From NCBI GenBank assembly GCA_021371935.1, contig JAJFVF010000008.1, positions 1-64,000 of the forward strand: DNA of 64,000 bases. The letters are read 5' to 3'. How positions within the stretch are numbered: the stretch's first letter is position 1; each line of letters begins with the position of its first letter. Below the pieces are notes generated by a model. It had not been told where the DNA came from and searched no databases. It worked only from the letters and a program-made list of their open reading frames with translations. A program made the position numbers and the translations under genes. The DNA comes from a bacterium (lineage in GTDB: Bacteria > Armatimonadota > UBA5829). Below, in pieces: positions 1 through 64,000 of the stretch.

Positions 1-20
1 TGTTGAAACTCAGGTTGCGC

Positions 21-96
21 AGGGGCTTAGCTCAGCTGGTAGAGCACCGGTCTCCAAAACCGGGTGTCGTCGGTTCGATCCCGGCAGCCCCTGCCA
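21..96 (+). tRNA. trnW: tRNA-Trp (anticodon CCA)
   Basis: Full cloverleaf: 5' acceptor AGGGGCT pairs with 3' AGCCCCT, the D arm has GCTC/GAGC, the anticodon arm CCGGT/ACCGG encloses loop CTCCAAA with anticodon CCA, and a GGTTCGATCC-type T arm follows. Discriminator G is at 93 and the CCA end is genome-encoded (94-96). It lies 22 bp before secE, the common tuf/tRNA-Trp/secE/nusG order of many bacteria. Confidence 0.97.
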
Positions 97-118
97 TTTT
101 TTGGGTTTTGGAGGACTA

Positions 119-361
119 ATGGCCAATACTGCAGCATCAAAGACAGCCGCCAAGCCGAAGGGTGAGGGGTTCTTTGCGCGTTTCATTAAGTTCATCAAAG
201 AGAGTTGGTATGAGACTTTCAAGAAGTCGTCATGGCCGACACAGGCTGAATTAAAGCAGTTTACGATAGTGGTTATTTTCACCATCGTGGCGATTTCAGT
301 CTACATTGGCGCAATAGATTTCATTTTATCGAGAGTCACAGACGCAATACCCAGAGGGTAG
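119..361 (+). CDS. secE: Preprotein translocase subunit SecE
   Basis: SecE is the small essential membrane subunit of the SecYEG protein-conducting channel; it clamps SecY. The 80-residue product has a cationic cytoplasmic N-terminal part, the conserved amphipathic segment with 'ESWYETFKKSSWPT' (residues about 29-42) and one transmembrane helix (about 49-72), the short single-span form usual outside Enterobacteria. The ATG at 119 is preferred over an in-frame TTG at 101 because GGAGGA at 110-115 is a good ribosome binding site for it. It is followed after 32 bp by nusG, the classical secE-nusG-rplKA order. Confidence 0.96.
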   Translation: MANTAASKTAAKPKGEGFFARFIKFIKESWYETFKKSSWPTQAELKQFTIVVIFTIVAISVYIGAIDFILSRVTDAIPRG

Positions 362-393
362 GATAAAAAGAAGGGCTTTCGGCTAGGGATAGC

Positions 394-921
394 ATGACAG
401 AAAAACAGTGGTACGCTGTACATACATATTCAGGTCACGAGAATAAGGTCAAGACCAACATAGAGCGGCGCGCGGAGTCAATGAACCTCAAGGACAAGAT
501 CTTCAGGATACTTGTTCCGACGGAGGCGGAGCTGCGCACAAGAGGCGGCAAGCGTCAGGAAGTCCAGCGAAAGGTCTTCCCCGGCTACGTTCTCATCGAG
601 ATGGTTTTGGATGAGACGACGTGGTATCTTGTCAAGAGCACGACTGGTGTTACTGGTTTTGTAACGTCGGGCAACAAGCCTGTGCCGCTGCAGGACAAAG
701 AGATTCAGGATATTCTGGATGCCATAGAGGCTCCTGATAGAAAACCGAAGGTGAAGTGGTCGAAGGACGAGGTAGTGCGAATCACATCAGGTCCGTTCAC
801 AGACTTCACAGGTAAAATTGAAGAGGTAAACGTGCAGAAAGAAAAGCTCAAGGTCCTCATTTCAATTTTTGGAAGAGATACTCCTGTTGAGCTTGATTTC
901 TCGCAGGTAGAACGTTTATAG
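394..921 (+). CDS. nusG: Transcription termination/antitermination factor NusG
   Basis: NusG binds the RNA polymerase clamp, increases processivity and links it to Rho or the ribosome. The 175 residues match the usual length. An NGN domain starts 'KQWYAVHTYSGHENKVKTNIE' (about residues 4-110) and contains the FPGYVLIEM strand; a KOW domain follows (about 120-175) with 'VRITSGPFTDFTGKIEEV'. There is no lineage-specific insertion between the two. Located between secE and rplK in the usual transcription/translation cluster. Confidence 0.98.
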   Translation: MTEKQWYAVHTYSGHENKVKTNIERRAESMNLKDKIFRILVPTEAELRTRGGKRQEVQRKVFPGYVLIEMVLDETTWYLVKSTTGVTGFVTSGNKPVPLQDKEIQDILDAIEAPDRKPKVKWSKDEVVRITSGPFTDFTGKIEEVNVQKEKLKVLISIFGRDTPVELDFSQVERL

Positions 922-947
922 TTAAGCCTGATTTGCAGCTTTTGTAT

Positions 948-978
948 GCAGATTGCCGGGCAGACCTTGGCAATCTGC
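948..978 (+). promoter_or_regulatory. Perfect hairpin in the nusG-rplK gap (possible rplK leader element)
   Basis: GCAGATTGCC (948-957) and GGCAATCTGC (969-978) are exact inverted repeats around an 11-nt loop. No T-run follows, so it is not a standard intrinsic terminator. In other bacteria the L11-L1 mRNA leader carries the L1 autoregulatory site; whether this hairpin plays that role is an inference from position only. Confidence 0.4.
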
Positions 979-1015
979 TTGATTGTGTCTGTGACAGGCA
1001 GGAGGATGAACTTAG

Positions 1016-1441
1016 ATGGCCAAGAAAGTAATGGCGGTGGTCAAGCTTCAGATACCCGCAGGAAAAGCGACACCCGCACCTCCCGTGGGACCGGCTTTGA
1101 GCCAACATGGGGTCAACATAATGGAGTTCGTCAAATCGTACAACGAGAAGACGGCAGCTCAGATCGGCAATGTTGTCCCGGTGGAGATCACGGTCTATGA
1201 GGATCGCTCATTCACGTTTATATTAAAGGTATCTCCCGCTGGCGAACTGTTGAAGAAGGCTGCCGGAATCGAGAGAGCTTCAGGTGAGCCGAACAAGCGG
1301 AAAGTGGCAAAGCTCACCCGCGATCAGCTTCGTCAGGTAGCCGAGACCAAGATGCCCGATCTCAATGCAAACAGCATAGAGGCGGCGATGCGCACTCTCG
1401 AAGGCACCGCCCGCTCAGCGGGAATCGAAATAGTAGACTAA
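1016..1441 (+). CDS. rplK: 50S ribosomal protein L11
   Basis: L11 forms the GTPase-associated centre with 23S rRNA and the L10-L7/L12 stalk. The 141-residue product has the usual length and motifs: '[29 protein letters not shown]' at the N-terminus, where the proline pair needed for stringent-factor signalling lies, and a C-terminal RNA-binding domain ending '[19 protein letters not shown]'. ATG at 1016 follows an AGGAGG site at 1002-1007. First ribosomal protein gene of the L11-L1 unit. Confidence 0.98.
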
Positions 1442-1503
1442 AGTTTTGCAGGCGGCAGGCGAAAGCCGATATCCCATAGGGACCTGCGTATAAGGAGAAA
1501 TGA

Positions 1504-2208
1504 ATGCCCAATCATGGAAAAAGGTACGTCGAGGCAGCCAAGACCGTTGGCGCTGACGGACCCAAATCACCACAGGAAGCGCTGGATTTGGTGAAGAGCA
1601 CGGCCAGTGCGAAGTTCGATGAGACAATAGATGTCGCGATAAAGCTCGGGGTCGACCCAAGGCATGGCGACCAGATGGTTCGTGGAAACACCACTTTGCC
1701 TCATGGCACCGGCAAGGTCCGCAAGGTGGCCGTTATTACCAAAGGCGACAAGGCGACTGAAGCACAGGAAGCCGGAGCGGACAAAGTCGGTGACGAAGAC
1801 CTGGTCAAGGAGATTCAGGGCGGCTGGATGGACTTCGACGTATTGCTGGCGACTCCTGATGTTATGAACCTGGTCGGGAGACTGGGAAGCATTCTCCGCG
1901 CCAAGATGCCGAGCAAGAAAGCTGGAACGGTGGCTGAGGATATCGGTCGAGTCGTCAAGGAGATCAAGACTGCTTCCAGAGTGGAGTATCGTGTTGAGAA
2001 GGCGGGCATTGTGCATGCGCCGCTCGGCAAGGTATCATTTACACCTGAGCAGCTCATAGAGAACTTTACTGCTCTCATCGATGCGCTCGTTAAGGCGAAA
2101 CCTTCCTCAGCGAAGGGTCGATACTTGCAGAAGATCACAGTCAGTTCCACCATGGGGCCCGGTGTCGATATCGATACTTACGAAGCACAGAGACTGACAA
2201 GCAAATAA
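1504..2208 (+). CDS. rplA: 50S ribosomal protein L1
   Basis: L1 builds the mobile L1 stalk that helps deacylated tRNA leave the E site and, in several bacteria, represses its own operon. The 234 residues are full length. Visible signatures are '[24 protein letters not shown]' near residue 38 and the C-terminal segment with '[22 protein letters not shown]'. A GGAGAA site at 1493-1498 precedes the ATG. It lies 62 bp behind rplK, as usual. Confidence 0.98.
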
Positions 2209-2233
2209 TCGACAATAGTCATCTTGGACGTGC

Positions 2234-2596
2234 ATGAAAAACCAAGACAACGTGCAGAAGCTAATAATTGTTCTGTTTGTTCTGAGCGGCATTTTTTTGG
2301 TGCTGGCAGCAATGCTTTTTCCGGCAAGGAATGCTTCGTTGGGACCGATTACCCGCTGGGCTATTGCCGGGCTTTTGATGCTTGATGCACTGTTCTATTT
2401 TGTCGCAGCCTGGGGTCTGGCCAGGAGAATTAGACTTATTCATTGGTTTGCAGTATTATTGATCGGTGGGAATGCTCTTTTGTCTATAACCGACCAGGTC
2501 GGCCCGGCCGATCTAATAGTCTTCATGCTCAATTTGATAATGCTTGTGTTGGTAATTATTACTGGTAAAAGTAAGAAGCTAGTCAGTACTCAGTGA
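2234..2596 (+). CDS. Small four-helix membrane protein, unknown function
   Basis: I do not recognise a named family. The 120-residue product reads as four hydrophobic helices (about residues 9-27, 38-60, 66-84 and 91-110) joined by short polar turns, with a cationic C-terminal tail ('GKSKKLVSTQ'). It resembles small integral membrane proteins found scattered in bacterial genomes. It sits only 25 bp behind rplA and before the L10 leader, inside what is normally an uninterrupted rplKA-rplJL block, so it is probably co-transcribed with rplKA. No clear Shine-Dalgarno is seen before the ATG, so expression may rely on coupling. Confidence 0.7.
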   Translation: MKNQDNVQKLIIVLFVLSGIFLVLAAMLFPARNASLGPITRWAIAGLLMLDALFYFVAAWGLARRIRLIHWFAVLLIGGNALLSITDQVGPADLIVFMLNLIMLVLVIITGKSKKLVSTQ

Positions 2597-2615
2597 TGAT
2601 CATAATTTAAATAAC

Positions 2616-2740
2616 GTGCCGTAGACAGTGGGTACCGAGAGGTTTAATGCTCAAAGTGAGCGCCGACCGAGGCTGAAGCACCAGAGTGATGTTGTATATG
2701 GTGATGATTCAGGGCTGTCTGCGAAATGATAGCCCTTTTT
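2616..2740 (+). promoter_or_regulatory. L10 (rplJ) mRNA leader with terminator/attenuator
   Basis: The segment beginning GTGCCGTAGACAGTGGGTAC (2616-2635) and containing CGACCGAGGCTGAAGCAC (2663-2680) matches the pattern of bacterial L10 leaders, where the L10-(L12)4 complex binds a kink-turn in the mRNA. It is followed by a 9-bp hairpin AGGGCTGTC (2711-2719) / GATAGCCCT (2727-2735) and a T5 run (2736-2740), an intrinsic terminator located 43 bp before rplJ. The arrangement implies autoregulation of rplJL by attenuation. Confidence 0.85.
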
Positions 2741-2783
2741 ATGCGTCTGGTAAGCGGCACGATTGGAAAGGAGGTGAGACGTA

Positions 2784-3314
2784 TTGCCGACATTTGAAAG
2801 AACGCCGAGACCTGAGAAGGTCGTAGCGGTGCAGGAACTGCAGGGCATGCTCGAAAAGAGCACCATTATCCTGACTGATTATCAGGGTCTGGATGTCAAG
2901 GGTCTTGCAAGTCTTCGGAGCAAGCTGCGCGAGAGCGGCAGTGGTTATAAGGTAGTAAAGAACACTCTTCTTGTACGCGCATCCGAGGGCACTGCTTCAG
3001 AGCCTCTATTCGAGGGATTGGCGGGTCCGACGGCGATTGTCTACACGGATGATCCGGTTGGCGCCGCGAAGACGCTTGGTGACTTTACGAAGGGACCCAA
3101 GTCGATAAAGCTGAAGTCCGGTATTGTAGATGGACAGATCATTGATATCAAGCAGATCGAAGCTCTGGCTAAGATTCCGCCGCGCGAGCAGTTGTATGCG
3201 ATGGTTGTAGGCGGCTTGCAGAGTCCGATCACCGGTTTGGTCAGCACAATGCAGCAGATGATAAGTCAGCTTGTATTCACGCTGCAGGGCGTGGCTGACA
3301 AGAAAGCAGCTTAA
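2784..3314 (+). CDS. rplJ: 50S ribosomal protein L10
   Basis: L10 anchors the L7/L12 dimers on the ribosomal stalk and represses its own leader. The product has 176 residues, usual length, with an N-terminal rRNA-binding domain ('LEKSTIILTDYQGLDVKGLASLRSKLRESG') and a C-terminal L12-binding helix ending near 'LVFTLQGVADKK'. The start is TTG at 2784; AAAGGAGGTGAG at 2767-2778 is an almost perfect ribosome binding site and no in-frame ATG is better placed. Preceded by its leader and followed by rplL. Confidence 0.97.
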   Translation: MPTFERTPRPEKVVAVQELQGMLEKSTIILTDYQGLDVKGLASLRSKLRESGSGYKVVKNTLLVRASEGTASEPLFEGLAGPTAIVYTDDPVGAAKTLGDFTKGPKSIKLKSGIVDGQIIDIKQIEALAKIPPREQLYAMVVGGLQSPITGLVSTMQQMISQLVFTLQGVADKKAA

Positions 3315-3318
3315 CTTG

Positions 3319-3357
3319 CTCTCTCTCCTTGTGGGAGAGGGTTGGGATGAGGGGAAT
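3319..3357 (+). repeat. R4 repeat copy 1, degenerate (CTCTCC..GGGAGAGGGTT type)
   Basis: Contains CTCTCC-TTGT-GGGAGAG followed by GGTTGGGATGAGGGG. It is a diverged copy of the element that recurs at 24057, 42489 and 52611. Comparable CCCTCTCC/GGAGAGGG palindromes are widespread intergenic repeats in bacteria. It lies between rplJ and rplL. Confidence 0.65.
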
Positions 3358-3419
3358 CCTCTTCACTAAAAAAAGTCGCGCCGATATGGCGCATACCAAA
3401 AAGGGGTGCAATTTATAAA

Positions 3420-3803
3420 ATGGCTAACATACCTGAGCTTATTGAGACAGTAAAAAATATGACGGTTCTCGAGCTGAACGATTTCGTGAAGGCTCTGCAG
3501 GATGAATTCGGCGTATCCGCCATGGCGATGGCTGCTCCTGTGGCCATGCCGGGTGCTGGCGGAGCTGCAGCCGCTGAAGAGGCTGAAGAGAAGACAGCAT
3601 TTGACGTCATTCTCACAGGTGCCGGTGACAAGAAGATCCAGGTTATCAAGGTCGTCCGCGAGCTTACAACTCTGGGTCTGAAGGAAGCGAAGGAACTCGT
3701 AGACTCCGCTCCCAAGCCGATCAAAGAGGGCGTTGCCAAGGAAGAAGCCGAGGCCATGAAGAGCAAGCTCGAGGCCGAGGGTGCAACTGTAGAGATAAAG
3801 TAA
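3420..3803 (+). CDS. rplL: 50S ribosomal protein L7/L12
   Basis: Multi-copy stalk protein that recruits and activates translational GTPases. The 127-residue product shows the N-terminal dimerisation domain (1-35), an Ala/Gly-rich hinge ('[19 protein letters not shown]', about 38-57) and the globular C-terminal domain with the factor-binding helix '[20 protein letters not shown]'. The only purine-rich site is GGGGTG about 11 bases before the ATG, a longer spacing than in neighbouring genes. Follows rplJ in the normal order. Confidence 0.98.
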
Positions 3804-3832
3804 TCGTTTTCGATTGCTGTTTAATGCTCGGG

Positions 3833-3929
3833 CGCGGTCGCGATTGTGGCCGCGCCTTGAGTGCGTGTACAATATGGGTCAGCATTCGGCAGTCGACGGT
3901 CAATTGGCGGCCAACTACCGACTGCCGAC
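3833..3929 (+). other. Two inverted repeats in the rplL-rpoB gap
   Basis: GGGCGCGGTCGCGATTG (starting 3833) folds against GGCCGCGCC (about 3849-3857), a G+C-rich hairpin resembling the first hairpin of the R3 family and possibly a partial terminator, though only TT follows. Behind it, GGCAGTCGACGG (from 3890) pairs with ACCGACTGCC (about 3918-3927), a long palindrome built of GGCAGTCG-like 7-bp units. Function unknown. Confidence 0.4.
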
Positions 3930-3983
3930 CCGATTTCCAGACAAAAAAACTGTAAAAAATACGTGTATGTGTGCATATTTCCA

Positions 3984-4013
3984 TTGACCACATACACCTG
4001 ATACTGATATAAT
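3984..4013 (+). promoter_or_regulatory. Sigma-70-type promoter for rpoBC
   Basis: TTGACC (3984-3989), an 18-bp spacer and TATAAT (4008-4013) lie 36 bp before the rpoB ATG. Five of six and six of six positions match the consensus. It gives rpoBC its own start separate from rplJL. Confidence 0.8.
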
Positions 4014-4048
4014 ATTATTTCGCGTGTGAACCCAATCAGGAGGCCCAG

Positions 4049-7000
4049 ATGAGAGAAATTCAGCACAGGACCAAGCGTACCCCTGAGGCGATTGAACTGC
4101 CGAACTTGGTCGAGATTCAGCTCGACTCCTACAAATGGTTTCTTCGGGAAGGGCTGAGAGAGCTGTTTCATAGTTTTTCACCCATACATGACTTCACGGG
4201 CAATCTGTCCCTGGAACTGTTAGACTACTCCCTTGGTGACCCGAAATACACTGTAGAAGAGTGCCGTTATCGGGACATGACCACTTTTGAAGCTCCGATC
4301 AAAGCGCGTGTTCGCTTGACGGCGGCGGAGAAGGAGGTTATCGAGAGCGAAGTATATCTCGGTGATCTTCCGTTAATGACCGAAAAGGGCACTTTCGTTA
4401 TAAACGGCGCTGAGCGTGTTGTCGTCAGCCAGCTTGCACGTTCACCCGGCGTATATTTCAAGGACACTCTTGACTATTCCGGACGAGTGCTCTACTTTGC
4501 CACGATAATTCCCAGCCCAGGCGCTTGGATCGACATCGAGACTGATGCAAACGATGTCATTACTGTGCATGTTGCCCAGACAAAGAAGTTCCCTCTGACG
4601 ACTTTCCTGCGGGCTTTGAACCTGTTTGAGCCGGCGTGTCCCAAGTCGGAGATGCTGCCCGCGTATGAGGCGATAGGTAGAACTTTGGCTGCCGACAAGG
4701 TCAACAAGGAGACCGGTGAGGTTCTCTTTGAGGCCGGCGCTGTCGTCGATGAGAAGATGGCCAAAAAGCTCCACTCTCTGCATTCAGAGAGTGTTGAGGT
4801 TGGGACCAAGGGTCATAACAGCGGCTCCACGACTGAAATCCTGGACATTTTCAGTATCAAGGAGACGATCACCGATGTAAGCGCAGACATGGTCCGTGGT
4901 TTTCGTCCAACAAAGGACATCAAGGACCCGAAGACGGACAAAATACTTGTCAAGGCGGGCGAAAAGATCGGTGATGATGCAGCCAAGAAGATTGAAAAAT
5001 TCGCTCTAAAGCATCTTGAGGTCTACATTCCGAACCGCTATATCGATGCAACGCTCGATCAGGATCCGGCTCATGACATGGACGAAGCCTTGATCGACAT
5101 ATATCACAGGATCAGACCTGGTGACCCGGCGACTCGCGACTCGGCGACCAGCCTGATGAACTCGTATTTCTTCGATACACGTCGATATGACCTTGCGCGG
5201 GTAGGGCGCTACAAACTCAACAAGAAGCTGGGTTTGAACCTGCCTGAGCATGTCAGAGCGGTCACCCGCGAAGATATAATCAAGATCATACAATACATAA
5301 TCGGCCTTTCCGAGGCAGGTTCACTGGTAGCGCATCTCAACACTGCGAACCTTGCAAAGCGCCTGCCTGAGCTTGAGGAGGCCGTCAAGGCCGATGCCAA
5401 GTCGGCATCCAAAGAGGACAAAGCTCTCGGCGGACGTGTTTCCCAGTTCAAGAGACATCTTGAAACGCTGAAACACATCAAGCTCGGAGATATGATAACC
5501 GAGGACGATCTCAAGGAGATGAGGCGAATGCTCGACCTTATCCCCAACGGTAACCGTCTGATCTCCGACACTCCAGCGGAGCTTTACTCCGAGACGGCGA
5601 TAAGACTTGTGGCCTGTTCGACTGACGATATCGACCACTTGGAAAACAAGCGTGTCCGCTCAGTCGGTGAACTTCTTCAGGATCAGCTCAGAATGGGCTT
5701 TTTGAGGATGGAGAAGGTCGCCAAGGAGAGGATGACGAGCCTGGACCCTGAGAACGTGATCCCGCAGGTCATCCTGTCGGTCAAGCCGATATCGGCAAGC
5801 ATAAGGAGCTTCTTCCAGTCAAGCCAGCTCTCGCAGTTTATGGACCAGACCAACCCTCTGGCCGAGCTTACGCACAAGCGCAGGCTTTCGGCTCTGGGTC
5901 CCGGCGGTCTATCCAGACAGAGCGCCAAGCTCGAGGTCCGAGATGTCCACCACTCGCACTATGGCCGAATCTGTCCGATTGAGACCCCTGAAGGTCCGAA
6001 CATCGGTCTGATCGGTTCTATGGCGATTCACGCTAAGATAGACGAATATGGTTTCTTGCGCAGTCCTTATCGCATCGTAAAGAACGGTAAAGTCACGAAT
6101 GACCTGGTCTATCTTTCTGCGGACGAGGAGAGCCAGGAGTATATCGCTCCGGCCAACACTCCTTTGGATCAGGAGACTGGTGAGATCACTGCTGCAACGG
6201 TTGTAGTGCGGCATGAGAACACATATCCGCAGGTCGCCGCGAACAAAGTGACCTATATGGACGTCTCTCCGATGCAGATCATGTCGGTAGCGACGGCGAT
6301 GATCCCATTCCTTGAGAACGATGACGCAAACCGCGCTCTGATGGGCTCGAACATGCAGCGTCAGGCTGTGCCGCTGTTGCGTGGTGATGCTCCCATCGTG
6401 CGAACGGGTATAGAGGGGCGTGCAGCTCGTGACTCGGGCGCCGTCATTATAAATAAGAGAGACGGCATTGTCCGATATTCGACCGCCGAGAAGATTCTGG
6501 TCGAGGCCGAGGACGGCACGATAGATGAATATCATCTCATAAACCTCCTGCGCTCGAATCAGGGCACATGTATCACGCAAAAGCCTATAGTCAAGCCCGG
6601 CAAGCGGGTTCGCGCGGGCGAAGTGATTGCTGATGGACCATGCACAGACGGCGGCGAGTTGGCGCTAGGCCAGAACATTCTGGTTGCGTTTATGCCGTGG
6701 AACGGTTACAACTACGAAGACGCCGTTTTACTTAGCCAGAGGCTGGTTAAGGACGACATTTTTACCTCGATCCATATAGAGAAGTATGAGACCGAGGCTC
6801 GCGATACCAAGCTTGGTCCTGAAGAGATCACCCGTGACATTCCGAATGTCGGCGAAGATGTGTTGAAGGATTTGGACTCCAACGGCATCATCCGCATAGG
6901 AGCCGAGGTAAGGCCTGAAGACATTTTGGTCGGCAAGGTTGCTCCCAAAGGTCAAGGCGAGTTGACGGCGGAAGAGAGACTGATTATCGCGATCTTCGGT

Positions 7001-8567
7001 AAGAAAGCCGAGGAGACCCGCGACGTATCGCTGAGAGTTCCTCACGGCGAGACCGGCACGGTTGTCGACGTCAAGGTCTTCAGCCGGTTCAAGTATAAGT
7101 GCAGCCGGTGCGAGGCTGTCTTCGATTATAGTAAGAAACCTGAGCGCATGCTCTGCGAAAGATGCGATGGCGAACTGGTCCGTGAGCCTGGCGACGAACT
7201 TCCGGCGGGCGTAAACCAGCTTGTCAGGTGTTATATCGCCCAGAAGCGCAAGGTTATGGAAGGCGACAAAATGGCAGGCCGCCATGGCAACAAGGGTGTC
7301 ATTTCAAAGATACAGCCCGAGGAAAACATGCCATTCCTGCCGAACGGCAAGCCTGTCGATATAGTGCTTAATCCTCTCGGGGTTCCGAGCCGAATGAACA
7401 TTGGTCAGATTTTGGAGACTCACCAGGGTCTGGTAGGTAAGCACCTTGGCTGCAAGTATAAGAACCCGATTTTCCAGGGTGCAACTGAGACCGAGATAGT
7501 GACTGATCTCCAGGTGTTGGCCTGGAAACTCAGGATTGGCGTTCTGAGGGACTATGCCAAGGAACTCGGTATCGAGGCCGAGGTTGTCAGTGAGAAGCAA
7601 GTCGACTCGGTGGTCAGGCATATACTCGGCAGACTGCCCGAGATAACTTCTGGTGATTTGGGTGCCGAGGTCCAGCAAATTATCGATTTGTATAATAAGG
7701 GTGTTGAAAGTATCAGACAGCACATCAAAACATTTGACCTGGCCGAGCTTGAGACTCTTAGTATCAAGCTGGCAGGACCTGTTGCCGCGGACGATCCGCT
7801 GTCGCTGCGGGAGGCTCTTTCTGAGAGGCTCCGACGCGAAAACGAGGCTCGAATTGCTGCAAGCGGACCTGATGATGAAGAAGATTCAGAGTTAGAGATG
7901 GGGTCAGAGTCTGAGCCGGAAGAGGAACTGTCCGAGTTGGTGATTCCCTATGTAGGAAATAAAGCTCCAAAGGGCTATGACTATGAGGCATTGATTTCTG
8001 CAATTGAGGATAACGTCCAGAAGCGCATGGGTCTCAATGAGAACACCGGCAAGAGCGCGCTTTACGACGGTCTCACCGGCCAGAAGTTCAGCCAGGATGT
8101 CACGGTCGGTTACATATACATGTTGAAATTGGCGCACCTTGTCGAGGACAAGATACACGCCCGGTCCACCGGACCATACTCTTTGGTCACTCAGCAGCCA
8201 TTGGGCGGAAAGGCTCAGTTCGGTGGTCAGAGGTTCGGAGAGATGGAGGTCTGGGCATTGGAGGCCTATGGCGCTGCCTATACGCTCCAGGAAATACTAA
8301 CTATCAAGAGCGACGACGTTCAAGGCCGCGTCAAGACATACGAATCCATAGTCAAGGGCGACAACATACTTGAGCCTGGAGTGCCGGAATCGTTCAAGAT
8401 TCTGGTAAACGAGCTTCAGAGCCTTGGTCTGAAGGTATCAGTCGAGGATGACAGAGACCGGGTTATCGATCTCAAGGACACCGAAGACGAGCTTTCGGAG
8501 GGGCATGAGGGCGGAGTAATATCTGCGAAGCGTCGCAAGAAGGTTCTGGAACTCAGGGAGGATCTCA

Positions 8568-8575
<8 letters not shown>
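4049..8575 (+). CDS. rpoB: DNA-directed RNA polymerase subunit beta
   Basis: Beta subunit of RNA polymerase, 1508 residues. The rifampicin-pocket region (about residues 590-625) reads '[20 protein letters not shown]' and '[10 protein letters not shown]' with no known resistance substitution, so the enzyme should be sensitive. '[15 protein letters not shown]' marks the catalytic centre region. Two lineage-type insertions are notable. The first is a zinc-ribbon-like segment with C1018, C1021, C1036 and C1039, placed between '[11 protein letters not shown]' and '[11 protein letters not shown]', where many beta subunits have only a few residues. The second is an acidic linker around residue 1275 before the C-terminal anchor. 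AGGAGG at 4039-4044 precedes the ATG. The stop overlaps the rpoC start by 8 nt, so the two are translationally coupled. Confidence 0.99.
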
Positions 8576-12941
<4,366 letters not shown>

Positions 12942-12943
12942 GT

Positions 12944-13024
12944 AACAGGCAACAAGTAATAGGCAATAGGTAAGATCGGCGGGGGTTCCCGCCGATCTTT
13001 TTTACCAAATACTCAATCTCAAAT
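12944..13024. repeat. 7-bp-period degenerate phrases flanking the rpoC terminator
   Basis: Before the terminator the sequence reads GTAACAG-GCAACAA-GTAATAG-GCAATAG (12944-12971); after it AATACTC-AATCTCA-AATACTA (13007-13028). Unit length is seven bases with variable content. The same style recurs in about 20 gaps of the window. Confidence 0.6.
12972..13003 (+). terminator. Intrinsic terminator after rpoC
   Basis: AAGATCGGCGGG (12972-12983), loop GGTT, CCCGCCGATCTT (12988-12999) and a T-run to 13003. The 12-bp stem ends the rpoBC unit. Confidence 0.92.
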
Positions 13025-13025
13025 A

Positions 13026-13104
13026 CTAACCCGCATTATTCACGATAAACGTGAATAATGCTCTCGGAGACCCGTATTATGCGCTTTACGCATAATACGG
13101 GCTA
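13026..13104 (+). repeat. R1 double-hairpin element, copy a
   Basis: Bounded by CTAA and GCTA. Hairpin 1 is GCATTATTCACG (13033-13044) / CGTGAATAATGC (13050-13061) around ATAAA; hairpin 2 is CCCGTATTATGCG (13071-13083) / CGCATAATACGGG (13089-13101) around CTTTA. Four further copies lie at 36677, 45571, 48260 and 58583. Confidence 0.9.
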
Positions 13105-13107
13105 AGT

Positions 13108-13668
13108 CTAAAATATATTTGATTCTGGGCCGGCGATTACCATATCGTTATATACTGCGGTTACACCCGGCACAGCTCCGGCTATGATGGGTATCATATC
13201 ATAAGCAAGCTCACTGCGAGCATATCCCGAGATGCGCACAACGCCTTCTCTGACATCCACAGTGTATGTGCCCGGGCTATACATCGAATGGCTGATTCTG
13301 TTTCGGACCTCAGCCGCCAGTCTCCTGTCTCTTTCGCTGACAGGTGAGACATGGAGTTGATTATCGACTTTCATGACTCCGCGAACGCTGGATGCGAGTA
13401 TAGTTGCCACGGACTTCTGGTTTTCGTTATAGACGCATCCTGTCAGCGTGATTAGTCCGTGGTAATAGCTTATGCATATATTGCATCCGGGTTTGGTTAC
13501 GAGTCCAGCCAGTCGTGATCTGACCGTAGCCAGGATTACTGAGTCATTGATTATTGGACACGCAGCAGTCGCCGCACCTCCGACAGGGCAGGGGTTTTTG
13601 TTGTCCTGAGCGGATATTGGCGCGGCAAAGATAAGCGTGATTGCCGGTATCAACATTAACTTGCGCAT
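13108..13668 (-). CDS. Secreted protein with two BON domains
   Basis: BON (bacterial OsmY and nodulation) domains bind membranes or phospholipid surfaces; proteins with two are often periplasmic stress proteins. After a signal peptide (residues 1-21, 'LMLIPAITLIFAAPISA') comes a Cys-containing linker ('NPCPVGGAATAACP') and two BON repeats of about 65 residues. The first contains 'GLITLTGCVYNENQKS' and 'GVMKVDNQLHV', the second 'GVVRISGYARSE' and 'GVTAVYNDMVI'. The ATG at 13668 is chosen over one 24 bp upstream because GGAAG sits just before it and the signal peptide then starts normally. Divergent from the next gene. Confidence 0.85.
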   Translation of the reverse strand: MRKLMLIPAITLIFAAPISAQDNKNPCPVGGAATAACPIINDSVILATVRSRLAGLVTKPGCNICISYYHGLITLTGCVYNENQKSVATILASSVRGVMKVDNQLHVSPVSERDRRLAAEVRNRISHSMYSPGTYTVDVREGVVRISGYARSELAYDMIPIIAGAVPGVTAVYNDMVIAGPESNIF

Positions 13669-13791
13669 TGTATTCACTTCCTTCAGAGGCACCGCCTCTA
13701 TAGGGATTTTACCCTTGTCACAATTATCGAAGATTGCGAGAACATTTTCATTTTTAGTGCGTCTTATAATATTGAGAGTTTGTGAGGTGGG

Positions 13792-14457
13792 ATGCAGATG
13801 AGGATGCTACATAAGTTGATTATTATAGCTGTTGTGTTGGCTGTAGCTGCCTGCGCTGCGGTTGGAGCAAGCACACAGAGCAAGAGCGCTTTAGGCAACC
13901 AGGATGTGGAGAAATCCGAGACGGCAGTCTGCGATCTGATCGCGGATGCAGTGCGTGCGGAGTTGAACACTGATATCGCGTTTATTGCCGCAAGCGAGGT
14001 CAATGCCAAAGACACACCGTTTGAAGCTGGGGAGATATCTTCGTCCGATATCAATGCGCTGGTCTCATATCCCGATGATCCCCTGGCAGAGGTTTCGATC
14101 ACCGGCAAGGCTCTCCGTCAGGCGCTTGAGAAGTCTGTCTCGATATATCCTCAGCCAAATCTAGGGTTCCTGCAGGTTTCCGGCCTTGAGTTTACATTCG
14201 ATCCATCCAAGGATATAGGCGAGCGAGTGACGTCTGTGAAAGTGGCGGGTGCACAAATCATTGACTCCCGGACGTATACAGTGGGCATGACCAATTCCAT
14301 GGCCAACGGAGCGCTGGGTTACTGGAAGATTTGGTCATCGGGCGATGTAAAGCATCGTCATTCGGACAAGAGTATTATCAAAGCCGTAGAGGACTATATG
14401 ACGGCCAACAAGACTATAGACTATGGCACTTTGGACAGGATCAAAGTCGTCAAGTAG
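13792..14457 (+). CDS. Exported stand-alone 5'-nucleotidase C-terminal domain protein
   Basis: The product (221 residues; ATG at 13798 is an equally good start with GAGGTGGG better spaced) has a signal peptide ending near 'AACAAVGAS'. The rest matches the C-terminal domain of 5'-nucleotidase/UshA-type enzymes: 'ETAVCDLIADAVRAELNTDIAFI', 'LVSYPDDPLAEVSITGKALRQALEKSV' and 'GFLQVSGLEFTFDP'. That domain binds the nucleoside; the N-terminal metallophosphoesterase domain that does the chemistry is absent. It may be a binding protein or have lost its partner domain. An M28 peptidase starts 10 bp downstream, so the two are likely co-transcribed. Confidence 0.82.
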   Translation: MQMRMLHKLIIIAVVLAVAACAAVGASTQSKSALGNQDVEKSETAVCDLIADAVRAELNTDIAFIAASEVNAKDTPFEAGEISSSDINALVSYPDDPLAEVSITGKALRQALEKSVSIYPQPNLGFLQVSGLEFTFDPSKDIGERVTSVKVAGAQIIDSRTYTVGMTNSMANGALGYWKIWSSGDVKHRHSDKSIIKAVEDYMTANKTIDYGTLDRIKVVK

Positions 14458-14467
14458 TGGAGAAGTA

Positions 14468-15421
14468 GTGCTGAGACATTCGATATCCATAATCTGTGCG
14501 CTGATGTGCGTTATGTTGACTGCCGTTATCGGCTGTAGCCCCGGCGGCACATCGGCGAATGTGCCCACGTTTGATGAGACCCACGCATTTTCCCTGCTCA
14601 AGCAGCAGGTCGAGTTCGGTCCAAGATATCCTGGAACTGGCGGTCACAAAATGACTGCTGAGTTCATCCAAGCTCAATTGAAGCCATATGCCGACGCAGT
14701 GAAGGTTCAGGAGTTCTCAAAGACTGTGCGCGGCAATTATCTGGAGATGCAGAATATCATTGCACACTTCAACCCCGATTCCAAGAGACATATTTTGTTG
14801 GCAGCCCATTGGGACTCCCGTCCGACTGCAGATATGGAGATCGACCCTGCAAAGAAAAAGCAGCCCATTCCAGCCGCCAATGACGGTGGTTCGGGCGTGG
14901 CAGTGCTTTTGGAACTGGCGCGAATGTTTGCAAAACAGAAGCCTGATGTCGGTGTTGTGATGGTCTTTTTTGACGGTGAGGACTATGGTCCCGGCGAGCC
15001 GGAGATGTTTTTGGGATCGAAGTATTTGGCCAAGAATCTTGTCGACGGCACATCATATAAAGGCAGGGTAATCAAGATATACTATGGCATCCTGTTGGAT
15101 ATGGTCGGCGACAAGGACTTGGAGATACCAAAGGAGCAGCAGTCGGTGAATGCGGCGCCTGATGTGGTCAAAAAAGTCTGGAGCATGGCCGACAAACTTG
15201 GTTATAAGGATGTTTTTACTCCCGAGGTCGGTATGAGTATAGCCGACGACCATATTCCTCTGAACGATGCGGGAGTAAAGTGCATCGATATTATAGATTT
15301 CAATTATGGTCCATGGCATACGCTCGACGACACACCCGACAAATGCTCTTCCAAATCTCTCAAGATGGTGGGGGAAGTGATTGCGAATGTAGTCTATGCG
15401 GAGAAAGTGGAAAGTAAGTGA
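14468..15421 (+). CDS. M28 family zinc peptidase, lipoprotein
   Basis: Zinc aminopeptidase/glutaminyl-cyclase-like hydrolase. The signal peptide ends in a lipobox-like 'TAVIGC', so it is probably lipid-anchored. M28 metal ligands are visible in order: 'AAHWDSRP' (His and Asp), 'ANDGGSGV' (bridging Asp), 'FDGEDYG' (catalytic Glu and ligand) and 'DDHIPLNDAG' (His). The product resembles the bacterial glutaminyl-peptide cyclotransferase-like branch, but the exact substrate cannot be read. GTG at 14468 is chosen as start because GGAG lies five bases before it and the lipoprotein signal begins there. 317 residues. Confidence 0.87.
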   Translation: MLRHSISIICALMCVMLTAVIGCSPGGTSANVPTFDETHAFSLLKQQVEFGPRYPGTGGHKMTAEFIQAQLKPYADAVKVQEFSKTVRGNYLEMQNIIAHFNPDSKRHILLAAHWDSRPTADMEIDPAKKKQPIPAANDGGSGVAVLLELARMFAKQKPDVGVVMVFFDGEDYGPGEPEMFLGSKYLAKNLVDGTSYKGRVIKIYYGILLDMVGDKDLEIPKEQQSVNAAPDVVKKVWSMADKLGYKDVFTPEVGMSIADDHIPLNDAGVKCIDIIDFNYGPWHTLDDTPDKCSSKSLKMVGEVIANVVYAEKVESK

Positions 15422-15469
15422 TTTAGGTCTTTCCACTACCCAGCTTTCCATTCCCACGGCATCACAGTA

Positions 15470-15540
15470 TAGTTCGGGCTGGATATCCGATCCAGCCCGA
15501 AAGAGAAGTTCGCGATTTATAATCGCGTTATTCTTTTTTT
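15470..15540 (+). repeat. R3 double-hairpin element, copy a
   Basis: Hairpin 1: TTCGGGCTGGAT (15473-15484) / ATCCAGCCCGAA (15490-15501). Hairpin 2: CGCGATT (15511-15517) / AATCGCG (15521-15527), followed by TTATTCTTTTTTT, which could act as a terminator for the M28 gene. Flanked by 7-bp TTCCACT-type phrases (15430-15450 and 15583-15620). Other copies are at 21735 and, inverted, 36070. Confidence 0.8.
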
Positions 15541-15620
15541 GTCGCAACCAGATATCGCGTCCAACCTTTGCAGAATTCTGGACTTTCCACTTTCCACTTT
15601 CCACTATCCGTTTTCCACTC

Positions 15621-16001
15621 CTACGGCAGCACTGCAATAGCCTCAATTTCGACTTTTGCTCCGCGCGGCAGGGCAGCAACTTGCACAGTCGAGCGCGCCG
15701 GCGCATCTGAAAGCATATATGATGCGTATACGTCGTTCACGCGTCCAAAGTCGCCTATATCGGTCAGGAAGATAGTCGTTTTCACCACATCATCGAATGT
15801 CATGCCCTGGGATGCCAGTATGCCTCTAAGGTTTTCCATAACTTGTTTGGTTTGTGTGACGGCGTCCACCGCTTCAATTTGGCCGGTTGCCGGATTGATC
15901 GGAATCTGGCCGGATATGAACAGGAACCCGTTTGCTTTTATTGCCTGACTGTATGGTCCGATGGCTGCAGGCGCATTATTAGTTTCGACTTTCACTCGCA
16001 T
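15621..16001 (-). CDS. ridA: RidA family reactive enamine/imine deaminase
   Basis: RidA (YjgF/YER057c/UK114) hydrolyses reactive 2-aminoacrylate-type enamines to keto acids and ammonia. The 126-residue product has the family sequence 'AIGPYSQAIKANGFLFISGQIPINPATG' at the N-terminus, and 'ARSTVQVAALPRGAKVEIEAIAV' at the C-terminus including the arginine that binds the substrate carboxylate. The ATG at 16001 is chosen over an in-frame start 33 bp upstream because GGGAG precedes it and the family begins there. Convergent with the M28 gene. Confidence 0.95.
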   Translation of the reverse strand: MRVKVETNNAPAAIGPYSQAIKANGFLFISGQIPINPATGQIEAVDAVTQTKQVMENLRGILASQGMTFDDVVKTTIFLTDIGDFGRVNDVYASYMLSDAPARSTVQVAALPRGAKVEIEAIAVLP

Positions 16002-16007
16002 ATCAGT

Positions 16008-16040
16008 CTCCCAATACTCAATATAAAATCCCAATTACTA
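16008..16040. repeat. 7-bp-period AATACTC phrase between URO-D gene and ridA
   Basis: CCCAATACTCAATATAAAAT followed by CCCAATTACTAAATCAG: consecutive seven-base units of the AATACTC/AATATAA type. The same phrase follows several other genes in this window. Confidence 0.55.
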
Positions 16041-16042
16041 AA

Positions 16043-17146
16043 TCAGTAGCGGCATTCTTTGCAGGCGTCGGCAAAGGCTTTCAGGTTAGCCGGGTCACCG
16101 AAGAAGAAGTGGTCTGACGGCGCAATGATGTAGCCCGCGTGGTCTTTTGTCGCTTCGAAGCAATCTAAGACAATTTTGCGAGCAATCTCCGGCGTGCCTT
16201 TCTCAAAACCGGCGTTCTGGTCGAAACCACCTATGAAGAAGAGCTTGTCACCGACCCGGCGTGATGCTTCAGCCAGGTTGCAGTCACCGCCCATCGAGGG
16301 CGGAGTCATTGTCTCAAGGCCATCTGCGCCGTTTTCGACGACCATATCAAGCATCCTCATCAATCCGCCGCACAGGTGATAGACGACTTTTAGACCTACC
16401 TCATGGAACGCTTCTGCCTGCTGCTGATCGTATGGCAGGCAGAACTCTTTGAACATAGCGGGGCTGATAACAGTACTCGACCCGGCTCCACCGCCAGTCT
16501 CGACCATATCTGCAGGGATGCCTTTCCACAACTCTGTCACTCGCAGTGTCTTCTTGAGGATTTCACCAAGGACATAGTGCAGATAATCCGGTTTGTCCAT
16601 AGCCATCATGATGGCCTCTTCGGTGCCGATCATGGTGCAAAAGCTCTGCCATGGGCTGCCTTGGCCGGGGCTGAACGGGCTGACCCGGATAATACCGCGG
16701 TCGCCGAGCTTGTCCCTGGTTTCCTGCAGATATGTGAAATCTGCGGATATCGGCAAGGGGAAGTGTTTGTTCCATATCTCGAAGTCGGCTTCGGTTTTGA
16801 TTAAAGTCTCGGTCTCCCAGCCTGTAAACTCATTGTTTGCGCCCTTGTGATGCAGTGTGCCGCTTGGAGTTGTGATTGTTTCTTCCCAGAGACGGTCTCC
16901 ACGGTCGTTCGTGCCCAGGTCGACACGGTCCTTTCGCCAATCGGCACAGTCTTTTTCGTCATACTCATAGGAAGGCCCGCCGTAGATAGCATAGTCCATG
17001 TCGAACATCTCGTATGCCTGATACCAGTCGATCCCACCCAGGTAATGGTCAAGATAATACTGCATCCAGCCGTGCACCTGACACGGCAGACGGTCGGGAC
17101 GCCCATTATTCAGGGCGATCATCATACGCTCTCTTGAAGTCATCAT
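16043..17146 (-). CDS. Uroporphyrinogen decarboxylase (URO-D) family protein
   Basis: Member of the URO-D superfamily (TIM barrel), which includes HemE and corrinoid/coenzyme M methyltransferases such as MtaA. The 367-residue product has 'SRERMMIALNNGRPDRLPCQ' at the start and 'KVVYHLCGGLMRMLDMVVENGADGLE' near residue 260; the HxCG motif fits the zinc site of the methyltransferase branch rather than true HemE. Catalytic role is unknown; such paralogs are often numerous in Armatimonadota- and Planctomycetota-like genomes. Its ATG overlaps the panB stop by 4 bp, so it is translationally coupled to panB. Confidence 0.8.
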   Translation of the reverse strand: MMTSRERMMIALNNGRPDRLPCQVHGWMQYYLDHYLGGIDWYQAYEMFDMDYAIYGGPSYEYDEKDCADWRKDRVDLGTNDRGDRLWEETITTPSGTLHHKGANNEFTGWETETLIKTEADFEIWNKHFPLPISADFTYLQETRDKLGDRGIIRVSPFSPGQGSPWQSFCTMIGTEEAIMMAMDKPDYLHYVLGEILKKTLRVTELWKGIPADMVETGGGAGSSTVISPAMFKEFCLPYDQQQAEAFHEVGLKVVYHLCGGLMRMLDMVVENGADGLETMTPPSMGGDCNLAEASRRVGDKLFFIGGFDQNAGFEKGTPEIARKIVLDCFEATKDHAGYIIAPSDHFFFGDPANLKAFADACKECRY

Positions 17147-17952
17147 TTAGCTTTGCGTTCGGGGAAAGTCCCGTCCTTAACCTCGCTGCTATATTTGGTG
17201 AAAGCCTCAAGCATAACCTGCCACACATCGGCGTATTGCTTGACGAACGACGGCTTGAATTTGTCGAACATTCCCACCATGTCGTGGGTGACCAGCACCT
17301 GTCCGTCACAATACGGACCCGATCCTATTCCTATAGTGGGAATCGCCAGGCTTTCAGTCACTTCCTTCGCCAGATATTCCGGGATTGCCTCCAAAACAAT
17401 TGCACTGACACCGACATCCTGCAAAATAAGCGCATCCTGTTTAATTTTCTGTGCGCCCTCGGCATCCTTGCCCACTTTTTTAAGCCCACCGATCTGATGG
17501 ACATATTGCGGAGTAAGCCCCAGGTGGCCGACCACAGGAATTCCCGCGTTGATTATTCTGCCGATCGTGGAGGCCATATGCTCTCCACCTTCGAGTTTGA
17601 CCGCTTCGGCATTGCCTTCGCTTACCAGTCGCCCGGCATTTCTGACGGCATCTTCTTCGCTGACCTGATATGAGAGGAACGGCATATCGCACACCTGTAG
17701 TGCACGACTGACTCCTCGCGACACGGCAGCGGAATGCCGGATCATATCTTCCATGGTCACTTTCAGCCCGCTGTCATAGCCGAGCACGACCCATCCCAGG
17801 CTGTCCCCGACCAACACCACATCGATACCCGCCTGGTCCAGAATTTTGCCCATAGGGTAGTCATACGCAGTCAGCACGGATATCTTCTCTCCGGCTGCTT
17901 TCAACTGAGCCAGCCCGGGAGCTGTAACTTTTTTCTTTTCCATTTCCATCAA
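17143..17952 (-). CDS. panB: 3-methyl-2-oxobutanoate hydroxymethyltransferase
   Basis: PanB makes ketopantoate from alpha-ketoisovalerate and 5,10-methylene-tetrahydrofolate, the first step to pantothenate and CoA. The 269 residues show the family blocks: 'ISVLTAYDYPMGKILDQAGIDVVLVGDSLG' (metal-binding Asp), 'VKLEGGE' (Lys and Glu), 'GHLGLTPQYVHQIGG' and 'LEAIPEYLAKEVTESLAIPTIGIGSG' (catalytic Glu). Length is normal. First gene of a two-gene minus-strand unit with the URO-D family gene. Confidence 0.96.
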   Translation of the reverse strand: MMEMEKKKVTAPGLAQLKAAGEKISVLTAYDYPMGKILDQAGIDVVLVGDSLGWVVLGYDSGLKVTMEDMIRHSAAVSRGVSRALQVCDMPFLSYQVSEEDAVRNAGRLVSEGNAEAVKLEGGEHMASTIGRIINAGIPVVGHLGLTPQYVHQIGGLKKVGKDAEGAQKIKQDALILQDVGVSAIVLEAIPEYLAKEVTESLAIPTIGIGSGPYCDGQVLVTHDMVGMFDKFKPSFVKQYADVWQVMLEAFTKYSSEVKDGTFPERKAK

Positions 17953-17964
17953 CCTCTATAATAT

Positions 17965-18038
17965 CGAGAATGCCGAGAAGGCGAAGCTCTCGTTATAATA
18001 TCGAACACTCTGGGAGGGCGAGGCTCCCGCCGAGCCAT
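17965..18038. repeat. R7 repeats (GGGAGGGCGAGGCTCCCGCCGAGCC type), two tandem variants
   Basis: TGGGAGGGCGAGGCTCCCGC then CGAGCC at 18011-18036, preceded by a diverged unit GAGAAGGCGAAGCTCTCG (17975-17992). This is the widespread intergenic repeat that reads as GEAPAEP in one frame. Another copy lies at 48163. Confidence 0.75.
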
Positions 18039-18040
18039 AA

Positions 18041-19144
18041 TTATCCGCTCAGCGGCCTGAATGAAGACCCAATATACCATCCGATCAACATCGAGAAGAA
18101 AGACACATTTCCTCCAAAAAGCAGCACTTGTCTTGCTGCATCGGGTCTATAGGTCAAGCTCGACAAAACCACCACTCCGATCACGCACGCGAACGTAATC
18201 AGCACCGATCGGGATATACTCCATTGAACCAGGCTTGCTACTATATAGAATACTGCAGCGCCCAGGAAAAAGAAACCCGAGCCGAGGAGCAATATCAGTC
18301 CTGTTGGGATCACGGCCCAGTTGCCGCCGGATGCGTCGAACACCAGTTCCTCGTCAGGGTTTCGCACCAGCCCGTTGATGGAGATGAGTATACCGATCAC
18401 CAAAGAGCTTGCCGCCATCAGCACGACCAGGTTCCAACTCCACAGCCTGATATAAGGGATATATTCTCTCAGCCATGGGATCGGCTCGCCCGGCGATATA
18501 TGAATAGCAACGATCAAAAAAACTGCTATAGCCCACCAAATCATATTGAGTGCCGCCAACCTGGTTTGAGATGGAGCATGTCCAGGTGATGACGAGTGCG
18601 ACACCTGCTTGCCGACCATGTCCATCAGCTTCTTTTCGGCCACCTTATCGGATGGGTTATATTGGATCGCATAACTGTAAGACCTGATTGCGTTTGCCAG
18701 GCGTCCCTGAGCTTTATATATATCGCCCATAACAACGTGAGCGCGCGCGTTTCGCGGATCAATTTTAAGCGCCTTTTTGCAGTGACCGGCTGCCTCATGG
18801 AAGCGTCTCTGCACATATGCGAACTGCGCATCTTTGATATGTCCTGCCGCGTCACCTGTCTGCCCTTGCTGAGGCCGAGCCGTCTGCGACGCATGTGTGG
18901 TGTGCGTAGTAGTCCTTGGGATTTGCGCGTTCAGTTTTGCGTCATAATCCCGGCGCGCCACCGGGTCGGTCAGAGTATCGTAAGCCTCTTGGATCTGGAT
19001 AAAGAGCCTGTGTGCCAGGAGTTTGTCTTCAGCCACATCAGGGTGATATTTGCGCACGAGCTGCTTATATCGCCGTTTGATCTGTGCCGGTGCCGCATCG
19101 CGCGGCAGACCCAGGATTTCATAATAGTTGCGTGTTGTTTTCAC
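18041..19144 (-). CDS. J-domain and TPR membrane protein
   Basis: The N-terminal J-domain (residues about 4-70) carries the HPD motif at 34-36 ('RKYHPDV') needed to stimulate DnaK-type ATPases. Residues about 100-175 hold two or three TPR-like repeats ('AAGHCKKALKIDPRNARAHVVMGDIYKAQG', 'AIRSYSYAIQYNPSD'). The C-terminal half contains four to five hydrophobic helices, so it is probably a membrane-anchored DnaK co-chaperone. No G/F or zinc domain, so it is not DnaJ itself. Its ATG overlaps the stop of a GspF-type gene by 4 bp, suggesting a role in assembling or quality-controlling that membrane machine; this is an inference. Confidence 0.85.
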   Translation of the reverse strand: MKTTRNYYEILGLPRDAAPAQIKRRYKQLVRKYHPDVAEDKLLAHRLFIQIQEAYDTLTDPVARRDYDAKLNAQIPRTTTHTTHASQTARPQQGQTGDAAGHIKDAQFAYVQRRFHEAAGHCKKALKIDPRNARAHVVMGDIYKAQGRLANAIRSYSYAIQYNPSDKVAEKKLMDMVGKQVSHSSSPGHAPSQTRLAALNMIWWAIAVFLIVAIHISPGEPIPWLREYIPYIRLWSWNLVVLMAASSLVIGILISINGLVRNPDEELVFDASGGNWAVIPTGLILLLGSGFFFLGAAVFYIVASLVQWSISRSVLITFACVIGVVVLSSLTYRPDAARQVLLFGGNVSFFSMLIGWYIGSSFRPLSG

Positions 19145-20334
19145 TGTGATCCCAACTTATAGACCTGGTTGATATAGCTGGTGTATCCGCCTAAAACAGT
19201 GAGATATGTAAGCATCCCGGCTATCACCATCATCAATACAAACAGCACGATGGGGAGCTTTCTCAGGGTTGTTTTTGTCTCATCATCCATATATTCGGCA
19301 ATCTTTTGGAGTGTCTCGTCATAGCTGCCTGTCTTCTCACCGATATCAAGCATATCGACCACTTCCGGCAGCATCATTCCAGTTTCCTGCAGTGACTTAG
19401 CAAGCGATTGTCCATTGTTCAAAGCCGGTATGACCTTTTTGATGCTGCCGCCAATGGCAATATTGGCGCAGGCATCCGCGGATATCGATACGGCTTGCGC
19501 GATGGGCACTCCGGACGAATACATCAGCGCAAGTGTCTTTGAGAAGCGCGACATCGCAATCTTCCGAGCCATAGTTCCCAACACCGGCGGTTGGATTTTC
19601 ACAACATCCCATGCGCATCGCACCGGTTTGAATTGAAACAAAAATCTGCACACAATCAATATGACAAGAATTGGGATACCTATCATTTGAAATTGAGCCC
19701 ACATTACCAATGCCCCAGCCTGCGCGCCATGTACCACGAGTGCAATAAGCGCAGGGAAAAAGAAGATCAGCAGCAAGATCAAGCATGGATATAGTAATGC
19801 AGTAATAACCCTGCGCCTCAGAGTGATCTCAGATTCAATATGGGATGCCACCCTGTCCGCCATCGGTTCCAACAGGCCACTTTGTTCACCAGCACGGATC
19901 AGTGCGATATCCAATGGTCCGAATGCTTGTGTGTGCCTGCTCATTTCATCAGACAGCCGTCCGCCGCTCTGCACGTGTGAATGCATCTTTCTGACAATAT
20001 GCCCCATAGGTCCGCGGGCACGTTGTCCGATTCCTCGAAGTGCTTCGGAAAGCGACATTCCTGCAGATAGCATAGTGGTAAGCTGTCTGTAGAAGAACAA
20101 GAGGCTGCGAAGACTGATACCCGTCCAGTATGGGTACACGAAATATCGCAGAAAAGCAGAACCGAGTGTGCTTTTGCCGGACACATCGCGAGATGGCCTG
20201 ACAGGTCGAATCTCCATAGGAAATCCGCCTGCCTCGCGGATCATCGCGGCAGCCTGATGTTCATTGTCGGCTTCCAGTGTGCCGGTCCGTGTATTACCGG
20301 CTCTATCTTTAACTTTATAACTGTATGTTGCCAA
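19141..20334 (-). CDS. Type II secretion/type IV pilus inner-membrane platform protein (GspF/PilC family)
   Basis: Polytopic platform protein that couples an assembly ATPase to pseudopilus or pilus growth. The 397-residue product has an N-terminal 'TYSYKVKDRAGNTRTGTLEADNEHQAAAMIREAGG' segment typical of the family, and two T2SSF repeats (around residues 75-195 and 280-395) with 'FYRQLTTMLSAGMSLSEALRGIG' and 'FSKTLALMYSSGVPIAQAVSIS'. Three transmembrane helices fit the family. A second, diverged paralog follows upstream at 20428, and a J-domain gene overlaps its stop. Confidence 0.9.
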   Translation of the reverse strand: MATYSYKVKDRAGNTRTGTLEADNEHQAAAMIREAGGFPMEIRPVRPSRDVSGKSTLGSAFLRYFVYPYWTGISLRSLLFFYRQLTTMLSAGMSLSEALRGIGQRARGPMGHIVRKMHSHVQSGGRLSDEMSRHTQAFGPLDIALIRAGEQSGLLEPMADRVASHIESEITLRRRVITALLYPCLILLLIFFFPALIALVVHGAQAGALVMWAQFQMIGIPILVILIVCRFLFQFKPVRCAWDVVKIQPPVLGTMARKIAMSRFSKTLALMYSSGVPIAQAVSISADACANIAIGGSIKKVIPALNNGQSLAKSLQETGMMLPEVVDMLDIGEKTGSYDETLQKIAEYMDDETKTTLRKLPIVLFVLMMVIAGMLTYLTVLGGYTSYINQVYKLGSQ

Positions 20335-20427
20335 CTCTTTACCCTAAGCAATTTACGCAATGTAAATTGCACGTCTCGGCCTGAATTCCGTATTCAGAAC
20401 ACATACAAGTTCAAGGCCGTAATTTAC

Positions 20428-21681
20428 TTAGAAATTGAGCATCGGCAGCAAATAATCTCGATAACCTGATGCCATAAAGTAAACTGCGAGCACAGTCAGC
20501 ACGCCTTGGAGTATCATCAACAGAGTGATTGACCATGCTTTGCCCACAGTCTTTTGCGCTGCCGCCCTGTCTGTGTAATATTCTGATATCTTAGCCATTG
20601 CCTCAGGCAGTTTTCCGCTCTTTTCGCCTGCGGACACCATTCCCAGATCATCAAGCTCAATGACTCCCGAGTGCTCCAGCAGCGCAACAACACTCGAGTT
20701 CGGCGGAGCACTGAGTCTGGCCAGTTTCAGTTTTCTGGCGATTTCACTGTTTCGCACAGTCAGACTTGCCGCGTCCCATGCCGTGTCCGAGCCGATGCCG
20801 GCCGACATCAGCGAGTCCATCATATGGAAAAACCTTGAGATTGCAGCGAACCTGTGGACTTTTCCCCATATAGGCACTCTCAACAGCATCGTATCCAGCG
20901 TAAGCCGCACTATAGGGATGCGCTTAATGTAGCCCCATATCTCCCACCATACAAGCACGGCTATAACCACCAGTATGGCGACTCTAAATCCCTGCGCGAA
21001 ATATTTCCCAACCGCAGGCAGACCCTGTCCTGCCACAGCAGTCAGCATCGTATTGAGATTGAGAAACGGAGCCTGCAGGATGAACAAGATAAGCGCAAGT
21101 TTTGTGATGAACCATCCTATTCTGCCATATCTGGTATCCGACGCTTCGCGTTCAAAGTCTGCCGCTATCTCATCCAGCGCGATATCCAACTTACCTGCAA
21201 GTTCTCCGCACCAGATGGATGCCACCGCATGCACTGGAAACAGCCTCGAATGCTCGGCCATTGCTCCTGAGAGTTTTTTGCCCGAGCGGATGCTTTCCTG
21301 AATCTCAGGCAGCACTGACCGTATTTTGCGGTTGGAGACTCTGATATCGGTTGCGGACTGAAACAAAGGTCTTCCCGACTTGACCAGAGTGGCGAGCTGC
21401 CTGAAGAAGATTGCCAGTGTGGCAGCCGAAACGCAAGACTTGACAGATATAGGCACGCTCTCATTCTGGTGAGGTAATACTCTGCCCATAATCGAGCGTC
21501 CAACAGCCCTCTGCCCACCAGCGCCGGACGATGCGCGTGCTCCTGCAGCCGGATACACAGCTTTTGCGGAGTATCCCATCTGTGTCAGCTTTTGGGCGAC
21601 CTGCTGCTCGTCACGGGCATCCATTGCGCCGTGGACAATCTTGCCGCTATTATCTACTGCTTCGTACCTAAACAAACCCAT
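20428..21681 (-). CDS. Second GspF/PilC-family platform protein
   Basis: Paralog of the preceding gene (417 residues) with the same layout: N-terminal 'FRYEAVDNSGKIVHGAMDARDEQQVAQKLTQMGY', first T2SSF repeat with 'FFRQLATLVKSGRPLFQSATDI', then helices around 'ALILFILQAPFLNLNTMLT' and 'FRVAILVVIAVLVWWEIWGY', and a second repeat ('AISRFFHMMDSLMSAGIGSDTAWDAAS'). It lies 93 bp upstream of the first copy on the same strand, giving a tandem pair. No pilin or ATPase gene is in the window, so whether the pair serves a pilus, competence or secretion system cannot be decided. Confidence 0.88.
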   Translation of the reverse strand: MGLFRYEAVDNSGKIVHGAMDARDEQQVAQKLTQMGYSAKAVYPAAGARASSGAGGQRAVGRSIMGRVLPHQNESVPISVKSCVSAATLAIFFRQLATLVKSGRPLFQSATDIRVSNRKIRSVLPEIQESIRSGKKLSGAMAEHSRLFPVHAVASIWCGELAGKLDIALDEIAADFEREASDTRYGRIGWFITKLALILFILQAPFLNLNTMLTAVAGQGLPAVGKYFAQGFRVAILVVIAVLVWWEIWGYIKRIPIVRLTLDTMLLRVPIWGKVHRFAAISRFFHMMDSLMSAGIGSDTAWDAASLTVRNSEIARKLKLARLSAPPNSSVVALLEHSGVIELDDLGMVSAGEKSGKLPEAMAKISEYYTDRAAAQKTVGKAWSITLLMILQGVLTVLAVYFMASGYRDYLLPMLNF

Positions 21682-21734
21682 GTGATTTAGTATTTGATAT
21701 TTGATATTGATTATTTGTCGGGATGATTAATCTT

Positions 21735-21791
21735 TGTTCGGTCGCGATATCCGATCGCGCCCGAAACAGAATCTCGCAATTTCAGATTGCC
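21735..21791 (+). repeat. R3 double-hairpin element, copy b
   Basis: Hairpin 1: TTCGGTCGCGAT (21737-21748) / ATCGCGCCCGAA (21754-21765) with one mismatch. Hairpin 2: GCAAT (21776-21780) / ATTGC (21786-21790). The linker CCGAAACAGAAT is shared with the other R3 copies. Confidence 0.8.
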
Positions 21792-21830
21792 ATATCCATT
21801 GCAAAACAACAGACACTTCAAATCCAGTCT

Positions 21831-21895
21831 TGATCGTCCGGGGTATTCATGCCCCGGACGCAGCTTGCAAGGGGCATTCGTGCCCCGACAGCTCA
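21831..21895 (+). repeat. R2 double-hairpin element, copy a
   Basis: Hairpin 1: CGTCCGGGG (21835-21843) / CCCCGGACG (21852-21860) around TATTCATG. Hairpin 2: GGGGCATTCGTGCCCC (21871-21886). The same design occurs at 23718 and 42764. Confidence 0.85.
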
Positions 21896-22058
21896 ACATA
21901 TGTCAGCGGAATCAATCTTTGTGTTTGCCTCCAGCCTCCGCTCGCGACCAAAACAGGAATCCGCAATTTCTTTACTGAGTGAGGATTTCCGAATCCGGTT
22001 CCCGGAAATGGTCTTTATCATGTTTTAGTCCAGCCTCACAAAAGGCAGATTTCCCACA

Positions 22059-22553
22059 TCAATTCAGTAGGTGGATTTGCTTTATCCCCGCACGGTCGAT
22101 TTGTTCGGCGGCTTCTTTTGCCGTAATACCGCCCGGCAGTTCCAAGTCAGGCGCAATCTCAGCAAGCGGGATCAGCACGAATGCCCTTTCCATCATCATC
22201 GGGTGGGGGATCGTAAGCTGTTTCTCACTTATATTGACGTCCTCATAGAGCAAAATATCCATATCTATGACTCTCGGACCCCACCTTATTGTTCTCTTGC
22301 GCCCCATTTCCCGTTCTATCTTGTTGCATAGCTCCAACAGCTCATACGGATCGAGAGCAGTCTTCACCGCGATGACTGCATTGGCAAAGTCCGGCTGATC
22401 CTTTACGCCGACAGGCTTTGTTATATAGATAGATGAGACGGCTGACACAGTGCAACCTTCGTGTGCATCGACCATTTCAATGGCTTTGTGCACATTCGCA
22501 ACCTTGTCCCCCAGGTTCGTGCCTATGCCAAGATATGCAGTCTTTGTGTTCAT
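22059..22553 (-). CDS. folK: 2-amino-4-hydroxy-6-hydroxymethyldihydropteridine pyrophosphokinase
   Basis: HPPK transfers pyrophosphate from ATP to 6-hydroxymethyl-dihydropterin in folate synthesis. From the ATG at 22553 the product has 164 residues, the usual size, starting 'TAYLGIGTNLGDKVANVHKA'. The signature 'RRTIRWGPRVIDMDILLYED'-type block (here 'KRTIRWGPRVIDMDILLYED') and 'IPHPMMMERAFVLIPLAEIAP' are present. An upstream in-frame extension to 22676 lacks homology and runs through an R8 repeat, so it is rejected. No clear Shine-Dalgarno is seen. folP and folB are not in the window. Confidence 0.94.
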   Translation of the reverse strand: MNTKTAYLGIGTNLGDKVANVHKAIEMVDAHEGCTVSAVSSIYITKPVGVKDQPDFANAVIAVKTALDPYELLELCNKIEREMGRKRTIRWGPRVIDMDILLYEDVNISEKQLTIPHPMMMERAFVLIPLAEIAPDLELPGGITAKEAAEQIDRAGIKQIHLLN

Positions 22554-22617
22554 CTGCACAATTATACTTCTTGGAGCGTAATGGTGTAAAATAAGCGTGT
22601 TGTGTATCAACGCTAAA

Positions 22618-22690
22618 GCCGTAGGGATGAAGCATTTGCCGGGTATATCAGGATGACTTATCAAATTCAGTCGCAAATTGCTTCATCCTG
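22618..22690. repeat. R8 inverted-repeat element, copy a
   Basis: GGATGAAGCATTTGC (22625-22639) and GCAAATTGCTTCATCC (22673-22688) are near-perfect inverted repeats about 35 bp apart. A second copy at 48083 has the same arms around an unrelated core. Confidence 0.7.
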
Positions 22691-22725
22691 GATGCTCATC
22701 ACAAATACCAATGCGGAGTATATAA

Positions 22726-23649
22726 ATGAGATCAATAGACAGATACAAACTGACCGATGGCATATCTTGCGCCGTTTGTCCCGATTGGGGATGCAATCTT
22801 TTTTCATGGGTAGTCGATGGTGTGGAGCTTATCTATTGCCCGGATGATTATCCAAATGCAGCTTGGAAGATTACAGGCGGCGGCACTCCAATCCTTTTCC
22901 CGTCGGTTGGGCGCACATGGGACTTTTCCACGGGCACACCCGTCCAGGGGATATACAGGATTTACCCATCGGACAAGACCTGGTTCATGCCCAGCCACGG
23001 AGTCCTGTATAATTGCAGCTTCAAGAAACTAGATGAAGTTAATAATCACGATAAAATCACAGTCAAATACGGCCTTGAGGTTCCTGACAAGGTCAAGCTT
23101 GACAACTATCCGTTTGATATAGATTTCACGCAGTGTTTCACACTCACTTCCAAAACTGTGGAGCTTGAGACAACGATTACCAATAATGGCGACAAGCCCA
23201 TGCCCGCTGCATTCGGCTATCATCCCTATTTCAGAATATCGAATCCTCAGCGCGAAGGTGTAAGGGTGAGCTTGCCGATCACGAAGTACCTCGAAACCAC
23301 AAAGGACACCGTTTTGCTCACGGGCAAGAGCGAGGATGCGAGCGGCGAGATCGATCTTAAGCCGGATGTATATTACGATCACACTTTTACGGGCGCAACC
23401 GGCACCCGCATGTCGTTGATTGATGAAAAGGCAGGGCATGCGATCCATGTGGACTACGATGAGAAGTTCGAGCTGTTTCTGGTGTATACACCCGACGGTT
23501 CGGATTTCGTGTGCATCGAACCGTGGACAAAAGGACTGGGCGCATATATGAATCTCAAGGACCCCGGCTGGGAGAGCGGTGAGTTGATACCGGTCATCAA
23601 GCCCGGTGCAAGTGTCAGTTACAAGGCCACATTCAGCGTAACCCACTGA
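22726..23649 (+). CDS. Aldose 1-epimerase family protein
   Basis: Member of the galactose mutarotase-like beta-sandwich family that interconverts alpha and beta anomers of sugars or sugar phosphates. The 307-residue product has family features: 'GGGTPILFPSVGRTWDFS' (substrate-binding Arg region), 'HGVLYNCSF' (His), 'AFGYHPYFRI' (catalytic His) and 'FVCIEPWTKGLGAY' (catalytic Glu). It resembles the LacX/YeaD-like branch more than classical GalM. Monocistronic, divergent from folK. Specific sugar unknown. Confidence 0.88.
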   Translation: MRSIDRYKLTDGISCAVCPDWGCNLFSWVVDGVELIYCPDDYPNAAWKITGGGTPILFPSVGRTWDFSTGTPVQGIYRIYPSDKTWFMPSHGVLYNCSFKKLDEVNNHDKITVKYGLEVPDKVKLDNYPFDIDFTQCFTLTSKTVELETTITNNGDKPMPAAFGYHPYFRISNPQREGVRVSLPITKYLETTKDTVLLTGKSEDASGEIDLKPDVYYDHTFTGATGTRMSLIDEKAGHAIHVDYDEKFELFLVYTPDGSDFVCIEPWTKGLGAYMNLKDPGWESGELIPVIKPGASVSYKATFSVTH

Positions 23650-23717
23650 TCTGATTTAGTATTTGAGATTTTGTATTGATTATTTTGATCAGATCAACAA
23701 TCAGAAAACGTCTCACC

Positions 23718-23787
23718 TGATCGTCCGGGGTATTCCTGCCCCGGACGCATCTTGCGAGGGGCATTCTTGCCCCGGTATCTCAACGTA
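23718..23787 (+). repeat. R2 double-hairpin element, copy b
   Basis: Hairpin 1: CGTCCGGGG (23722-23730) / CCCCGGACG (23739-23747). Hairpin 2: GGGGCATTCTTGCCCC (23758-23773). Confidence 0.85.
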
Positions 23788-23914
23788 AGTTAGTTGTGAG
23801 TTACGAGTTGAGACAAGTCTGCTCTCTCTCACGGGAGAGAGGGCATCTGATTTATTATTGAGTATATTGTATTGATTATTTTGATTGGGTTAACGATCAG
23901 AATAACGTCTCACT

Positions 23915-24008
23915 TCCAGTCATTCCGAGGAGTATAACCTGATTGTTCATGTGATCTGATAATTTGTGCAGGAATGAACAATCATGTTACGACGAGGAAT
24001 CTGCTGTG
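23915..24008. repeat. R5 repeat (CAGTCATTCCGAGG..GAGGAATCTGCTGTG) interrupted by an insert
   Basis: The left half CCAGTCATTCCGAGGA (about 23916-23931) and right half GACGAGGAATCTGCTGTG (23991-24008) are contiguous in the copy at 52701, but here are separated by a 55-bp palindromic insert. Related CATTCCGA/GGAATCT repeats are widespread in bacteria. Confidence 0.7.
23935..23989. mobile_element. 55-bp palindromic insert (MITE-like) nested in an R5 repeat
   Basis: TAACCTGATTGTTCAT (23935-23950) and ATGAACAATCATGTTA (23974-23989) are 16-bp terminal inverted repeats with one mismatch, enclosing 23 bp. Comparison with the uninterrupted R5 copies shows that it is an insertion. It carries no gene; mobility is inferred from structure and nesting. 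Confidence 0.5.
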
Positions 24009-24056
24009 AACCATTCTTCTATATGCCGATTACGTCTAGAGAGGATGCCAGTCTTA

Positions 24057-24094
24057 TTCCCTCTCCCTGGGGGAGAGGGCTAGGGTGAGGGCGA
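24057..24094 (+). repeat. R4 repeat copy (CCCTCTCC..GGGGGAGAGGGCTAGGGTGAGGGCG)
   Basis: CCCTCTCCCTGGGGGAGAGG then GCTAGGGTGAGGGCG. Nearly identical copies are at 42489 and 52611; a degenerate copy is at 3319. Confidence 0.8.
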
Positions 24095-24179
24095 AGCGCT
24101 GTAAATATATACCAGGTGAATGTTTTTCCCATATCTGTCGATACATGTCTTGAAGCAGTAATATAAGGAGTTCAAGACA

Positions 24180-24683
24180 ATGAGTATCACGGGCATCAAC
24201 AGCAATTCACTCGCCAGCTTATATGAGTATTACACGCAGGAGTCCGAGGGCACAACTTCAAGCGAAGACACATTGAGTTCTTTGCTTGAATCTGCAGGCG
24301 AGAGCAATGGTTCCGCGGACTCCATCATATTCTCGTCTGAAAGCCAGATATACTGCAGGCTTCAGCAGTTGCAGGAATCGGACAACGATGAGTTCAAGAA
24401 AGTCTGTTCTGAAATTGCTGAGAAGTTGAGCGATTCTGCGCTTAAGGCGGGCGGCACCAGTTCGGCCGAACTTGCTGTCAAGTTTGCTTCGGCAGCCGAC
24501 AGCGGCACAATGGATGACTTGCAGGTGTCTTCGACAACCAGCACGACATCCGACAGCACATCGTCTACAAGCAGCTATCTGAGTAAATATTATGCGCAGC
24601 TTCTCAGCCAGTCCAGTGACGACAGCAGTTCCACCAGCAGCCTGCTCACGCAGATATTGAGCGAGATGGGCATTTCAATATAG
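24180..24683 (+). CDS. Ser/Thr-rich acidic protein, unknown function
   Basis: I do not recognise it. The 167-residue product is about one quarter Ser, rich in Thr, Glu and Asp, without signal peptide or membrane helix. It has a central helical stretch ('QIYCRLQQLQESDNDEFKKVCSEIAEKLSDSALKAGG', about 58-95), a low-complexity 'SSTTSTTSDSTSSTSS' tract (about 117-132) and an amphipathic end 'SLLTQILSEMGISI'. The start 'MSITGINSNSLASLYEYY' is reminiscent of short EF-hand or flagellar-associated proteins, but no EF-hand loop is visible. AAGGAG at 24166-24171 supports the ATG. Confidence 0.65.
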   Translation: MSITGINSNSLASLYEYYTQESEGTTSSEDTLSSLLESAGESNGSADSIIFSSESQIYCRLQQLQESDNDEFKKVCSEIAEKLSDSALKAGGTSSAELAVKFASAADSGTMDDLQVSSTTSTTSDSTSSTSSYLSKYYAQLLSQSSDDSSSTSSLLTQILSEMGISI

Positions 24684-24684
24684 T

Positions 24685-24911
24685 CTATTTGTTTTGTCGA
24701 CCCTCGATCGCACACAGCAGGACGGCTGCGGCTATGCCGATGCGCCTGTCCAGCAGATTGTTGATATCGAGAGTATCAAGTCCGGGTTCATCGTTGGCAC
24801 GAACAGTTTGGCAAACATGTTTTCTCCGTGAATGCTAATATTAATCCGGTCGAGCGTGTTTCCAGCAGGAGATTGCCGGTCAGTCAGATAATCATATTCA
24901 GGCGAACCGAG
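24685..24911 (-). pseudogene. Possible decayed coding fragment (frameshifted)
   Basis: On the minus strand one frame reads 'SPEYDYLTDRQSPAG...INISIHGENMFAKLFV' and, after a shift near 24795, another continues 'RANDEPGLDTLDINNLLDRRIGIAAAVLLCAIEGRQNK' to a TAG at 24685. Each half looks protein-like and joining them needs one frameshift. There is no clean start. It lies in the gap between two plus-strand genes. Family not recognised; could be chance. Confidence 0.25.
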
Positions 24912-24925
24912 AAAGGAATATGATA

Positions 24926-25372
24926 ATGATATTGGACAGACTGGGAAACGCAAAGCGATATGAGCAGCTTCACCCTGCATTCGGCAGGGCTTTCATGTTT
25001 TTGGCGAGTCTCACCGACAAGACCGAGCCGGGCAGGTATGAAATAGACGGCGATAATCTCTATGTCAATGTGATGGATGCGGAGTGCCGAGACCGTTCAT
25101 CAGCCAAGCTCGAGGCTCATAAGAAGTATATCGATATACAATATGTGGTGTTGGGCAGCGAGACGATGGGCTGGCGTGATGTGAAGACATGTAAATCAGT
25201 GGTCGAGCCGCATAACGAAAGTGGCGACTATGCACTTTTCTCCGACACACCCGATACATTCTTTGATGTCCCATCGGGTGTGTTCGTTATTTATTTTCCT
25301 GATGATGCGCACGCTCCTCAGATAGGTGAGGGAAGTGTGAGAAAAGCTGTGGCAAAGGTAGCAATAGACTAA
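24926..25372 (+). CDS. YhcH/YjgK/YiaL (DUF386) family protein
   Basis: Cupin-fold family linked to sugar-acid and sialic-acid catabolism and to biofilm control (TabA). The product (148 residues) carries the family motifs 'LEAHKKYIDIQYVVLGSETMGW' and 'FVIYFPDDAHAPQIG..VRKAVAKV'; the His and Glu in these form the metal site in known structures. Two starts are possible; ATG at 24926 is better spaced from AAGGA (24913-24917) than the one at 24920. Stand-alone gene; no sugar operon next to it. Confidence 0.9.
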   Translation: MILDRLGNAKRYEQLHPAFGRAFMFLASLTDKTEPGRYEIDGDNLYVNVMDAECRDRSSAKLEAHKKYIDIQYVVLGSETMGWRDVKTCKSVVEPHNESGDYALFSDTPDTFFDVPSGVFVIYFPDDAHAPQIGEGSVRKAVAKVAID

Positions 25373-25474
25373 ATAATTGACAGTTGACAAACGGCTGAGT
25401 TTGGGGTAATTTGAGACCATAGGTCAAATAGAGACCGCACACAAGAGGCGGCTTTTTTGGAAGGAGAAAAGATT

Positions 25475-26593
25475 ATGAGGCGTGTTTGCGTCTATGTGGT
25501 TGTGCTCGCAATCGCAATAGCGTTGCTGTCGAGCGTATCTGCCGGAGCCTATAACTGGTCTGTTCAGTATGCCATCGACACCAGCCAGTCTGTTTTTGGA
25601 GTTTCGCAATCGCCATATCCGCGCGATAATCGCGGTCTTGCAATTTCCCCAGATGGTCGATATCTATATGCCGGCTACAACAACAGCTACAACAGCACCG
25701 GCGAGGTCCGCAAGATCGACCTGACCGTTTCGGACTACATCGATGCCACGGTAGCCCGCACGACCGGTGTGCGCGGCAAGTCAATAGCCGTAGACGATGC
25801 GGGGCGGGTATACCTTGCAGAGGGCTCGACGATTCAGGTTTATGACGCCGATCTCACTGCATCCATGTATAGCATCACCACTACCAAATGTGAGGGTCTG
25901 ACTGTGGCTCGTGAAGGTGGTGCACTGGTGCTATACGGCACGGACAGGACCAACAAGACTCTCACACGTTGGGAGCTTACAGAGAGCGGTGGTTCCATCA
26001 CCGGCGCGACGGCATCCGGTCTGGACGGTGATGGTGTAGTGTCGATCACCGGCGCATCGAGTTTGAGAGGCGTCGAAGTGGACAACAGCGGTAATATCTG
26101 GATGGCTGACCAGGATGCCAACAAAGTGTTTCGTGTAGACTCGGCAGGCGGCAGTCTTGCATCGGTAGATATAGCAACGCCCATGGACCTCGCATTCAAC
26201 GGTTCGTCCATGCTTGTCACAGGATATACCAGCCGCGCTATAAGCGTGGTCGGCGCTGATATGAGCATCAGTTCTGTTTTGAGCGTGCCCTGGGAGAGTC
26301 TTGAGCTTGATCCTGATGGGCAGAGCGCAGGTGGAGCACTGTCGGGGATAGTGGCTGTTGGTGATGGTTTCTATGTGACGAATGAGACCGGCCAGACGGC
26401 TGACGAGAAGTCTACATATGGCCGGATTGACGACAACAGCGGCACAATCGAGGGCAAGTTCTACACAGACACACTCTACGATGACAATGATCCGATTTTG
26501 CATGCATCGGTGCCCGAGCCTGGCAGCCTGATAGCTCTTATCACTGGTCTTGTGGGCTTAGTGGGCATAGCGTCTCGACGCAAACGAGCGTAA
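25475..26593 (+). CDS. Secreted beta-propeller-like protein with PEP-CTERM anchor
   Basis: Signal peptide (residues 1-26, 'VVLAIAIALLSSVSAGA'), then about 310 residues of repeated beta-strand blocks like 'GLAISPDGRYLYAGYNN', 'SIAVDDAGRVYLAEG' and 'GVEVDNSGNIWMADQDANKVFRVDSAGG'. These fit an NHL/YVTN-type beta-propeller. The C-terminus 'VPEPGSLIALITGLVGLVGIASRRKRA' is a PEP-CTERM sorting signal: VPEP, hydrophobic helix, basic tail. Such proteins are processed by exosortase and released or anchored with exopolysaccharide. ATG at 25475 follows GGAAGGAG (25459-25466). No exosortase in the window. Confidence 0.85.
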   Translation: MRRVCVYVVVLAIAIALLSSVSAGAYNWSVQYAIDTSQSVFGVSQSPYPRDNRGLAISPDGRYLYAGYNNSYNSTGEVRKIDLTVSDYIDATVARTTGVRGKSIAVDDAGRVYLAEGSTIQVYDADLTASMYSITTTKCEGLTVAREGGALVLYGTDRTNKTLTRWELTESGGSITGATASGLDGDGVVSITGASSLRGVEVDNSGNIWMADQDANKVFRVDSAGGSLASVDIATPMDLAFNGSSMLVTGYTSRAISVVGADMSISSVLSVPWESLELDPDGQSAGGALSGIVAVGDGFYVTNETGQTADEKSTYGRIDDNSGTIEGKFYTDTLYDDNDPILHASVPEPGSLIALITGLVGLVGIASRRKRA

Positions 26594-26638
26594 TAATCAG
26601 TCCAAATACTCAATATAATGTCAAAATACAAAATATAT

Positions 26639-26680
26639 CGGTCTCCCTTCGGATTTCATCTGAGGGGAGACCGTGTTTTT
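26639..26680 (+). terminator. Intrinsic terminator after the beta-propeller gene
   Basis: CGGTCTCCC (26639-26647) / GGGAGACCG (26665-26673) followed by TGTTTTT. Preceded by a 7-bp-period AATACTC phrase (26605-26637). Confidence 0.85.
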
Positions 26681-26717
26681 GTGTATGCAAATTTATTCCA
26701 ATAAATTGCATTTCCTG

Positions 26718-26746
26718 TTGACTTGATTGAATTTGTAACATATAAT
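26718..26746 (+). promoter_or_regulatory. Sigma-70-type promoter for the second PEP-CTERM gene
   Basis: TTGACT (26718-26723), 17-bp spacer and TATAAT (26741-26746). It lies 60 bp before the ATG at 26806, and the upstream gene is closed by a terminator. Confidence 0.8.
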
Positions 26747-26805
26747 CCGAGCAGTCAAGCGTAAAATGGTGTGACTTTTTTCTGAAAAAGGGGAGGAACA
26801 AGTCT

Positions 26806-27375
26806 ATGCGAAGGGTGTTCGTAATAGTTTTTTGTGCTGTAATTATCTGTTGTGCTATTGCAGTTTCAGCTGCCCCCACAACAGATTGGCGAGTCTGCTT
26901 GAGTGCATGCTACACGGGGGGACTTCAAAGTTCAACGTTCACTTGTGGAACTGGAACCTCCCCATACACTGTTATTGGTGATCCGCCTTCTTCGACACCT
27001 GTGTTGGGTGAAGAATTCGACTCTTTTCACTTGATAACGACGGATATTCGTTCGCCACTCTCTCCAGGTGAGTCAACTAGCTGGTATCCAATTCTCGCTT
27101 GCGGCGACGGAATGGTTTTACCGATAAAGCTCACTATATCTAGAATGACTCCTGTTCAATATCTAGACATTTCGTTTTGGATGGACGGTGTATTTTATTA
27201 CCAGCTTGAGGCATATGAGACTATTTCATTTGAATTATTTTTTGACCCCATTTCGCCTTCTGATTCACACCAATTCGAGATTAGAGCAACGGCTGTGCCT
27301 GAGCCGGGTAGTTTGTGCTGCATACTGGCAGGTCTTGTGGGTTTTGCAACACATAAATGTCGACGGCGCAAATAA
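26806..27375 (+). CDS. Secreted PEP-CTERM protein, unknown function
   Basis: 189 residues: signal peptide ('VFVIVFCAVIICCAIAVSA'), a beta-rich domain of about 130 residues without recognised family, and a C-terminal sorting signal 'VPEPGSLCCILAGLVGFATHKCRRRK'. Six or more cysteines occur, several in the signal and anchor helices. A+T-richer codon use than the neighbours. It has its own promoter and terminator, so it is a single-gene unit. AGGAACAAG-type site before the ATG is moderate. Confidence 0.75.
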   Translation: MRRVFVIVFCAVIICCAIAVSAAPTTDWRVCLSACYTGGLQSSTFTCGTGTSPYTVIGDPPSSTPVLGEEFDSFHLITTDIRSPLSPGESTSWYPILACGDGMVLPIKLTISRMTPVQYLDISFWMDGVFYYQLEAYETISFELFFDPISPSDSHQFEIRATAVPEPGSLCCILAGLVGFATHKCRRRK

Positions 27376-27420
27376 CCGGCAAGTAAATACTCAATATAAA
27401 ATCTCAAATATAAAATGTAA

Positions 27421-27452
27421 TCTCCCTCTGAGTGGTCTCGGAGGGAGTTTTG
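27421..27452 (+). terminator. Intrinsic terminator after the second PEP-CTERM gene
   Basis: CTCCCTCTGAG / CTCGGAGGGAG hairpin (27422-27447, one mismatch) followed by TTTTG. A 7-bp-period phrase (AATACTC-AATATAA-AATCTCA-AATATAA) precedes it at 27385-27412. Confidence 0.8.
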
Positions 27453-27478
27453 CTTCATAAGCCGCGGCCGCGGCGCAC

Positions 27479-27784
27479 TTATTCCCGGCTCGAAAACAGC
27501 CTTTTCAATTTATCCCAAAAGCCATGCCCTGCTCCCTGTTTTGGCAGTGTACTGGGCAGCACTTCTTCTTCAAAGAGCGAATCATCTATGCTGCCGTATT
27601 CGGTTTTCAGTGTTTGCAAGGCGTCCCTGATCGATTCGCTATCGGTATGGAATGCTCCACTCCAACCGCAGACAAAGCACTCCTGGTTTTTGACCGGGTT
27701 GAGCGCGCCACAGAGGTCACAAACTTTGAAGTCCCTCTCGGTGTATCCACCGAGGCTGTCGGAACCTCGTTCATACCATTCCAT
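27479..27784 (-). CDS. Small zinc-ribbon protein, unknown function
   Basis: 101 residues. A four-cysteine zinc ribbon is visible: C22, C25, C36 and C39 in 'KVCDLCGALNPVKNQECFVCGW', the double-CxxC type found in RanBP2-like and zinc-ribbon domains. The rest is helical and ends with a basic amphipathic stretch 'FWDKLKRLFSSRE'. It lies 62 bp behind the UvrD-type helicase gene on the same strand and is probably co-transcribed; a DNA- or protein-binding helper role is only an inference. Confidence 0.75.
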   Translation of the reverse strand: MEWYERGSDSLGGYTERDFKVCDLCGALNPVKNQECFVCGWSGAFHTDSESIRDALQTLKTEYGSIDDSLFEEEVLPSTLPKQGAGHGFWDKLKRLFSSRE

Positions 27785-27846
27785 AGTATCAACCTTCTTT
27801 GCGCGCTTGTCATTACATAGATATTTTCCCCTTGGTCAAATCTATG

Positions 27847-30006
27847 TCAAACCCTGCGCAAGTTAGCGAGTGATACTACGAGTTTTTTGATTCCCTGACC
27901 CTCAAATGCGACCGTGACCACTTCGCTGTCTCCGCTGCCTGTGGAGTTTAGGACAATGCCTGCGCCAAATTGCTCATGCTCTACTTTTGTCGCCGGTTTG
28001 AAAGTGGCCGGACCGCTGGAGCGAGCAGGTTTGAACTGTGATCTCCAGCTTGTGCTGCTGTATACGTGTTTGCCGGACGGCGATTCTGAGAAAAGTTCTT
28101 CAGGTATTTCAGATATGAACCGCGAGATGTCCGATCGCTGTATTTGGCCCATGATCATTCTCTGGTGAGCATAGCTGAACTTGAGTTCCTCGCGTGCACG
28201 TGTCATGCCCACATAACATAGCCGCCGTTCTTCTTCAAGCTCTTCGCGGTCATCGGCAGATCGTCTGTGCGGGAAGATGCCTTCTTCCATCCCGGCCATG
28301 AAAACCACCGGAAACTCCAACCCCTTCGCCGCATGCAGTGTCATCATAGTGATCGCATTGCCGGACTCGTCATAGGTGTCTATATCCGATATCAGTGCGA
28401 CATTTTCGAGGAACGCTCTCAGACTCGGGTCTTCGTTGACCTCGAACTGCTCTGTAACGGACAAAAGCTCCTCGACATTTTCTATTCGCGACTGGTTTTC
28501 CATACTGCGCTCAGCCTTGAGCGATTCGACATAACCGGATAGAAGCAGTATTTCCTCTGTGAGCCTGCGCACCGATACGGTATCGACCATTTCGTGCAGA
28601 TGGTGGACGAGTTCACCGAACTTTGCGATAGCGGTGCGTGTCCTCTTTGTGATATCGGTGGCTTCTTCGGCTCGCCGGATCGCCTCGTAGAGCGTTATCT
28701 GCTCGTTTATCGCAAACATTTCCAGTTTTGAGATCGAGGTCTGGCCGATCCCACGTGTCGGGACATTTATCACACGCCTCAGGCTCACGGTCTCATACGG
28801 ATTGAGAGCCAGGCGCATGTAGGCGAGAATATCTTTGATCTCTCTGCGCTCGTAGAACCGCACCGCTCCGACGAGCCGGTACGGTATCCGCCTGTTAATC
28901 ATTGCCTCTTCAAATATTCGCGACTGGGCGTTCATTCGGTAGAGTATCGCGATATCCGAGTAATTCCGTCCGCCGCCGAACGAGGCCATGTCCTCGATTG
29001 CACGGGCTATATTGTTGGCCTCGTCCATATCGTTTGCCGACTCGATTATCTCGATGTCCTTGCCTTCTTCGTTTTCGGTCCACAGCTTTTTGTTCGCGCG
29101 GCCTTTGTTGCGCTTGACCACATGATGAGCCGCTTCGAGTATCTTTTTTGTGGACCGATAGTTCTGCTCCAGCTTATATACTGTGGCCTCTGGATAATCC
29201 GACTCGAACTGGAGTATGATCCCGACGTCCGCCCCGCGCCAGCGATATATCGACTGATCGTCATCGCCCACGCAGAATATATTGTGATGTTTCGCCGCAA
29301 GGTTGCGCACGAGCTGATATTGCGAATAATTGATATCCTGATATTCGTCCACCAGTATATATTTGAACCGGTTCTGATAGTGCTCCAACACGGCCGGCTT
29401 GTTGCGCAGGAGTATGACCGTATACATGATAAGGTCGTCGAAGTCGAGAGCATGGTTTTGCGCAAGTTTGCTCTGATAGACCTTGTATACTTTTTCAGCA
29501 ATGTTCTCCATCTGCCCGACATATCTCCTGCCGAACTCATCAGGCAGCACAAGCTGCTCTTTGGCCTTGGATATCAGGTTCAGGATTTCGCGAGGGTGAT
29601 ATCTTTTCTGATCCAGGTTGAGGCTCTCCATGGATTCCCTGATGAGCGCGACCTGGTCTCCGTCGTCAAAGATGGTAAAGTTTTTGTCCAGGCCGATCTC
29701 CTCGCCCTTTTCGCGAAGGATCCGTGCACATATGCCGTGAAATGTGCCCGCCCACATGCGCGTGGCAGTCTCCCCGAGCAGTTGCTCGATGCGCTCTTTC
29801 ATCTCATTGGCGGCTTTGTTTGTGAATGTGACCGCGAGAATATTCCATGGCCGCACGCCGTGTTTCTTGATTAAATTCGCAATGCGATATGTCAGCACGC
29901 GGGTCTTTCCGCTTCCCGCGCCTGCAAACACCAGCACCGGCCCGTCGATATGTTCCACAGCAGCCCTCTGCTGCTCGTTGAGTGTGTCAATGATTGTAGT
30001 TTCCAT
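27847..30006 (-). CDS. pcrA: UvrD/PcrA-type ATP-dependent DNA helicase
   Basis: Superfamily 1A 3'-5' helicase of repair and replication-restart, 719 residues. Motifs in order: Q motif 'LNEQQRAAVEHIDGPVLVFAGAGSGKTRVL' (Walker A), 'AVTFTNKAANEMKER' (Ia), 'ALDFDDLI', 'ILVDEYQDINYSQYQLV' (Walker B), 'GDDDQSIYRWRGAD' (III), 'LEQNYRSTKKIL' (IV), 'VTMMTLHAAKGLEFPVVF'-type motif V and 'EEERRLCYVGMTRARE' (VI). The C-terminal PcrA-type tail that binds RNA polymerase is present ('VEHEQFGAGIVLNSTGSGDSEVVTVAFEG'). A TATAAT lies 9-14 bp before the start codon, but no good -35 is seen. Confidence 0.95.
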   Translation of the reverse strand: METTIIDTLNEQQRAAVEHIDGPVLVFAGAGSGKTRVLTYRIANLIKKHGVRPWNILAVTFTNKAANEMKERIEQLLGETATRMWAGTFHGICARILREKGEEIGLDKNFTIFDDGDQVALIRESMESLNLDQKRYHPREILNLISKAKEQLVLPDEFGRRYVGQMENIAEKVYKVYQSKLAQNHALDFDDLIMYTVILLRNKPAVLEHYQNRFKYILVDEYQDINYSQYQLVRNLAAKHHNIFCVGDDDQSIYRWRGADVGIILQFESDYPEATVYKLEQNYRSTKKILEAAHHVVKRNKGRANKKLWTENEEGKDIEIIESANDMDEANNIARAIEDMASFGGGRNYSDIAILYRMNAQSRIFEEAMINRRIPYRLVGAVRFYERREIKDILAYMRLALNPYETVSLRRVINVPTRGIGQTSISKLEMFAINEQITLYEAIRRAEEATDITKRTRTAIAKFGELVHHLHEMVDTVSVRRLTEEILLLSGYVESLKAERSMENQSRIENVEELLSVTEQFEVNEDPSLRAFLENVALISDIDTYDESGNAITMMTLHAAKGLEFPVVFMAGMEEGIFPHRRSADDREELEEERRLCYVGMTRAREELKFSYAHQRMIMGQIQRSDISRFISEIPEELFSESPSGKHVYSSTSWRSQFKPARSSGPATFKPATKVEHEQFGAGIVLNSTGSGDSEVVTVAFEGQGIKKLVVSLANLRRV

Positions 30007-30106
30007 ACTTGCTATATTATATCAGAAGTGTGGAGATGAGAGGATTATCATACAAGGAACAATAAGCATTTCTGACCGGTCTAAAAACCAACTTCGGGGT
30101 GAGTCT

Positions 30107-31042
30107 ATGATTCGTCTATTGCGTGGTATAAGGTCAATTCTAGCTGGAATTGCTGTAGCTGGTGTCTTATATGCTGTCCTCTGGCGGCAGGCAGGGACGT
30201 TTTACAACAGCTTGTACAAAGATCCTCTGAACCAACTCATATACTTGTTCATTTTCCATTTCACACCTGGCTTAATTGCTATTGCCGTTTCAGCAGGGCT
30301 GCTAACTGGTGCTGTGCCTGGTGAAAGCCGGCTCAAGTCAGCACCAGTACGCGGTGCATTAGTTGCTGTTATTTTCGGCATGATCTCAGTTGTCACATAT
30401 ATGTGTTTTGGCTCAGGCTCTGCGCACTCTTCCTCTCCAGAACCAATCGTAATTAAGATCTTGTTATATACCCTGGCGATTATGGTCAGTGCAATCATCG
30501 GTGCCATCGGTTCGTTTTATTACGCAGTGGCCACAGCTGCTTTCGCGGAAATCGGTGCCTATTTATGGAGGTTGTCAAAATGGCTGTGCGTCCTGACTAT
30601 TACGTTGGCTTGCTGTGTATCACTGAGTCTATCGTTTGTGGAAGGCACGACTGCACGCTCAAATCTGCATGCTCTAGAGCGCCGGGCGTCAAGGGCTGAA
30701 CCGTTAATAAAGCAGAATCTGGTGGCGCTGCCCTCACACTGTATATGGAGACCTTCAGGGCGTCTGCAAAGCCAAAAATTTTCAGCAATTTGTGATATTC
30801 CTGATGGAATTGTCAGTGTCCAGTATAGTGCAGGGGGCAAATTAAAATCGGCGCGCGTCGTTTTTAGAACGCCGAAAGCTCTTAAGTTGACGACCAAAGA
30901 TTCAGTAGTGAATTTTCTTCAAGACCACGGTGTTTCAAGAAAACTGGCCGTCAGAATCAAGCAGAAAAATAACGGAATGTGGCTTGCCGAAGAAGGTCCC
31001 TACAGTGTGTTTTTTGATCTATGGTCTCCACCAAGGGACTAG
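30107..31042 (+). CDS. Membrane protein with soluble C-terminal domain, unknown function
   Basis: Not recognised. From ATG 30107 (GGGGTGAG at 30096-30103 as ribosome binding site) the product has 311 residues. Hydrophobic helices are at about 11-28, 45-67, 78-100, 116-150 and 162-180, then there is an extracytoplasmic or cytoplasmic domain of about 125 residues with 'PDGIVSVQYSAGGKLKSARVVFRTPKALKL'. Codon use is less biased than in the housekeeping neighbours. Divergent from the helicase gene and isolated from others. Confidence 0.65.
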   Translation: MIRLLRGIRSILAGIAVAGVLYAVLWRQAGTFYNSLYKDPLNQLIYLFIFHFTPGLIAIAVSAGLLTGAVPGESRLKSAPVRGALVAVIFGMISVVTYMCFGSGSAHSSSPEPIVIKILLYTLAIMVSAIIGAIGSFYYAVATAAFAEIGAYLWRLSKWLCVLTITLACCVSLSLSFVEGTTARSNLHALERRASRAEPLIKQNLVALPSHCIWRPSGRLQSQKFSAICDIPDGIVSVQYSAGGKLKSARVVFRTPKALKLTTKDSVVNFLQDHGVSRKLAVRIKQKNNGMWLAEEGPYSVFFDLWSPPRD

Positions 31043-31104
31043 TGTTCATACTAGCGGTCTATGATCAGAGCCGCACCATTACAGAGAATGTGGTCAAAAC
31101 AGTA

Positions 31105-31141
31105 TCAAATACTAAATCCAAAACCCCAAATACTAAATCAG
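31105..31141. repeat. 7-bp-period AAATACT phrase
   Basis: Reads AAATACT-AAATCCA-AAACCCC-AAATACT-AAATCAG in exact seven-base register, between two convergent genes. Confidence 0.65.
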
Positions 31142-32004
31142 CGCTGTGGTTTTGTTCGGTTAATTAATGACCTCTGTCTCAGCCACAGTGCGATTATTGC
31201 AAGCGGAGTAAGGAGGATTTTTAGGCTGTGAGAGTTGTATTTGAGGTAATATCGCAGCATGCTCTTGTGGTGCTGCTTAATCATAGGAACAGGGTTCTGG
31301 TCGCTTGCCGCGCCTATGCGATGTGACACCGACACCATCGGGTAATACACCACCCGCCAGTTGGCCATATGCGCGCGCTTGCACCAGTCAACATCTTCGA
31401 GATACATGAAAAACCTCTCATCGAGCAGCCCAATCTGCTCGAAAGTCTCACGCCTGGCCATAAGAGCCGAACCCGAGAGCCAGTCCACATCGGCGATCTG
31501 ATCGTGAGCGAAGTCAATCATCAGATAATTGCGCACGAACCTGTTTTTTGGCGATAGCTTGCCGAAGATGGTGTGTCGGAATATCGCCGCAAACATAGTC
31601 GGGAAGTGCCTTGCAGAAAATTGCAAGCTGCCGTCGGGGTTAAGGACTTTGGTCCCGAGGATGCCGATGTCGGGGTTATCGTTCATAAACCCAACTATTT
31701 TCGCCAGAAGGTCCGGTTCGAGCATTCGGCAATCCGGGTTGAGCAGCAATACATACCTGCCCTGTGATTGCTTGATCGACAGATTATGAGCCGCGCCAAA
31801 GCCCAGGTTTGTGCTGTTTTGGATAAGCGTGACCCGTCCATCGAACTCTGCCCGGACCATATCAGCCGAGCCATCCGAGGATGCATTATCTGCCACGATC
31901 ACCTCATATGTGACTGACCCGTCCTGCGATAATACCGAGTTCAGGCACTCTCGAAGTTCGTCTTTGGTGTTCCAATTCACTATGCTTACTGTGATGTCGA
32001 TCAA
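31138..32004 (-). CDS. Family 2 glycosyltransferase (A)
   Basis: GT-A fold inverting glycosyltransferase, 288 residues. Visible motifs: 'TVSIVNWNTKDELRECLNSVLSQD', 'VIVADNASSDGSADMV' (nucleotide-sugar contact), 'YVLLLNPDCRML' (DxD-like 'NPD'), 'VDWLSGSALMARRETFEQIGLLDERFFMYLEDVDWCKRA' (the ED motif). It resembles rhamnosyl/WcaA-like transferases that build cell-surface polysaccharide. Start is TTG at 32004 with AGGGG six bases before it, one base after the stop of the next GT2 gene, so translation is coupled. Confidence 0.9.
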   Translation of the reverse strand: MIDITVSIVNWNTKDELRECLNSVLSQDGSVTYEVIVADNASSDGSADMVRAEFDGRVTLIQNSTNLGFGAAHNLSIKQSQGRYVLLLNPDCRMLEPDLLAKIVGFMNDNPDIGILGTKVLNPDGSLQFSARHFPTMFAAIFRHTIFGKLSPKNRFVRNYLMIDFAHDQIADVDWLSGSALMARRETFEQIGLLDERFFMYLEDVDWCKRAHMANWRVVYYPMVSVSHRIGAASDQNPVPMIKQHHKSMLRYYLKYNSHSLKILLTPLAIIALWLRQRSLINRTKPQR

Positions 32005-32005
32005 G

Positions 32006-32845
32006 TTAGCCCCTTAATGCCATGCTTATTCGTATGCATATGTTCGTCAGCCAGTATGTCGGCGCAGCCATTGTTCCCTTGAAGTGCTTGTTATAAAACC
32101 TCAGAAGTGACTTATGCGATTCATGCGCCATTTCGCGCCTGTTTGCCTGCTTTGTGCTCGCAGCGCCGTGGTGTATTACAGTCGCATCCGGCGTGAAGTA
32201 TACCTTGTAGCCGCGCTTGCGGGCGCGATACAGCCAGTCCACTTCATTAAAGAAAACAGGGAACTGCTCGTCAAATGCTCCGACTTCATCCATCGCATTT
32301 CTGTTCAATATCAGGCACGACCCCATCGGCTGATCCACCTCGGCGACCCTGTCATATTTAAAATACGTCATTCTATACGCGCCGAATGCCCTGCTTCTGG
32401 GAAATAGTCTGGACAATCCAATAAACTCCCATGCAATCGCGCCAGGGTAGGGGAATGACCGCACCGAGCGATCCACCTTTCCATTAGGCCGGACCAGTTT
32501 TCCTCCAGCCGCGGCAGCATCCGGGTGTGAGACCATGAAGTTCACAAGAGCGTCAATTGCGCCCTCAGTGACCTCAGTGTCCGGGTTCAATAGGAGCGCG
32601 AACTCGCCTTTTGCAATAGCCAGAGCCTGGTTATTTCCACGTGCATAGCCATAGTTTTCCGGGTTGACCATGAGATGGACATGCGGGAAATCAGACTTGA
32701 ATGCGTGTTCATCAAAGTCGTCTGAGGCATTGTCGACCACGATGATTTCATACTCACACTCAGGCGCATGTCGTTCGATTGAGTGCAATAGGTCCCCAAG
32801 CAGGCCGGTAGTATTCCAGTTAACGATTATAATCGATAATTGCAC
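32006..32845 (-). CDS. Family 2 glycosyltransferase (B)
   Basis: Paralog of the adjacent gene, 279 residues, with the same motif series: 'LSIIIVNWNTTGLLGDLLHSI', 'IIVVDNASDDFDEHAF', 'FALLLNPDTEVTEGAI', 'VDQPMGSCLILNRNAMDEVGAFDEQFPVFFNEVDWLYRA'. The start is GTG at 32845 with GGAGGTG four bases upstream, and it lies 26 bp inside the HAD gene end. The two transferases and the HAD gene form one minus-strand unit, perhaps adding two sugars to a surface glycan. Confidence 0.9.
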   Translation of the reverse strand: MQLSIIIVNWNTTGLLGDLLHSIERHAPECEYEIIVVDNASDDFDEHAFKSDFPHVHLMVNPENYGYARGNNQALAIAKGEFALLLNPDTEVTEGAIDALVNFMVSHPDAAAAGGKLVRPNGKVDRSVRSFPYPGAIAWEFIGLSRLFPRSRAFGAYRMTYFKYDRVAEVDQPMGSCLILNRNAMDEVGAFDEQFPVFFNEVDWLYRARKRGYKVYFTPDATVIHHGAASTKQANRREMAHESHKSLLRFYNKHFKGTMAAPTYWLTNICIRISMALRG

Positions 32846-33494
32846 CCAGCACCTCCATTAAGTTGTCCGCCACATAGTCCGGCGCCACTTTCGAGAAGAA
32901 ATCGAATGGACGGTCATCCCGCAGGAAGCCGATTGTTTTGACTCCGGCCGCCTTGCCGCACGCCACATCCATCGTGTGATCCCCGACCATCACGCTCGCC
33001 GATGCCCTAGCGTCGAGCGCACTCAAGGCGGCGTTTATAGGGTCTGGATGGGGTTTGTGATGTGTGGTGTCTTCTCTGCAGATTAGGATATCCGGCTGGA
33101 TTCCGACGATTCCCAGCGAACTCTCACTTGCCCTGCGGCAGTTTCGGGTGACAATACCAACTTTTATGTCATGTTTTCTGAGCGAGCCGACCATCTCACG
33201 CGCAAACGGTATTTCATTGGCTTTCTGAGCGTGGCCGACTTCGATCTCTTCGAGTATAGCCATAGCGCGCATGCGAAACGACTCGCATTGATTATCGAGG
33301 ACGGCGCATGCGCTGTCGACCACGCCGAGGATGTCGAGCGTCATCAGCTCCGAAGTGTCCACTCCACACTCGGATGCCAATTCAATCATTTTACGCTTCA
33401 TCAGGGGGAAGTCGATGTTGGTCTCCACCAGCGTCCCGTCAAGATCAAACAGGGCGGCGTCGACCGCAGTCAGCAAAGGCTTCATTGCTTTCAT
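32820..33494 (-). CDS. HAD-superfamily phosphatase
   Basis: 224 residues. HAD motif I 'LFDLDGTLVET' (nucleophile Asp and acid/base Asp), motif II 'VGIVTRN' (Thr), motif III around 'HKPHPDPINAAL' (Lys) and motif IV 'VMVGDHTMDVACGKAAGV' (Asp pair). The alpha-helical cap lies between residues 20 and 90. It resembles phosphoglycolate phosphatase-like HAD-IA enzymes. It overlaps the following GT2 gene by 26 bp, so its substrate may be a sugar phosphate linked to those transferases; that is inference from position. Confidence 0.88.
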   Translation of the reverse strand: MKAMKPLLTAVDAALFDLDGTLVETNIDFPLMKRKMIELASECGVDTSELMTLDILGVVDSACAVLDNQCESFRMRAMAILEEIEVGHAQKANEIPFAREMVGSLRKHDIKVGIVTRNCRRASESSLGIVGIQPDILICREDTTHHKPHPDPINAALSALDARASASVMVGDHTMDVACGKAAGVKTIGFLRDDRPFDFFSKVAPDYVADNLMEVLGAIIDYNR

Positions 33495-33567
33495 TATAGA
33501 GATGACCGATTATGGGGTCAAGCGAATGCTTAGGTGTAGGTGTATCTCATAAAGTCAGCAAGCCTGT

Positions 33568-33630
33568 GTCATTCCCGCGAAAGCGGGAATCCAGACACCA
33601 TCCTGGATTCCCAGTCAAGCTGGGAATGAC
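33568..33630. repeat. R6 repeat (GTCATTCCCGCGAAAGCGGGAATCCAG type)
   Basis: GTCATTCCCGCGAAAGCGGG followed by AATCCAG, then its complement-like second half ending CAAGCTGGGAATGAC. This is a well-known type of dispersed palindromic repeat in many bacteria. A diverged copy is at 42671. Confidence 0.85.
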
Positions 33631-33671
33631 AATTGGACAATTGAGTTTTTCCTGATTTTTGGATAAACCCT

Positions 33672-33926
33672 TCATATATAAGCTCTGTATACGTCGTCGT
33701 GTTCGCGCACATGTTCGTCCACTTTCACCCCCACGTTTTGACCTTCGTCTGCTTCATCGATGGGTTGATGCTCAAGCTCGATCGAGCTTACGACGGCCTC
33801 GGCGTCAGTCGTGTGCCCGACAAAATGGAGCCTGTCGCCTTTATGCAGCTTTCCGTGCTCTATAGCTATGGCGGCCACGCCGATCTTGTCATAATAATGT
33901 GTTACCTTGCCTATCTTCTCTTCCAT
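33672..33926 (-). CDS. Stand-alone EF-Tu domain-2-like (translation elongation factor-like) protein
   Basis: 84 residues starting 'EEKIGKVTHYYDKIGVAAIAIEHG'. The pattern 'IGKVTHYY..IGVAAIAI..GKLHKGDRLHFVGHTTDAEAVVSSIELEHQPIDEADEGQNVGVKVDEHVREHDDVYR' is that of the beta-barrel domain 2 of translational GTPases, with no G domain. Such single-domain proteins occur in bacteria and archaea with unknown role, sometimes beside U32 peptidases. GGAGGAAAC precedes ATG 33926; the longer in-frame start at 33950 lacks a site. Confidence 0.82.
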   Translation of the reverse strand: MEEKIGKVTHYYDKIGVAAIAIEHGKLHKGDRLHFVGHTTDAEAVVSSIELEHQPIDEADEGQNVGVKVDEHVREHDDVYRAYI

Positions 33927-33992
33927 CCCGTTTCCTCCTGACGGCGGCATTACGGCATTGTAATACCCTGTGGAGTCGGCAGTGGAAACGTC

Positions 33993-35363
33993 TTAGTTGT
34001 TCAGGCTTGTCAGCGGAGCAGGGATTCTGCCTGCCATCTGGACGAATGAGTCTGAAGCGCCACTGGGGATGCGCATGATAGGCGATTCGCCGAACAGACC
34101 GCCGAAGATTGCTCTATCCCCGGCCTTTTTGCCCGGCACGGGTATGAGCCTGCATGATGTTGTTTTGCGGTTGATGACGCCGATAGCGAGCTCGTCCATG
34201 GTCAAAGCTGCGATGGTCTCGGCGGATGTATCACCCGGCAATACCACCATATCCAGTCCGACCGAGCACACACTGGTCATAGCTTCCAGCTTTTCGATAG
34301 TAAGGTGTCCGTCTTCCGCAGCCTTGGCCAGGGCAGAGTCTTCTGCCACGGGTATGAACGCACCCGAAAGCCCTCCTACGGATGATGAGGCGAATGCTCC
34401 GCCCTTCTTTACGGCGTCATTGAGCATCGCGAGAGCTGAAGTAGTTCCGGGTCCGCCGACCTTTGGGATGCCCATAGCTTGGAAGATTTCACCCACACTG
34501 TCGCCTACGTCGGGTGTTGGTGCAAGTGATAGATCGACAATCCCGAATTCAGCTCCGACAGCCTTGGCGACCTCGCGGCCAATAAGCTCTCCGCACCGGG
34601 TCACCCTGAACGCAGTGCTCTTTATCTCCTCGGCTATGCAGCCCAGGTCACAATCCGGGTTCGACTGCCGCAGTCTTTCTATTGCGCGCTTGACCACTCC
34701 CGGTCCGCTGACGCCTATGTTAATTACGGTCTCAGGCTCACCAATCCCCTTATATGCGCCGGCCATAAAGGGGTTGTCTTCGGGCATATTGGCAAAAACA
34801 CTGAGCTTGCAGCATCCGAAACCGTCGGCTTCTGCCGTTTTTTTTGCGATTTGCTTTATGATGTGACCCAGCAGCAGCACGGCGTCCACGTTGATTCCTG
34901 CCTTGGTCGATGCGGCATTGACCGATGCGCACAGGCGGCTGGTTTTGGAGAGCACTTCCGGCAGGCTTTCGATGAGAGCTTTGTCGGAGACGGTCATACC
35001 CTTTTGGACCATAGCGGAGTATCCGCCGATTATGTCGATCCCGGCCTCTTCTGCGGCCTTATCAAGCGTATGAGCCACCTGCAGCAGGTCATCCTTGTTG
35101 TGACCCGCCATAACGTCAGCTATGGGGCTGATGGCGACGCGCTTGTTCACTATCGGTATACCGTAACGGGCAGAGATCATCCGGCAAGCCGGGACAAGAG
35201 GCTTTGCATGGGTTACTATCTTCTCACGAATGAGTTTGCAGGCGGTGTCTATATTGCGGTCGGCGCAATCGAAAAGATCGATTCCCATGTTGACCGCACG
35301 CACGTCCAGCTTCTCGCTCTGCAGCATTTCTATTATTTGGAGTGTCTCGTCAAGTCCGATCAT
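33993..35363 (-). CDS. PFL family protein (DUF711, UPF0210)
   Basis: 456 residues of the DUF711/UPF0210 family, distantly related to pyruvate formate-lyase folds; function not established. Family sequence is clear: 'DETLQIIEMLQSEKLDVRAVNMGIDLFDC', 'KIVTHAKPLVPACRMISARYGIPIVNKRVAISPIA', 'CCKLSVFANMPEDNPFMAGAYKGIGEPETVINIGVSGPGVV' and 'FGGLFGESPIMRIPSGASDSF'. The ATG overlaps the stop of the ACT-domain gene by 4 bp. ACT-plus-DUF711 pairs are conserved across Firmicutes and other phyla, which supports a joint amino-acid-responsive role. Confidence 0.92.
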   Translation of the reverse strand: MIGLDETLQIIEMLQSEKLDVRAVNMGIDLFDCADRNIDTACKLIREKIVTHAKPLVPACRMISARYGIPIVNKRVAISPIADVMAGHNKDDLLQVAHTLDKAAEEAGIDIIGGYSAMVQKGMTVSDKALIESLPEVLSKTSRLCASVNAASTKAGINVDAVLLLGHIIKQIAKKTAEADGFGCCKLSVFANMPEDNPFMAGAYKGIGEPETVINIGVSGPGVVKRAIERLRQSNPDCDLGCIAEEIKSTAFRVTRCGELIGREVAKAVGAEFGIVDLSLAPTPDVGDSVGEIFQAMGIPKVGGPGTTSALAMLNDAVKKGGAFASSSVGGLSGAFIPVAEDSALAKAAEDGHLTIEKLEAMTSVCSVGLDMVVLPGDTSAETIAALTMDELAIGVINRKTTSCRLIPVPGKKAGDRAIFGGLFGESPIMRIPSGASDSFVQMAGRIPAPLTSLNN

Positions 35364-35932
35364 GCCTGCCGCCTTTGCAAATCAATTACGGGTCGAACGT
35401 CCAGTGTGGCATGGAAGATGTTTTCATGCTGAAGATGGGCGACTATCCCAAACTCCCTACCCACATTTTCCAGACCGGCCTGCAAGTCTTCTATATCGAT
35501 GCCGGTCGGCACTGAGACCTGTGCCAACATAAGCAGAATGCCTTCGTGAACATAGCAATAGAAATCGTCTATATTGACATTTCTCTCGGCTATATATCCG
35601 GTGGTGCGTGCGATGATGCCTTTGTGGTCTCTGCCCTGCATACTGAGTGTGAAGTGTTCAGCCGGTCCCGTCTCGCACACAATAGGTTCTGCGTAAGGTC
35701 TTACGTTGACTGCAAACTCACCGATCCCGCCATTGCGTTCTATGGCTTGCCTGATCTCCGATTGCGTTCGCTCGTCGGGCATCTGTGCGGAGATGATAAG
35801 AGTGAAATAGCCGCACACGACTGTCTGGCTCAGATGAGTTATGTTGCCTTCAATACCGGTAATAGCCGAGCTTACGTCGCGCACGATGCCTGTCCGGTCA
35901 CGAGCCATGACGGTGACGATATAGTCGCGCAT
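35360..35932 (-). CDS. Tandem ACT-domain protein (UPF0237/GcvR-like)
   Basis: 190 residues with two ACT domains: first 'YIVTVMARDRTGIVRDVSSAITGIEGNITHLSQTVVCGYFTLIISA' (1-75), second 'FTLSMQGRDHKGIIARTTGYIAERNVNIDDFYCYVHEGILLMLAQVSVP' (about 92-165). ACT domains bind small ligands, often amino acids, at their interface. No catalytic domain, so it is a regulatory or sensor partner of the overlapping DUF711 gene. Comparable to GcvR, the glycine-responsive regulator. Confidence 0.88.
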   Translation of the reverse strand: MRDYIVTVMARDRTGIVRDVSSAITGIEGNITHLSQTVVCGYFTLIISAQMPDERTQSEIRQAIERNGGIGEFAVNVRPYAEPIVCETGPAEHFTLSMQGRDHKGIIARTTGYIAERNVNIDDFYCYVHEGILLMLAQVSVPTGIDIEDLQAGLENVGREFGIVAHLQHENIFHATLDVRPVIDLQRRQA

Positions 35933-36069
35933 TGTTCCTCCATAATAGCCAAGAGTCGAGAGTGGAGAGCCCAGACTCTGTGGTTATTGTATCAGAACGA
36001 ATGTGGTAAAGCCAGTATTACGTGGGTCGAGGAGGTCTCATGGTGTCTGATAGTTTGATGGTTGACAGT

Positions 36070-36127
36070 TTTGCGATCTGAAATCGCGTAATTTTGTTTC
36101 GGGCGCGGTCAGATACCGCGCCCGGTC
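36070..36127 (-). repeat. R3 double-hairpin element, copy c (inverted)
   Basis: GCGAT (36073-36077) / ATCGC (36083-36087) and GGGCGCGGT (36101-36109) / ACCGCGCCC (36115-36123). Its complement shares the CCGAAACA-AAAT linker with copies a and b. The G+C-rich stem differs from those of the other copies but is still paired. Followed by a 7-bp-period AATACTC phrase (36139-36172). Confidence 0.8.
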
Positions 36128-36163
36128 ACCATTCCGGCAAATACTCAATCCAAAATACTAAAT

Positions 36164-36601
36164 CTAAAATGTAATGCGGTCCAGGGGGTATTTGTGCGAG
36201 TCCATGAGCATGAGTTCTTTGGGTTTGACGACGATCACGACATATTCCGGGTCGGTTTTGCCGCCTGGGAAATATTCCTTGAGCATATCGCTCCAGAACC
36301 GGTCTCTGAGGTTCTGGTCGTCAGTGACAGTTGCGCGGCCTTTTATGAGTGCATAGCTCCAGCCTATTACATCGCCCTCTGTCTTGGTCCAGAACGCACA
36401 GACTTCCGGGTTCGCCTCGATCTGTTTGATTTTTAGCAGGCTCCGGCCTGTGATGAAGTAGACAGTGAAGTCATCATCGACTCCGGCGGTCCACATGGTG
36501 CGCGGGTGCGGAAATCCTTCATTGTCGATTGTCATGAAGACTGCATTAACAGCCGACTCAATCAATGCTCTGGCGCGTGATTTTATGTCCTGATCGTTCA
36601 T
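36164..36601 (-). CDS. Pyridoxamine 5'-phosphate oxidase-like (general stress) flavin-binding protein
   Basis: 145 residues of the PNPOx-like split-barrel family, which binds FMN or F420. Family features: 'ARALIESAVNAVFMTIDNEGFPHPRTMW' and 'DDFTVYFITGRSLLKIKQIEANPEVCAFWTKTEGDVIGWSYALIKGRATVTDD', then 'YVVIVVKPKELMLMD'. It resembles the general stress protein 26 group, not PdxH itself. Substrate is unknown. Stand-alone gene. Confidence 0.85.
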   Translation of the reverse strand: MNDQDIKSRARALIESAVNAVFMTIDNEGFPHPRTMWTAGVDDDFTVYFITGRSLLKIKQIEANPEVCAFWTKTEGDVIGWSYALIKGRATVTDDQNLRDRFWSDMLKEYFPGGKTDPEYVVIVVKPKELMLMDSHKYPLDRITF

Positions 36602-36676
36602 GATCCGTCTCCTTCAAGGGATGGGTGGGTCAATTTTTGATTCCCACAATTGCCCTTATTTATTCATGGAGATGGA

Positions 36677-36757
36677 CTAGCGCGCATTATTCACGAGAAA
36701 CGTGAATGATGCGCGGCCCGGACCCGAAATATGCTCGACGAGCATAATTCGGACTAG
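36677..36757 (+). repeat. R1 double-hairpin element, copy b
   Basis: Bounded by CTAG on both sides. Hairpin 1: GCGCATTATTCACG (36682-36695) / CGTGAATGATGCGC (36701-36714). Hairpin 2: CCGAAATATGCTCG (36724-36737) / CGAGCATAATTCGG (36739-36752). Stem bases differ from copy a but stay paired. Its right edge holds the stop codon of the antiporter gene (36754-36756, read on the minus strand). Confidence 0.88.
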
Positions 36758-38106
36758 TGTGTGCGCCTTCTTGCTCTTTTCGCCATGCTCCACTTAAGCG
36801 CGGGCGGTGTTATCATTGTGGTCAGGACCACCATTATCACGACAGCCGAGTAGGTTGCGTGGTTGACCACGCGCATTCCGTCGAGGACCAGTTTGCTGCC
36901 GATGGCGGCAAATATCAGTCCGACCTCGCCCCGTGGGATCATGCCGATCCCGACCGAGAGCCTATCAAGCCCTTTCTGCAAAACGCCAAGTCCGCAGATT
37001 TGCTTGCCGATGATCGCGGCAATTGTCAGGGTGCCGGCGAAGATGAGCACTTCTGGATTTGCGAATGTGCGCAGGTCCACGTTGGCTCCCATTCTGACAA
37101 AGAATATCGGCACCAGAAACCCTGCGATTGGCTCGATTAGTTCATCAACAGAGTGCTCGCCGCGCTCCGTGAAGTCGCGCCAATGGATTTCGTCCATGAT
37201 GAGTCCCGCGGCGAATGCTCCAACGATAGGCGCAAGGTCTATCTGAGTGGCCAGGTATGCAAACCCGAAACATATGCCAAGTGCGGTCGCAAGCAACAGT
37301 CCTTCAGCCTTGAAGCGGGATGCTATGCTGAATACTCTTGGAGCAAGTTTGGCTCCGATAAAAAGTGCGCCGAAGAGGAAGAGCATTGCTTTCAGTACGA
37401 TCAGCAGGATCGATATGCTGGACATTGTCGCTCCGGTTGCGGCAGCCTGGATGATCCCGCTCACGACCGCCAATATTACGAGTCCCTGCACATCATCAAT
37501 GACTGCTGCTCCGAGGATTATGCGGGCTTCGGGTGTCTGTATTCGTCCCAGGTCCATCAATACTCTGGCCGTGATCCCTACGCTGGTTGCGCACAGCGTG
37601 GCTCCGATAAAGATATGGGCGTACACGCTTTCCTGCGGCAGGAAGAATGCGGCCACGCCCCATCCAAGAAAGAACGGTGCGATCACTCCGAGTGTGGCGA
37701 CCACCAGCGAGGATGCGCCCACTTTCATCATTTTATTGAGATCGGATTCCAGGCCGACTTGAAAGAGGAGCAGCATCACTCCGATTTCCGAGAGTATTTC
37801 TACGCTTTTGTCGCTTTTTATGAATTCGACTCCATGGAAACCGACCAGATAGAGATTACCAACGATGATTCCGAAGATGAGTTCACCGAGGACAGCCGGC
37901 TGTCCGATGCGGATCATGACATCGCCGCCGATTTTCGCGGCGACAAGGATTACAATCAGTGCAAGGAGCACTCGGGGCAATTCAAGGCTTGCATCATCTC
38001 CATGTGCGCTCGACGCATGAGCGATGCAGCTTGCCAGACAAAATACTACAACAGCAATAACAAACAGGCGGACGAGTGTGCCGCGGCCGGTTCCAAAGTT
38101 AAGCAT
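36754..38106 (-). CDS. CPA2-family sodium (or potassium)/proton antiporter
   Basis: 450 residues, 12-13 membrane helices preceded by a cleavable-looking N-terminal segment. Family motifs: 'LPRVLLALIVILVAAKIGGDVMIRIGQPAVLGELIFGIIVGN', 'ILSEIGVMLLLFQVGLESDLNKM', the ion-binding double Asp 'AAVIDDVQGLVIL' and 'GMIPRGEVGLIFAAIG'. The DD pair suits an electrogenic NapA/NhaA-like exchange mechanism. No TrkA-N domain. The C-terminal stop lies in an R1 repeat. Divergent from the GH130 gene. Confidence 0.92.
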   Translation of the reverse strand: MLNFGTGRGTLVRLFVIAVVVFCLASCIAHASSAHGDDASLELPRVLLALIVILVAAKIGGDVMIRIGQPAVLGELIFGIIVGNLYLVGFHGVEFIKSDKSVEILSEIGVMLLLFQVGLESDLNKMMKVGASSLVVATLGVIAPFFLGWGVAAFFLPQESVYAHIFIGATLCATSVGITARVLMDLGRIQTPEARIILGAAVIDDVQGLVILAVVSGIIQAAATGATMSSISILLIVLKAMLFLFGALFIGAKLAPRVFSIASRFKAEGLLLATALGICFGFAYLATQIDLAPIVGAFAAGLIMDEIHWRDFTERGEHSVDELIEPIAGFLVPIFFVRMGANVDLRTFANPEVLIFAGTLTIAAIIGKQICGLGVLQKGLDRLSVGIGMIPRGEVGLIFAAIGSKLVLDGMRVVNHATYSAVVIMVVLTTMITPPALKWSMAKRARRRTH

Positions 38107-38344
38107 ATCTACCTCTCCAAATTCGATGACCCGTAAAACTGTCTTTGTATATCGGGCATCGTCGCCTTATGTGCCGGGCACCTTTATCAGAATAGAGTTT
38201 CAAACTGGTTGATTTCTCCATATCCTGCCAATAATGTATTAAATGCACATAATACTTTGTCCTTCGCGCTGATGATCGGAATTCTTTTTTCGTGAGCTGC
38301 AAAAAATATTGCATTACCCTCTACCGAAGTAGGATTGTTCCCGA

Positions 38345-38350
38345 TATAAT
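38345..38350 (+). promoter_or_regulatory. Possible -10 box for the GH130 gene
   Basis: TATAAT lies 41 bp before the ATG at 38391. The -35 position 17 bp upstream (TACCGA) is weak, so the promoter is uncertain. The rest of the 284-bp divergent gap shows nothing else I can name. Confidence 0.35.
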
Positions 38351-38390
38351 GGGTTGTATAGGAGTATGAATTTGCATGGAGGCATCATAT

Positions 38391-39341
38391 ATGCCAATGA
38401 GGCTGGGCAGAGATGTTGTCGAGCGGTGGTATAAGAATCCCATCATTACGCTCGAACATGTCCCATTCGCTTGTAATACGGTATTCAATGCCGCTGCTAC
38501 CAAGTTTGGTGACGAATATATATTGCTTTTGAGAATCGAGGACCTTGCGGGCCGCAGTGTATTTGCGCTGGCGAGGAGTGAGGACGGATATCATTTCAGT
38601 GTGGACCCTCATCCCGCACTGGAGCCGTCCAAGGTAGAGCCTTTCCGTTCATATGAGCGGCGAGGTATCGAAGATCCCCGTATCACATATCTGGAGGGCG
38701 AGTATTACATTATGTATACCGCCTATTCCCGTTATGGCGCGCGCCTTGCATTGTGCAAGACAAACGATTTCAAAAATTATGAAAGGCTCGGGTTGATCTC
38801 TGAGCCGGAGAATAAGGACGGCTGCCTGTTCCCGCGAAAGATCAAGGGTCGATATGTACGGCTCGACAGGCCATATGGCGGCGGCATCGGCAATATATGG
38901 CTCTCATATTCTGACGATCTATTGCATTGGGGCGATTCCGAGGTCGTAATGACCACAAGAGGCGGTTTCTGGGATTCCGATCGGATCGGTGCGTGTGCTC
39001 CTCCCATTGAGACGGATCATGGCTGGCTTGAGATATATCATGGCGTAAAGAACACCAGCGCAGGTCCCATATACAGAATGGGTGCAGCATTACTCGATCT
39101 TGAAAATCCTGCCAAAGTTCTCTGCCGCAGTGCGGTTCCCATTCTCACTCCGCGGGAGTATTACGAGCGCGTAGGCGATGTTGGAAATGTGGTGTTTTCA
39201 TGCGGTGCAATCCTCGAGGATGGCGGCAAATTGAAGATATACTATGGTGCCGCCGACACGTGCATCTGCCTTGGCTTTGCCGATGTGAACATGCTCATAG
39301 ACAGGTGCCGCACGGATACGGACGGTGAGGATTTGGAATAA
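38391..39341 (+). CDS. Glycoside hydrolase family 130 (beta-mannoside phosphorylase-like)
   Basis: Five-bladed beta-propeller enzyme that phosphorolyses beta-1,4- or 1,2-mannosides. The 316-residue product has the catalytic-Asp motif 'RRGIEDPRITYLEGEYYIMYTAYSRYG', 'KDGCLFPRKIKGRYVRLDRP' (phosphate-binding Arg/Lys) and 'HGWLEIYHGVKN'. Presence of these phosphate-binding residues favours a phosphorylase over a hydrolase. Start ATG 38391 has GGAGG eight bases upstream; an ATG at 38376 lies in front of that site and is rejected. Substrate specificity cannot be assigned. Confidence 0.9.
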   Translation: MPMRLGRDVVERWYKNPIITLEHVPFACNTVFNAAATKFGDEYILLLRIEDLAGRSVFALARSEDGYHFSVDPHPALEPSKVEPFRSYERRGIEDPRITYLEGEYYIMYTAYSRYGARLALCKTNDFKNYERLGLISEPENKDGCLFPRKIKGRYVRLDRPYGGGIGNIWLSYSDDLLHWGDSEVVMTTRGGFWDSDRIGACAPPIETDHGWLEIYHGVKNTSAGPIYRMGAALLDLENPAKVLCRSAVPILTPREYYERVGDVGNVVFSCGAILEDGGKLKIYYGAADTCICLGFADVNMLIDRCRTDTDGEDLE

Positions 39342-39481
39342 TTCCAAATTGCCGGATTGAGGTATACTATGCAGGCTGCTGATTTTAATGCGGCCTGCAT
39401 TTTTATTGACATGCACGCCGCACCGATGGTATACTTTTGTGGTCGGCGAGGCATAATGCTTCGGCAGACAATCTGTGTCGT

Positions 39482-39557
39482 GCGCTCGTAGCTCAGGGGA
39501 TAGAGCGAATGGTTGCGGACCATTAGGTCGGGGGTTCGAATCCCTTCGAGCGCACCA
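39482..39557 (+). tRNA. trnR: tRNA-Arg (anticodon GCG)
   Basis: Acceptor GCGCTCG (39482-39488) / CGAGCGC (39547-39553), discriminator A, encoded CCA. Anticodon stem AATGG/CCATT encloses TTGCGGA, giving anticodon GCG, which reads CGC. The D-loop GGGGATA has the A20 typical of tRNA-Arg. The usual bacterial CGN reader is ACG (inosine-modified). Confidence 0.93.
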
Positions 39558-39561
39558 TAAT

Positions 39562-39637
39562 GGCCGATTAGCTCAATGGATAGAGCGCCGCCGTCCTAAG
39601 GCGGGCGTTGGGGGTTCGATTCCCTCATCGGCCACCA
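39562..39637 (+). tRNA. trnR: tRNA-Arg (anticodon CCT)
   Basis: Acceptor GGCCGAT (39562-39568) / ATCGGCC (39627-39633), discriminator A and encoded CCA. Anticodon stem CCGCC/GGCGG with loop GTCCTAA gives CCT, reading AGG. Only four bases separate it from the preceding tRNA-Arg, so the two are co-transcribed. Confidence 0.95.
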
Positions 39638-39802
39638 TCCCTAGTAGGGGTCGTCTACATATTTGATCGAAAGCTGAGTTTTGTTATTGATGATAATTTG
39701 TCATCATCGGCAATATAGTCAGTTACGAAGATTTTATCGGAAGTGCGGCTAGCGCCCGGCTGGGCAGTGTCCGGCTTCCGATTTTGAGCTTTTAGCTATT
39801 GC

Positions 39803-39890
<88 letters not shown>

Positions 39891-39897
39891 AAGTTTG

Positions 39898-40166
39898 GCC
39901 GTGCTAGACGGGGAGCCAGCGGTGCCCTGTAGCCCGTAATCCGCTATAACGGGGTTGAATTCCTGCCCGCGGTCTGATCCGTTTGAGTTGCACCTTGGTA
40001 AGTGGTGTTGATAGTCGGGCCCTACGCAATGTCCGGCGTGTGAACCCCGTCAGGTCCGGGAGGAAGCAGCGGTAAACACGTTCGCGCATGTGCCGTATGG
40101 TGATCCGGCTGGAGCCAACTGCCCGGGCAGCGCTTGGACGGTCTTATCAGAGGCAGGTGCACGGTC
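39898..40166 (+). ncRNA. ffs: Signal recognition particle RNA, large bacterial type
   Basis: Begins GCCGTGCTAGACGGGGAGCC and ends near AGGTGCACGGT, whose ends pair. The conserved Ffh-binding domain IV reads GTCAGGTCCGGGAGGAAGCA (40049-40068). The length of about 269 nt and the 5' Alu-like part (CGGTGCCCTGTA, GTAAGTGGTGTTGA) match the Bacillus scRNA type with an Alu domain rather than 4.5S RNA. Order tRNA-Ser, SRP RNA, dnaX and ybaB is the same as in Bacillus subtilis. Confidence 0.95.
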
Positions 40167-40176
40167 GCTAAAATTC

Positions 40177-40245
40177 TGTTATGAGTTTGTGAGTTGTGGG
40201 TTGTGTATGTATGGTATCCCGACTCAAAACTCACAACTCAAAACC
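40177..40245. repeat. 7-bp-period GAGTTGT/AACTCAC palindromic phrase
   Basis: GAGTTTGTGAGTTGTGGGTT is followed 25 bp later by ACTCAAAACTCACAACTCAA, an inverted repeat of seven-base units. It lies between SRP RNA and dnaX and may form the 3' hairpin of the SRP transcript. Confidence 0.55.
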
Positions 40246-40252
40246 ATAACCG

Positions 40253-41959
40253 ATGACTTACATTTCCCTCTATCGTAAATACAGGTCTCAGACGTTCGAT
40301 GATGTAATCGGCCAGGATCATGTCGTGCGGACGATCAGGAACGCCATCAAGGCGGGCCGGATAGGGCAGGGGTATTTGTTTTGCGGTTCCAGGGGGACAG
40401 GCAAGACGACTGTTGCTCGGCTGATCGCCAAAGCCTTGAATTGCCAGGCATCAGACGGTCCCACACCCGATCCATGCAACAAGTGCGATGCGTGCCTTGC
40501 GATCATGGAGGGCAGCGCGGTCGATGTGATCGAGATGGACGCCGCGTCGAACAGGGGAGTGGACGATGTCGATGCCCTGCGCGACGGCGTGAAATATGCC
40601 CCTATGCAATTCCGCTATAAGGTGTATATCATAGACGAAGCCCACCAGCTTTCGGCGACTGCAAAGGACGCATTTTTGAAGACTCTGGAGGAGCCTCCTC
40701 CGCATGCAGTTTTTATTCTGGCGACCACAGAGGCTCAGAAGATTCCCATCACCATACGATCCCGCTGCCAGCAGTTCGATTTCAGGCGAGGTACGGCTGA
40801 TGAGATCGGCGGCAGATTGAAGTATGTAGCCGAGGGTGAGGGTGCAACTATTGATGCAGATGCGCTCGACCTCATCGCCCGCGCCGCAAACGGTTCATAT
40901 CGCGACTCTCTGAGTCTGCTCGAACAGGTTATGGCCTATACTGAGGATGCCATAACCGCCAAGGACATATATACGGTCTTGGGTTCGGTCGAGGAGGATG
41001 TACTGCTTGAGATGGGCGAGGTCCTGGCGTCGACCGACACTGCAGCAGCATTCGACATATCAGACAGACTTCTGCGCCAGGGCAAGGACGTCCGCGAACT
41101 CTTGAAAGACGCCGCGAGCCATTTTCGAGATGTTTTGGCGCTCAAGGTGGGAGCCGATACGCGCCACAAGGATAACAAACGCTGGCGTGACCAGGCCGAC
41201 AGCTTCACTCAGGACCGCCTTGTGCGGATAATTGACGTTTTCAGCGCAGCCGAAAAGGACCTCAAGTGGAACGAACAGCATCGCCTGGGTCTGGAGATGG
41301 CGCTGCTCAAGGCTATGATAAAGCCGAAGGAGGCTCCCGTCGTATCACAGCCCGTCATTCCGGTCAGCCGACCGGAACCCCAGCCTGTCATGGCCGACAC
41401 ATCCGAGCCTGAGCCGGCCAAACAGTCCAAACCGCCTAAACCTGCTGCCGCTGAGAAACCTTCGGGTCACAAAGCGCCGAAACCAGCCGCTGAGCCTGTA
41501 GCGAGCGCTGCTGCTCAGGAGACAGCCGATGAGTCCGGCAACGGCGGTGTGAGCGTGAGTCTGGGCGAGGTCCAGCGTGACTGGAGCAAGGTACTCAAGC
41601 ACATTCAGAAGATTTTGAAGCAGCCCAATATTTCGGCTCTCGCGCAGCAGGGGCATCCGGTGGCTCTGGAAGGCCATGTGCTCACTCTCGGCTTCACCAA
41701 AAAATGGGAGTTTCATCGCGAGCGCGTAGACAAAGGCTCCGAGTGGGTAGAGAGAGGCTTATGGGATATTCTCGGTGCAAAACTCAAAGTCAGAACGGTC
41801 AGCATCGAGGATGAGCCTGACAACCATGGCGGGTATGGCGCCGATACTCATGCCGACGAACCTAGTGAGCCGACTCAGCACCCGCTCATAAACGACGTAC
41901 TCACGATCTTCGACGGCACCCCCGTAGAGATCGACAACGACCCTTGGGAGGAAAAATAA
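40253..41959 (+). CDS. dnaX: DNA polymerase III subunit gamma/tau
   Basis: Clamp-loader ATPase, 568 residues. Walker A 'GSRGTGKTTVA' (K51), zinc module C64, C75, C78 and C81, Walker B 'YIIDEAHQLS', sensor 1 'ILATTEAQKIP' and SRC motif 'IRSRCQQF' are all visible. Residues about 365-440 form a Pro/Lys/Ala-rich linker, and the C-terminal domain (about 440-568) is tau-like. No A-rich slippery heptamer is seen in the linker, so a short gamma form by frameshifting is not evident. The stop overlaps the ybaB ATG by one base. Confidence 0.96.
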   Translation: MTYISLYRKYRSQTFDDVIGQDHVVRTIRNAIKAGRIGQGYLFCGSRGTGKTTVARLIAKALNCQASDGPTPDPCNKCDACLAIMEGSAVDVIEMDAASNRGVDDVDALRDGVKYAPMQFRYKVYIIDEAHQLSATAKDAFLKTLEEPPPHAVFILATTEAQKIPITIRSRCQQFDFRRGTADEIGGRLKYVAEGEGATIDADALDLIARAANGSYRDSLSLLEQVMAYTEDAITAKDIYTVLGSVEEDVLLEMGEVLASTDTAAAFDISDRLLRQGKDVRELLKDAASHFRDVLALKVGADTRHKDNKRWRDQADSFTQDRLVRIIDVFSAAEKDLKWNEQHRLGLEMALLKAMIKPKEAPVVSQPVIPVSRPEPQPVMADTSEPEPAKQSKPPKPAAAEKPSGHKAPKPAAEPVASAAAQETADESGNGGVSVSLGEVQRDWSKVLKHIQKILKQPNISALAQQGHPVALEGHVLTLGFTKKWEFHRERVDKGSEWVERGLWDILGAKLKVRTVSIEDEPDNHGGYGADTHADEPSEPTQHPLINDVLTIFDGTPVEIDNDPWEEK

Positions 41960-42300
41960 TGGCAAAAGGATTTGGAGGTCTGCCTAACATACCCGGTATG
42001 GGCAATATGATGAAGCAGGTCCAAAAGATGGCCGAGGAGACTGCCCGCATCGAAGAAGAACTCGGCAATGAGCGCATCGAGGCCAGTTCCGGCGGCGGCA
42101 TGGTCACAGCCGTGGCGAACGGCAAACAGGAGATTCTTGAGATCAAGATCGACCCGCAGGTTGTCGACCCTGAGGATGTAGAAATGCTTCAGGATTTGGT
42201 TGTCAGCGCCGTCCGCGAGGCTCTGGAAAAGAGTGTTGAGATGAAGCAGTCGCGTTTGGAAGCTCTGACTGGCGGCCTGAACATACCAGGACTCTTCTGA
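41959..42300 (+). CDS. ybaB: YbaB/EbfC family nucleoid-associated protein
   Basis: 113 residues; a small dimeric DNA-binding protein. Features: 'MGNMMKQVQKMAEETARIEEELGNERIEASSGGGMVTAVANGKQEILEIKIDPQVVDPEDVEMLQDLVVSAVREALEKS' in overlapping parts typical of the family, ending in a Gly-rich 'LTGGLNIPGLF'. ATG at 41959 overlaps the dnaX stop; GGGAGG inside the end of dnaX serves as the ribosome binding site. The usual third gene recR does not follow. Confidence 0.96.
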   Translation: MAKGFGGLPNIPGMGNMMKQVQKMAEETARIEEELGNERIEASSGGGMVTAVANGKQEILEIKIDPQVVDPEDVEMLQDLVVSAVREALEKSVEMKQSRLEALTGGLNIPGLF

Positions 42301-42871
42301 TTTAGTATTGAGTATATTGCATTGATTATTTGCCCATGTGTGCGGGTTTCGTATCAAAAAAGCGGAAAAGCGTCTTAATTCCAGTCATTCCGAGCGAAAG
42401 CGAGGAATCTGCTGTGAACCATTCTTTGATATTTGGCGACCGTGACAGGTGTCGTGTGATGATGCCCGAAGTGAGTGTCGGCCTCATTCCCTCTCCTGGG
42501 GGAGAGGGCTAGGGTGAGGGCGCCATCCAATTTAGTATTGAGTATATTGTATTGATTATTTGAGTGGCGTCTCAATTCCAGTCATTCCGAACGAACGTGA
42601 GGAATCTGCTTTGCACAAAAGTAAAAAAAAGCGGTGCAAGGGTTGGAGAATGATTCTAGGTGTTCAACCATGTCATTCCCGACCTGATCGGGAATCCAGG
42701 AAACTGCACTATATAATATAGCTTAGGTGTTTGGGTTTCCGCTTTCGCGGAAATGACGAAAGCTGATCGTCCGGGGTATTCCTGCCCCGGACGTGGCTTA
42801 TAATGGGCATTCTTGCCCTGAATATTTTACGATCTATGTTCGGGTCCAGATGCCGATCCCTCTGATTAAAA
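42301..42871. other. 571-bp gene-free stretch, mosaic of at least five repeat families
   Basis: In order: TTGAGTATATTGCATTGATT phrase (42306-42325), R5 (42381-42416), R4 (42489-42522), a second TTGAGTATATTGTATTGATT phrase (42537-42556), R5 (42578-42612), R6-like (42671-42758) and R2 copy c (42764-42825). The phrase plus CGTCTCAATTCCAGTCATTC order repeats twice here and again near 23860 and 52650. No coding region is seen. Confidence 0.7.
42764..42825 (+). repeat. R2 double-hairpin element, copy c
   Basis: Hairpin 1: CGTCCGGGG (42768-42776) / CCCCGGACG (42785-42793). Hairpin 2: GGGCATTCTTGCCC (42805-42818); the outer G-C pair of the other copies is changed on both sides (T and T), shortening the stem. 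Confidence 0.82.
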
Positions 42872-43465
42872 CTAATGTCTTCTCCGCGAAATAATAGGTA
42901 TCAGCGAAGTCAACCCCACAAATATCGCTATCATAGACGACGGCTCAGGGACAGAAATCAATGTAGTTTTGTACCATCCTGTCACTTCAGTTGTGGCATC
43001 GGCCTGATAACCTATATGCATACCTGAGAGCACATTGTTGTTATCTATGTTGAGTGTTTCGTATGCGAGTGTCTTGCTGCCACCTTGTCGAATCCTGGTT
43101 TGATCAGTGCCGTGCCACCCTGCAATTGCGCCGGGAGTGCTCTTATACTCCCATGTCCAGTTGTTGATACCGACGGCGTTGGTAGCTTCGATAGGTGCAT
43201 CCTGGTCCTGGCTGACAAGGAAATATGCCTGTATCCAGTTTACTGTATAAGTGCAGCCGGAGAGCGTGATAGTGGGGTGAGAATCCATTGACAATGAATA
43301 TGTCAGCTGGTCTGTTGTCGGTAATTGTGTGAGGAATATGCCGGTGACGTCGGCGGGGTCAAAACTGGACCATGACGGCGGGTCAGCACTTGCAGATATT
43401 CCAAGTGCTCCCATCAGAGCAATTACTGCCAAAATGGCGTACAGCCGATAACACTCGCTGCGCAT
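42872..43465 (-). CDS. Secreted PEP-CTERM protein, unknown function
   Basis: 197 residues: signal peptide to about residue 27 ('VIALMGALGISASA'), a beta-rich domain with 'TYSLSMDSHPTITLSGCTYTVNWIQAYFLVS', and a C-terminal sorting signal 'VPEPSSMIAIFVGLTSLIPIISRRRH' (VPEP, hydrophobic helix, Arg-rich end). GGAAGGAG lies before the ATG. The domain is not recognised. Third PEP-CTERM substrate in the window. Confidence 0.8.
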   Translation of the reverse strand: MRSECYRLYAILAVIALMGALGISASADPPSWSSFDPADVTGIFLTQLPTTDQLTYSLSMDSHPTITLSGCTYTVNWIQAYFLVSQDQDAPIEATNAVGINNWTWEYKSTPGAIAGWHGTDQTRIRQGGSKTLAYETLNIDNNNVLSGMHIGYQADATTEVTGWYKTTLISVPEPSSMIAIFVGLTSLIPIISRRRH

Positions 43466-43674
43466 CTTTTTTCTCCTTCCGTCTCGCTCATACCTTACAG
43501 ATTAAGTCTCTGGGTATGCAGCGGACAATGTAATCAGAATGCTAGCGCAAAACAATTGTTGAACTTACTAATTGCAGTATATCTCAATATATTGGCTAAG
43601 TCAATTAGAACTTTAATATTAATATTTAAGTTGTGTGACGCCGTGAATACTTTGTAGGCGTTTCAACCCCGGCG

Positions 43675-45564
43675 TCATTGCATCGATTGAATGTCGTCCT
43701 GCTTTCTTACCCTTATAACAGGCACATATATCTCAAGGCCTTCGGGCTGCTCCACACTCGATATACCTGTAATTCTGACATAGTCATCCTTTGCCGGCTT
43801 CGTTAGGCTTCCGCAAATCACCTTGACCCCAGTGAATCCCGATCCATCTTCGAGGTTCGATCCGTCATCAACGTAGAAATAAGTCCAGCCTGTTGCTGTC
43901 ACCTTGCCGCAGATGGTTATAAGCAGCGACACATTATTTAATCCAAAACCGTTGTCTACCCCGGGTTTAAGACCCAATGTGCCTCCACCGACAGCCTTCG
44001 TCTGCATCAAGAATGGTTTGAGTGGAGTCTGAGTGCCGCTCTCAGACAGCGAGGCTCCCTGAATCACTCTTTCACCGTTCTGGGTCATGAGTGTTCCGAT
44101 CACCTGCACAATATCTCCTTCGGAATATCCTGACGGGACGGTAGTGAATGGAAGCATAATCGCGCTGGTGCGGTCGTTCTGTTCGATATACATTCTGTCC
44201 GATAGCTGGTCGCTGCCGCTGGTAATGACAGCATCTTCCACTTTCACCAACGTTCCGCTTGATTTGGTAGACAGATCACTGATCTTACTCGATGCCAGAG
44301 GCGGGTCTACCAGCGCGTGATAGGCGTTAACCAGCCCCCAGCCGGTATATTGGTCCCATCCTGTCGTGCCGATATCACGGCAGCTCAGTTTGATCTGTTC
44401 GACCACCTCGCCGTTGCTCCAGCTTGGGTGCAGGCTCCATATGAGCGAAGCGATGCCGGCTACGAAAGGAGCGGCGGCTGATGTGCCTGACGCTATGTTA
44501 TATGTGCTGCCGCCTTCATCCCACCATGTGCTCATTATTTCATTGCCCGGCGCCATAACATCGAGGTATTCTCCATAATTGCTTCCGCCTGCGCCCCAGT
44601 CGTTTTCGGTGCAGCGTTGTCTGTTTTCATTGGATGCGCCGACTGCAATCACCTGATCATACGACGCGGGATAAAACGACGTGCTCAGTCCATCATTGCC
44701 GCTTGCAGCGACGAGCACACAGCCTTTGTTATATGCATACTCTATGGCAGCCTGTTCAGCGGGAACATCATCATATCCGCCCATGCTCATGCTAATAATC
44801 TTTGCGCCATTATCGGCTGCCCAGATTATCCCCTCGGCGGCATCGGACTCCAGGCCATATCCGTCTGCATCCATTACTTTGATCGGCATAATCCTGGCTC
44901 CCCAGCTCACCCCTGCCACGCCGATAGTATTATTGGTCTGCGCCGCGGCGATACCTGCGGTAAACGTGCCGTGGCCGTTATCGTCATTTGCATTAGTGGG
45001 GTCGGAAGCGCCCGTAACGAAGTTGCGTCCGGTCACAATCTTGCCGGCCAGGTCTTCATGATTGGTATACACCCCTGTGTCCACAATTGCGATAATCACA
45101 TCAGAACTGCCGGTGGTGATGTCCCAGGCGTCGGGAGCCTGGATTCCAGCGTTGGGGTATATGTCCGAATAGAGACCCCACTGCCAGTACCAGTATAACC
45201 ATGGGTCGAGGTAGTATTCATCATTTGGCTCCGTGCAGATGTGAATAATGTGGTTCGGACCGACATACTCGATTGCCGGATCTTTTTTGTACTTCGCGAT
45301 TGCATCTTCCACGGAAATACCTTTTGGGAGCTTGATCCTTTTGGATCGTATCTGGCTGATTTCCCGTTTCACTTTTGCGCTCGCTACAGTGCCCACCGAT
45401 GCTGTGCTGGCGTTCACGCCTGCTTTATATCGGATTATAAGTTCGCCTTCTTTGTAATCTGCGATGGCAGCGGTGACGCATGAAAAGAATACAGCCGACA
45501 GACAAAACGTCAGCGCGAAGAACCATACTTTCCACCGAAAATCATTGTGACTATCCATTGACAT
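43675..45564 (-). CDS. Subtilisin-like serine protease (S8 family), secreted
   Basis: 629 residues. A signal peptide or signal anchor (about 12-36), then an I9-like propeptide with 'YKEGELIIRYKAGVNAS' and 'AIAKYKKDPAIEYVGPNH', then the catalytic domain. Triad residues are seen in 'VIIAIVDTGVYTNHEDL' (Asp), 'DDNGHGTFTAGIAAA' (His), oxyanion Asn in 'VLVAASGNDG' and 'IASGTSAAAPFVAGIASL' (Ser). The last 200 residues ('LVKVEDAVITSG', 'GEVI..GDIVQVIGTL', 'DDYVRITGIS') resemble OB-fold-like beta domains. It belongs to the thermitase/fervidolysin-like group. Upstream gap holds R1 copy c. Confidence 0.92.
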   Translation of the reverse strand: MSMDSHNDFRWKVWFFALTFCLSAVFFSCVTAAIADYKEGELIIRYKAGVNASTASVGTVASAKVKREISQIRSKRIKLPKGISVEDAIAKYKKDPAIEYVGPNHIIHICTEPNDEYYLDPWLYWYWQWGLYSDIYPNAGIQAPDAWDITTGSSDVIIAIVDTGVYTNHEDLAGKIVTGRNFVTGASDPTNANDDNGHGTFTAGIAAAQTNNTIGVAGVSWGARIMPIKVMDADGYGLESDAAEGIIWAADNGAKIISMSMGGYDDVPAEQAAIEYAYNKGCVLVAASGNDGLSTSFYPASYDQVIAVGASNENRQRCTENDWGAGGSNYGEYLDVMAPGNEIMSTWWDEGGSTYNIASGTSAAAPFVAGIASLIWSLHPSWSNGEVVEQIKLSCRDIGTTGWDQYTGWGLVNAYHALVDPPLASSKISDLSTKSSGTLVKVEDAVITSGSDQLSDRMYIEQNDRTSAIMLPFTTVPSGYSEGDIVQVIGTLMTQNGERVIQGASLSESGTQTPLKPFLMQTKAVGGGTLGLKPGVDNGFGLNNVSLLITICGKVTATGWTYFYVDDGSNLEDGSGFTGVKVICGSLTKPAKDDYVRITGISSVEQPEGLEIYVPVIRVRKQDDIQSMQ

Positions 45565-45570
45565 ATACCT

Positions 45571-45649
45571 CTAGCCCGCATTATTCACGAGAAACGTGAA
45601 TAATGCTTTCGGAGAACCGTATTATGAGCTTTACGCATAATACGGACTA
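45571..45649 (+). repeat. R1 double-hairpin element, copy c
   Basis: Hairpin 1: GCATTATTCACG (45578-45589) / CGTGAATAATGC (45595-45606). Hairpin 2: CCGTATTATG (45617-45626) / CATAATACGG (45636-45645). Bounded by CTAG and CTAA. Lies between the subtilisin gene and the MPE-PHP gene. Confidence 0.9.
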
Positions 45650-45821
45650 ATATATAAGATTGCCATACCGCTCGGTATGTTCCTTTGCTTACGTCAATCT
45701 TCACTGTTTATGTGGACTCACGAAGGATTGCCGCCAACTGCCCAGGAACTAATATATAATGAAATCAGAGTTAAGGTAGGAATACCCGCTTTAGCTTTGC
45801 AATATTTAACAGAGTGTTTTT

Positions 45822-47306
45822 ATGTCCTTTAGAATAGCAGTGATTGGTGATATTCATTACAAGAATATCTCTCTGGATGAATGCGCCAAGCGGCGCAGCG
45901 CAATAGCTCATATTCTTCTTCTTCGCACGGTTCAGAGGTTAAATAGATACATAAAACCCGACGTTACGCTCATCCTGGGAGACTTAATAGACGATCCAGA
46001 CAGCCCAAGCGCCCTCGAAGAGCTTCAAACACTGAAAAGCATAACTGACCGACTCGACAGCCGGCTCATTGTGATTCCCGGCAACCATGATCCTGACGCG
46101 GATGTCTTCTACAGCGTTTTTGACAGACCTTCGAGCATAACCGACATAGATGATATAAGGTTCGTAACTTTTATAGATAATGAAGAGCCGGATTCCAATG
46201 CCAGCCGATCATTAGCCGATATAAAGCTCATGAAGAGCGCGCGCAATGGGCATGCAGGGCCTATCATATCCTTGCAGCATGTGCCGCTCTTTGCTCCGAG
46301 AAGTGGCCCCAGCCCATATTCGCTGACCAATGCACAGGAAGTCTGGTCTGCGTTTGACGATAACAACTGTACGCTCTCGATAAGCGGGCACTATCATGCG
46401 GGTGATAATCAGGTTCAAAATGGAACCGGTAAATCAATAATCGTCCCGGCTTTGTGTGAATCTCCATTTAGCTTTGTTGAGATAGAGATGGACGGCGATG
46501 CAGTAAGCACACGTCAGCATCAGCTTTCTCTGCCGCCGGAGCTGAAGCTGATTGATTATCATGTCCACACACCGTTTGCATACTGCCAGGAGAATATGGA
46601 TCCCGAGCTTACAGTGCAACTGGCTGACGAGTTCGGGTTGGGCGGTTTTGTATTTACTGAACATTCCGGCCAATTGTATTTCGACCTTCCAACGTTCTGG
46701 AACGCAGAGTTTATGCAGGATGGACTGGCAACAGACCACGGCCATCAGGATCGACTGTCAGATTATTTTGAGCTGGCAAGTCATTACTGTCCACCTGCAT
46801 ATCTTGGGCTGGAGCTAGACTGTGATTATTCCGGCAAACCGGTTGTCCGCCCAGAGGATATGCAAAAAATACAAGTGAGGCTTGCTTCCATACACTGGCT
46901 GGAGGAATTGAAAAAGAGCGAGCCTGATATGGATAAAGCAAGCGATGAGATGCTGCGCCGCCTATCGGTGATGTTTGAGCACGGAATCGATATACTCGCA
47001 CATCCGTTCAGAATCTTTCACGGGACGAAGAACAAAGTTCCTGAGCGCTTGGTTGATCCACTTGTTCGGCTGCTGCGTGAGCACAATGTTGCTGCAGAGA
47101 TCAACTTTCACAACCAGATTACCAGCGAGGAGTTTGTGATCAAGTGCGTTGAGTCGGGTGTGAAACTTGCTTTCGGCAGCGATTCGCATAATCTCTATGA
47201 GGTGGGTGAACACTATCCACACCTGCAGCTTATGGAGAGATGTGGTTATAATAATTCCGATCTACCGCATATTCTCATACAAGCACCTGATATTTCGGAG
47301 TCATAA
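45822..47306 (+). CDS. Metallophosphoesterase-PHP fusion protein
   Basis: 494 residues with two metal-dependent phosphoesterase domains. N-terminal calcineurin-like domain: 'VIGDIHYK' (1-10), 'TLILGDLIDDPDS', 'LIVIPGNHDPDADV', 'IISLQHVPLF' and 'TLSISGHYHAGD' give all five metal-binding blocks (to about residue 235). C-terminal PHP domain from about residue 243: 'IDYHVHTPFAYC', 'FVFTEHSGQ', 'LGLELDCDYSG', 'ASIHWLEEL', 'ILAHPFRI', 'INFHNQ' and 'FGSDSHN'. This fusion is not one I know as a named family. It is followed two bases later by a Sir2 gene, so they form one unit. Substrate unknown. Confidence 0.85.
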   Translation: MSFRIAVIGDIHYKNISLDECAKRRSAIAHILLLRTVQRLNRYIKPDVTLILGDLIDDPDSPSALEELQTLKSITDRLDSRLIVIPGNHDPDADVFYSVFDRPSSITDIDDIRFVTFIDNEEPDSNASRSLADIKLMKSARNGHAGPIISLQHVPLFAPRSGPSPYSLTNAQEVWSAFDDNNCTLSISGHYHAGDNQVQNGTGKSIIVPALCESPFSFVEIEMDGDAVSTRQHQLSLPPELKLIDYHVHTPFAYCQENMDPELTVQLADEFGLGGFVFTEHSGQLYFDLPTFWNAEFMQDGLATDHGHQDRLSDYFELASHYCPPAYLGLELDCDYSGKPVVRPEDMQKIQVRLASIHWLEELKKSEPDMDKASDEMLRRLSVMFEHGIDILAHPFRIFHGTKNKVPERLVDPLVRLLREHNVAAEINFHNQITSEEFVIKCVESGVKLAFGSDSHNLYEVGEHYPHLQLMERCGYNNSDLPHILIQAPDISES

Positions 47307-47308
47307 AT

Positions 47309-48070
47309 ATGGCAGATAAAGAGCAGTCACAAGACCAACTGATAGACATTCTCAAAAAGTCCAGGAATGTCTTTGTTTTTACGGGAGCCGGTGTCAGCAA
47401 GGAGTCGGGCCTGCCCACATTCAGGGACCTCGACGGCGAGTGGACCAAGTATGATCCAATGACTTTTGCCACACTCGATGGTTTTCTGCATAACCCGGTT
47501 ATGGTCTGGAACCTATATCGTACCCGCCAAAAGCAGATAGCAGCAGCCCAGCCCAATCCCGGTCATGTGGCCATAGCTCAGATGGAGAGTTATTACCCGG
47601 AGTTTCTGCTGTGCACTCAGAATGTCGATGATCTGCATGAGCGCGCGGGCAGCCGTAAGATAGTGAAGATTCATGGCGATGTAACAAAGGTCAGGTGCAT
47701 TGACTGCGGACGGACTCATATGGTGGCGGATTATGATTTCCCCGATGAATTTGATGATGACAGCCTGCCGAAGTGCAGTGGATGTGGAGGATTGTGCAGG
47801 CCGGATATAGTGTGGTTCGGCGAATATGTTCCTCAGGAAGCGTTTATTGCCTCGACTATGGCCGCGACCGAGTGCGACCTGATGCTTATTGTCGGCACGT
47901 CCGGGGAGGTCTCAGGCGGATACGGGTTTGCCGAGCGTGCGATACACCACGGCGCGAAGATAGTCGAAGTCAACCCCACTCAAGGCGCACTCACACACTA
48001 TGCGCATTTTTGGATACCCGAACCTGCCGGTGTCGCTCTTCCGCACATATGGGAGCTTGTGACGGCATAA
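47309..48070 (+). CDS. cobB: NAD-dependent protein deacylase (Sir2 family)
   Basis: Sirtuin, 253 residues, which removes acyl groups from lysine and cleaves NAD. Rossmann motif 'VFTGAGVSKESGLPTFRD', 'TQNVDDLHERAGS', catalytic His in 'IVKIHGDVTKV', zinc cysteines 'RCIDCGRTH' and 'PKCSGCGG', 'RPDIVWFGEYV' and 'LMLIVGTSGEVSGG' are all present. It lacks the Tyr/Arg pair of the desuccinylase type (not seen in 'LYRTRQKQIAAAQPNPGH' context, where HxA is 'GH'). Small, single-domain and zinc-bearing, hence a housekeeping sirtuin, not a defence SIR2. It is 2 bp behind the MPE-PHP gene. Confidence 0.93.
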   Translation: MADKEQSQDQLIDILKKSRNVFVFTGAGVSKESGLPTFRDLDGEWTKYDPMTFATLDGFLHNPVMVWNLYRTRQKQIAAAQPNPGHVAIAQMESYYPEFLLCTQNVDDLHERAGSRKIVKIHGDVTKVRCIDCGRTHMVADYDFPDEFDDDSLPKCSGCGGLCRPDIVWFGEYVPQEAFIASTMAATECDLMLIVGTSGEVSGGYGFAERAIHHGAKIVEVNPTQGALTHYAHFWIPEPAGVALPHIWELVTA

Positions 48071-48082
48071 GTGTATGTTCAA

Positions 48083-48189
48083 GCGTAGGGCTGAAGCATT
48101 TGCCTTTCAAATTATGTAAACCCCACGAATATTGCCGCAAATGCTTCATCCGAAATTCCATATGGGAGGGCGAGGCTCCTGCCGAGCCT
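48083..48189. repeat. R8 inverted repeat (copy b) followed by R7 repeat
   Basis: GGCTGAAGCATTTGC (48089-48103) and GCAAATGCTTCATCC (48137-48151) form the R8 arms. TGGGAGGGCGAGGCTCCTGC then CGAGCC (48163-48188) is an R7 GEAPAEP-type unit. Together with R1 copy d they fill the Sir2-nurA gap. Confidence 0.75.
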
Positions 48190-48259
48190 TATTTATTCAT
48201 TCAAACTGAGCAGTGCCTGCAAGCATATTGACATGAAGCTCGTCAAATGGTAGATTAAC

Positions 48260-48338
48260 CTAACCCGGATTATGCGCATACCGCATAATCCGGGTCTTTG
48301 AGAGCATTATTCACGTTCCTCGTGAATAATGCGGACTA
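48260..48338 (-). repeat. R1 double-hairpin element, copy d (inverted)
   Basis: CCCGGATTATGCG (48264-48276) / CGCATAATCCGGG (48282-48294), then GCATTATTCACG (48304-48315) / CGTGAATAATGC (48321-48332). Opposite orientation to the other copies. It ends 29 bp before the nurA ATG. Confidence 0.9.
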
Positions 48339-48367
48339 ACGTATGTTCGCATCCTATGGAAGGTGAA

Positions 48368-49378
48368 ATGAGCGAACTTCTCAGAAATTTATCCTCATAT
48401 GTCCACGCTCAAGCCGAGCGCGATATTCACGTCGTTCTGGCTCGCAATGACCTCGATGAGATGCCCATGATTCTGGCCGCAGCCGAGCCTCGACAGGCCG
48501 GATCCGACCTCGAGGGCAGGAATATAGATGCGGTCCCGGTAGGCGAGGCGGAGCATGGCAAGCTGGCGTATTTCATGGACGGAATGCAGCGCCCGCGTGG
48601 ACCAATATACTTCGGCTCGCAGCTTCCGATGATGTATGGATATGTCGCAGCGACAATCCGCGTGCGCGGTGAGGATCGCCGCATGCGCAAGCACGACTTC
48701 CTTCGCAGAGAGTCACTTTATTTTCCGTATGATTTTCCGGGTGCGCCGGTGGAGCTTGCAAGCTCGGGGTTCGATACTGTGGATACCGGTGAGCGCGGTA
48801 AGTCGCCTGAGGAGCACCCGCTGATTGTGATTGAGCGTGCGGAGAAGAAAGTAAGTGACATCCGTTCCGATCTTGAGAGCAGAATCACATCGAAGTGGCT
48901 CTCCGATTTTGATGGTAGGGATGATTGGCTTCTGGTAGACGGCTCCCTGAGCGGCGACTATCACAGGTACGACTCGCCAAATATAGTCGGATTGATAAAA
49001 AGCCACCAGACACAGTATTTTCTGTGGGAAGATCAGCAAAAGATTCTGAGTCTCAAGACCGGCGAGCGCAGCGGAGTATTCATACCCAAGGGCCGCAATC
49101 GTCCGGATGTGTACAGCTGGTATCTGCGCCTTCGCCCCAATGACGGCCGCGACGTCTATTTTGGCCTGGTGCGTGTCGAGGCAGCCAAATGCGAGCGGAC
49201 ACTGGAGATGGCGGATGAGATATCACGATGGCTGCTGGCTGAGAGAAGCCCGCTGAGCATGCCGGACGCCAGGTGGGATAGACTGATCTACCCGATCCAT
49301 GACTGCGAGCTATACATGAAGAGCGTTGCGCCGAGTCATACATCTCTCGATTCTCTTATGATCAGCCTCGCTCACTGA
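48368..49378 (+). CDS. nurA: NurA-type 5'-3' nuclease of DNA end resection
   Basis: NurA is an RNase H-fold nuclease that works with the HerA translocase and Mre11-Rad50 to resect DNA ends in archaea and some bacteria. The 336-residue product shows candidate active-site blocks: 'AYFMDGMQRPRG' (D71), 'LLVDGSLSGDYHR' (D191), 'VGLIKSHQTQYF' (Lys motif), 'VYFGLVRVEAAK' and 'DRLIYPIHDCELYMKS' near the end. These match the layout I expect of NurA (motif DG, second DGS, late Arg/Glu and YP..H blocks). ATG at 48368 follows GGAAGGTGA (48358-48366); longer in-frame starts run into the R1 repeat. HerA and Mre11-Rad50 genes follow. Confidence 0.78.
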   Translation: MSELLRNLSSYVHAQAERDIHVVLARNDLDEMPMILAAAEPRQAGSDLEGRNIDAVPVGEAEHGKLAYFMDGMQRPRGPIYFGSQLPMMYGYVAATIRVRGEDRRMRKHDFLRRESLYFPYDFPGAPVELASSGFDTVDTGERGKSPEEHPLIVIERAEKKVSDIRSDLESRITSKWLSDFDGRDDWLLVDGSLSGDYHRYDSPNIVGLIKSHQTQYFLWEDQQKILSLKTGERSGVFIPKGRNRPDVYSWYLRLRPNDGRDVYFGLVRVEAAKCERTLEMADEISRWLLAERSPLSMPDARWDRLIYPIHDCELYMKSVAPSHTSLDSLMISLAH

Positions 49379-49531
49379 GTCAAATCGATCTATACAATGA
49401 TCTGGGACAGCATGTCTAGTATTTTATGGATTTCTGTTTAATAAGATGCTTGATGCTTTATTTGTCTTGCATATTTTGCTAATGTAATGCAATCTCAAGT
49501 TTAGTAGTTATGGGCGACTGAGCAAGGGAAA

Positions 49532-50497
49532 ATGCCAAAGACAAGAGATACAGATTTTGTTGAAAGAATGGGCGTGCACCATACAGGTGATATTTTTGCA
49601 CGTGCTGGAGTTATTTTTCGCGAAACTCAATGCAGTGATACTGGCATTGATGCAGAGATAGAACTGGTGCATGATGGATATGCGTCAGGGCAATTGGCAA
49701 AATTGCAGATAAGGAGTGGTGATTCACGATTAGATCTTAGTAGTAAAACATTCAAGTTTTCGGATAACCTAGAGCATTATGAATATTGGGCAAGATATAC
49801 ACTTCCAACAATTGGAGTAGTTTATAGTCCATCTCTTGACACAGCGGTCTGGTTTGATTTGTCTGAACAATCAAGGCATATAGTAAGCACTCAAGGACCA
49901 TATACGATAAACATTCCTCTGACTAACAATAGCCGTTTGGATGTGAAGAACATATCGGGTTCATTGTCGGACATTATTGAGTCATTCTCGATTCAGCCAG
50001 CCTCTCTATCTGCAGTAAAAGAAGTTTCGGTTGATGCTGCCAACGATCACATTGTCGGACCAGATGGACTTACCAAAGAACAAGCATGGAAATATCTTAC
50101 AAATGTATTGCTTACATCTGATAGTGCGTCTGATGTCCGAGCAGAAGCTGGGTATCGCTTGTCCTTGTACTTCCCGGCAGTTTCAGAAGAATTGCAGAAG
50201 TTCTTTGTAGAGCGAATATCTAATGCCACAGATAAGGAAATTGCCAACATAGTGATTGCCATTCAAGATGCGTTGTCTTCAGAGCAAGACGATGTAGCAG
50301 ACCTGATAATTGACCTTTTGTCTTATATGCCATACCCCGTGGAGAAGCTAAAGGAGATAGGATATAAGCGTATAGTGTCGGAAGAAGCTCTGGAAGCGCT
50401 TATTCAATCAGTGGAAGTAATGTCGCAAGAATTCGACAGTGATTTCCGAAATGAAATACTGAATATTTATAGAACAGTGGACACTAGTAAAGACTAA
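49532..50497 (+). CDS. DUF4365-like (PD-(D/E)XK-type) domain protein, probable inserted gene
   Basis: 321 residues, not a housekeeping family. Residues 10-65 read 'FVERMGVHHTGDIFARAGVIFRETQCSDTGIDAEIELVHDGYASGQLAKLQIRSGDS' in short pieces that fit DUF4365: D36, D40, E42 or E44, and Q59 before the catalytic Lys position, which here is Arg (R61). DUF4365 is a restriction-endonuclease-like fold often linked to phage-defence proteins. The C-terminal half (about 170-321) is a helical domain. Third codon positions are rich in A and T, unlike the flanking nurA and herA, so it looks acquired. AAGGGA precedes the ATG. Confidence 0.6.
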   Translation: MPKTRDTDFVERMGVHHTGDIFARAGVIFRETQCSDTGIDAEIELVHDGYASGQLAKLQIRSGDSRLDLSSKTFKFSDNLEHYEYWARYTLPTIGVVYSPSLDTAVWFDLSEQSRHIVSTQGPYTINIPLTNNSRLDVKNISGSLSDIIESFSIQPASLSAVKEVSVDAANDHIVGPDGLTKEQAWKYLTNVLLTSDSASDVRAEAGYRLSLYFPAVSEELQKFFVERISNATDKEIANIVIAIQDALSSEQDDVADLIIDLLSYMPYPVEKLKEIGYKRIVSEEALEALIQSVEVMSQEFDSDFRNEILNIYRTVDTSKD

Positions 50498-50551
50498 GGA
50501 TTCATATAAAACTCATTTGATATCCATGTCGCCACTTTACGGAGCATAAAA

Positions 50552-52540
50552 ATGGAGCAGGAAAACCTTATACAAGTCGGTCGAGTGGTAGCCACCGAGG
50601 CAAAGCCAAGCACTGCCTACAGTTTCAGCTTCTGGGCAGCCGAGGGCGATTGTAAAGTCGGCATCGGCACTCTGGTCATGGTCAAAAAGGGCGATCTTGA
50701 GGTCTACGGAGTCGTAGTGGAGGGGTTCGGATTTACCGATCTCAACTCAGCAATGAACGATTACATCGGCTCAGAGGGCGATCCGGGTTCTGAAGCTCCT
50801 ACACTTCGCCATGAGGTGCGATGTTATACTGCGGCTGTGCTGCGTGTAGAGCCTGAGGAGCCGCTGCAGCCCGTGCCCGTAGCGCCTGTGTATCTGGCGG
50901 ATGATTTAGTAGTCAGAAATGCCCTGCGCATGGACGGCTTCTGGGAAAAGAGCGGCATCCCGATAGGCCTGTATCAGAACGGCGACCTGCTCTCACCTGT
51001 TTACCTGGACTCCGAGTTCCTGCTCGGCCCCGAAGCGGCGCATCTCAATATTACGGGCGTCTCGGGGTTGGCCACCAAGACCAGCTCAATCGAGTTTATC
51101 CTGCTGAGCATTTTCGAGCACTTCAAGGACCATGATGACGACGGCATTGCGGTGGTCTGTTTCAATGTCAAGGGTCCCGATATGCTCTTCCTGGATTTTC
51201 CGGGCAAGGTCGATAAGTCCAGCCAATATCATGAGCTGTATAAGCAGCACGGCATAGATACGATAGACGACCGTGACGCCGAGATGTATAAGCTGCTCGG
51301 TATGCCGTGCGAGCCGTTCAAGAAAGTGAAGTATTTTGCGCCGTTCAAGTCCGACAGGGTGAACCTCAACACTCTGCGCACCAATGCCGACCTGGTCGGT
51401 GACGTCACGCCCCTCTCGTGGGGTCTGACAGATATTCTTGAGTTTACGGAAGTCGTGTTGAACCGTGACGATGTGGATGCCAAAGCCGATGCCCTGATCT
51501 CATATATCAAGGATCGTGTGGTTAATCAGACCATCGAGGTCAACGGCCAGCAGATCACCGTGCGCAACTTCCAGGACATGAACCACTGGTTCGATATGGT
51601 CTTAAAAGAAATGGAGCAGAGCAACCGTTCCGAATGGAAGACCCATCACTACGCCACCATCCGCAAGGTCTACAATCGCCTCTCGAACCTCAGCACCCGA
51701 TATCAGGGTCTGGTCAGCCCGGACGAGTTCAGGTCGGACCTGCCTTGGGGTGATTTCGAGGACCGCGCAGTGTATGTTGTTGATGTCGCCAATGTCGATC
51801 CGCAGGCGCAGGATTTGGTCTTCACCAGGATCGTGAGTCAGCTCAGACAGAGGCTCGAAAAGGGCGATTTGGGCGTGAAGCACGTGATAGTGGTGGTGGA
51901 CGAGCTCAATAAATACGCTCCGTCAGACGGTCAGGAGACCTACCTCAAACAGACCCTGCTCGATATATCCGAGCGCGGGCGTTATCTGGGGCTGGTGCTC
52001 TTCTCGGCGCAGCAGTTCCGCAGCCAGGTGCACAAGCGCATTGTCGGCAACTCAGCGACATGCATATATGGTCGTATGGATATGGACGAACTCGCCACAC
52101 CAGGCTACCAGGTCCTCACCTCTGCCACGAAGGAGAAACTGGCGACACTCTCTAAGGGTCAGTTGATGGTCCGCCATCCGCACTTTAACCAGCCGATATT
52201 CGTGAAGTTCCCGAGGCCCAATATACTGCGCGGGCCGGACGGCATCAAGATGTTCCCTCCGGCGAATGACCTGCCTCTTGAGGAGGCTGTATGGCGGAAT
52301 CTGAACCGTCTGGATGGCGGTGTAAGCCGCAATGATGTCAGCGATATAGTCTCATCAGCGGCTGACACGACTGAGATAGTGCGTGCGATGAACATAACTC
52401 TTCAACGCAAGCCCGATGACCCGGTCAGCCATTTCAGGAACTGTGTGCGCAAGAAAGCAGGCGTCCAGATGACACCCGATGCCAAGCCGAGCTTTATCCC
52501 TGTTCTCGATCCCGACCCGAACGACCCCTTTCAGGATTGA
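50552..52540 (+). CDS. herA: HerA-like DNA translocase ATPase
   Basis: HerA is a hexameric FtsK-like ATPase that drives the NurA nuclease along DNA. 662 residues: an N-terminal HAS-barrel ('QVGRVVATEAKPSTAYSFSFWAAEG...GTLVMVKKGDLEVYGVVVEG'), Walker A-like 'NITGVSGLATKTSS' (K176), Walker B 'VIVVVDELNKYAP' (D450, E451), sensor region 'LVLFSAQQFRSQV' and an arginine-finger-type 'CIYGRMDM'. The Thr before the Walker Lys ('ATKTS') is the form I know from bacterial HerA proteins. Adjacent NurA, Mre11 and Rad50 genes support function. GGAGC lies before the ATG. Confidence 0.85.
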   Translation: MEQENLIQVGRVVATEAKPSTAYSFSFWAAEGDCKVGIGTLVMVKKGDLEVYGVVVEGFGFTDLNSAMNDYIGSEGDPGSEAPTLRHEVRCYTAAVLRVEPEEPLQPVPVAPVYLADDLVVRNALRMDGFWEKSGIPIGLYQNGDLLSPVYLDSEFLLGPEAAHLNITGVSGLATKTSSIEFILLSIFEHFKDHDDDGIAVVCFNVKGPDMLFLDFPGKVDKSSQYHELYKQHGIDTIDDRDAEMYKLLGMPCEPFKKVKYFAPFKSDRVNLNTLRTNADLVGDVTPLSWGLTDILEFTEVVLNRDDVDAKADALISYIKDRVVNQTIEVNGQQITVRNFQDMNHWFDMVLKEMEQSNRSEWKTHHYATIRKVYNRLSNLSTRYQGLVSPDEFRSDLPWGDFEDRAVYVVDVANVDPQAQDLVFTRIVSQLRQRLEKGDLGVKHVIVVVDELNKYAPSDGQETYLKQTLLDISERGRYLGLVLFSAQQFRSQVHKRIVGNSATCIYGRMDMDELATPGYQVLTSATKEKLATLSKGQLMVRHPHFNQPIFVKFPRPNILRGPDGIKMFPPANDLPLEEAVWRNLNRLDGGVSRNDVSDIVSSAADTTEIVRAMNITLQRKPDDPVSHFRNCVRKKAGVQMTPDAKPSFIPVLDPDPNDPFQD

Positions 52541-52787
52541 GTAATTAGGATTTAGTAATTAGTATTTTGTATTGATTATTGTTTTGGTGTGTATTGAGAT
52601 GCCTGCCTGTTCCCTCTCCTGGGGGAGAGGGTTAGGGTGAGGGCGCTATCTGATTTAGTGATTGATATTTTGTATTGATTATTTCGAGCGACGTCTCAAT
52701 CCCAGTCATTCCGAGGAGGAACGACGAGGAATCTGCTGTGCGCTAAGTGGTAAGTAAGAATAAATCTCGATTTCCAGGACAAAGAAT
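52541..52787. repeat. Repeat-filled gap between herA and the KAP gene
   Basis: Contains TTAGTAATTAGTATTTTGTA phrase (52553-52572), R4 (52611-52645), a second TTGATATTTTGTATTGATTA phrase (52663-52682) and R5 (52701-52740). The same phrase-R5 order occurs at 42530-42612. The KAP-LRR gene starts directly behind it. Confidence 0.75.
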
Positions 52788-54962
52788 ATGCCACAAAAAA
52801 GCACAAAAGACCTAAATACTGATTTTGATTTAATTCCATTAATCGAAGATCAGCCTATTGATGATCTAGAACACGATTATCTTGGCCTGATGCCCTGGGC
52901 AAAGATGATTGCCGGTTCGGTCGTTGGTACGCGTGGACCTTTCACTATTGGTGTCCATGGTGAGTGGGGTTATGGCAAGACGACTCTTCTAAAGTTGACT
53001 AAGGCACTCATTGACGAGCATCACCAAGACGTTGTCACAGTGTGGTTCAATGCTTGGCAATTTGAACGGGAGGAACATCCACTTTTTCCACTTGTAGCTG
53101 CCATCGCGGATGAGATTGAAAAGAAAGTTGACAAAAACGAATCACTGGAAGCTCTCAGCAAAGTGGGCGCATCAATTCGAGCCTTAGCTCGTGGAATGAA
53201 GTTCTCCGGTGAAGTCGGAATGCCTCTTGTTGGCAAAGTTGGTGTAGAGTTTGATGCGGACAAAGCTCTCAAAGCAGAAGAGCTGATTGGAAACCAGTCA
53301 AATCCTCTTCAAGGGGAGATGATGTATCACTCTGCTTTTGAAATGCTCGAGAAAGTTGCTCGTGATGGAAGCAAAGTAAAGATAGCTGTATTTGTAGATG
53401 ATCTGGATCGCTGCCAGCCGGATAAGGCCGTTTTTTTACTTGAAAGTATAAAGCTTATTCTTGCGCAACCTGGGTTTGTATTTGTGCTTGCTGTTGATAG
53501 GCGTCCAATAGAGGGATATCTTCAAAAGCGATACCGTGATCACTTTGATGGCAAAGAAGGTGATTGGGGCCGTTTCTATATGGAGAAGATAATCCAGTTA
53601 CCTATCCCCATTCCTAGTCATCGAACCAGATTTAATGATTTTGTTAAACGGACTGTTACAGATGTTGCTGATAAACATGGAGCAACGCAACAGCAGATAA
53701 AAGCACTACTGAATATTCAGCCGGTGTTAGCCTGTGGTGCAGAAACAAACCCGCGGAGCCTGATAAGGCTGATCAATAACTTTTTACTTGATTGTAGTCT
53801 TTGGCAGCTCATTGATCGTAGTGGCGACGCTAATCTGTCTAAGTATCAGGAACTTACACAAGACATTGCTGCCGCCTTGGCTTTTAATAGAATTCTTGAT
53901 CATCTTCTAGGCGATTTATATGCTGAGCTTATCAATGATGAATTGCTATGTGGTGCAATAGAAATGAATGCTTTAGATCGCATTGGATCAGTTGAGTCTC
54001 TTCAAAATGAGGCTTCTACGAATGTGCATGAGGATGATCGTAGAGAAACATCTAAGCGTTTAGGAATTATAGACAAGTTATCTACGCATCCGGAATTACT
54101 TGATGCTTTGCGTTCCCAGGGTGAATCATGGCTTACAGATATTGAACTTCGACGAGCAGTTCGTGATTTTGCACAGACGCAACGTGCTACAGGTTTTTCT
54201 CCAGATTTTGCAGATACAATTGCACAAGCGATTAGAAAAGAATTAGATATCGAAGATGGTGATATTATTCCAGTTGGTCGGCTTGACGAGATTGAGAATC
54301 TCGACCTCAATTGTGCTCATGTGACAGATAAGGACATACGTCAATTCAAGACGTTAACTGGCCTCAGGGTGCTAAATCTAGCTGGTACGCTAATTACAGA
54401 TATAGGACTGAAGCACATCGGTAAGTTGATCGAATTACAAGAACTATTTCTTAATGATACGCTTATAACCGATATCGGATTAAAGTACCTTGGCTCTTTA
54501 AGCCATTTGCAAGTATTAAATCTTGGCCGTGCGAATATTACTAATAAAGGAATGCAAAATATTAAGGACTTGAATGGTTTATTGAAACTTACTATACATG
54601 CTACTAATATTACCGATGAAGGATTGAAATGTCTGGGTGATTTTACAGAACTGCAGAGTTTAGTGCTGAGTGGCAATCATATAACGAATGATGGGTTGTC
54701 TTATCTTAGAGACCTTACAAAACTGAATGAATTAGTTCTGAGTGATACGCATATTAATGATTTGGGCTTGAAGTACCTTGAAAAAATGACAAGACTTAGG
54801 CATCTATACCTTAGTGGTCTTTCTAATGTCACTGACATTGGATTGAATAATCTCGTGGGGTTATCAGAATTGCACATATTGCACGTCGAGCGTACTGGCG
54901 TTACGGAGAAAGGGATACTGGAGCTACAAAAGAAACTTACGCAACTAAGAATAATAGACTAA
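52788..54962 (+). CDS. KAP-family P-loop NTPase with C-terminal leucine-rich repeats
   Basis: 724 residues. KAP (STAND-related) NTPase domain from about residue 25: Walker A 'GVHGEWGYGKTTLL' (K64), 'VTVWFNAWQFEREEHPL', Walker B 'AVFVDDLDRCQPDKAVFLLESIKLIL' (D204, D205, D207), 'FVFVLAVDRRPIEGYLQKRY' and 'YMEKIIQLPIPIP' are classic KAP blocks. From about residue 500 at least eight leucine-rich repeats follow, of the form 'LTGLRVLNLAGTLITDIGLKHIGKL', ending in a capping repeat. The architecture resembles NLR-type receptors and anti-phage STAND proteins. It is A+T-rich, unlike the neighbours, and sits between herA and sbcD, so it is probably a mobile defence gene. No membrane helices inside the KAP domain are obvious. 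Confidence 0.82.
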   Translation: MPQKSTKDLNTDFDLIPLIEDQPIDDLEHDYLGLMPWAKMIAGSVVGTRGPFTIGVHGEWGYGKTTLLKLTKALIDEHHQDVVTVWFNAWQFEREEHPLFPLVAAIADEIEKKVDKNESLEALSKVGASIRALARGMKFSGEVGMPLVGKVGVEFDADKALKAEELIGNQSNPLQGEMMYHSAFEMLEKVARDGSKVKIAVFVDDLDRCQPDKAVFLLESIKLILAQPGFVFVLAVDRRPIEGYLQKRYRDHFDGKEGDWGRFYMEKIIQLPIPIPSHRTRFNDFVKRTVTDVADKHGATQQQIKALLNIQPVLACGAETNPRSLIRLINNFLLDCSLWQLIDRSGDANLSKYQELTQDIAAALAFNRILDHLLGDLYAELINDELLCGAIEMNALDRIGSVESLQNEASTNVHEDDRRETSKRLGIIDKLSTHPELLDALRSQGESWLTDIELRRAVRDFAQTQRATGFSPDFADTIAQAIRKELDIEDGDIIPVGRLDEIENLDLNCAHVTDKDIRQFKTLTGLRVLNLAGTLITDIGLKHIGKLIELQELFLNDTLITDIGLKYLGSLSHLQVLNLGRANITNKGMQNIKDLNGLLKLTIHATNITDEGLKCLGDFTELQSLVLSGNHITNDGLSYLRDLTKLNELVLSDTHINDLGLKYLEKMTRLRHLYLSGLSNVTDIGLNNLVGLSELHILHVERTGVTEKGILELQKKLTQLRIID

Positions 54963-55011
54963 GTTCCATTTAGTCTTTTGCATGTATTACATTCAAACTT
55001 TTTAACTAACC

Positions 55012-56151
55012 ATGAAAATCGCACACATAGCGGACCCCCATCTGGGCTACCGCGCATACAACAGAATAACCAGCCAGGGCATAAACCGCCGCGAAGCTGA
55101 TGTCTTCCAGGCGTTCAGGCAGGCACTCGCCAAGGTAATCGAGATAGACCCGGATGTAATTTTAATCGCCGGGGACATGTTTCACGTCGTCCGTCCGAGC
55201 AACCTCACCATCCAACAGACTTTCCGCGAGTTCACCAATCTGAGAAACAAGACAGCCGCACCTGTCGTGATAATCGGCGGCAACCACGACTCGCCCCGCT
55301 CGACAGATACCGGCTGCATACTGGATTTGTTCGCAAACGTGCCGGATGTATACGTTGCGCACTCAGAGTATGTGCAAGTTAAACTCGATAACTTGCACAT
55401 GTCTGTATTCTGCCTCTGCCATAGAGCGCTGCCGAATTTGAATTCACTCAAGATAGAGCCTGACACGTCGAGTAAGTACAATGTGCTGATGGTTCACGGC
55501 ACACTCGAGGGCGTGATACACAATGCCTACGATCTTTATGAGATCAGGCGTGACCAGGTGATATCGGACGCCTGGGATTATATAGCCTTTGGCCACTATC
55601 ACGTGTTCGAGGAGCTTGCGCCGAATGCATACTATGCAGGGTCGACAGAGTACACCAGCACCAATATCTGGAGTGAGACCAAACAGCCCAAGGGCCTGAT
55701 TGAGTATGACCTCGATGAGCATAAGCTGGTCGATTTCCATAAGATAGACACTCGTGATGTAATCGACCTTCGCCCGATAGATGCGGCAGGTGTAGTCGCT
55801 GGTGACCTTAACACAATGATCCAGCGCAAGGTTGAGAGCATCAAGGGCGGTTATGAGGACAAGATTGTTAGACTTGTAGTCGAAAACTTGCACAGGTCTG
55901 TGCAAGCGGACCTTGATTTCTCACTAATACGCCAGGTCAGATCAGAGGCTCTGCATTTCGAGCTTCAACTTCGTCCTCCCAGCCGTGATGGCCGGACTCT
56001 TACTTCGGCGTCGGAGTCGGGTGCGGCTAAGCCTCTGGAAGAGGAGTGGGATGAGTTCGCGAAAGTCTACGACATTCCTGCAGGCGTCGACCGCGAGCGG
56101 TTTGTAGACCTTGGCCGGGATTATCTGATCAAAATGGCACAGTCAGAATGA
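55012..56151 (+). CDS. sbcD: Mre11/SbcD-type DNA repair exonuclease
   Basis: Mn-dependent 3'-5' exo- and endonuclease of DNA-break processing. 379 residues. Phosphoesterase motifs: 'KIAHIADPHLGYRAYN' (I), 'DVILIAGDMFHVVRPSN' (II), 'VVIIGGNHDSPRSTDTG' (III), 'NVLMVHGTLEG' (IV) and 'WDYIAFGHYHVFE' (V). The C-terminal part holds the Rad50-binding region. Stop codon overlaps the rad50/sbcC ATG by 4 bp. No Shine-Dalgarno is visible before the ATG, only the A+T-rich end of the KAP gene. It follows the archaeal HerA-NurA-Mre11-Rad50 arrangement. Confidence 0.93.
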   Translation: MKIAHIADPHLGYRAYNRITSQGINRREADVFQAFRQALAKVIEIDPDVILIAGDMFHVVRPSNLTIQQTFREFTNLRNKTAAPVVIIGGNHDSPRSTDTGCILDLFANVPDVYVAHSEYVQVKLDNLHMSVFCLCHRALPNLNSLKIEPDTSSKYNVLMVHGTLEGVIHNAYDLYEIRRDQVISDAWDYIAFGHYHVFEELAPNAYYAGSTEYTSTNIWSETKQPKGLIEYDLDEHKLVDFHKIDTRDVIDLRPIDAAGVVAGDLNTMIQRKVESIKGGYEDKIVRLVVENLHRSVQADLDFSLIRQVRSEALHFELQLRPPSRDGRTLTSASESGAAKPLEEEWDEFAKVYDIPAGVDRERFVDLGRDYLIKMAQSE

Positions 56152-58586
56152 AATTAATAAGCCTTGAACTCAAAAACTTTAGACAGCATATCGATTCGTC
56201 GATCACCTTCACCGACGGCGTGACCGGCATCATCGGTCCAAACGGCGCGGGCAAGTCCACAGTGCTGGAGGCTCTCGCGTGGGCGCTCTATGGCGCGCCC
56301 GCAGTCCGCGGGACAAACGACACTATCCGCACCAAGGCAAGCGAGGGTGGGGCAAAGGTCGGCGTGAACCTCACGTTCGAGCTTGGTGGTTCGGTCTATA
56401 AAGTGGCGCGCACGCTTGACAGTCATGGCAAGTCGGGTACGGCTGTATTGGAAGTCGATGGCCGTCCACTGCGCTCGGGCATGACTGAGGTTTCCGAGTC
56501 GGTCACAAAGCTGCTCGGCATGGATTACCGCGCATTCTTCACGAGTTTCTTCACGGGTCAGAAGGCTCTGGAGTTTATGGCTTCGATGGACGGTCGAGCG
56601 CGTGCGGCTTCTATAGGCAAGATGCTGGGTTATGACCGGGTCACCAAGGCTCGCGACAAGGCAAATGAGGATCGCAAGGGTCTGAACCGTGAGATTGAGG
56701 GACTGGAAAAGGGTCTTGCCGACCCGGAGGAGCTTAAGGAGCGCAAGAAAGAGGCCAATGCACGGCTTGCTATGGCTAAATCGTCTCTTGCCGAGGCCGA
56801 GAGAGTCCAAAAGACATCGGCTGAGGCAGTTGACAAGCTCAAACCGATGAAAGAGGCTTCGGATCAAAAGTCGAAGCGCTTCGATGAGATATCGCGCAGA
56901 CTGGAGTTCGACCGTGCGGATGTCAAACGTTCCGGGGACCGCATGACCCAGATCAAGGCCGAGCTTGCCGATATGGAGTCGAAACAGAAGGAACTTGATG
57001 CTCTGGCGCCAAAGCTGGATGAATTCGAGCAGGCAAAGGTCGAATATCGAAAATTGGCGGAGCTTCAAAAACATGAGGGCGACCGCCAGCGTTTGGTTGG
57101 TCAGATTGCAGCGATTGAGCAGGATATCAAGCGTTTGCAGTCGCGTGAGAGGGAACTGGCTAGGGTGGACGAGGGTCAACTGCGCGCATCTGCGGCGCTT
57201 GCAGCGGGTGAGCAGGCTCTTGCCAAGTCCGAAGAGATGCTGCGCACGGCAAGAGAGCAAAGAATAGCACAGGAGCATACTGACAAGGCGCAGATAAATA
57301 ATCTCATGTCACGACAGGCTGAGATCGAGGCCAAACGTGCACAGATTGCCGAGGCGGGAGCCAAGGGCGCATGCCCGACATGCGAGAGACCGCTTGGTGA
57401 CGAACTGCCCACAGTACTAGCCAATTTCGATGCTCAAATAAAAGATATCACTGACCAGATCGCACAGGTACAGAGTAATACTGCTGCGCGTAAGTCTGAC
57501 TCAGCGCAGATTCAGAAGATGGAAGCAGAGCGCGCAAACTTTGCAGCCCAGATCGAAAAGCTCAGAAATGAAAAAGCTGCTGCAGATGCGCTTGTTGCGG
57601 AGAAAAAGAGTCTTGGTGAGCAGATACATTCGCGCATGGCTGAACATGATTCCATGCGAAAGCAAATCGAATCGATCCCAGGTGGTTTCGATCAGACCAG
57701 GTATGCCGAACTGCGTAAGGCGGGCGACGAACTTCGTCCATTTCATGATCGTGCCATAGCCTTGAAGTCGGCTTTGGAACGCCTGCCTGCTGTCCGCACA
57801 GAGATTTCAGAACTTGAAGCAGGACTCGCAGCCCGGGTAAAGGAGATTGAGGAGTCACAGAAGACTCTGGCGGACCTTGCGTTTTCGCCGGATGACCGCG
57901 AGAAGCTCATGCGTGAGTATGAAGAGGCGACTGCCGCGCTGAATGCGTCTGCTCTTCAGCTCGAACGCGAGCATGGTGAGGTAAATATCGCGAGTGCGCT
58001 GCATACTGCAATCGAGCGTGAGGAGGAGCAGTATAAGTCCAGGATGGAGGGTCTGAAGCATAAGCGCTCGGAGCGCTTGCATTTGGAGACTCTTGCCCAA
58101 GCAATGGATAAGCTCAGAGCCGAACTCAACGACAGAATTCGCCCCGAGCTTGAGGCCATAGCAAGCGAGCTTCTGGCAATGATGACTGACGGCCGCTACG
58201 ATACACTTGAGATCAACGACAGCTACCAGGCCACCATCCGTGACGACGGCGAACTCAAACCGGTAATTTCAGGCGGTGAGGATGATATAGTGAACCTGGC
58301 GCTGAGGTTGGCGATATCTCAGATGATAGCCGATAGGGCAGGGCAGTCTTTCTCACTGCTGGTTTTGGACGAGGTATTCGGTTCGCTGGATGACAGCCGC
58401 CGTGACAATGTGATATCTCTCCTGCAAAACCTCAAGAACAGATTCGAGCAGATAATCTTGATTACTCACGTAGAGTCGATCCATGATGCTGTGGATAACT
58501 GTTTGTGGGTAGCTTTTGACGAGCGTACAAAGACAAGCCGACTCATCGACCGCATCGAGCAGCCTCTGGCCGGCATCACGCTATAG
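56148..58586 (+). CDS. sbcC: Rad50/SbcC-type ATPase of DNA repair
   Basis: SMC-like ATPase, 812 residues: short compared with E. coli SbcC (about 1050) and near the size of archaeal Rad50. Walker A 'GIIGPNGAGKSTVLEALAWALYG' (K36) at the N-terminus, then long coiled coils to both sides of a zinc hook 'GACPTCERPLGDE' (C409, C412), then signature 'VISGGEDDIVNLALRLAIS', Walker B 'LLVLDEVFGSLDD' and 'ILITHVESIHD'. The two cysteines fold against those of a second molecule. Its TAG stop (58584-58586) is part of R1 copy e. Confidence 0.95.
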   Translation: MKLISLELKNFRQHIDSSITFTDGVTGIIGPNGAGKSTVLEALAWALYGAPAVRGTNDTIRTKASEGGAKVGVNLTFELGGSVYKVARTLDSHGKSGTAVLEVDGRPLRSGMTEVSESVTKLLGMDYRAFFTSFFTGQKALEFMASMDGRARAASIGKMLGYDRVTKARDKANEDRKGLNREIEGLEKGLADPEELKERKKEANARLAMAKSSLAEAERVQKTSAEAVDKLKPMKEASDQKSKRFDEISRRLEFDRADVKRSGDRMTQIKAELADMESKQKELDALAPKLDEFEQAKVEYRKLAELQKHEGDRQRLVGQIAAIEQDIKRLQSRERELARVDEGQLRASAALAAGEQALAKSEEMLRTAREQRIAQEHTDKAQINNLMSRQAEIEAKRAQIAEAGAKGACPTCERPLGDELPTVLANFDAQIKDITDQIAQVQSNTAARKSDSAQIQKMEAERANFAAQIEKLRNEKAAADALVAEKKSLGEQIHSRMAEHDSMRKQIESIPGGFDQTRYAELRKAGDELRPFHDRAIALKSALERLPAVRTEISELEAGLAARVKEIEESQKTLADLAFSPDDREKLMREYEEATAALNASALQLEREHGEVNIASALHTAIEREEEQYKSRMEGLKHKRSERLHLETLAQAMDKLRAELNDRIRPELEAIASELLAMMTDGRYDTLEINDSYQATIRDDGELKPVISGGEDDIVNLALRLAISQMIADRAGQSFSLLVLDEVFGSLDDSRRDNVISLLQNLKNRFEQIILITHVESIHDAVDNCLWVAFDERTKTSRLIDRIEQPLAGITL

Positions 58587-58660
58587 CACGCATTATTCAC
58601 GAGGAGCGTGAATAATGCTATCGAATCCCTGATTATGCACTTTCCGCATAATCAAGGCTA
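58583..58660 (+). repeat. R1 double-hairpin element, copy e
   Basis: Hairpin 1: GCATTATTCACG (58590-58601) / CGTGAATAATGC (58607-58618) around AGGAG. Hairpin 2: GATTATGC (58631-58638) / GCATAATC (58646-58653), with imperfect outer pairs. The left boundary TAG is the sbcC stop; the right boundary is GCTA. Confidence 0.88.
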
Positions 58661-58670
58661 TAAAAACGAG

Positions 58671-58766
58671 CTATTTCCTCTTCTTAGACTCTTCTCGAAG
58701 CCTTGCCTTGTAGTTTTCTTGCGCTCGTTTTCTGGTTCTTCTAAGTTCCTTAGCTCTTACTCTCAG
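58671..58766 (-). CDS. Putative 31-residue basic protein (CTG start), too short for standard calling
   Basis: Reads '(M)RVRAKELRRTRKRAQENY' and continues basic ('KARLREESKKRK') to a TAG at 58671. More than 40% is Arg or Lys and the pattern looks like a nucleic-acid-binding helix. CTG at 58766 is the only usable start; GGGGGTG (58774-58780) lies seven bases before it, and an ideal promoter precedes. An in-frame stop is present three codons upstream. The alternative is a small RNA: AAAACGAGC inside it pairs with GCTCGTTTT at its end. No family recognised with certainty. Confidence 0.45.
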   Translation of the reverse strand: MRVRAKELRRTRKRAQENYKARLREESKKRK

Positions 58767-58795
58767 TGTAGTTCACCCCCATCATCAGTGAGTCT

Positions 58796-58824
58796 ATTAT
58801 AAGATCGCATTCAAGAGGTGTCAA
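58796..58824 (-). promoter_or_regulatory. Perfect sigma-70-type promoter on the minus strand
   Basis: On the minus strand TTGACA (58819-58824), 17-bp spacer and TATAAT (58796-58801); all 12 consensus bases match. It would start transcription near 58789, a few bases before the GGGGGTG site and the basic ORF. Confidence 0.85.
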
Positions 58825-58839
58825 GGGCAAGTGGCAAAC

Positions 58840-58874
58840 TGACACAATGACACAAGTGTGACAAAATGTCACCA
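58840..58874. promoter_or_regulatory. Operator-like GACACA/TGTCAC repeats
   Basis: GTGACA-AAA-TGTCAC (58858-58872) is an exact 6-bp inverted repeat. Two further GACACAA direct repeats (58841-58847 and 58849-58855) precede it. They lie about 35 bp upstream of the minus-strand promoter and 125 bp before the gene at 58997. A repressor site is possible; no regulator gene is next to it. Confidence 0.4.
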
Positions 58875-58996
58875 TTACGTTTTGTGTAGAAATCGTCAGG
58901 GGTAATTACTGCGGCAGTGGACAAAAGCAGCAAATAATACCGCTGCTTGTCACTAGAAGTAGTAGTTAACCTGTCAACAACTAGAAGGAGGAATGA

Positions 58997-59992
58997 ATGA
59001 TGGTTCGGTACAGTCTCTTGTTTGTGATGGTTGCCGTGTTGATTGTGATGAGCACAGGCGCATCTCTTGCAGTCTTCCCGAAGCCGGATGGCTACATGGA
59101 TGTTGAAATGCAGCGCGGTTGGTATAACAACCAGCTTGCATGGTTTGTGCCATGTGAGACCAACAGCATATCGTTTGCGTGGAGTTACGACCTGGATCTG
59201 AGTAAAAAACTCAGCAGCCTGATTGGAAATGCAAATGCCTATATGTACATTTTCACAAATTCAAGTCAGAATCCGGTTTTTTCAGCGGCTCCGGGCGGCA
59301 CCTATTCGGGCATTTGGCAGATTGTGTATGTCGAGTGGATCACGACTCCGTGGGTGGTCATGAATTCCGATGACTATGATGAGAACACAAACCCGCATGG
59401 CATGCCGCTTGATGGTGTCCAGGCCGATTTGACCCCATCAGATACTGTGATCGATGCTCCCATAGTGGCGACAGGCCCGCTTGGCGGCAAATGGGTTTCT
59501 ACCGGCTCCAAATACAGGATCAAACAGGCGCAGGTTTTACCCAATTATGCGTATACCAAAATAATAATGCTGCCCTATTGGTATACATATGCTCAGGATG
59601 ATTTCACAGGTTATGTTTCCCAAGTGCTGGTATTTATTACCGATGCCGCAAGCAGCACGGTTGCAAACCTTGTCGGTGCGAACGTCGCTCCTCTGCTGGC
59701 TGCAGCAGATGTTGCCAACACACAAAATTTCTGGTCTGTAAATCCGCTCAAGCCGCCTTATCAGTATCCGGTTATCAGCGAGGCGCCGGTATATGATGAC
59801 GTTAATTGGTTCAATACCAATGATGATTACAGCCCTGTAAACATATATCAGGCGGTCGTCAGAGGCACGCTGCCGTACAGCGCGACTGTAACCACTGATG
59901 ATTATCTGGTATATCTGCTCGGCACGGGTGGTCTGGTCACGTCAGGTTCTGCAAGCAATATAAATGCGCATGTATTGACGGATATCGACTGA
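58997..59992 (+). CDS. Secreted protein of unknown function
   Basis: 331 residues. A signal peptide ('VRYSLLFVMVAVLIVMSTGASLAV') is followed by a mostly beta-type domain with many aromatic residues ('WSYDLDLSKKLSSLIGNANAYMYIF', 'IWQIVYVEWITTPWVVMNSDDYDENTNPHG', 'YWYTYAQDDFTGYVSQVLVFITD'). No cysteine-rich, PEP-CTERM or lipobox signal is visible. AAGGAGGA at 58984-58991 is a strong ribosome binding site, and a terminator follows, so it is an independent unit. Family unknown. Confidence 0.75.
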   Translation: MMVRYSLLFVMVAVLIVMSTGASLAVFPKPDGYMDVEMQRGWYNNQLAWFVPCETNSISFAWSYDLDLSKKLSSLIGNANAYMYIFTNSSQNPVFSAAPGGTYSGIWQIVYVEWITTPWVVMNSDDYDENTNPHGMPLDGVQADLTPSDTVIDAPIVATGPLGGKWVSTGSKYRIKQAQVLPNYAYTKIIMLPYWYTYAQDDFTGYVSQVLVFITDAASSTVANLVGANVAPLLAAADVANTQNFWSVNPLKPPYQYPVISEAPVYDDVNWFNTNDDYSPVNIYQAVVRGTLPYSATVTTDDYLVYLLGTGGLVTSGSASNINAHVLTDID

Positions 59993-60002
59993 TATTTCAT
60001 CT

Positions 60003-60037
60003 CAGCCCTGCGATGTTTTGCGGGGCTGTTTTTTTGT
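60003..60037 (+). terminator. Intrinsic terminator after the secreted-protein gene
   Basis: CAGCCCTGC / GCGGGGCTG hairpin (60003-60028, one mismatch) followed by TTTTTTT. Confidence 0.88.
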
Positions 60038-60216
60038 CTATAGCTCAACAATTAGTCAAATGTGCCTGCTACCTTAAGTTCGGAAGAATATTAATGGGAT
60101 AATTGTGAGCAAAATCTTAAGCAAAAGAAGGAATCTGCTGCAGTCTGCTGGAAATATTTTTGTAATAAGCTCAGCTTATATGCTTCGCGGGCCTATGTCC
60201 TGATGATTGTTTACAT

Positions 60217-60245
60217 TTGCTAAGACGGTTTTCTTGTGGGATAAT
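60217..60245 (+). promoter_or_regulatory. Probable promoter for the PaaK-ACT-Liv cluster
   Basis: TTGCTA (60217-60222), 17-bp spacer and GATAAT (60240-60245), 65 bp before the ATG at 60310. The rest of the 317-bp gap (59993-60309) holds a terminator, a hairpin and an R5-like fragment AGGAATCTGCTG (60130-60141). Confidence 0.55.
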
Positions 60246-60257
60246 ATGCAGAGCTTA

Positions 60258-60289
60258 AGAAACTTTTACAAAGTTTCTAACCTCTTTTT
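60258..60289 (+). terminator. Hairpin with T-run in the leader of the CoA ligase gene (possible attenuator)
   Basis: AGAAACTTT (60258-60266), TAC loop, AAAGTTTCT (60270-60278), then AACCTCTTTTT. It lies between the likely promoter and the ribosome binding site GGAGG (60294-60298), so it could act as an attenuator. Confidence 0.5.
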
Positions 60290-60309
60290 GTGCGGAGGCA
60301 ACATATAAA

Positions 60310-61620
60310 ATGCATTATTGGAATAAAGACGCCGAATGCGTCGACCGAGGCGAGTTGGATGCGCTGCGCAACTATCGGTTGATGAAGACGGTCAGGCATG
60401 CTTATGAGAATGTTCCGGCCTACAAGCGCAAGTTTGACGAAATAGGCCTGCGTCCCGAGCATATACGCGGCATAGAGGATATCTCCAAGATACCGTTTAC
60501 CACCAAGGTTGACTTCAGGGACAATTATCCATTTGGCATGTATGCGGTATCGATGGACAAGGTGGTCAGGGTCCATGCGAGTTCCGGCACGACAGGCAAA
60601 CCTGTCGTGGTAGGCTATACACAAGGTGATATTGGAATATGGGCGGAATGTATAGCGCGCACGCTGGGCGCAGGCGGCACCACCAAGGGTGACATAGTGC
60701 AGAATGCGTATGGATATGGTTTGTTTACCGGTGGGCTGGGTGCGCACTGCGGTGCCGAGCGCATAGGTGCATCCGTAGTGCCAATCTCGGGCGGCAACAC
60801 CAAGCGCCAGATCCAGATCATGCAGGATTTCGGGAGCACGGTCTTGTGTTGCACTCCCAGTTACGCCGAGCTTATCGGAGAGACTGCTCATGAGATGGGT
60901 GTGGATACTTCCAAACTGCCGCTGAAGGCTGCGTTTCTCGGCGCGGAGCCATGGACTGAAAATATGCGCCGCAAGATCGAAGAGCTGCTCAATATAGATG
61001 CTCTGGACATATACGGTCTGAGCGAGGTCATGGGTCCGGGCGTTGCGTATGAGTGTCTGGAAAAGAACGGTCTTCATATCAATGAGGATCATTTCATAGC
61101 CGAGATAGTCGACCCGGATACGGACGAGCCGCTGCCGCCGGGCAGCAAGGGCGAGCTTGTCTTTACCAGCCTGACAAAAGAGGCTCTGCCGATCCTTCGC
61201 TATAGGACTCACGACATCACATATATGTTTGACGAACCATGCCCCTGCGGGCGAACGTTCAACAGAGTTCACAGAATAATGGGCAGGACTGACGACATGC
61301 TCATCGTTCGCGGTGTTAATGTGTTCCCGAGCCAGATAGAGAGTGTCTTGATGGAAATGGAAGGCACTGAGCCGCATTACATGATCGTTGTGGACCGCAG
61401 CGAAGGTGAGATGGACACGATGGAGGTCTGGGTAGAAGTCTCTCCCGAACTGGTTTCGGATGAGGTTAGAGCACTGGAGGCCATGGAGCGCAAGATTGCA
61501 GGCGAGTTGCATTCATTGTTGGGCATTTCGCTGAAGGTCAAACTTGTGGAGCCAAAGAGCATAGCACGCAGTGAAGGCAAGGCGAAGAGAATTGTTGACA
61601 GGAGGGATCTGTACAAATGA
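60310..61620 (+). CDS. Phenylacetate-CoA ligase family (PaaK-like) adenylate-forming enzyme
   Basis: ATP-dependent acyl-CoA synthetase, 436 residues. ATP-binding P-loop '[19 protein letters not shown]', '[28 protein letters not shown]', '[18 protein letters not shown]', '[15 protein letters not shown]' and '[24 protein letters not shown]' are PaaK signatures; C-terminal lysine '[15 protein letters not shown]'. Substrate is likely an aryl acetate such as phenylacetate or indoleacetate. It overlaps a tandem ACT gene by 4 bp and precedes LivK/LivH, a set found in organisms that ferment aromatic amino acids. Confidence 0.9.
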
Positions 61621-62048
61621 AAGTAAGTCAGCTATCTGTATTTATAGAAAACAAATCAGGTCGTCTTGCGGATGTAACTCGGACTCTGGCGGACTCTGGT
61701 ATCAATGTGCGTGCATTATCGATTGCCGACACCATCGATTATGGTCTTCTCAGGCTTATAGTCAACGATCCTGCCCAGGCGAAGTCGGTACTGACGAAGG
61801 CAGGTTTCACTGTTGCGCTGACAGAGGTGCTGGCAATTGAGGTTCCCGACAAGCCCGGTGGTCTGGCCGGAATAATAGACGCATTTGCCGAGTGCGGCCT
61901 AAACATCGAGTATATGTATGCATTTGTCGGTGCTTCCGGCGAGAACGCGATAGTGATATTCAGGGTCGAAAAGGTCGACGAGGCTATTACGTCTTTGCAG
62001 AAGAAGGGCGTCAAGATCCTCGACGGCGAGACACTATATGCAATCTGA
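61617..62048 (+). CDS. Tandem ACT-domain protein
   Basis: 143 residues with two ACT folds: '[45 protein letters not shown]' (1-65) and '[35 protein letters not shown]' (about 72-140). Without a catalytic domain it is an amino-acid-sensing or regulatory partner. It is coupled by a 4-bp overlap with the PaaK-type ligase, a pairing found in many anaerobic or aromatic-acid-using bacteria. A possible role is regulation by aromatic amino acids, by analogy. Confidence 0.9.
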
Positions 62049-62137
62049 GTAAATACGGCCTTGAACTTATACCAGAAAACAAAAACTAATACTCAATAAT
62101 CAATAATCAATCGAAAATCAATTGGGGGGTTAGGAGA

Positions 62138-63289
62138 ATGGTTAAGCGTTTGCTGGTTTTGTTGGTTGTTGTAGTTATTGCAGTGCTGGTTGTTGCACCG
62201 AGTTGGGGTGCAAAGGGTGCAAAAAAACCGTATGTCATCGGTGCGATCTTCTCGACCACTGGTGACAATGCTCCTCTGGGTGTGCCGGAGCGCGAAACTG
62301 TCCAGATGCTTGTAGAAAAGGTAAACAAGTCTGGCGGCATCAAGGGTCGTCCGGTAAAGGTTGAGTTTTACGATGACGGCGGCAGTCCTGCGCAGGCGGT
62401 GCAGGCGTGTCAAAAATTGCTGGCCAACAAGGAAGTGGTTGCAATAATCGGTCCCACTCTTTCGGGTCCGAGTCTGGCGATTACTCAAATGTGCCAGAAT
62501 GCGAAGGTGCCGCTCGTCTCATGCGCGGCAAGCATCAAGATTGTCGAGCCGGTGAAGCCATATGTCTTCAAGACGGCGCAGGCCGATTCGCTCGCGGTTG
62601 AAAAGATCATCGTCTATTTGAAGTCGAAGAAGATCAAGCGTGTGGGATTTATAAATGATTCCAATGCATATGGTTCCAGCGGCCGCGATCAGTGGATGGC
62701 TGTAGCAGCGAAGGCTGGGATCAAGACGGTTGCGCTGGAATCGTTTAACACAGCCGACACTTCTATGACGGCTCAGCTCACCAAGATCCGCGCTGCAAAG
62801 CCTCAGGCAATCATCTGCTGGGGCACAAATCCCGGTCCTGCGATTGTGGCCAAGGATGTGAAGCGACTTGGGATCAAGATACCATTGATTATGAGTCATG
62901 GCGTCGCGAACATGAAGTTCATCGAACTCGCTGGAAGCGCAGCCGAGGGTGTGATATTTCCCGCCGGCAAGCTGATTGTTGCCAAAGAGATATCATCATC
63001 CGATCTTCAGAAGAAGCAGCTTGTGAAGTATTCCTCTCAGTATATTAAGACGTATAAAAGGCCTGCAAACACATTCGGCGGGCATGCGTGGGATGCGTTC
63101 ACACTTGTGACGGATGCCATAAAGAAGGTGGGCGGCGACCGCGCGAAAGTCAGAAAAGCGATAGAGGGCCAGAAGAAGTTTGTCGGCATCAGCGGTGTAT
63201 TTGATTTCAGTTCAAAAGATCATGCCGGCCTGGACAAGAATGCTTTTGCTCTCGTTCAGATAAAAAACGGCAAGTGGGCGCTCAAATAG
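62138..63289 (+). CDS. livK: Branched-chain amino acid ABC transporter substrate-binding protein
   Basis: 383 residues. Signal peptide 'RLLVLLVVVVIAVLVVAPSWGA', then the type I periplasmic binding fold: 'KPYVIGAIFSTTGDNAPLGVPERETVQMLVEKVNKSGGIKGRPVKVEFYDDGG' in short blocks, 'AQACQKLLANKEVVAIIGPTLSGPSLAI', 'RVGFINDSNAYGSSGRDQWM' and 'GGHAWDAFTLVTDAIKK'. Length and motifs are typical of LivK/HAAT proteins. Ligand may be a branched-chain or an aromatic amino acid, given the PaaK/ACT neighbours. A permease follows. Confidence 0.93.
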   Translation: MVKRLLVLLVVVVIAVLVVAPSWGAKGAKKPYVIGAIFSTTGDNAPLGVPERETVQMLVEKVNKSGGIKGRPVKVEFYDDGGSPAQAVQACQKLLANKEVVAIIGPTLSGPSLAITQMCQNAKVPLVSCAASIKIVEPVKPYVFKTAQADSLAVEKIIVYLKSKKIKRVGFINDSNAYGSSGRDQWMAVAAKAGIKTVALESFNTADTSMTAQLTKIRAAKPQAIICWGTNPGPAIVAKDVKRLGIKIPLIMSHGVANMKFIELAGSAAEGVIFPAGKLIVAKEISSSDLQKKQLVKYSSQYIKTYKRPANTFGGHAWDAFTLVTDAIKKVGGDRAKVRKAIEGQKKFVGISGVFDFSSKDHAGLDKNAFALVQIKNGKWALK

Positions 63290-63309
63290 CACCTAATAGT
63301 GTGAAATAC

Positions 63310-63402
63310 AGGAGGTTGGAAGTTTCGCATCCAGCCTCCTATTAATTTTGGTTAACTGGTGACGATTCGGAGGTCGCCACTCATCAGTTTGGATAGTTAA
63401 CC
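63310..63402 (+). terminator. Hairpins in the livK-livH gap
   Basis: First hairpin: AGGAGGTTGGA (63310-63320) / TCCAGCCTCCT (63330-63340), then ATTAATTTT. Second, nested: GGTTAACT (63350-63357) with AGTTAACC (63395-63402), enclosing GGTGACGA/TCGCCACT. These could lower expression of the permease relative to the binding protein. Confidence 0.5.
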
Positions 63403-63466
63403 GAACGGTGATGGTCCGGGCTTTTGGCTCTCCACTCTCCGCTCTCAGCTATTATCGAGGTAGTAA

Positions 63467-64000
63467 TTGGATCAATTAGGTCAGATTCCCCAACTGGTAG
63501 TCTCAGGGATTACCAGCGGATGCATATATGCGATAGTAGCGATCGGTTTTTCGATCATCTACAATTCCACCCAGGTGATTAACTTAGCTCAGGGTGAGTT
63601 TGTGATGATAGGCGCAATGGTTGCCGCAGTGCTGGTAGCGAAGTTCAGCCTGGCTGTTGCATTTCCGGTTGCGGTCATTGCGGGATGTCTGGTCGGCGCA
63701 TTTGTGGCACTTTGCGTAATCATACCGCACAAGAAAGCGTCTTTGGTGACACTGATAATCATCACCGTAGGCGCTTCGATAATGTTTCGCGGTCTTGCAC
63801 AGCTTTTTTGGGGTGAGCAGGCGATTCCGGTTGCTCCGTTTACGGGCAGGGTGACGCAATTTGGCGTTGAGGATCGAATTTTCCATATATTTGGAGCCGC
63901 AGCCAGAGCACAGGACCTATGGGTCGTAGGGATTACGGCGCTGCTGGTTATCGGAATGCACTTATTCTATAAATACACGCTGGTCGGTCAGGCGATGCGT
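63467..64000 (+). CDS. livH: Branched-chain amino acid ABC transporter permease (LivH), 3' end cut by window
   Basis: An open frame of 178 codons from TTG 63467 to the window edge; GAGG at 63457-63460 supports the start. Membrane helices alternate with short loops; 'GITSGCIYAIVAIGFSIIYNSTQVINLAQGEFVMIGAM' is the canonical LivH start (the NxTxxINxAQGEFxM motif), followed by 'LVTLIIITVGASIMFRGLAQLFWG'. Typical length is about 290 residues, so about 110 lie beyond the edge. Same transporter as the preceding LivK. Confidence 0.9.
   Translation, partial: MDQLGQIPQLVVSGITSGCIYAIVAIGFSIIYNSTQVINLAQGEFVMIGAMVAAVLVAKFSLAVAFPVAVIAGCLVGAFVALCVIIPHKKASLVTLIIITVGASIMFRGLAQLFWGEQAIPVAPFTGRVTQFGVEDRIFHIFGAAARAQDLWVVGITALLVIGMHLFYKYTLVGQAMR

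Follow-up and report, generated by a model that had tools for sequence, protein, structure and literature searches.

A bacterial nurA-herA-mre11-rad50 operon with two probable cargo genes in an Armatimonadota genome

The six genes described here, from a bacterium of the Armatimonadota (UBA5829; GCA_021371935.1), very probably represent a housekeeping operon for DNA-end resection into which two cargo genes have been inserted. They lie in the window, the stretch of 64,000 nucleotides of contig JAJFVF010000008.1 that was analysed, which belongs to a 3.54 Mb assembly of 22 contigs. All six open reading frames are present on the forward (+) strand in the order nurA, DUF4365 gene, herA, KAP-LRR gene, mre11, rad50, as the original prediction, made from the DNA letters, had described in proposing a core set in one direction with two inserts. 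The DUF4365 gene ends 54 bp before herA and the KAP-LRR gene 49 bp before mre11, and with both inserts packed closely into the operon and facing the same way, co-expression is possible; scans for promoters and terminators gave results at chance level. Judged by sequence, the remaining four genes are an ordinary bacterial nurA-herA-mre11-rad50 resection operon, long conserved.

The most divergent member of the core is nurA (48329–49378, +), predicted to encode a bacterial NurA with an RNase H-like nuclease fold. Its true start is probably 48368, the position chosen in the original prediction, which agrees with the start of the closest homologues. Plain Pfam scans, PF09376 included, and NCBIfam scans did not detect NurA, so that the original NurA call fails in standard libraries; it stands with a family profile and a predicted fold. 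The profile, an alignment of 18 homologues searched against solved structures, matches the NurA of Deinococcus radiodurans (7f6d_H, 9e-5) and Thermotoga TM1739 (1zup, 9.6e-5) and, up to an E value of 10, nothing besides these two NurA proteins. An AlphaFold2 model with a mean pLDDT of 81.9 likewise aligns with D. radiodurans NurA (7f6d_G, Z 19.7) and 1zup (Z 18.8), and its best 11 structural matches are all NurA or the nuclease partner of TdpAB; Argonautes, which are RNase H-like too, align at Z of about 10. Residues D84, K224 and R315 are invariant in the 18 homologues. In the profile alignment K224 corresponds to K201 of D. radiodurans NurA, and D84 and R315 may correspond to D53 and R309, with which they are equated by motif position only. 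In one relative (G009, L059:1042-3087) the nurA frame runs into a long upstream extension, giving an open frame of 681 aa that is possibly a fusion or the result of a missing stop.

The herA gene (50552–52540, +) would encode a bacterial HerA hexameric translocase. It gives weak matches in plain HMM scans (DUF87, E 0.03; HerA_Thermprot, 6.6e-5), and a family profile aligns it with D. radiodurans HerA over positions 6–555, the HAS barrel and RecA core, at E 9.6e-81. Its Walker A (GVSGLATKTS) and Walker B (DELNK) motifs are present, and K176, T177, D210, D450 and E451 are invariant in 16 homologues. The unusual form of Walker A was considered as the mark of a new family, an idea that was rejected when it proved to recur in D. 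radiodurans HerA. For the D. radiodurans proteins, roles are known for K175, T176, D487 and E488 of HerA and K201, D53 and R309 of NurA (PMC9960219); the four HerA residues and NurA K201 have invariant counterparts here. The positions aligned with the basic pore residues R495 and R552 of D. radiodurans HerA (PMC9960219) are unconserved, so details of translocation may differ. The family profiles uphold both the NurA and the HerA assignment, and the predicted fold that of NurA. The other two core genes are readily recognized by their motifs. Mre11 (sbcD; 55012–56151, +; PF00149 Metallophos, 3e-13; Mre11_Sulfo, 7.7e-23) has the phosphoesterase motifs DPHLG, GD, GNHD, HG and GHYH, and Rad50 (sbcC; 56148–58586, +; Rad50 NF003034, 2.3e-71; AAA_23, Rad50 hook and SbcC Walker B matches) has Walker A, the zinc hook CPTC, the signature ISGG and the Walker B motif LLVLDE.

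From what is known of these families, Mre11-Rad50 would recognize and open broken or blocked DNA ends, and the HerA hexameric ring would drive double-stranded DNA into a dimer of the NurA nuclease, yielding 3′ tails for recombination. The DUF4365 and KAP-LRR genes would then be AT-rich cargo, acquired recently and in this lineage alone at two of the operon's junctions; they would have no particular partnership with the resection proteins, to which they are tied by location and perhaps by shared transcription. Whether HerA-NurA might replace AddAB-type nucleases was approached through PF12705 as a proxy for the latter, which is present in 242 of 251 genomes and is thus too widespread to discriminate; two long ORFs at 4049–12941 that were suspected to encode AddAB are actually RNA polymerase beta and beta'.

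The comparison with relatives is what carries the distinction between core and cargo. The genomes compared are mostly metagenome assemblies, in which apparent losses can be assembly gaps. Among 80 named public loci, 63 hold all four core genes (Armatimonadota and Gemmatimonadota), and in all 63 the order and strand of nurA-herA-mre11-rad50 are kept. Neither insert occurs in any of these 63 loci within the stretch that was fetched. The core genes are directly consecutive, without the inserts, in five genomes of the same genus or family (G001, G006, G007, G010 and G011) and likewise in two genomes of another family of the same class (G019 and G021). In the nearest relative (G004), whose HerA is 97% identical, the gap between nurA and herA is about 15 bp. 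Pairwise distances of herA, mre11 and rad50 correlate at r 0.97–0.98. The neighbourhood of the core is kept through the family and class as well, including a sir2 gene (47309–48070, + in the window) and, in several genomes, a subtilase gene. Sir2 adjoins nurA in G003, G005, G006 and G010, is separated from it by one gene in G004, and is displaced or inverted in G002, G011 and G013.

Composition sets the inserts apart from the core. The original prediction had described them as richer in A+T at third codon positions, and GC3 is indeed 0.340 for the DUF4365 gene and 0.336 for the KAP-LRR gene versus 0.60–0.69 for the four core genes; 42 other ORFs of the window have a GC3 of 0.587 ± 0.055, with a window mean of 0.59. 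One ORF elsewhere in the window (26806–27375; GC3 0.370), the only other one that is comparably low, is without a Pfam match and is possibly further recent cargo.

The first insert (49532–50497, +; PF14280, E 2.4e-21) is a DUF4365 gene of the DREN, PD-(D/E)XK type that is found in none of 27 relatives; two distant genomes of the phylum give a weak match to the first 120 residues of the protein only, within frames of 1,400 aa. It resembles the DUF4365 (DREN) effector nucleases of short Argonaute systems (PMC10810196) in its domain and in the glutamine of the QxK motif, for which Q62 and K64 were named as likely active-site residues in TmuRE (PMC10810196). In contrast to those effectors, the protein encoded here keeps the glutamine (Q59) and has R61 where the active-site lysine is expected, changing QxK to QxR, and no APAZ or Argonaute partner adjoins it. 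It therefore does not qualify as a SPARDA-type effector, with its QxR motif and neighbouring genes that give no Argonaute or APAZ domain match. The position of R61 is a lysine in the homologues from G144 and G074. The replacement of this lysine probably impairs catalysis, and the product is best regarded as a nuclease-fold protein of probably diminished activity.

The second insert (52788–54962, +; PF07693, E 8.5e-40; LRR_8, 1.2e-15) encodes a KAP P-loop NTPase with C-terminal leucine-rich repeats and an N-terminal part like that of QatA and PifA. Its KAP P-loop domain (residues 38–332), shared with the Qat ATPase QatA and with PifA, matches the QatA model at 1.2e-35. Unlike QatA, the protein has C-terminal LRRs, scores 123 bits against an equivalog cut-off of 600, and is without qatB, qatC or qatD beside it, its neighbours being nurA, the DUF4365 gene, herA, mre11 and rad50. 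Barring weak partial matches, the gene was not found in other members of the family. The best homologue, 65% over residues 10–400, lies beside ffh/rpsP in G016, on a different contig from herA, and strong homologues occur in five genomes that have no HerA match (G187, G139, G215, G148 and G131). Across 251 genomes of the phylum, HerA is present in 9 of the 34 with KAP/LRR proteins versus 49 of the 217 others (Fisher p = 0.66), and the occurrence of KAP-LRR and HerA is thus independent. The family resemblance suggests that the KAP-LRR protein is probably a stand-alone sensor-type ATPase of the defence kind.

These observations bear directly on the two alternatives that the original prediction had left side by side. 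According to one, the genes form an expanded system with the KAP-LRR protein as sensor and HerA-NurA-Mre11-Rad50 as the machinery that degrades foreign DNA; in a fuller version, the sensor would detect invading DNA or proteins of a phage and bring in these four proteins together with the DUF4365 nuclease. The resemblance of both inserts to defence proteins (QatA, PifA and the Aga/DREN nuclease) and their placement in the operon in the same direction make such a scheme attractive, but in other genomes the inserts show neither co-occurrence nor linkage, the DUF4365 protein has lost its active-site lysine, and the core is conserved without them. Because the inserts are absent from relatives or located elsewhere in them, it is very unlikely that the six genes are one new defence machine; the functional link proposed at the outset gives way before relatives whose core lacks both inserts and KAP-LRR homologues at unrelated places, the outcome that the original prediction had itself set as its refutation. 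The inserts occur in a single genome, so that a functional unit put together recently retains some slight probability. That the whole block of six genes is a mobile defence island is more improbable still and is refuted by synteny within the family: the foreign composition of both inserts would fit, but the core has a host-like GC3 and is maintained with its surroundings across the family and class, and plasmid searches returned distant matches to HerA, DUF4365 and KAP only, nothing that would suggest a mobile block of six genes. The other alternative, an operon that became host to defence cargo, agrees with the four genes kept without inserts in relatives and with the foreign composition of the inserts, and is the one we favor.

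A related possibility refines the cargo reading rather than competing with it, namely that the operon junctions, above all that between herA and mre11, are tolerated landing sites or a small spot of gene turnover. Other genes at the junctions of several relatives make this plausible, and we put it forward tentatively, as somewhat less likely than its negation. At the herA-mre11 junction the nearest relative has dispersed repeats in common with the window genome followed by a different gene of 294 aa, and G005 has a gene of 206 aa; in G002 two genes separate sir2 from nurA, one of them encoding an FRG-domain protein of 886 aa (L045:4843-7503). Dispersed repeats are found at the herA-mre11 junction in G000, G004 and G003. 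In the window the small repeats occupy 52600–52750 (+), between herA and the KAP-LRR gene, where one pair of two motifs (52612–52631 and 52707–52736) is located; the genome contains 28 copies of one motif and 17 of the other, often about 100 bp apart, and none of the reversed control patterns. Outside Armatimonadota, where nearly all loci are from Gemmatimonadota, the spacer between herA and mre11 is 400 bp or longer in 33 of 65 loci and holds mostly one secreted DUF6263-like family. Against the landing-site proposal, neither an integrase nor an attachment site or a target duplication was found. About 28 loci, almost exclusively from Gemmatimonadota (e.g., L097:10944-11819 and L114:10944-11759), encode the apparently secreted DUF6263-like proteins at this position.

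The history of nurA appears to differ from that of the other core genes. With mean distances of 0.51 for NurA, 0.29 for HerA, 0.40 for Mre11 and 0.50 for Rad50, NurA changes at about the pace of Rad50 and more quickly than HerA or Mre11. The NurA tree joins two members of the window's genus, G001 and G002, to G007 and G011, which belong to another genus (support 100/99), and a single clade for the window's genus is rejected (AU p 1.5e-4). The HerA tree clusters G001 and G002 with G005 and the window's genus and rejects the NurA grouping (p 1e-6), which Mre11 (p 6e-4) and Rad50 (p 3e-10) also reject for G001, G007 and G011. The loci concerned are the window nurA, L042, L045, L046 and L047. The conflict of the NurA tree with those of HerA, Mre11 and Rad50 indicates that nurA, unlike the other three genes, was probably exchanged on its own between lineages within the family. 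Such exchange raises the idea that NurA may be the target of a phage inhibitor and the operon a defence-linked locus. An operon under phage pressure, in which nurA alleles are swapped between genera while the other three genes stay and the junctions recurrently gain defence-type genes, is nevertheless an unlikely account.

The preferred reading, a resection operon with two cargo genes, disposes of the attractive but mistaken idea of a new defence system of many parts. In addition, it documents that a nurA-herA-mre11-rad50 operon is conserved in two phyla whose NurA escapes standard HMM libraries, and makes bacterial HerA-NurA, whose role in repair is debated (PMC9960219), testable outside Deinococcus and Thermus.

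Comparison with characterized systems places the core among known arrangements. The pairing differs from that of Sir2-HerA defence systems in that the HerA partner indicated by linkage is NurA, and the Sir2 encoded nearby is no defence-type SIR2 NADase but a CobB-type deacylase (NF001753, E 1.5e-78, 263 bits versus a cut-off of 243). Literature searches for KAP-LRR and DUF4365 with HerA returned no paper on the combination. The core shares with D. radiodurans HerA-NurA (7f6d, PMC9960219) the Walker A form GxSGxATKTS and the NurA fold at Z 19.7, from which its NurA differs in being very divergent: the two are 16–17% identical across the structural alignment, and the NurA here escapes Pfam. An archaeal herA-mre11-rad50-nurA operon has been known since 2004 (Constantinesco et al., as cited in PMC9960219), with the same enzyme families clustered as four genes on one strand; the present locus differs in its bacterial-type HerA and NurA, which are nearer those of Deinococcus, in its gene order, and in its two private cargo genes. 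A bacterial precedent is the nurA-hepA-sbcD-sbcC arrangement of Oceanithermus, where homologues of sbcD and sbcC were already reported downstream of the bacterial hepA (herA) (PMC5448004). Given that both the archaeal cluster and the Oceanithermus arrangement were already reported, the core of this operon extends a known kind of gene set to a new lineage.
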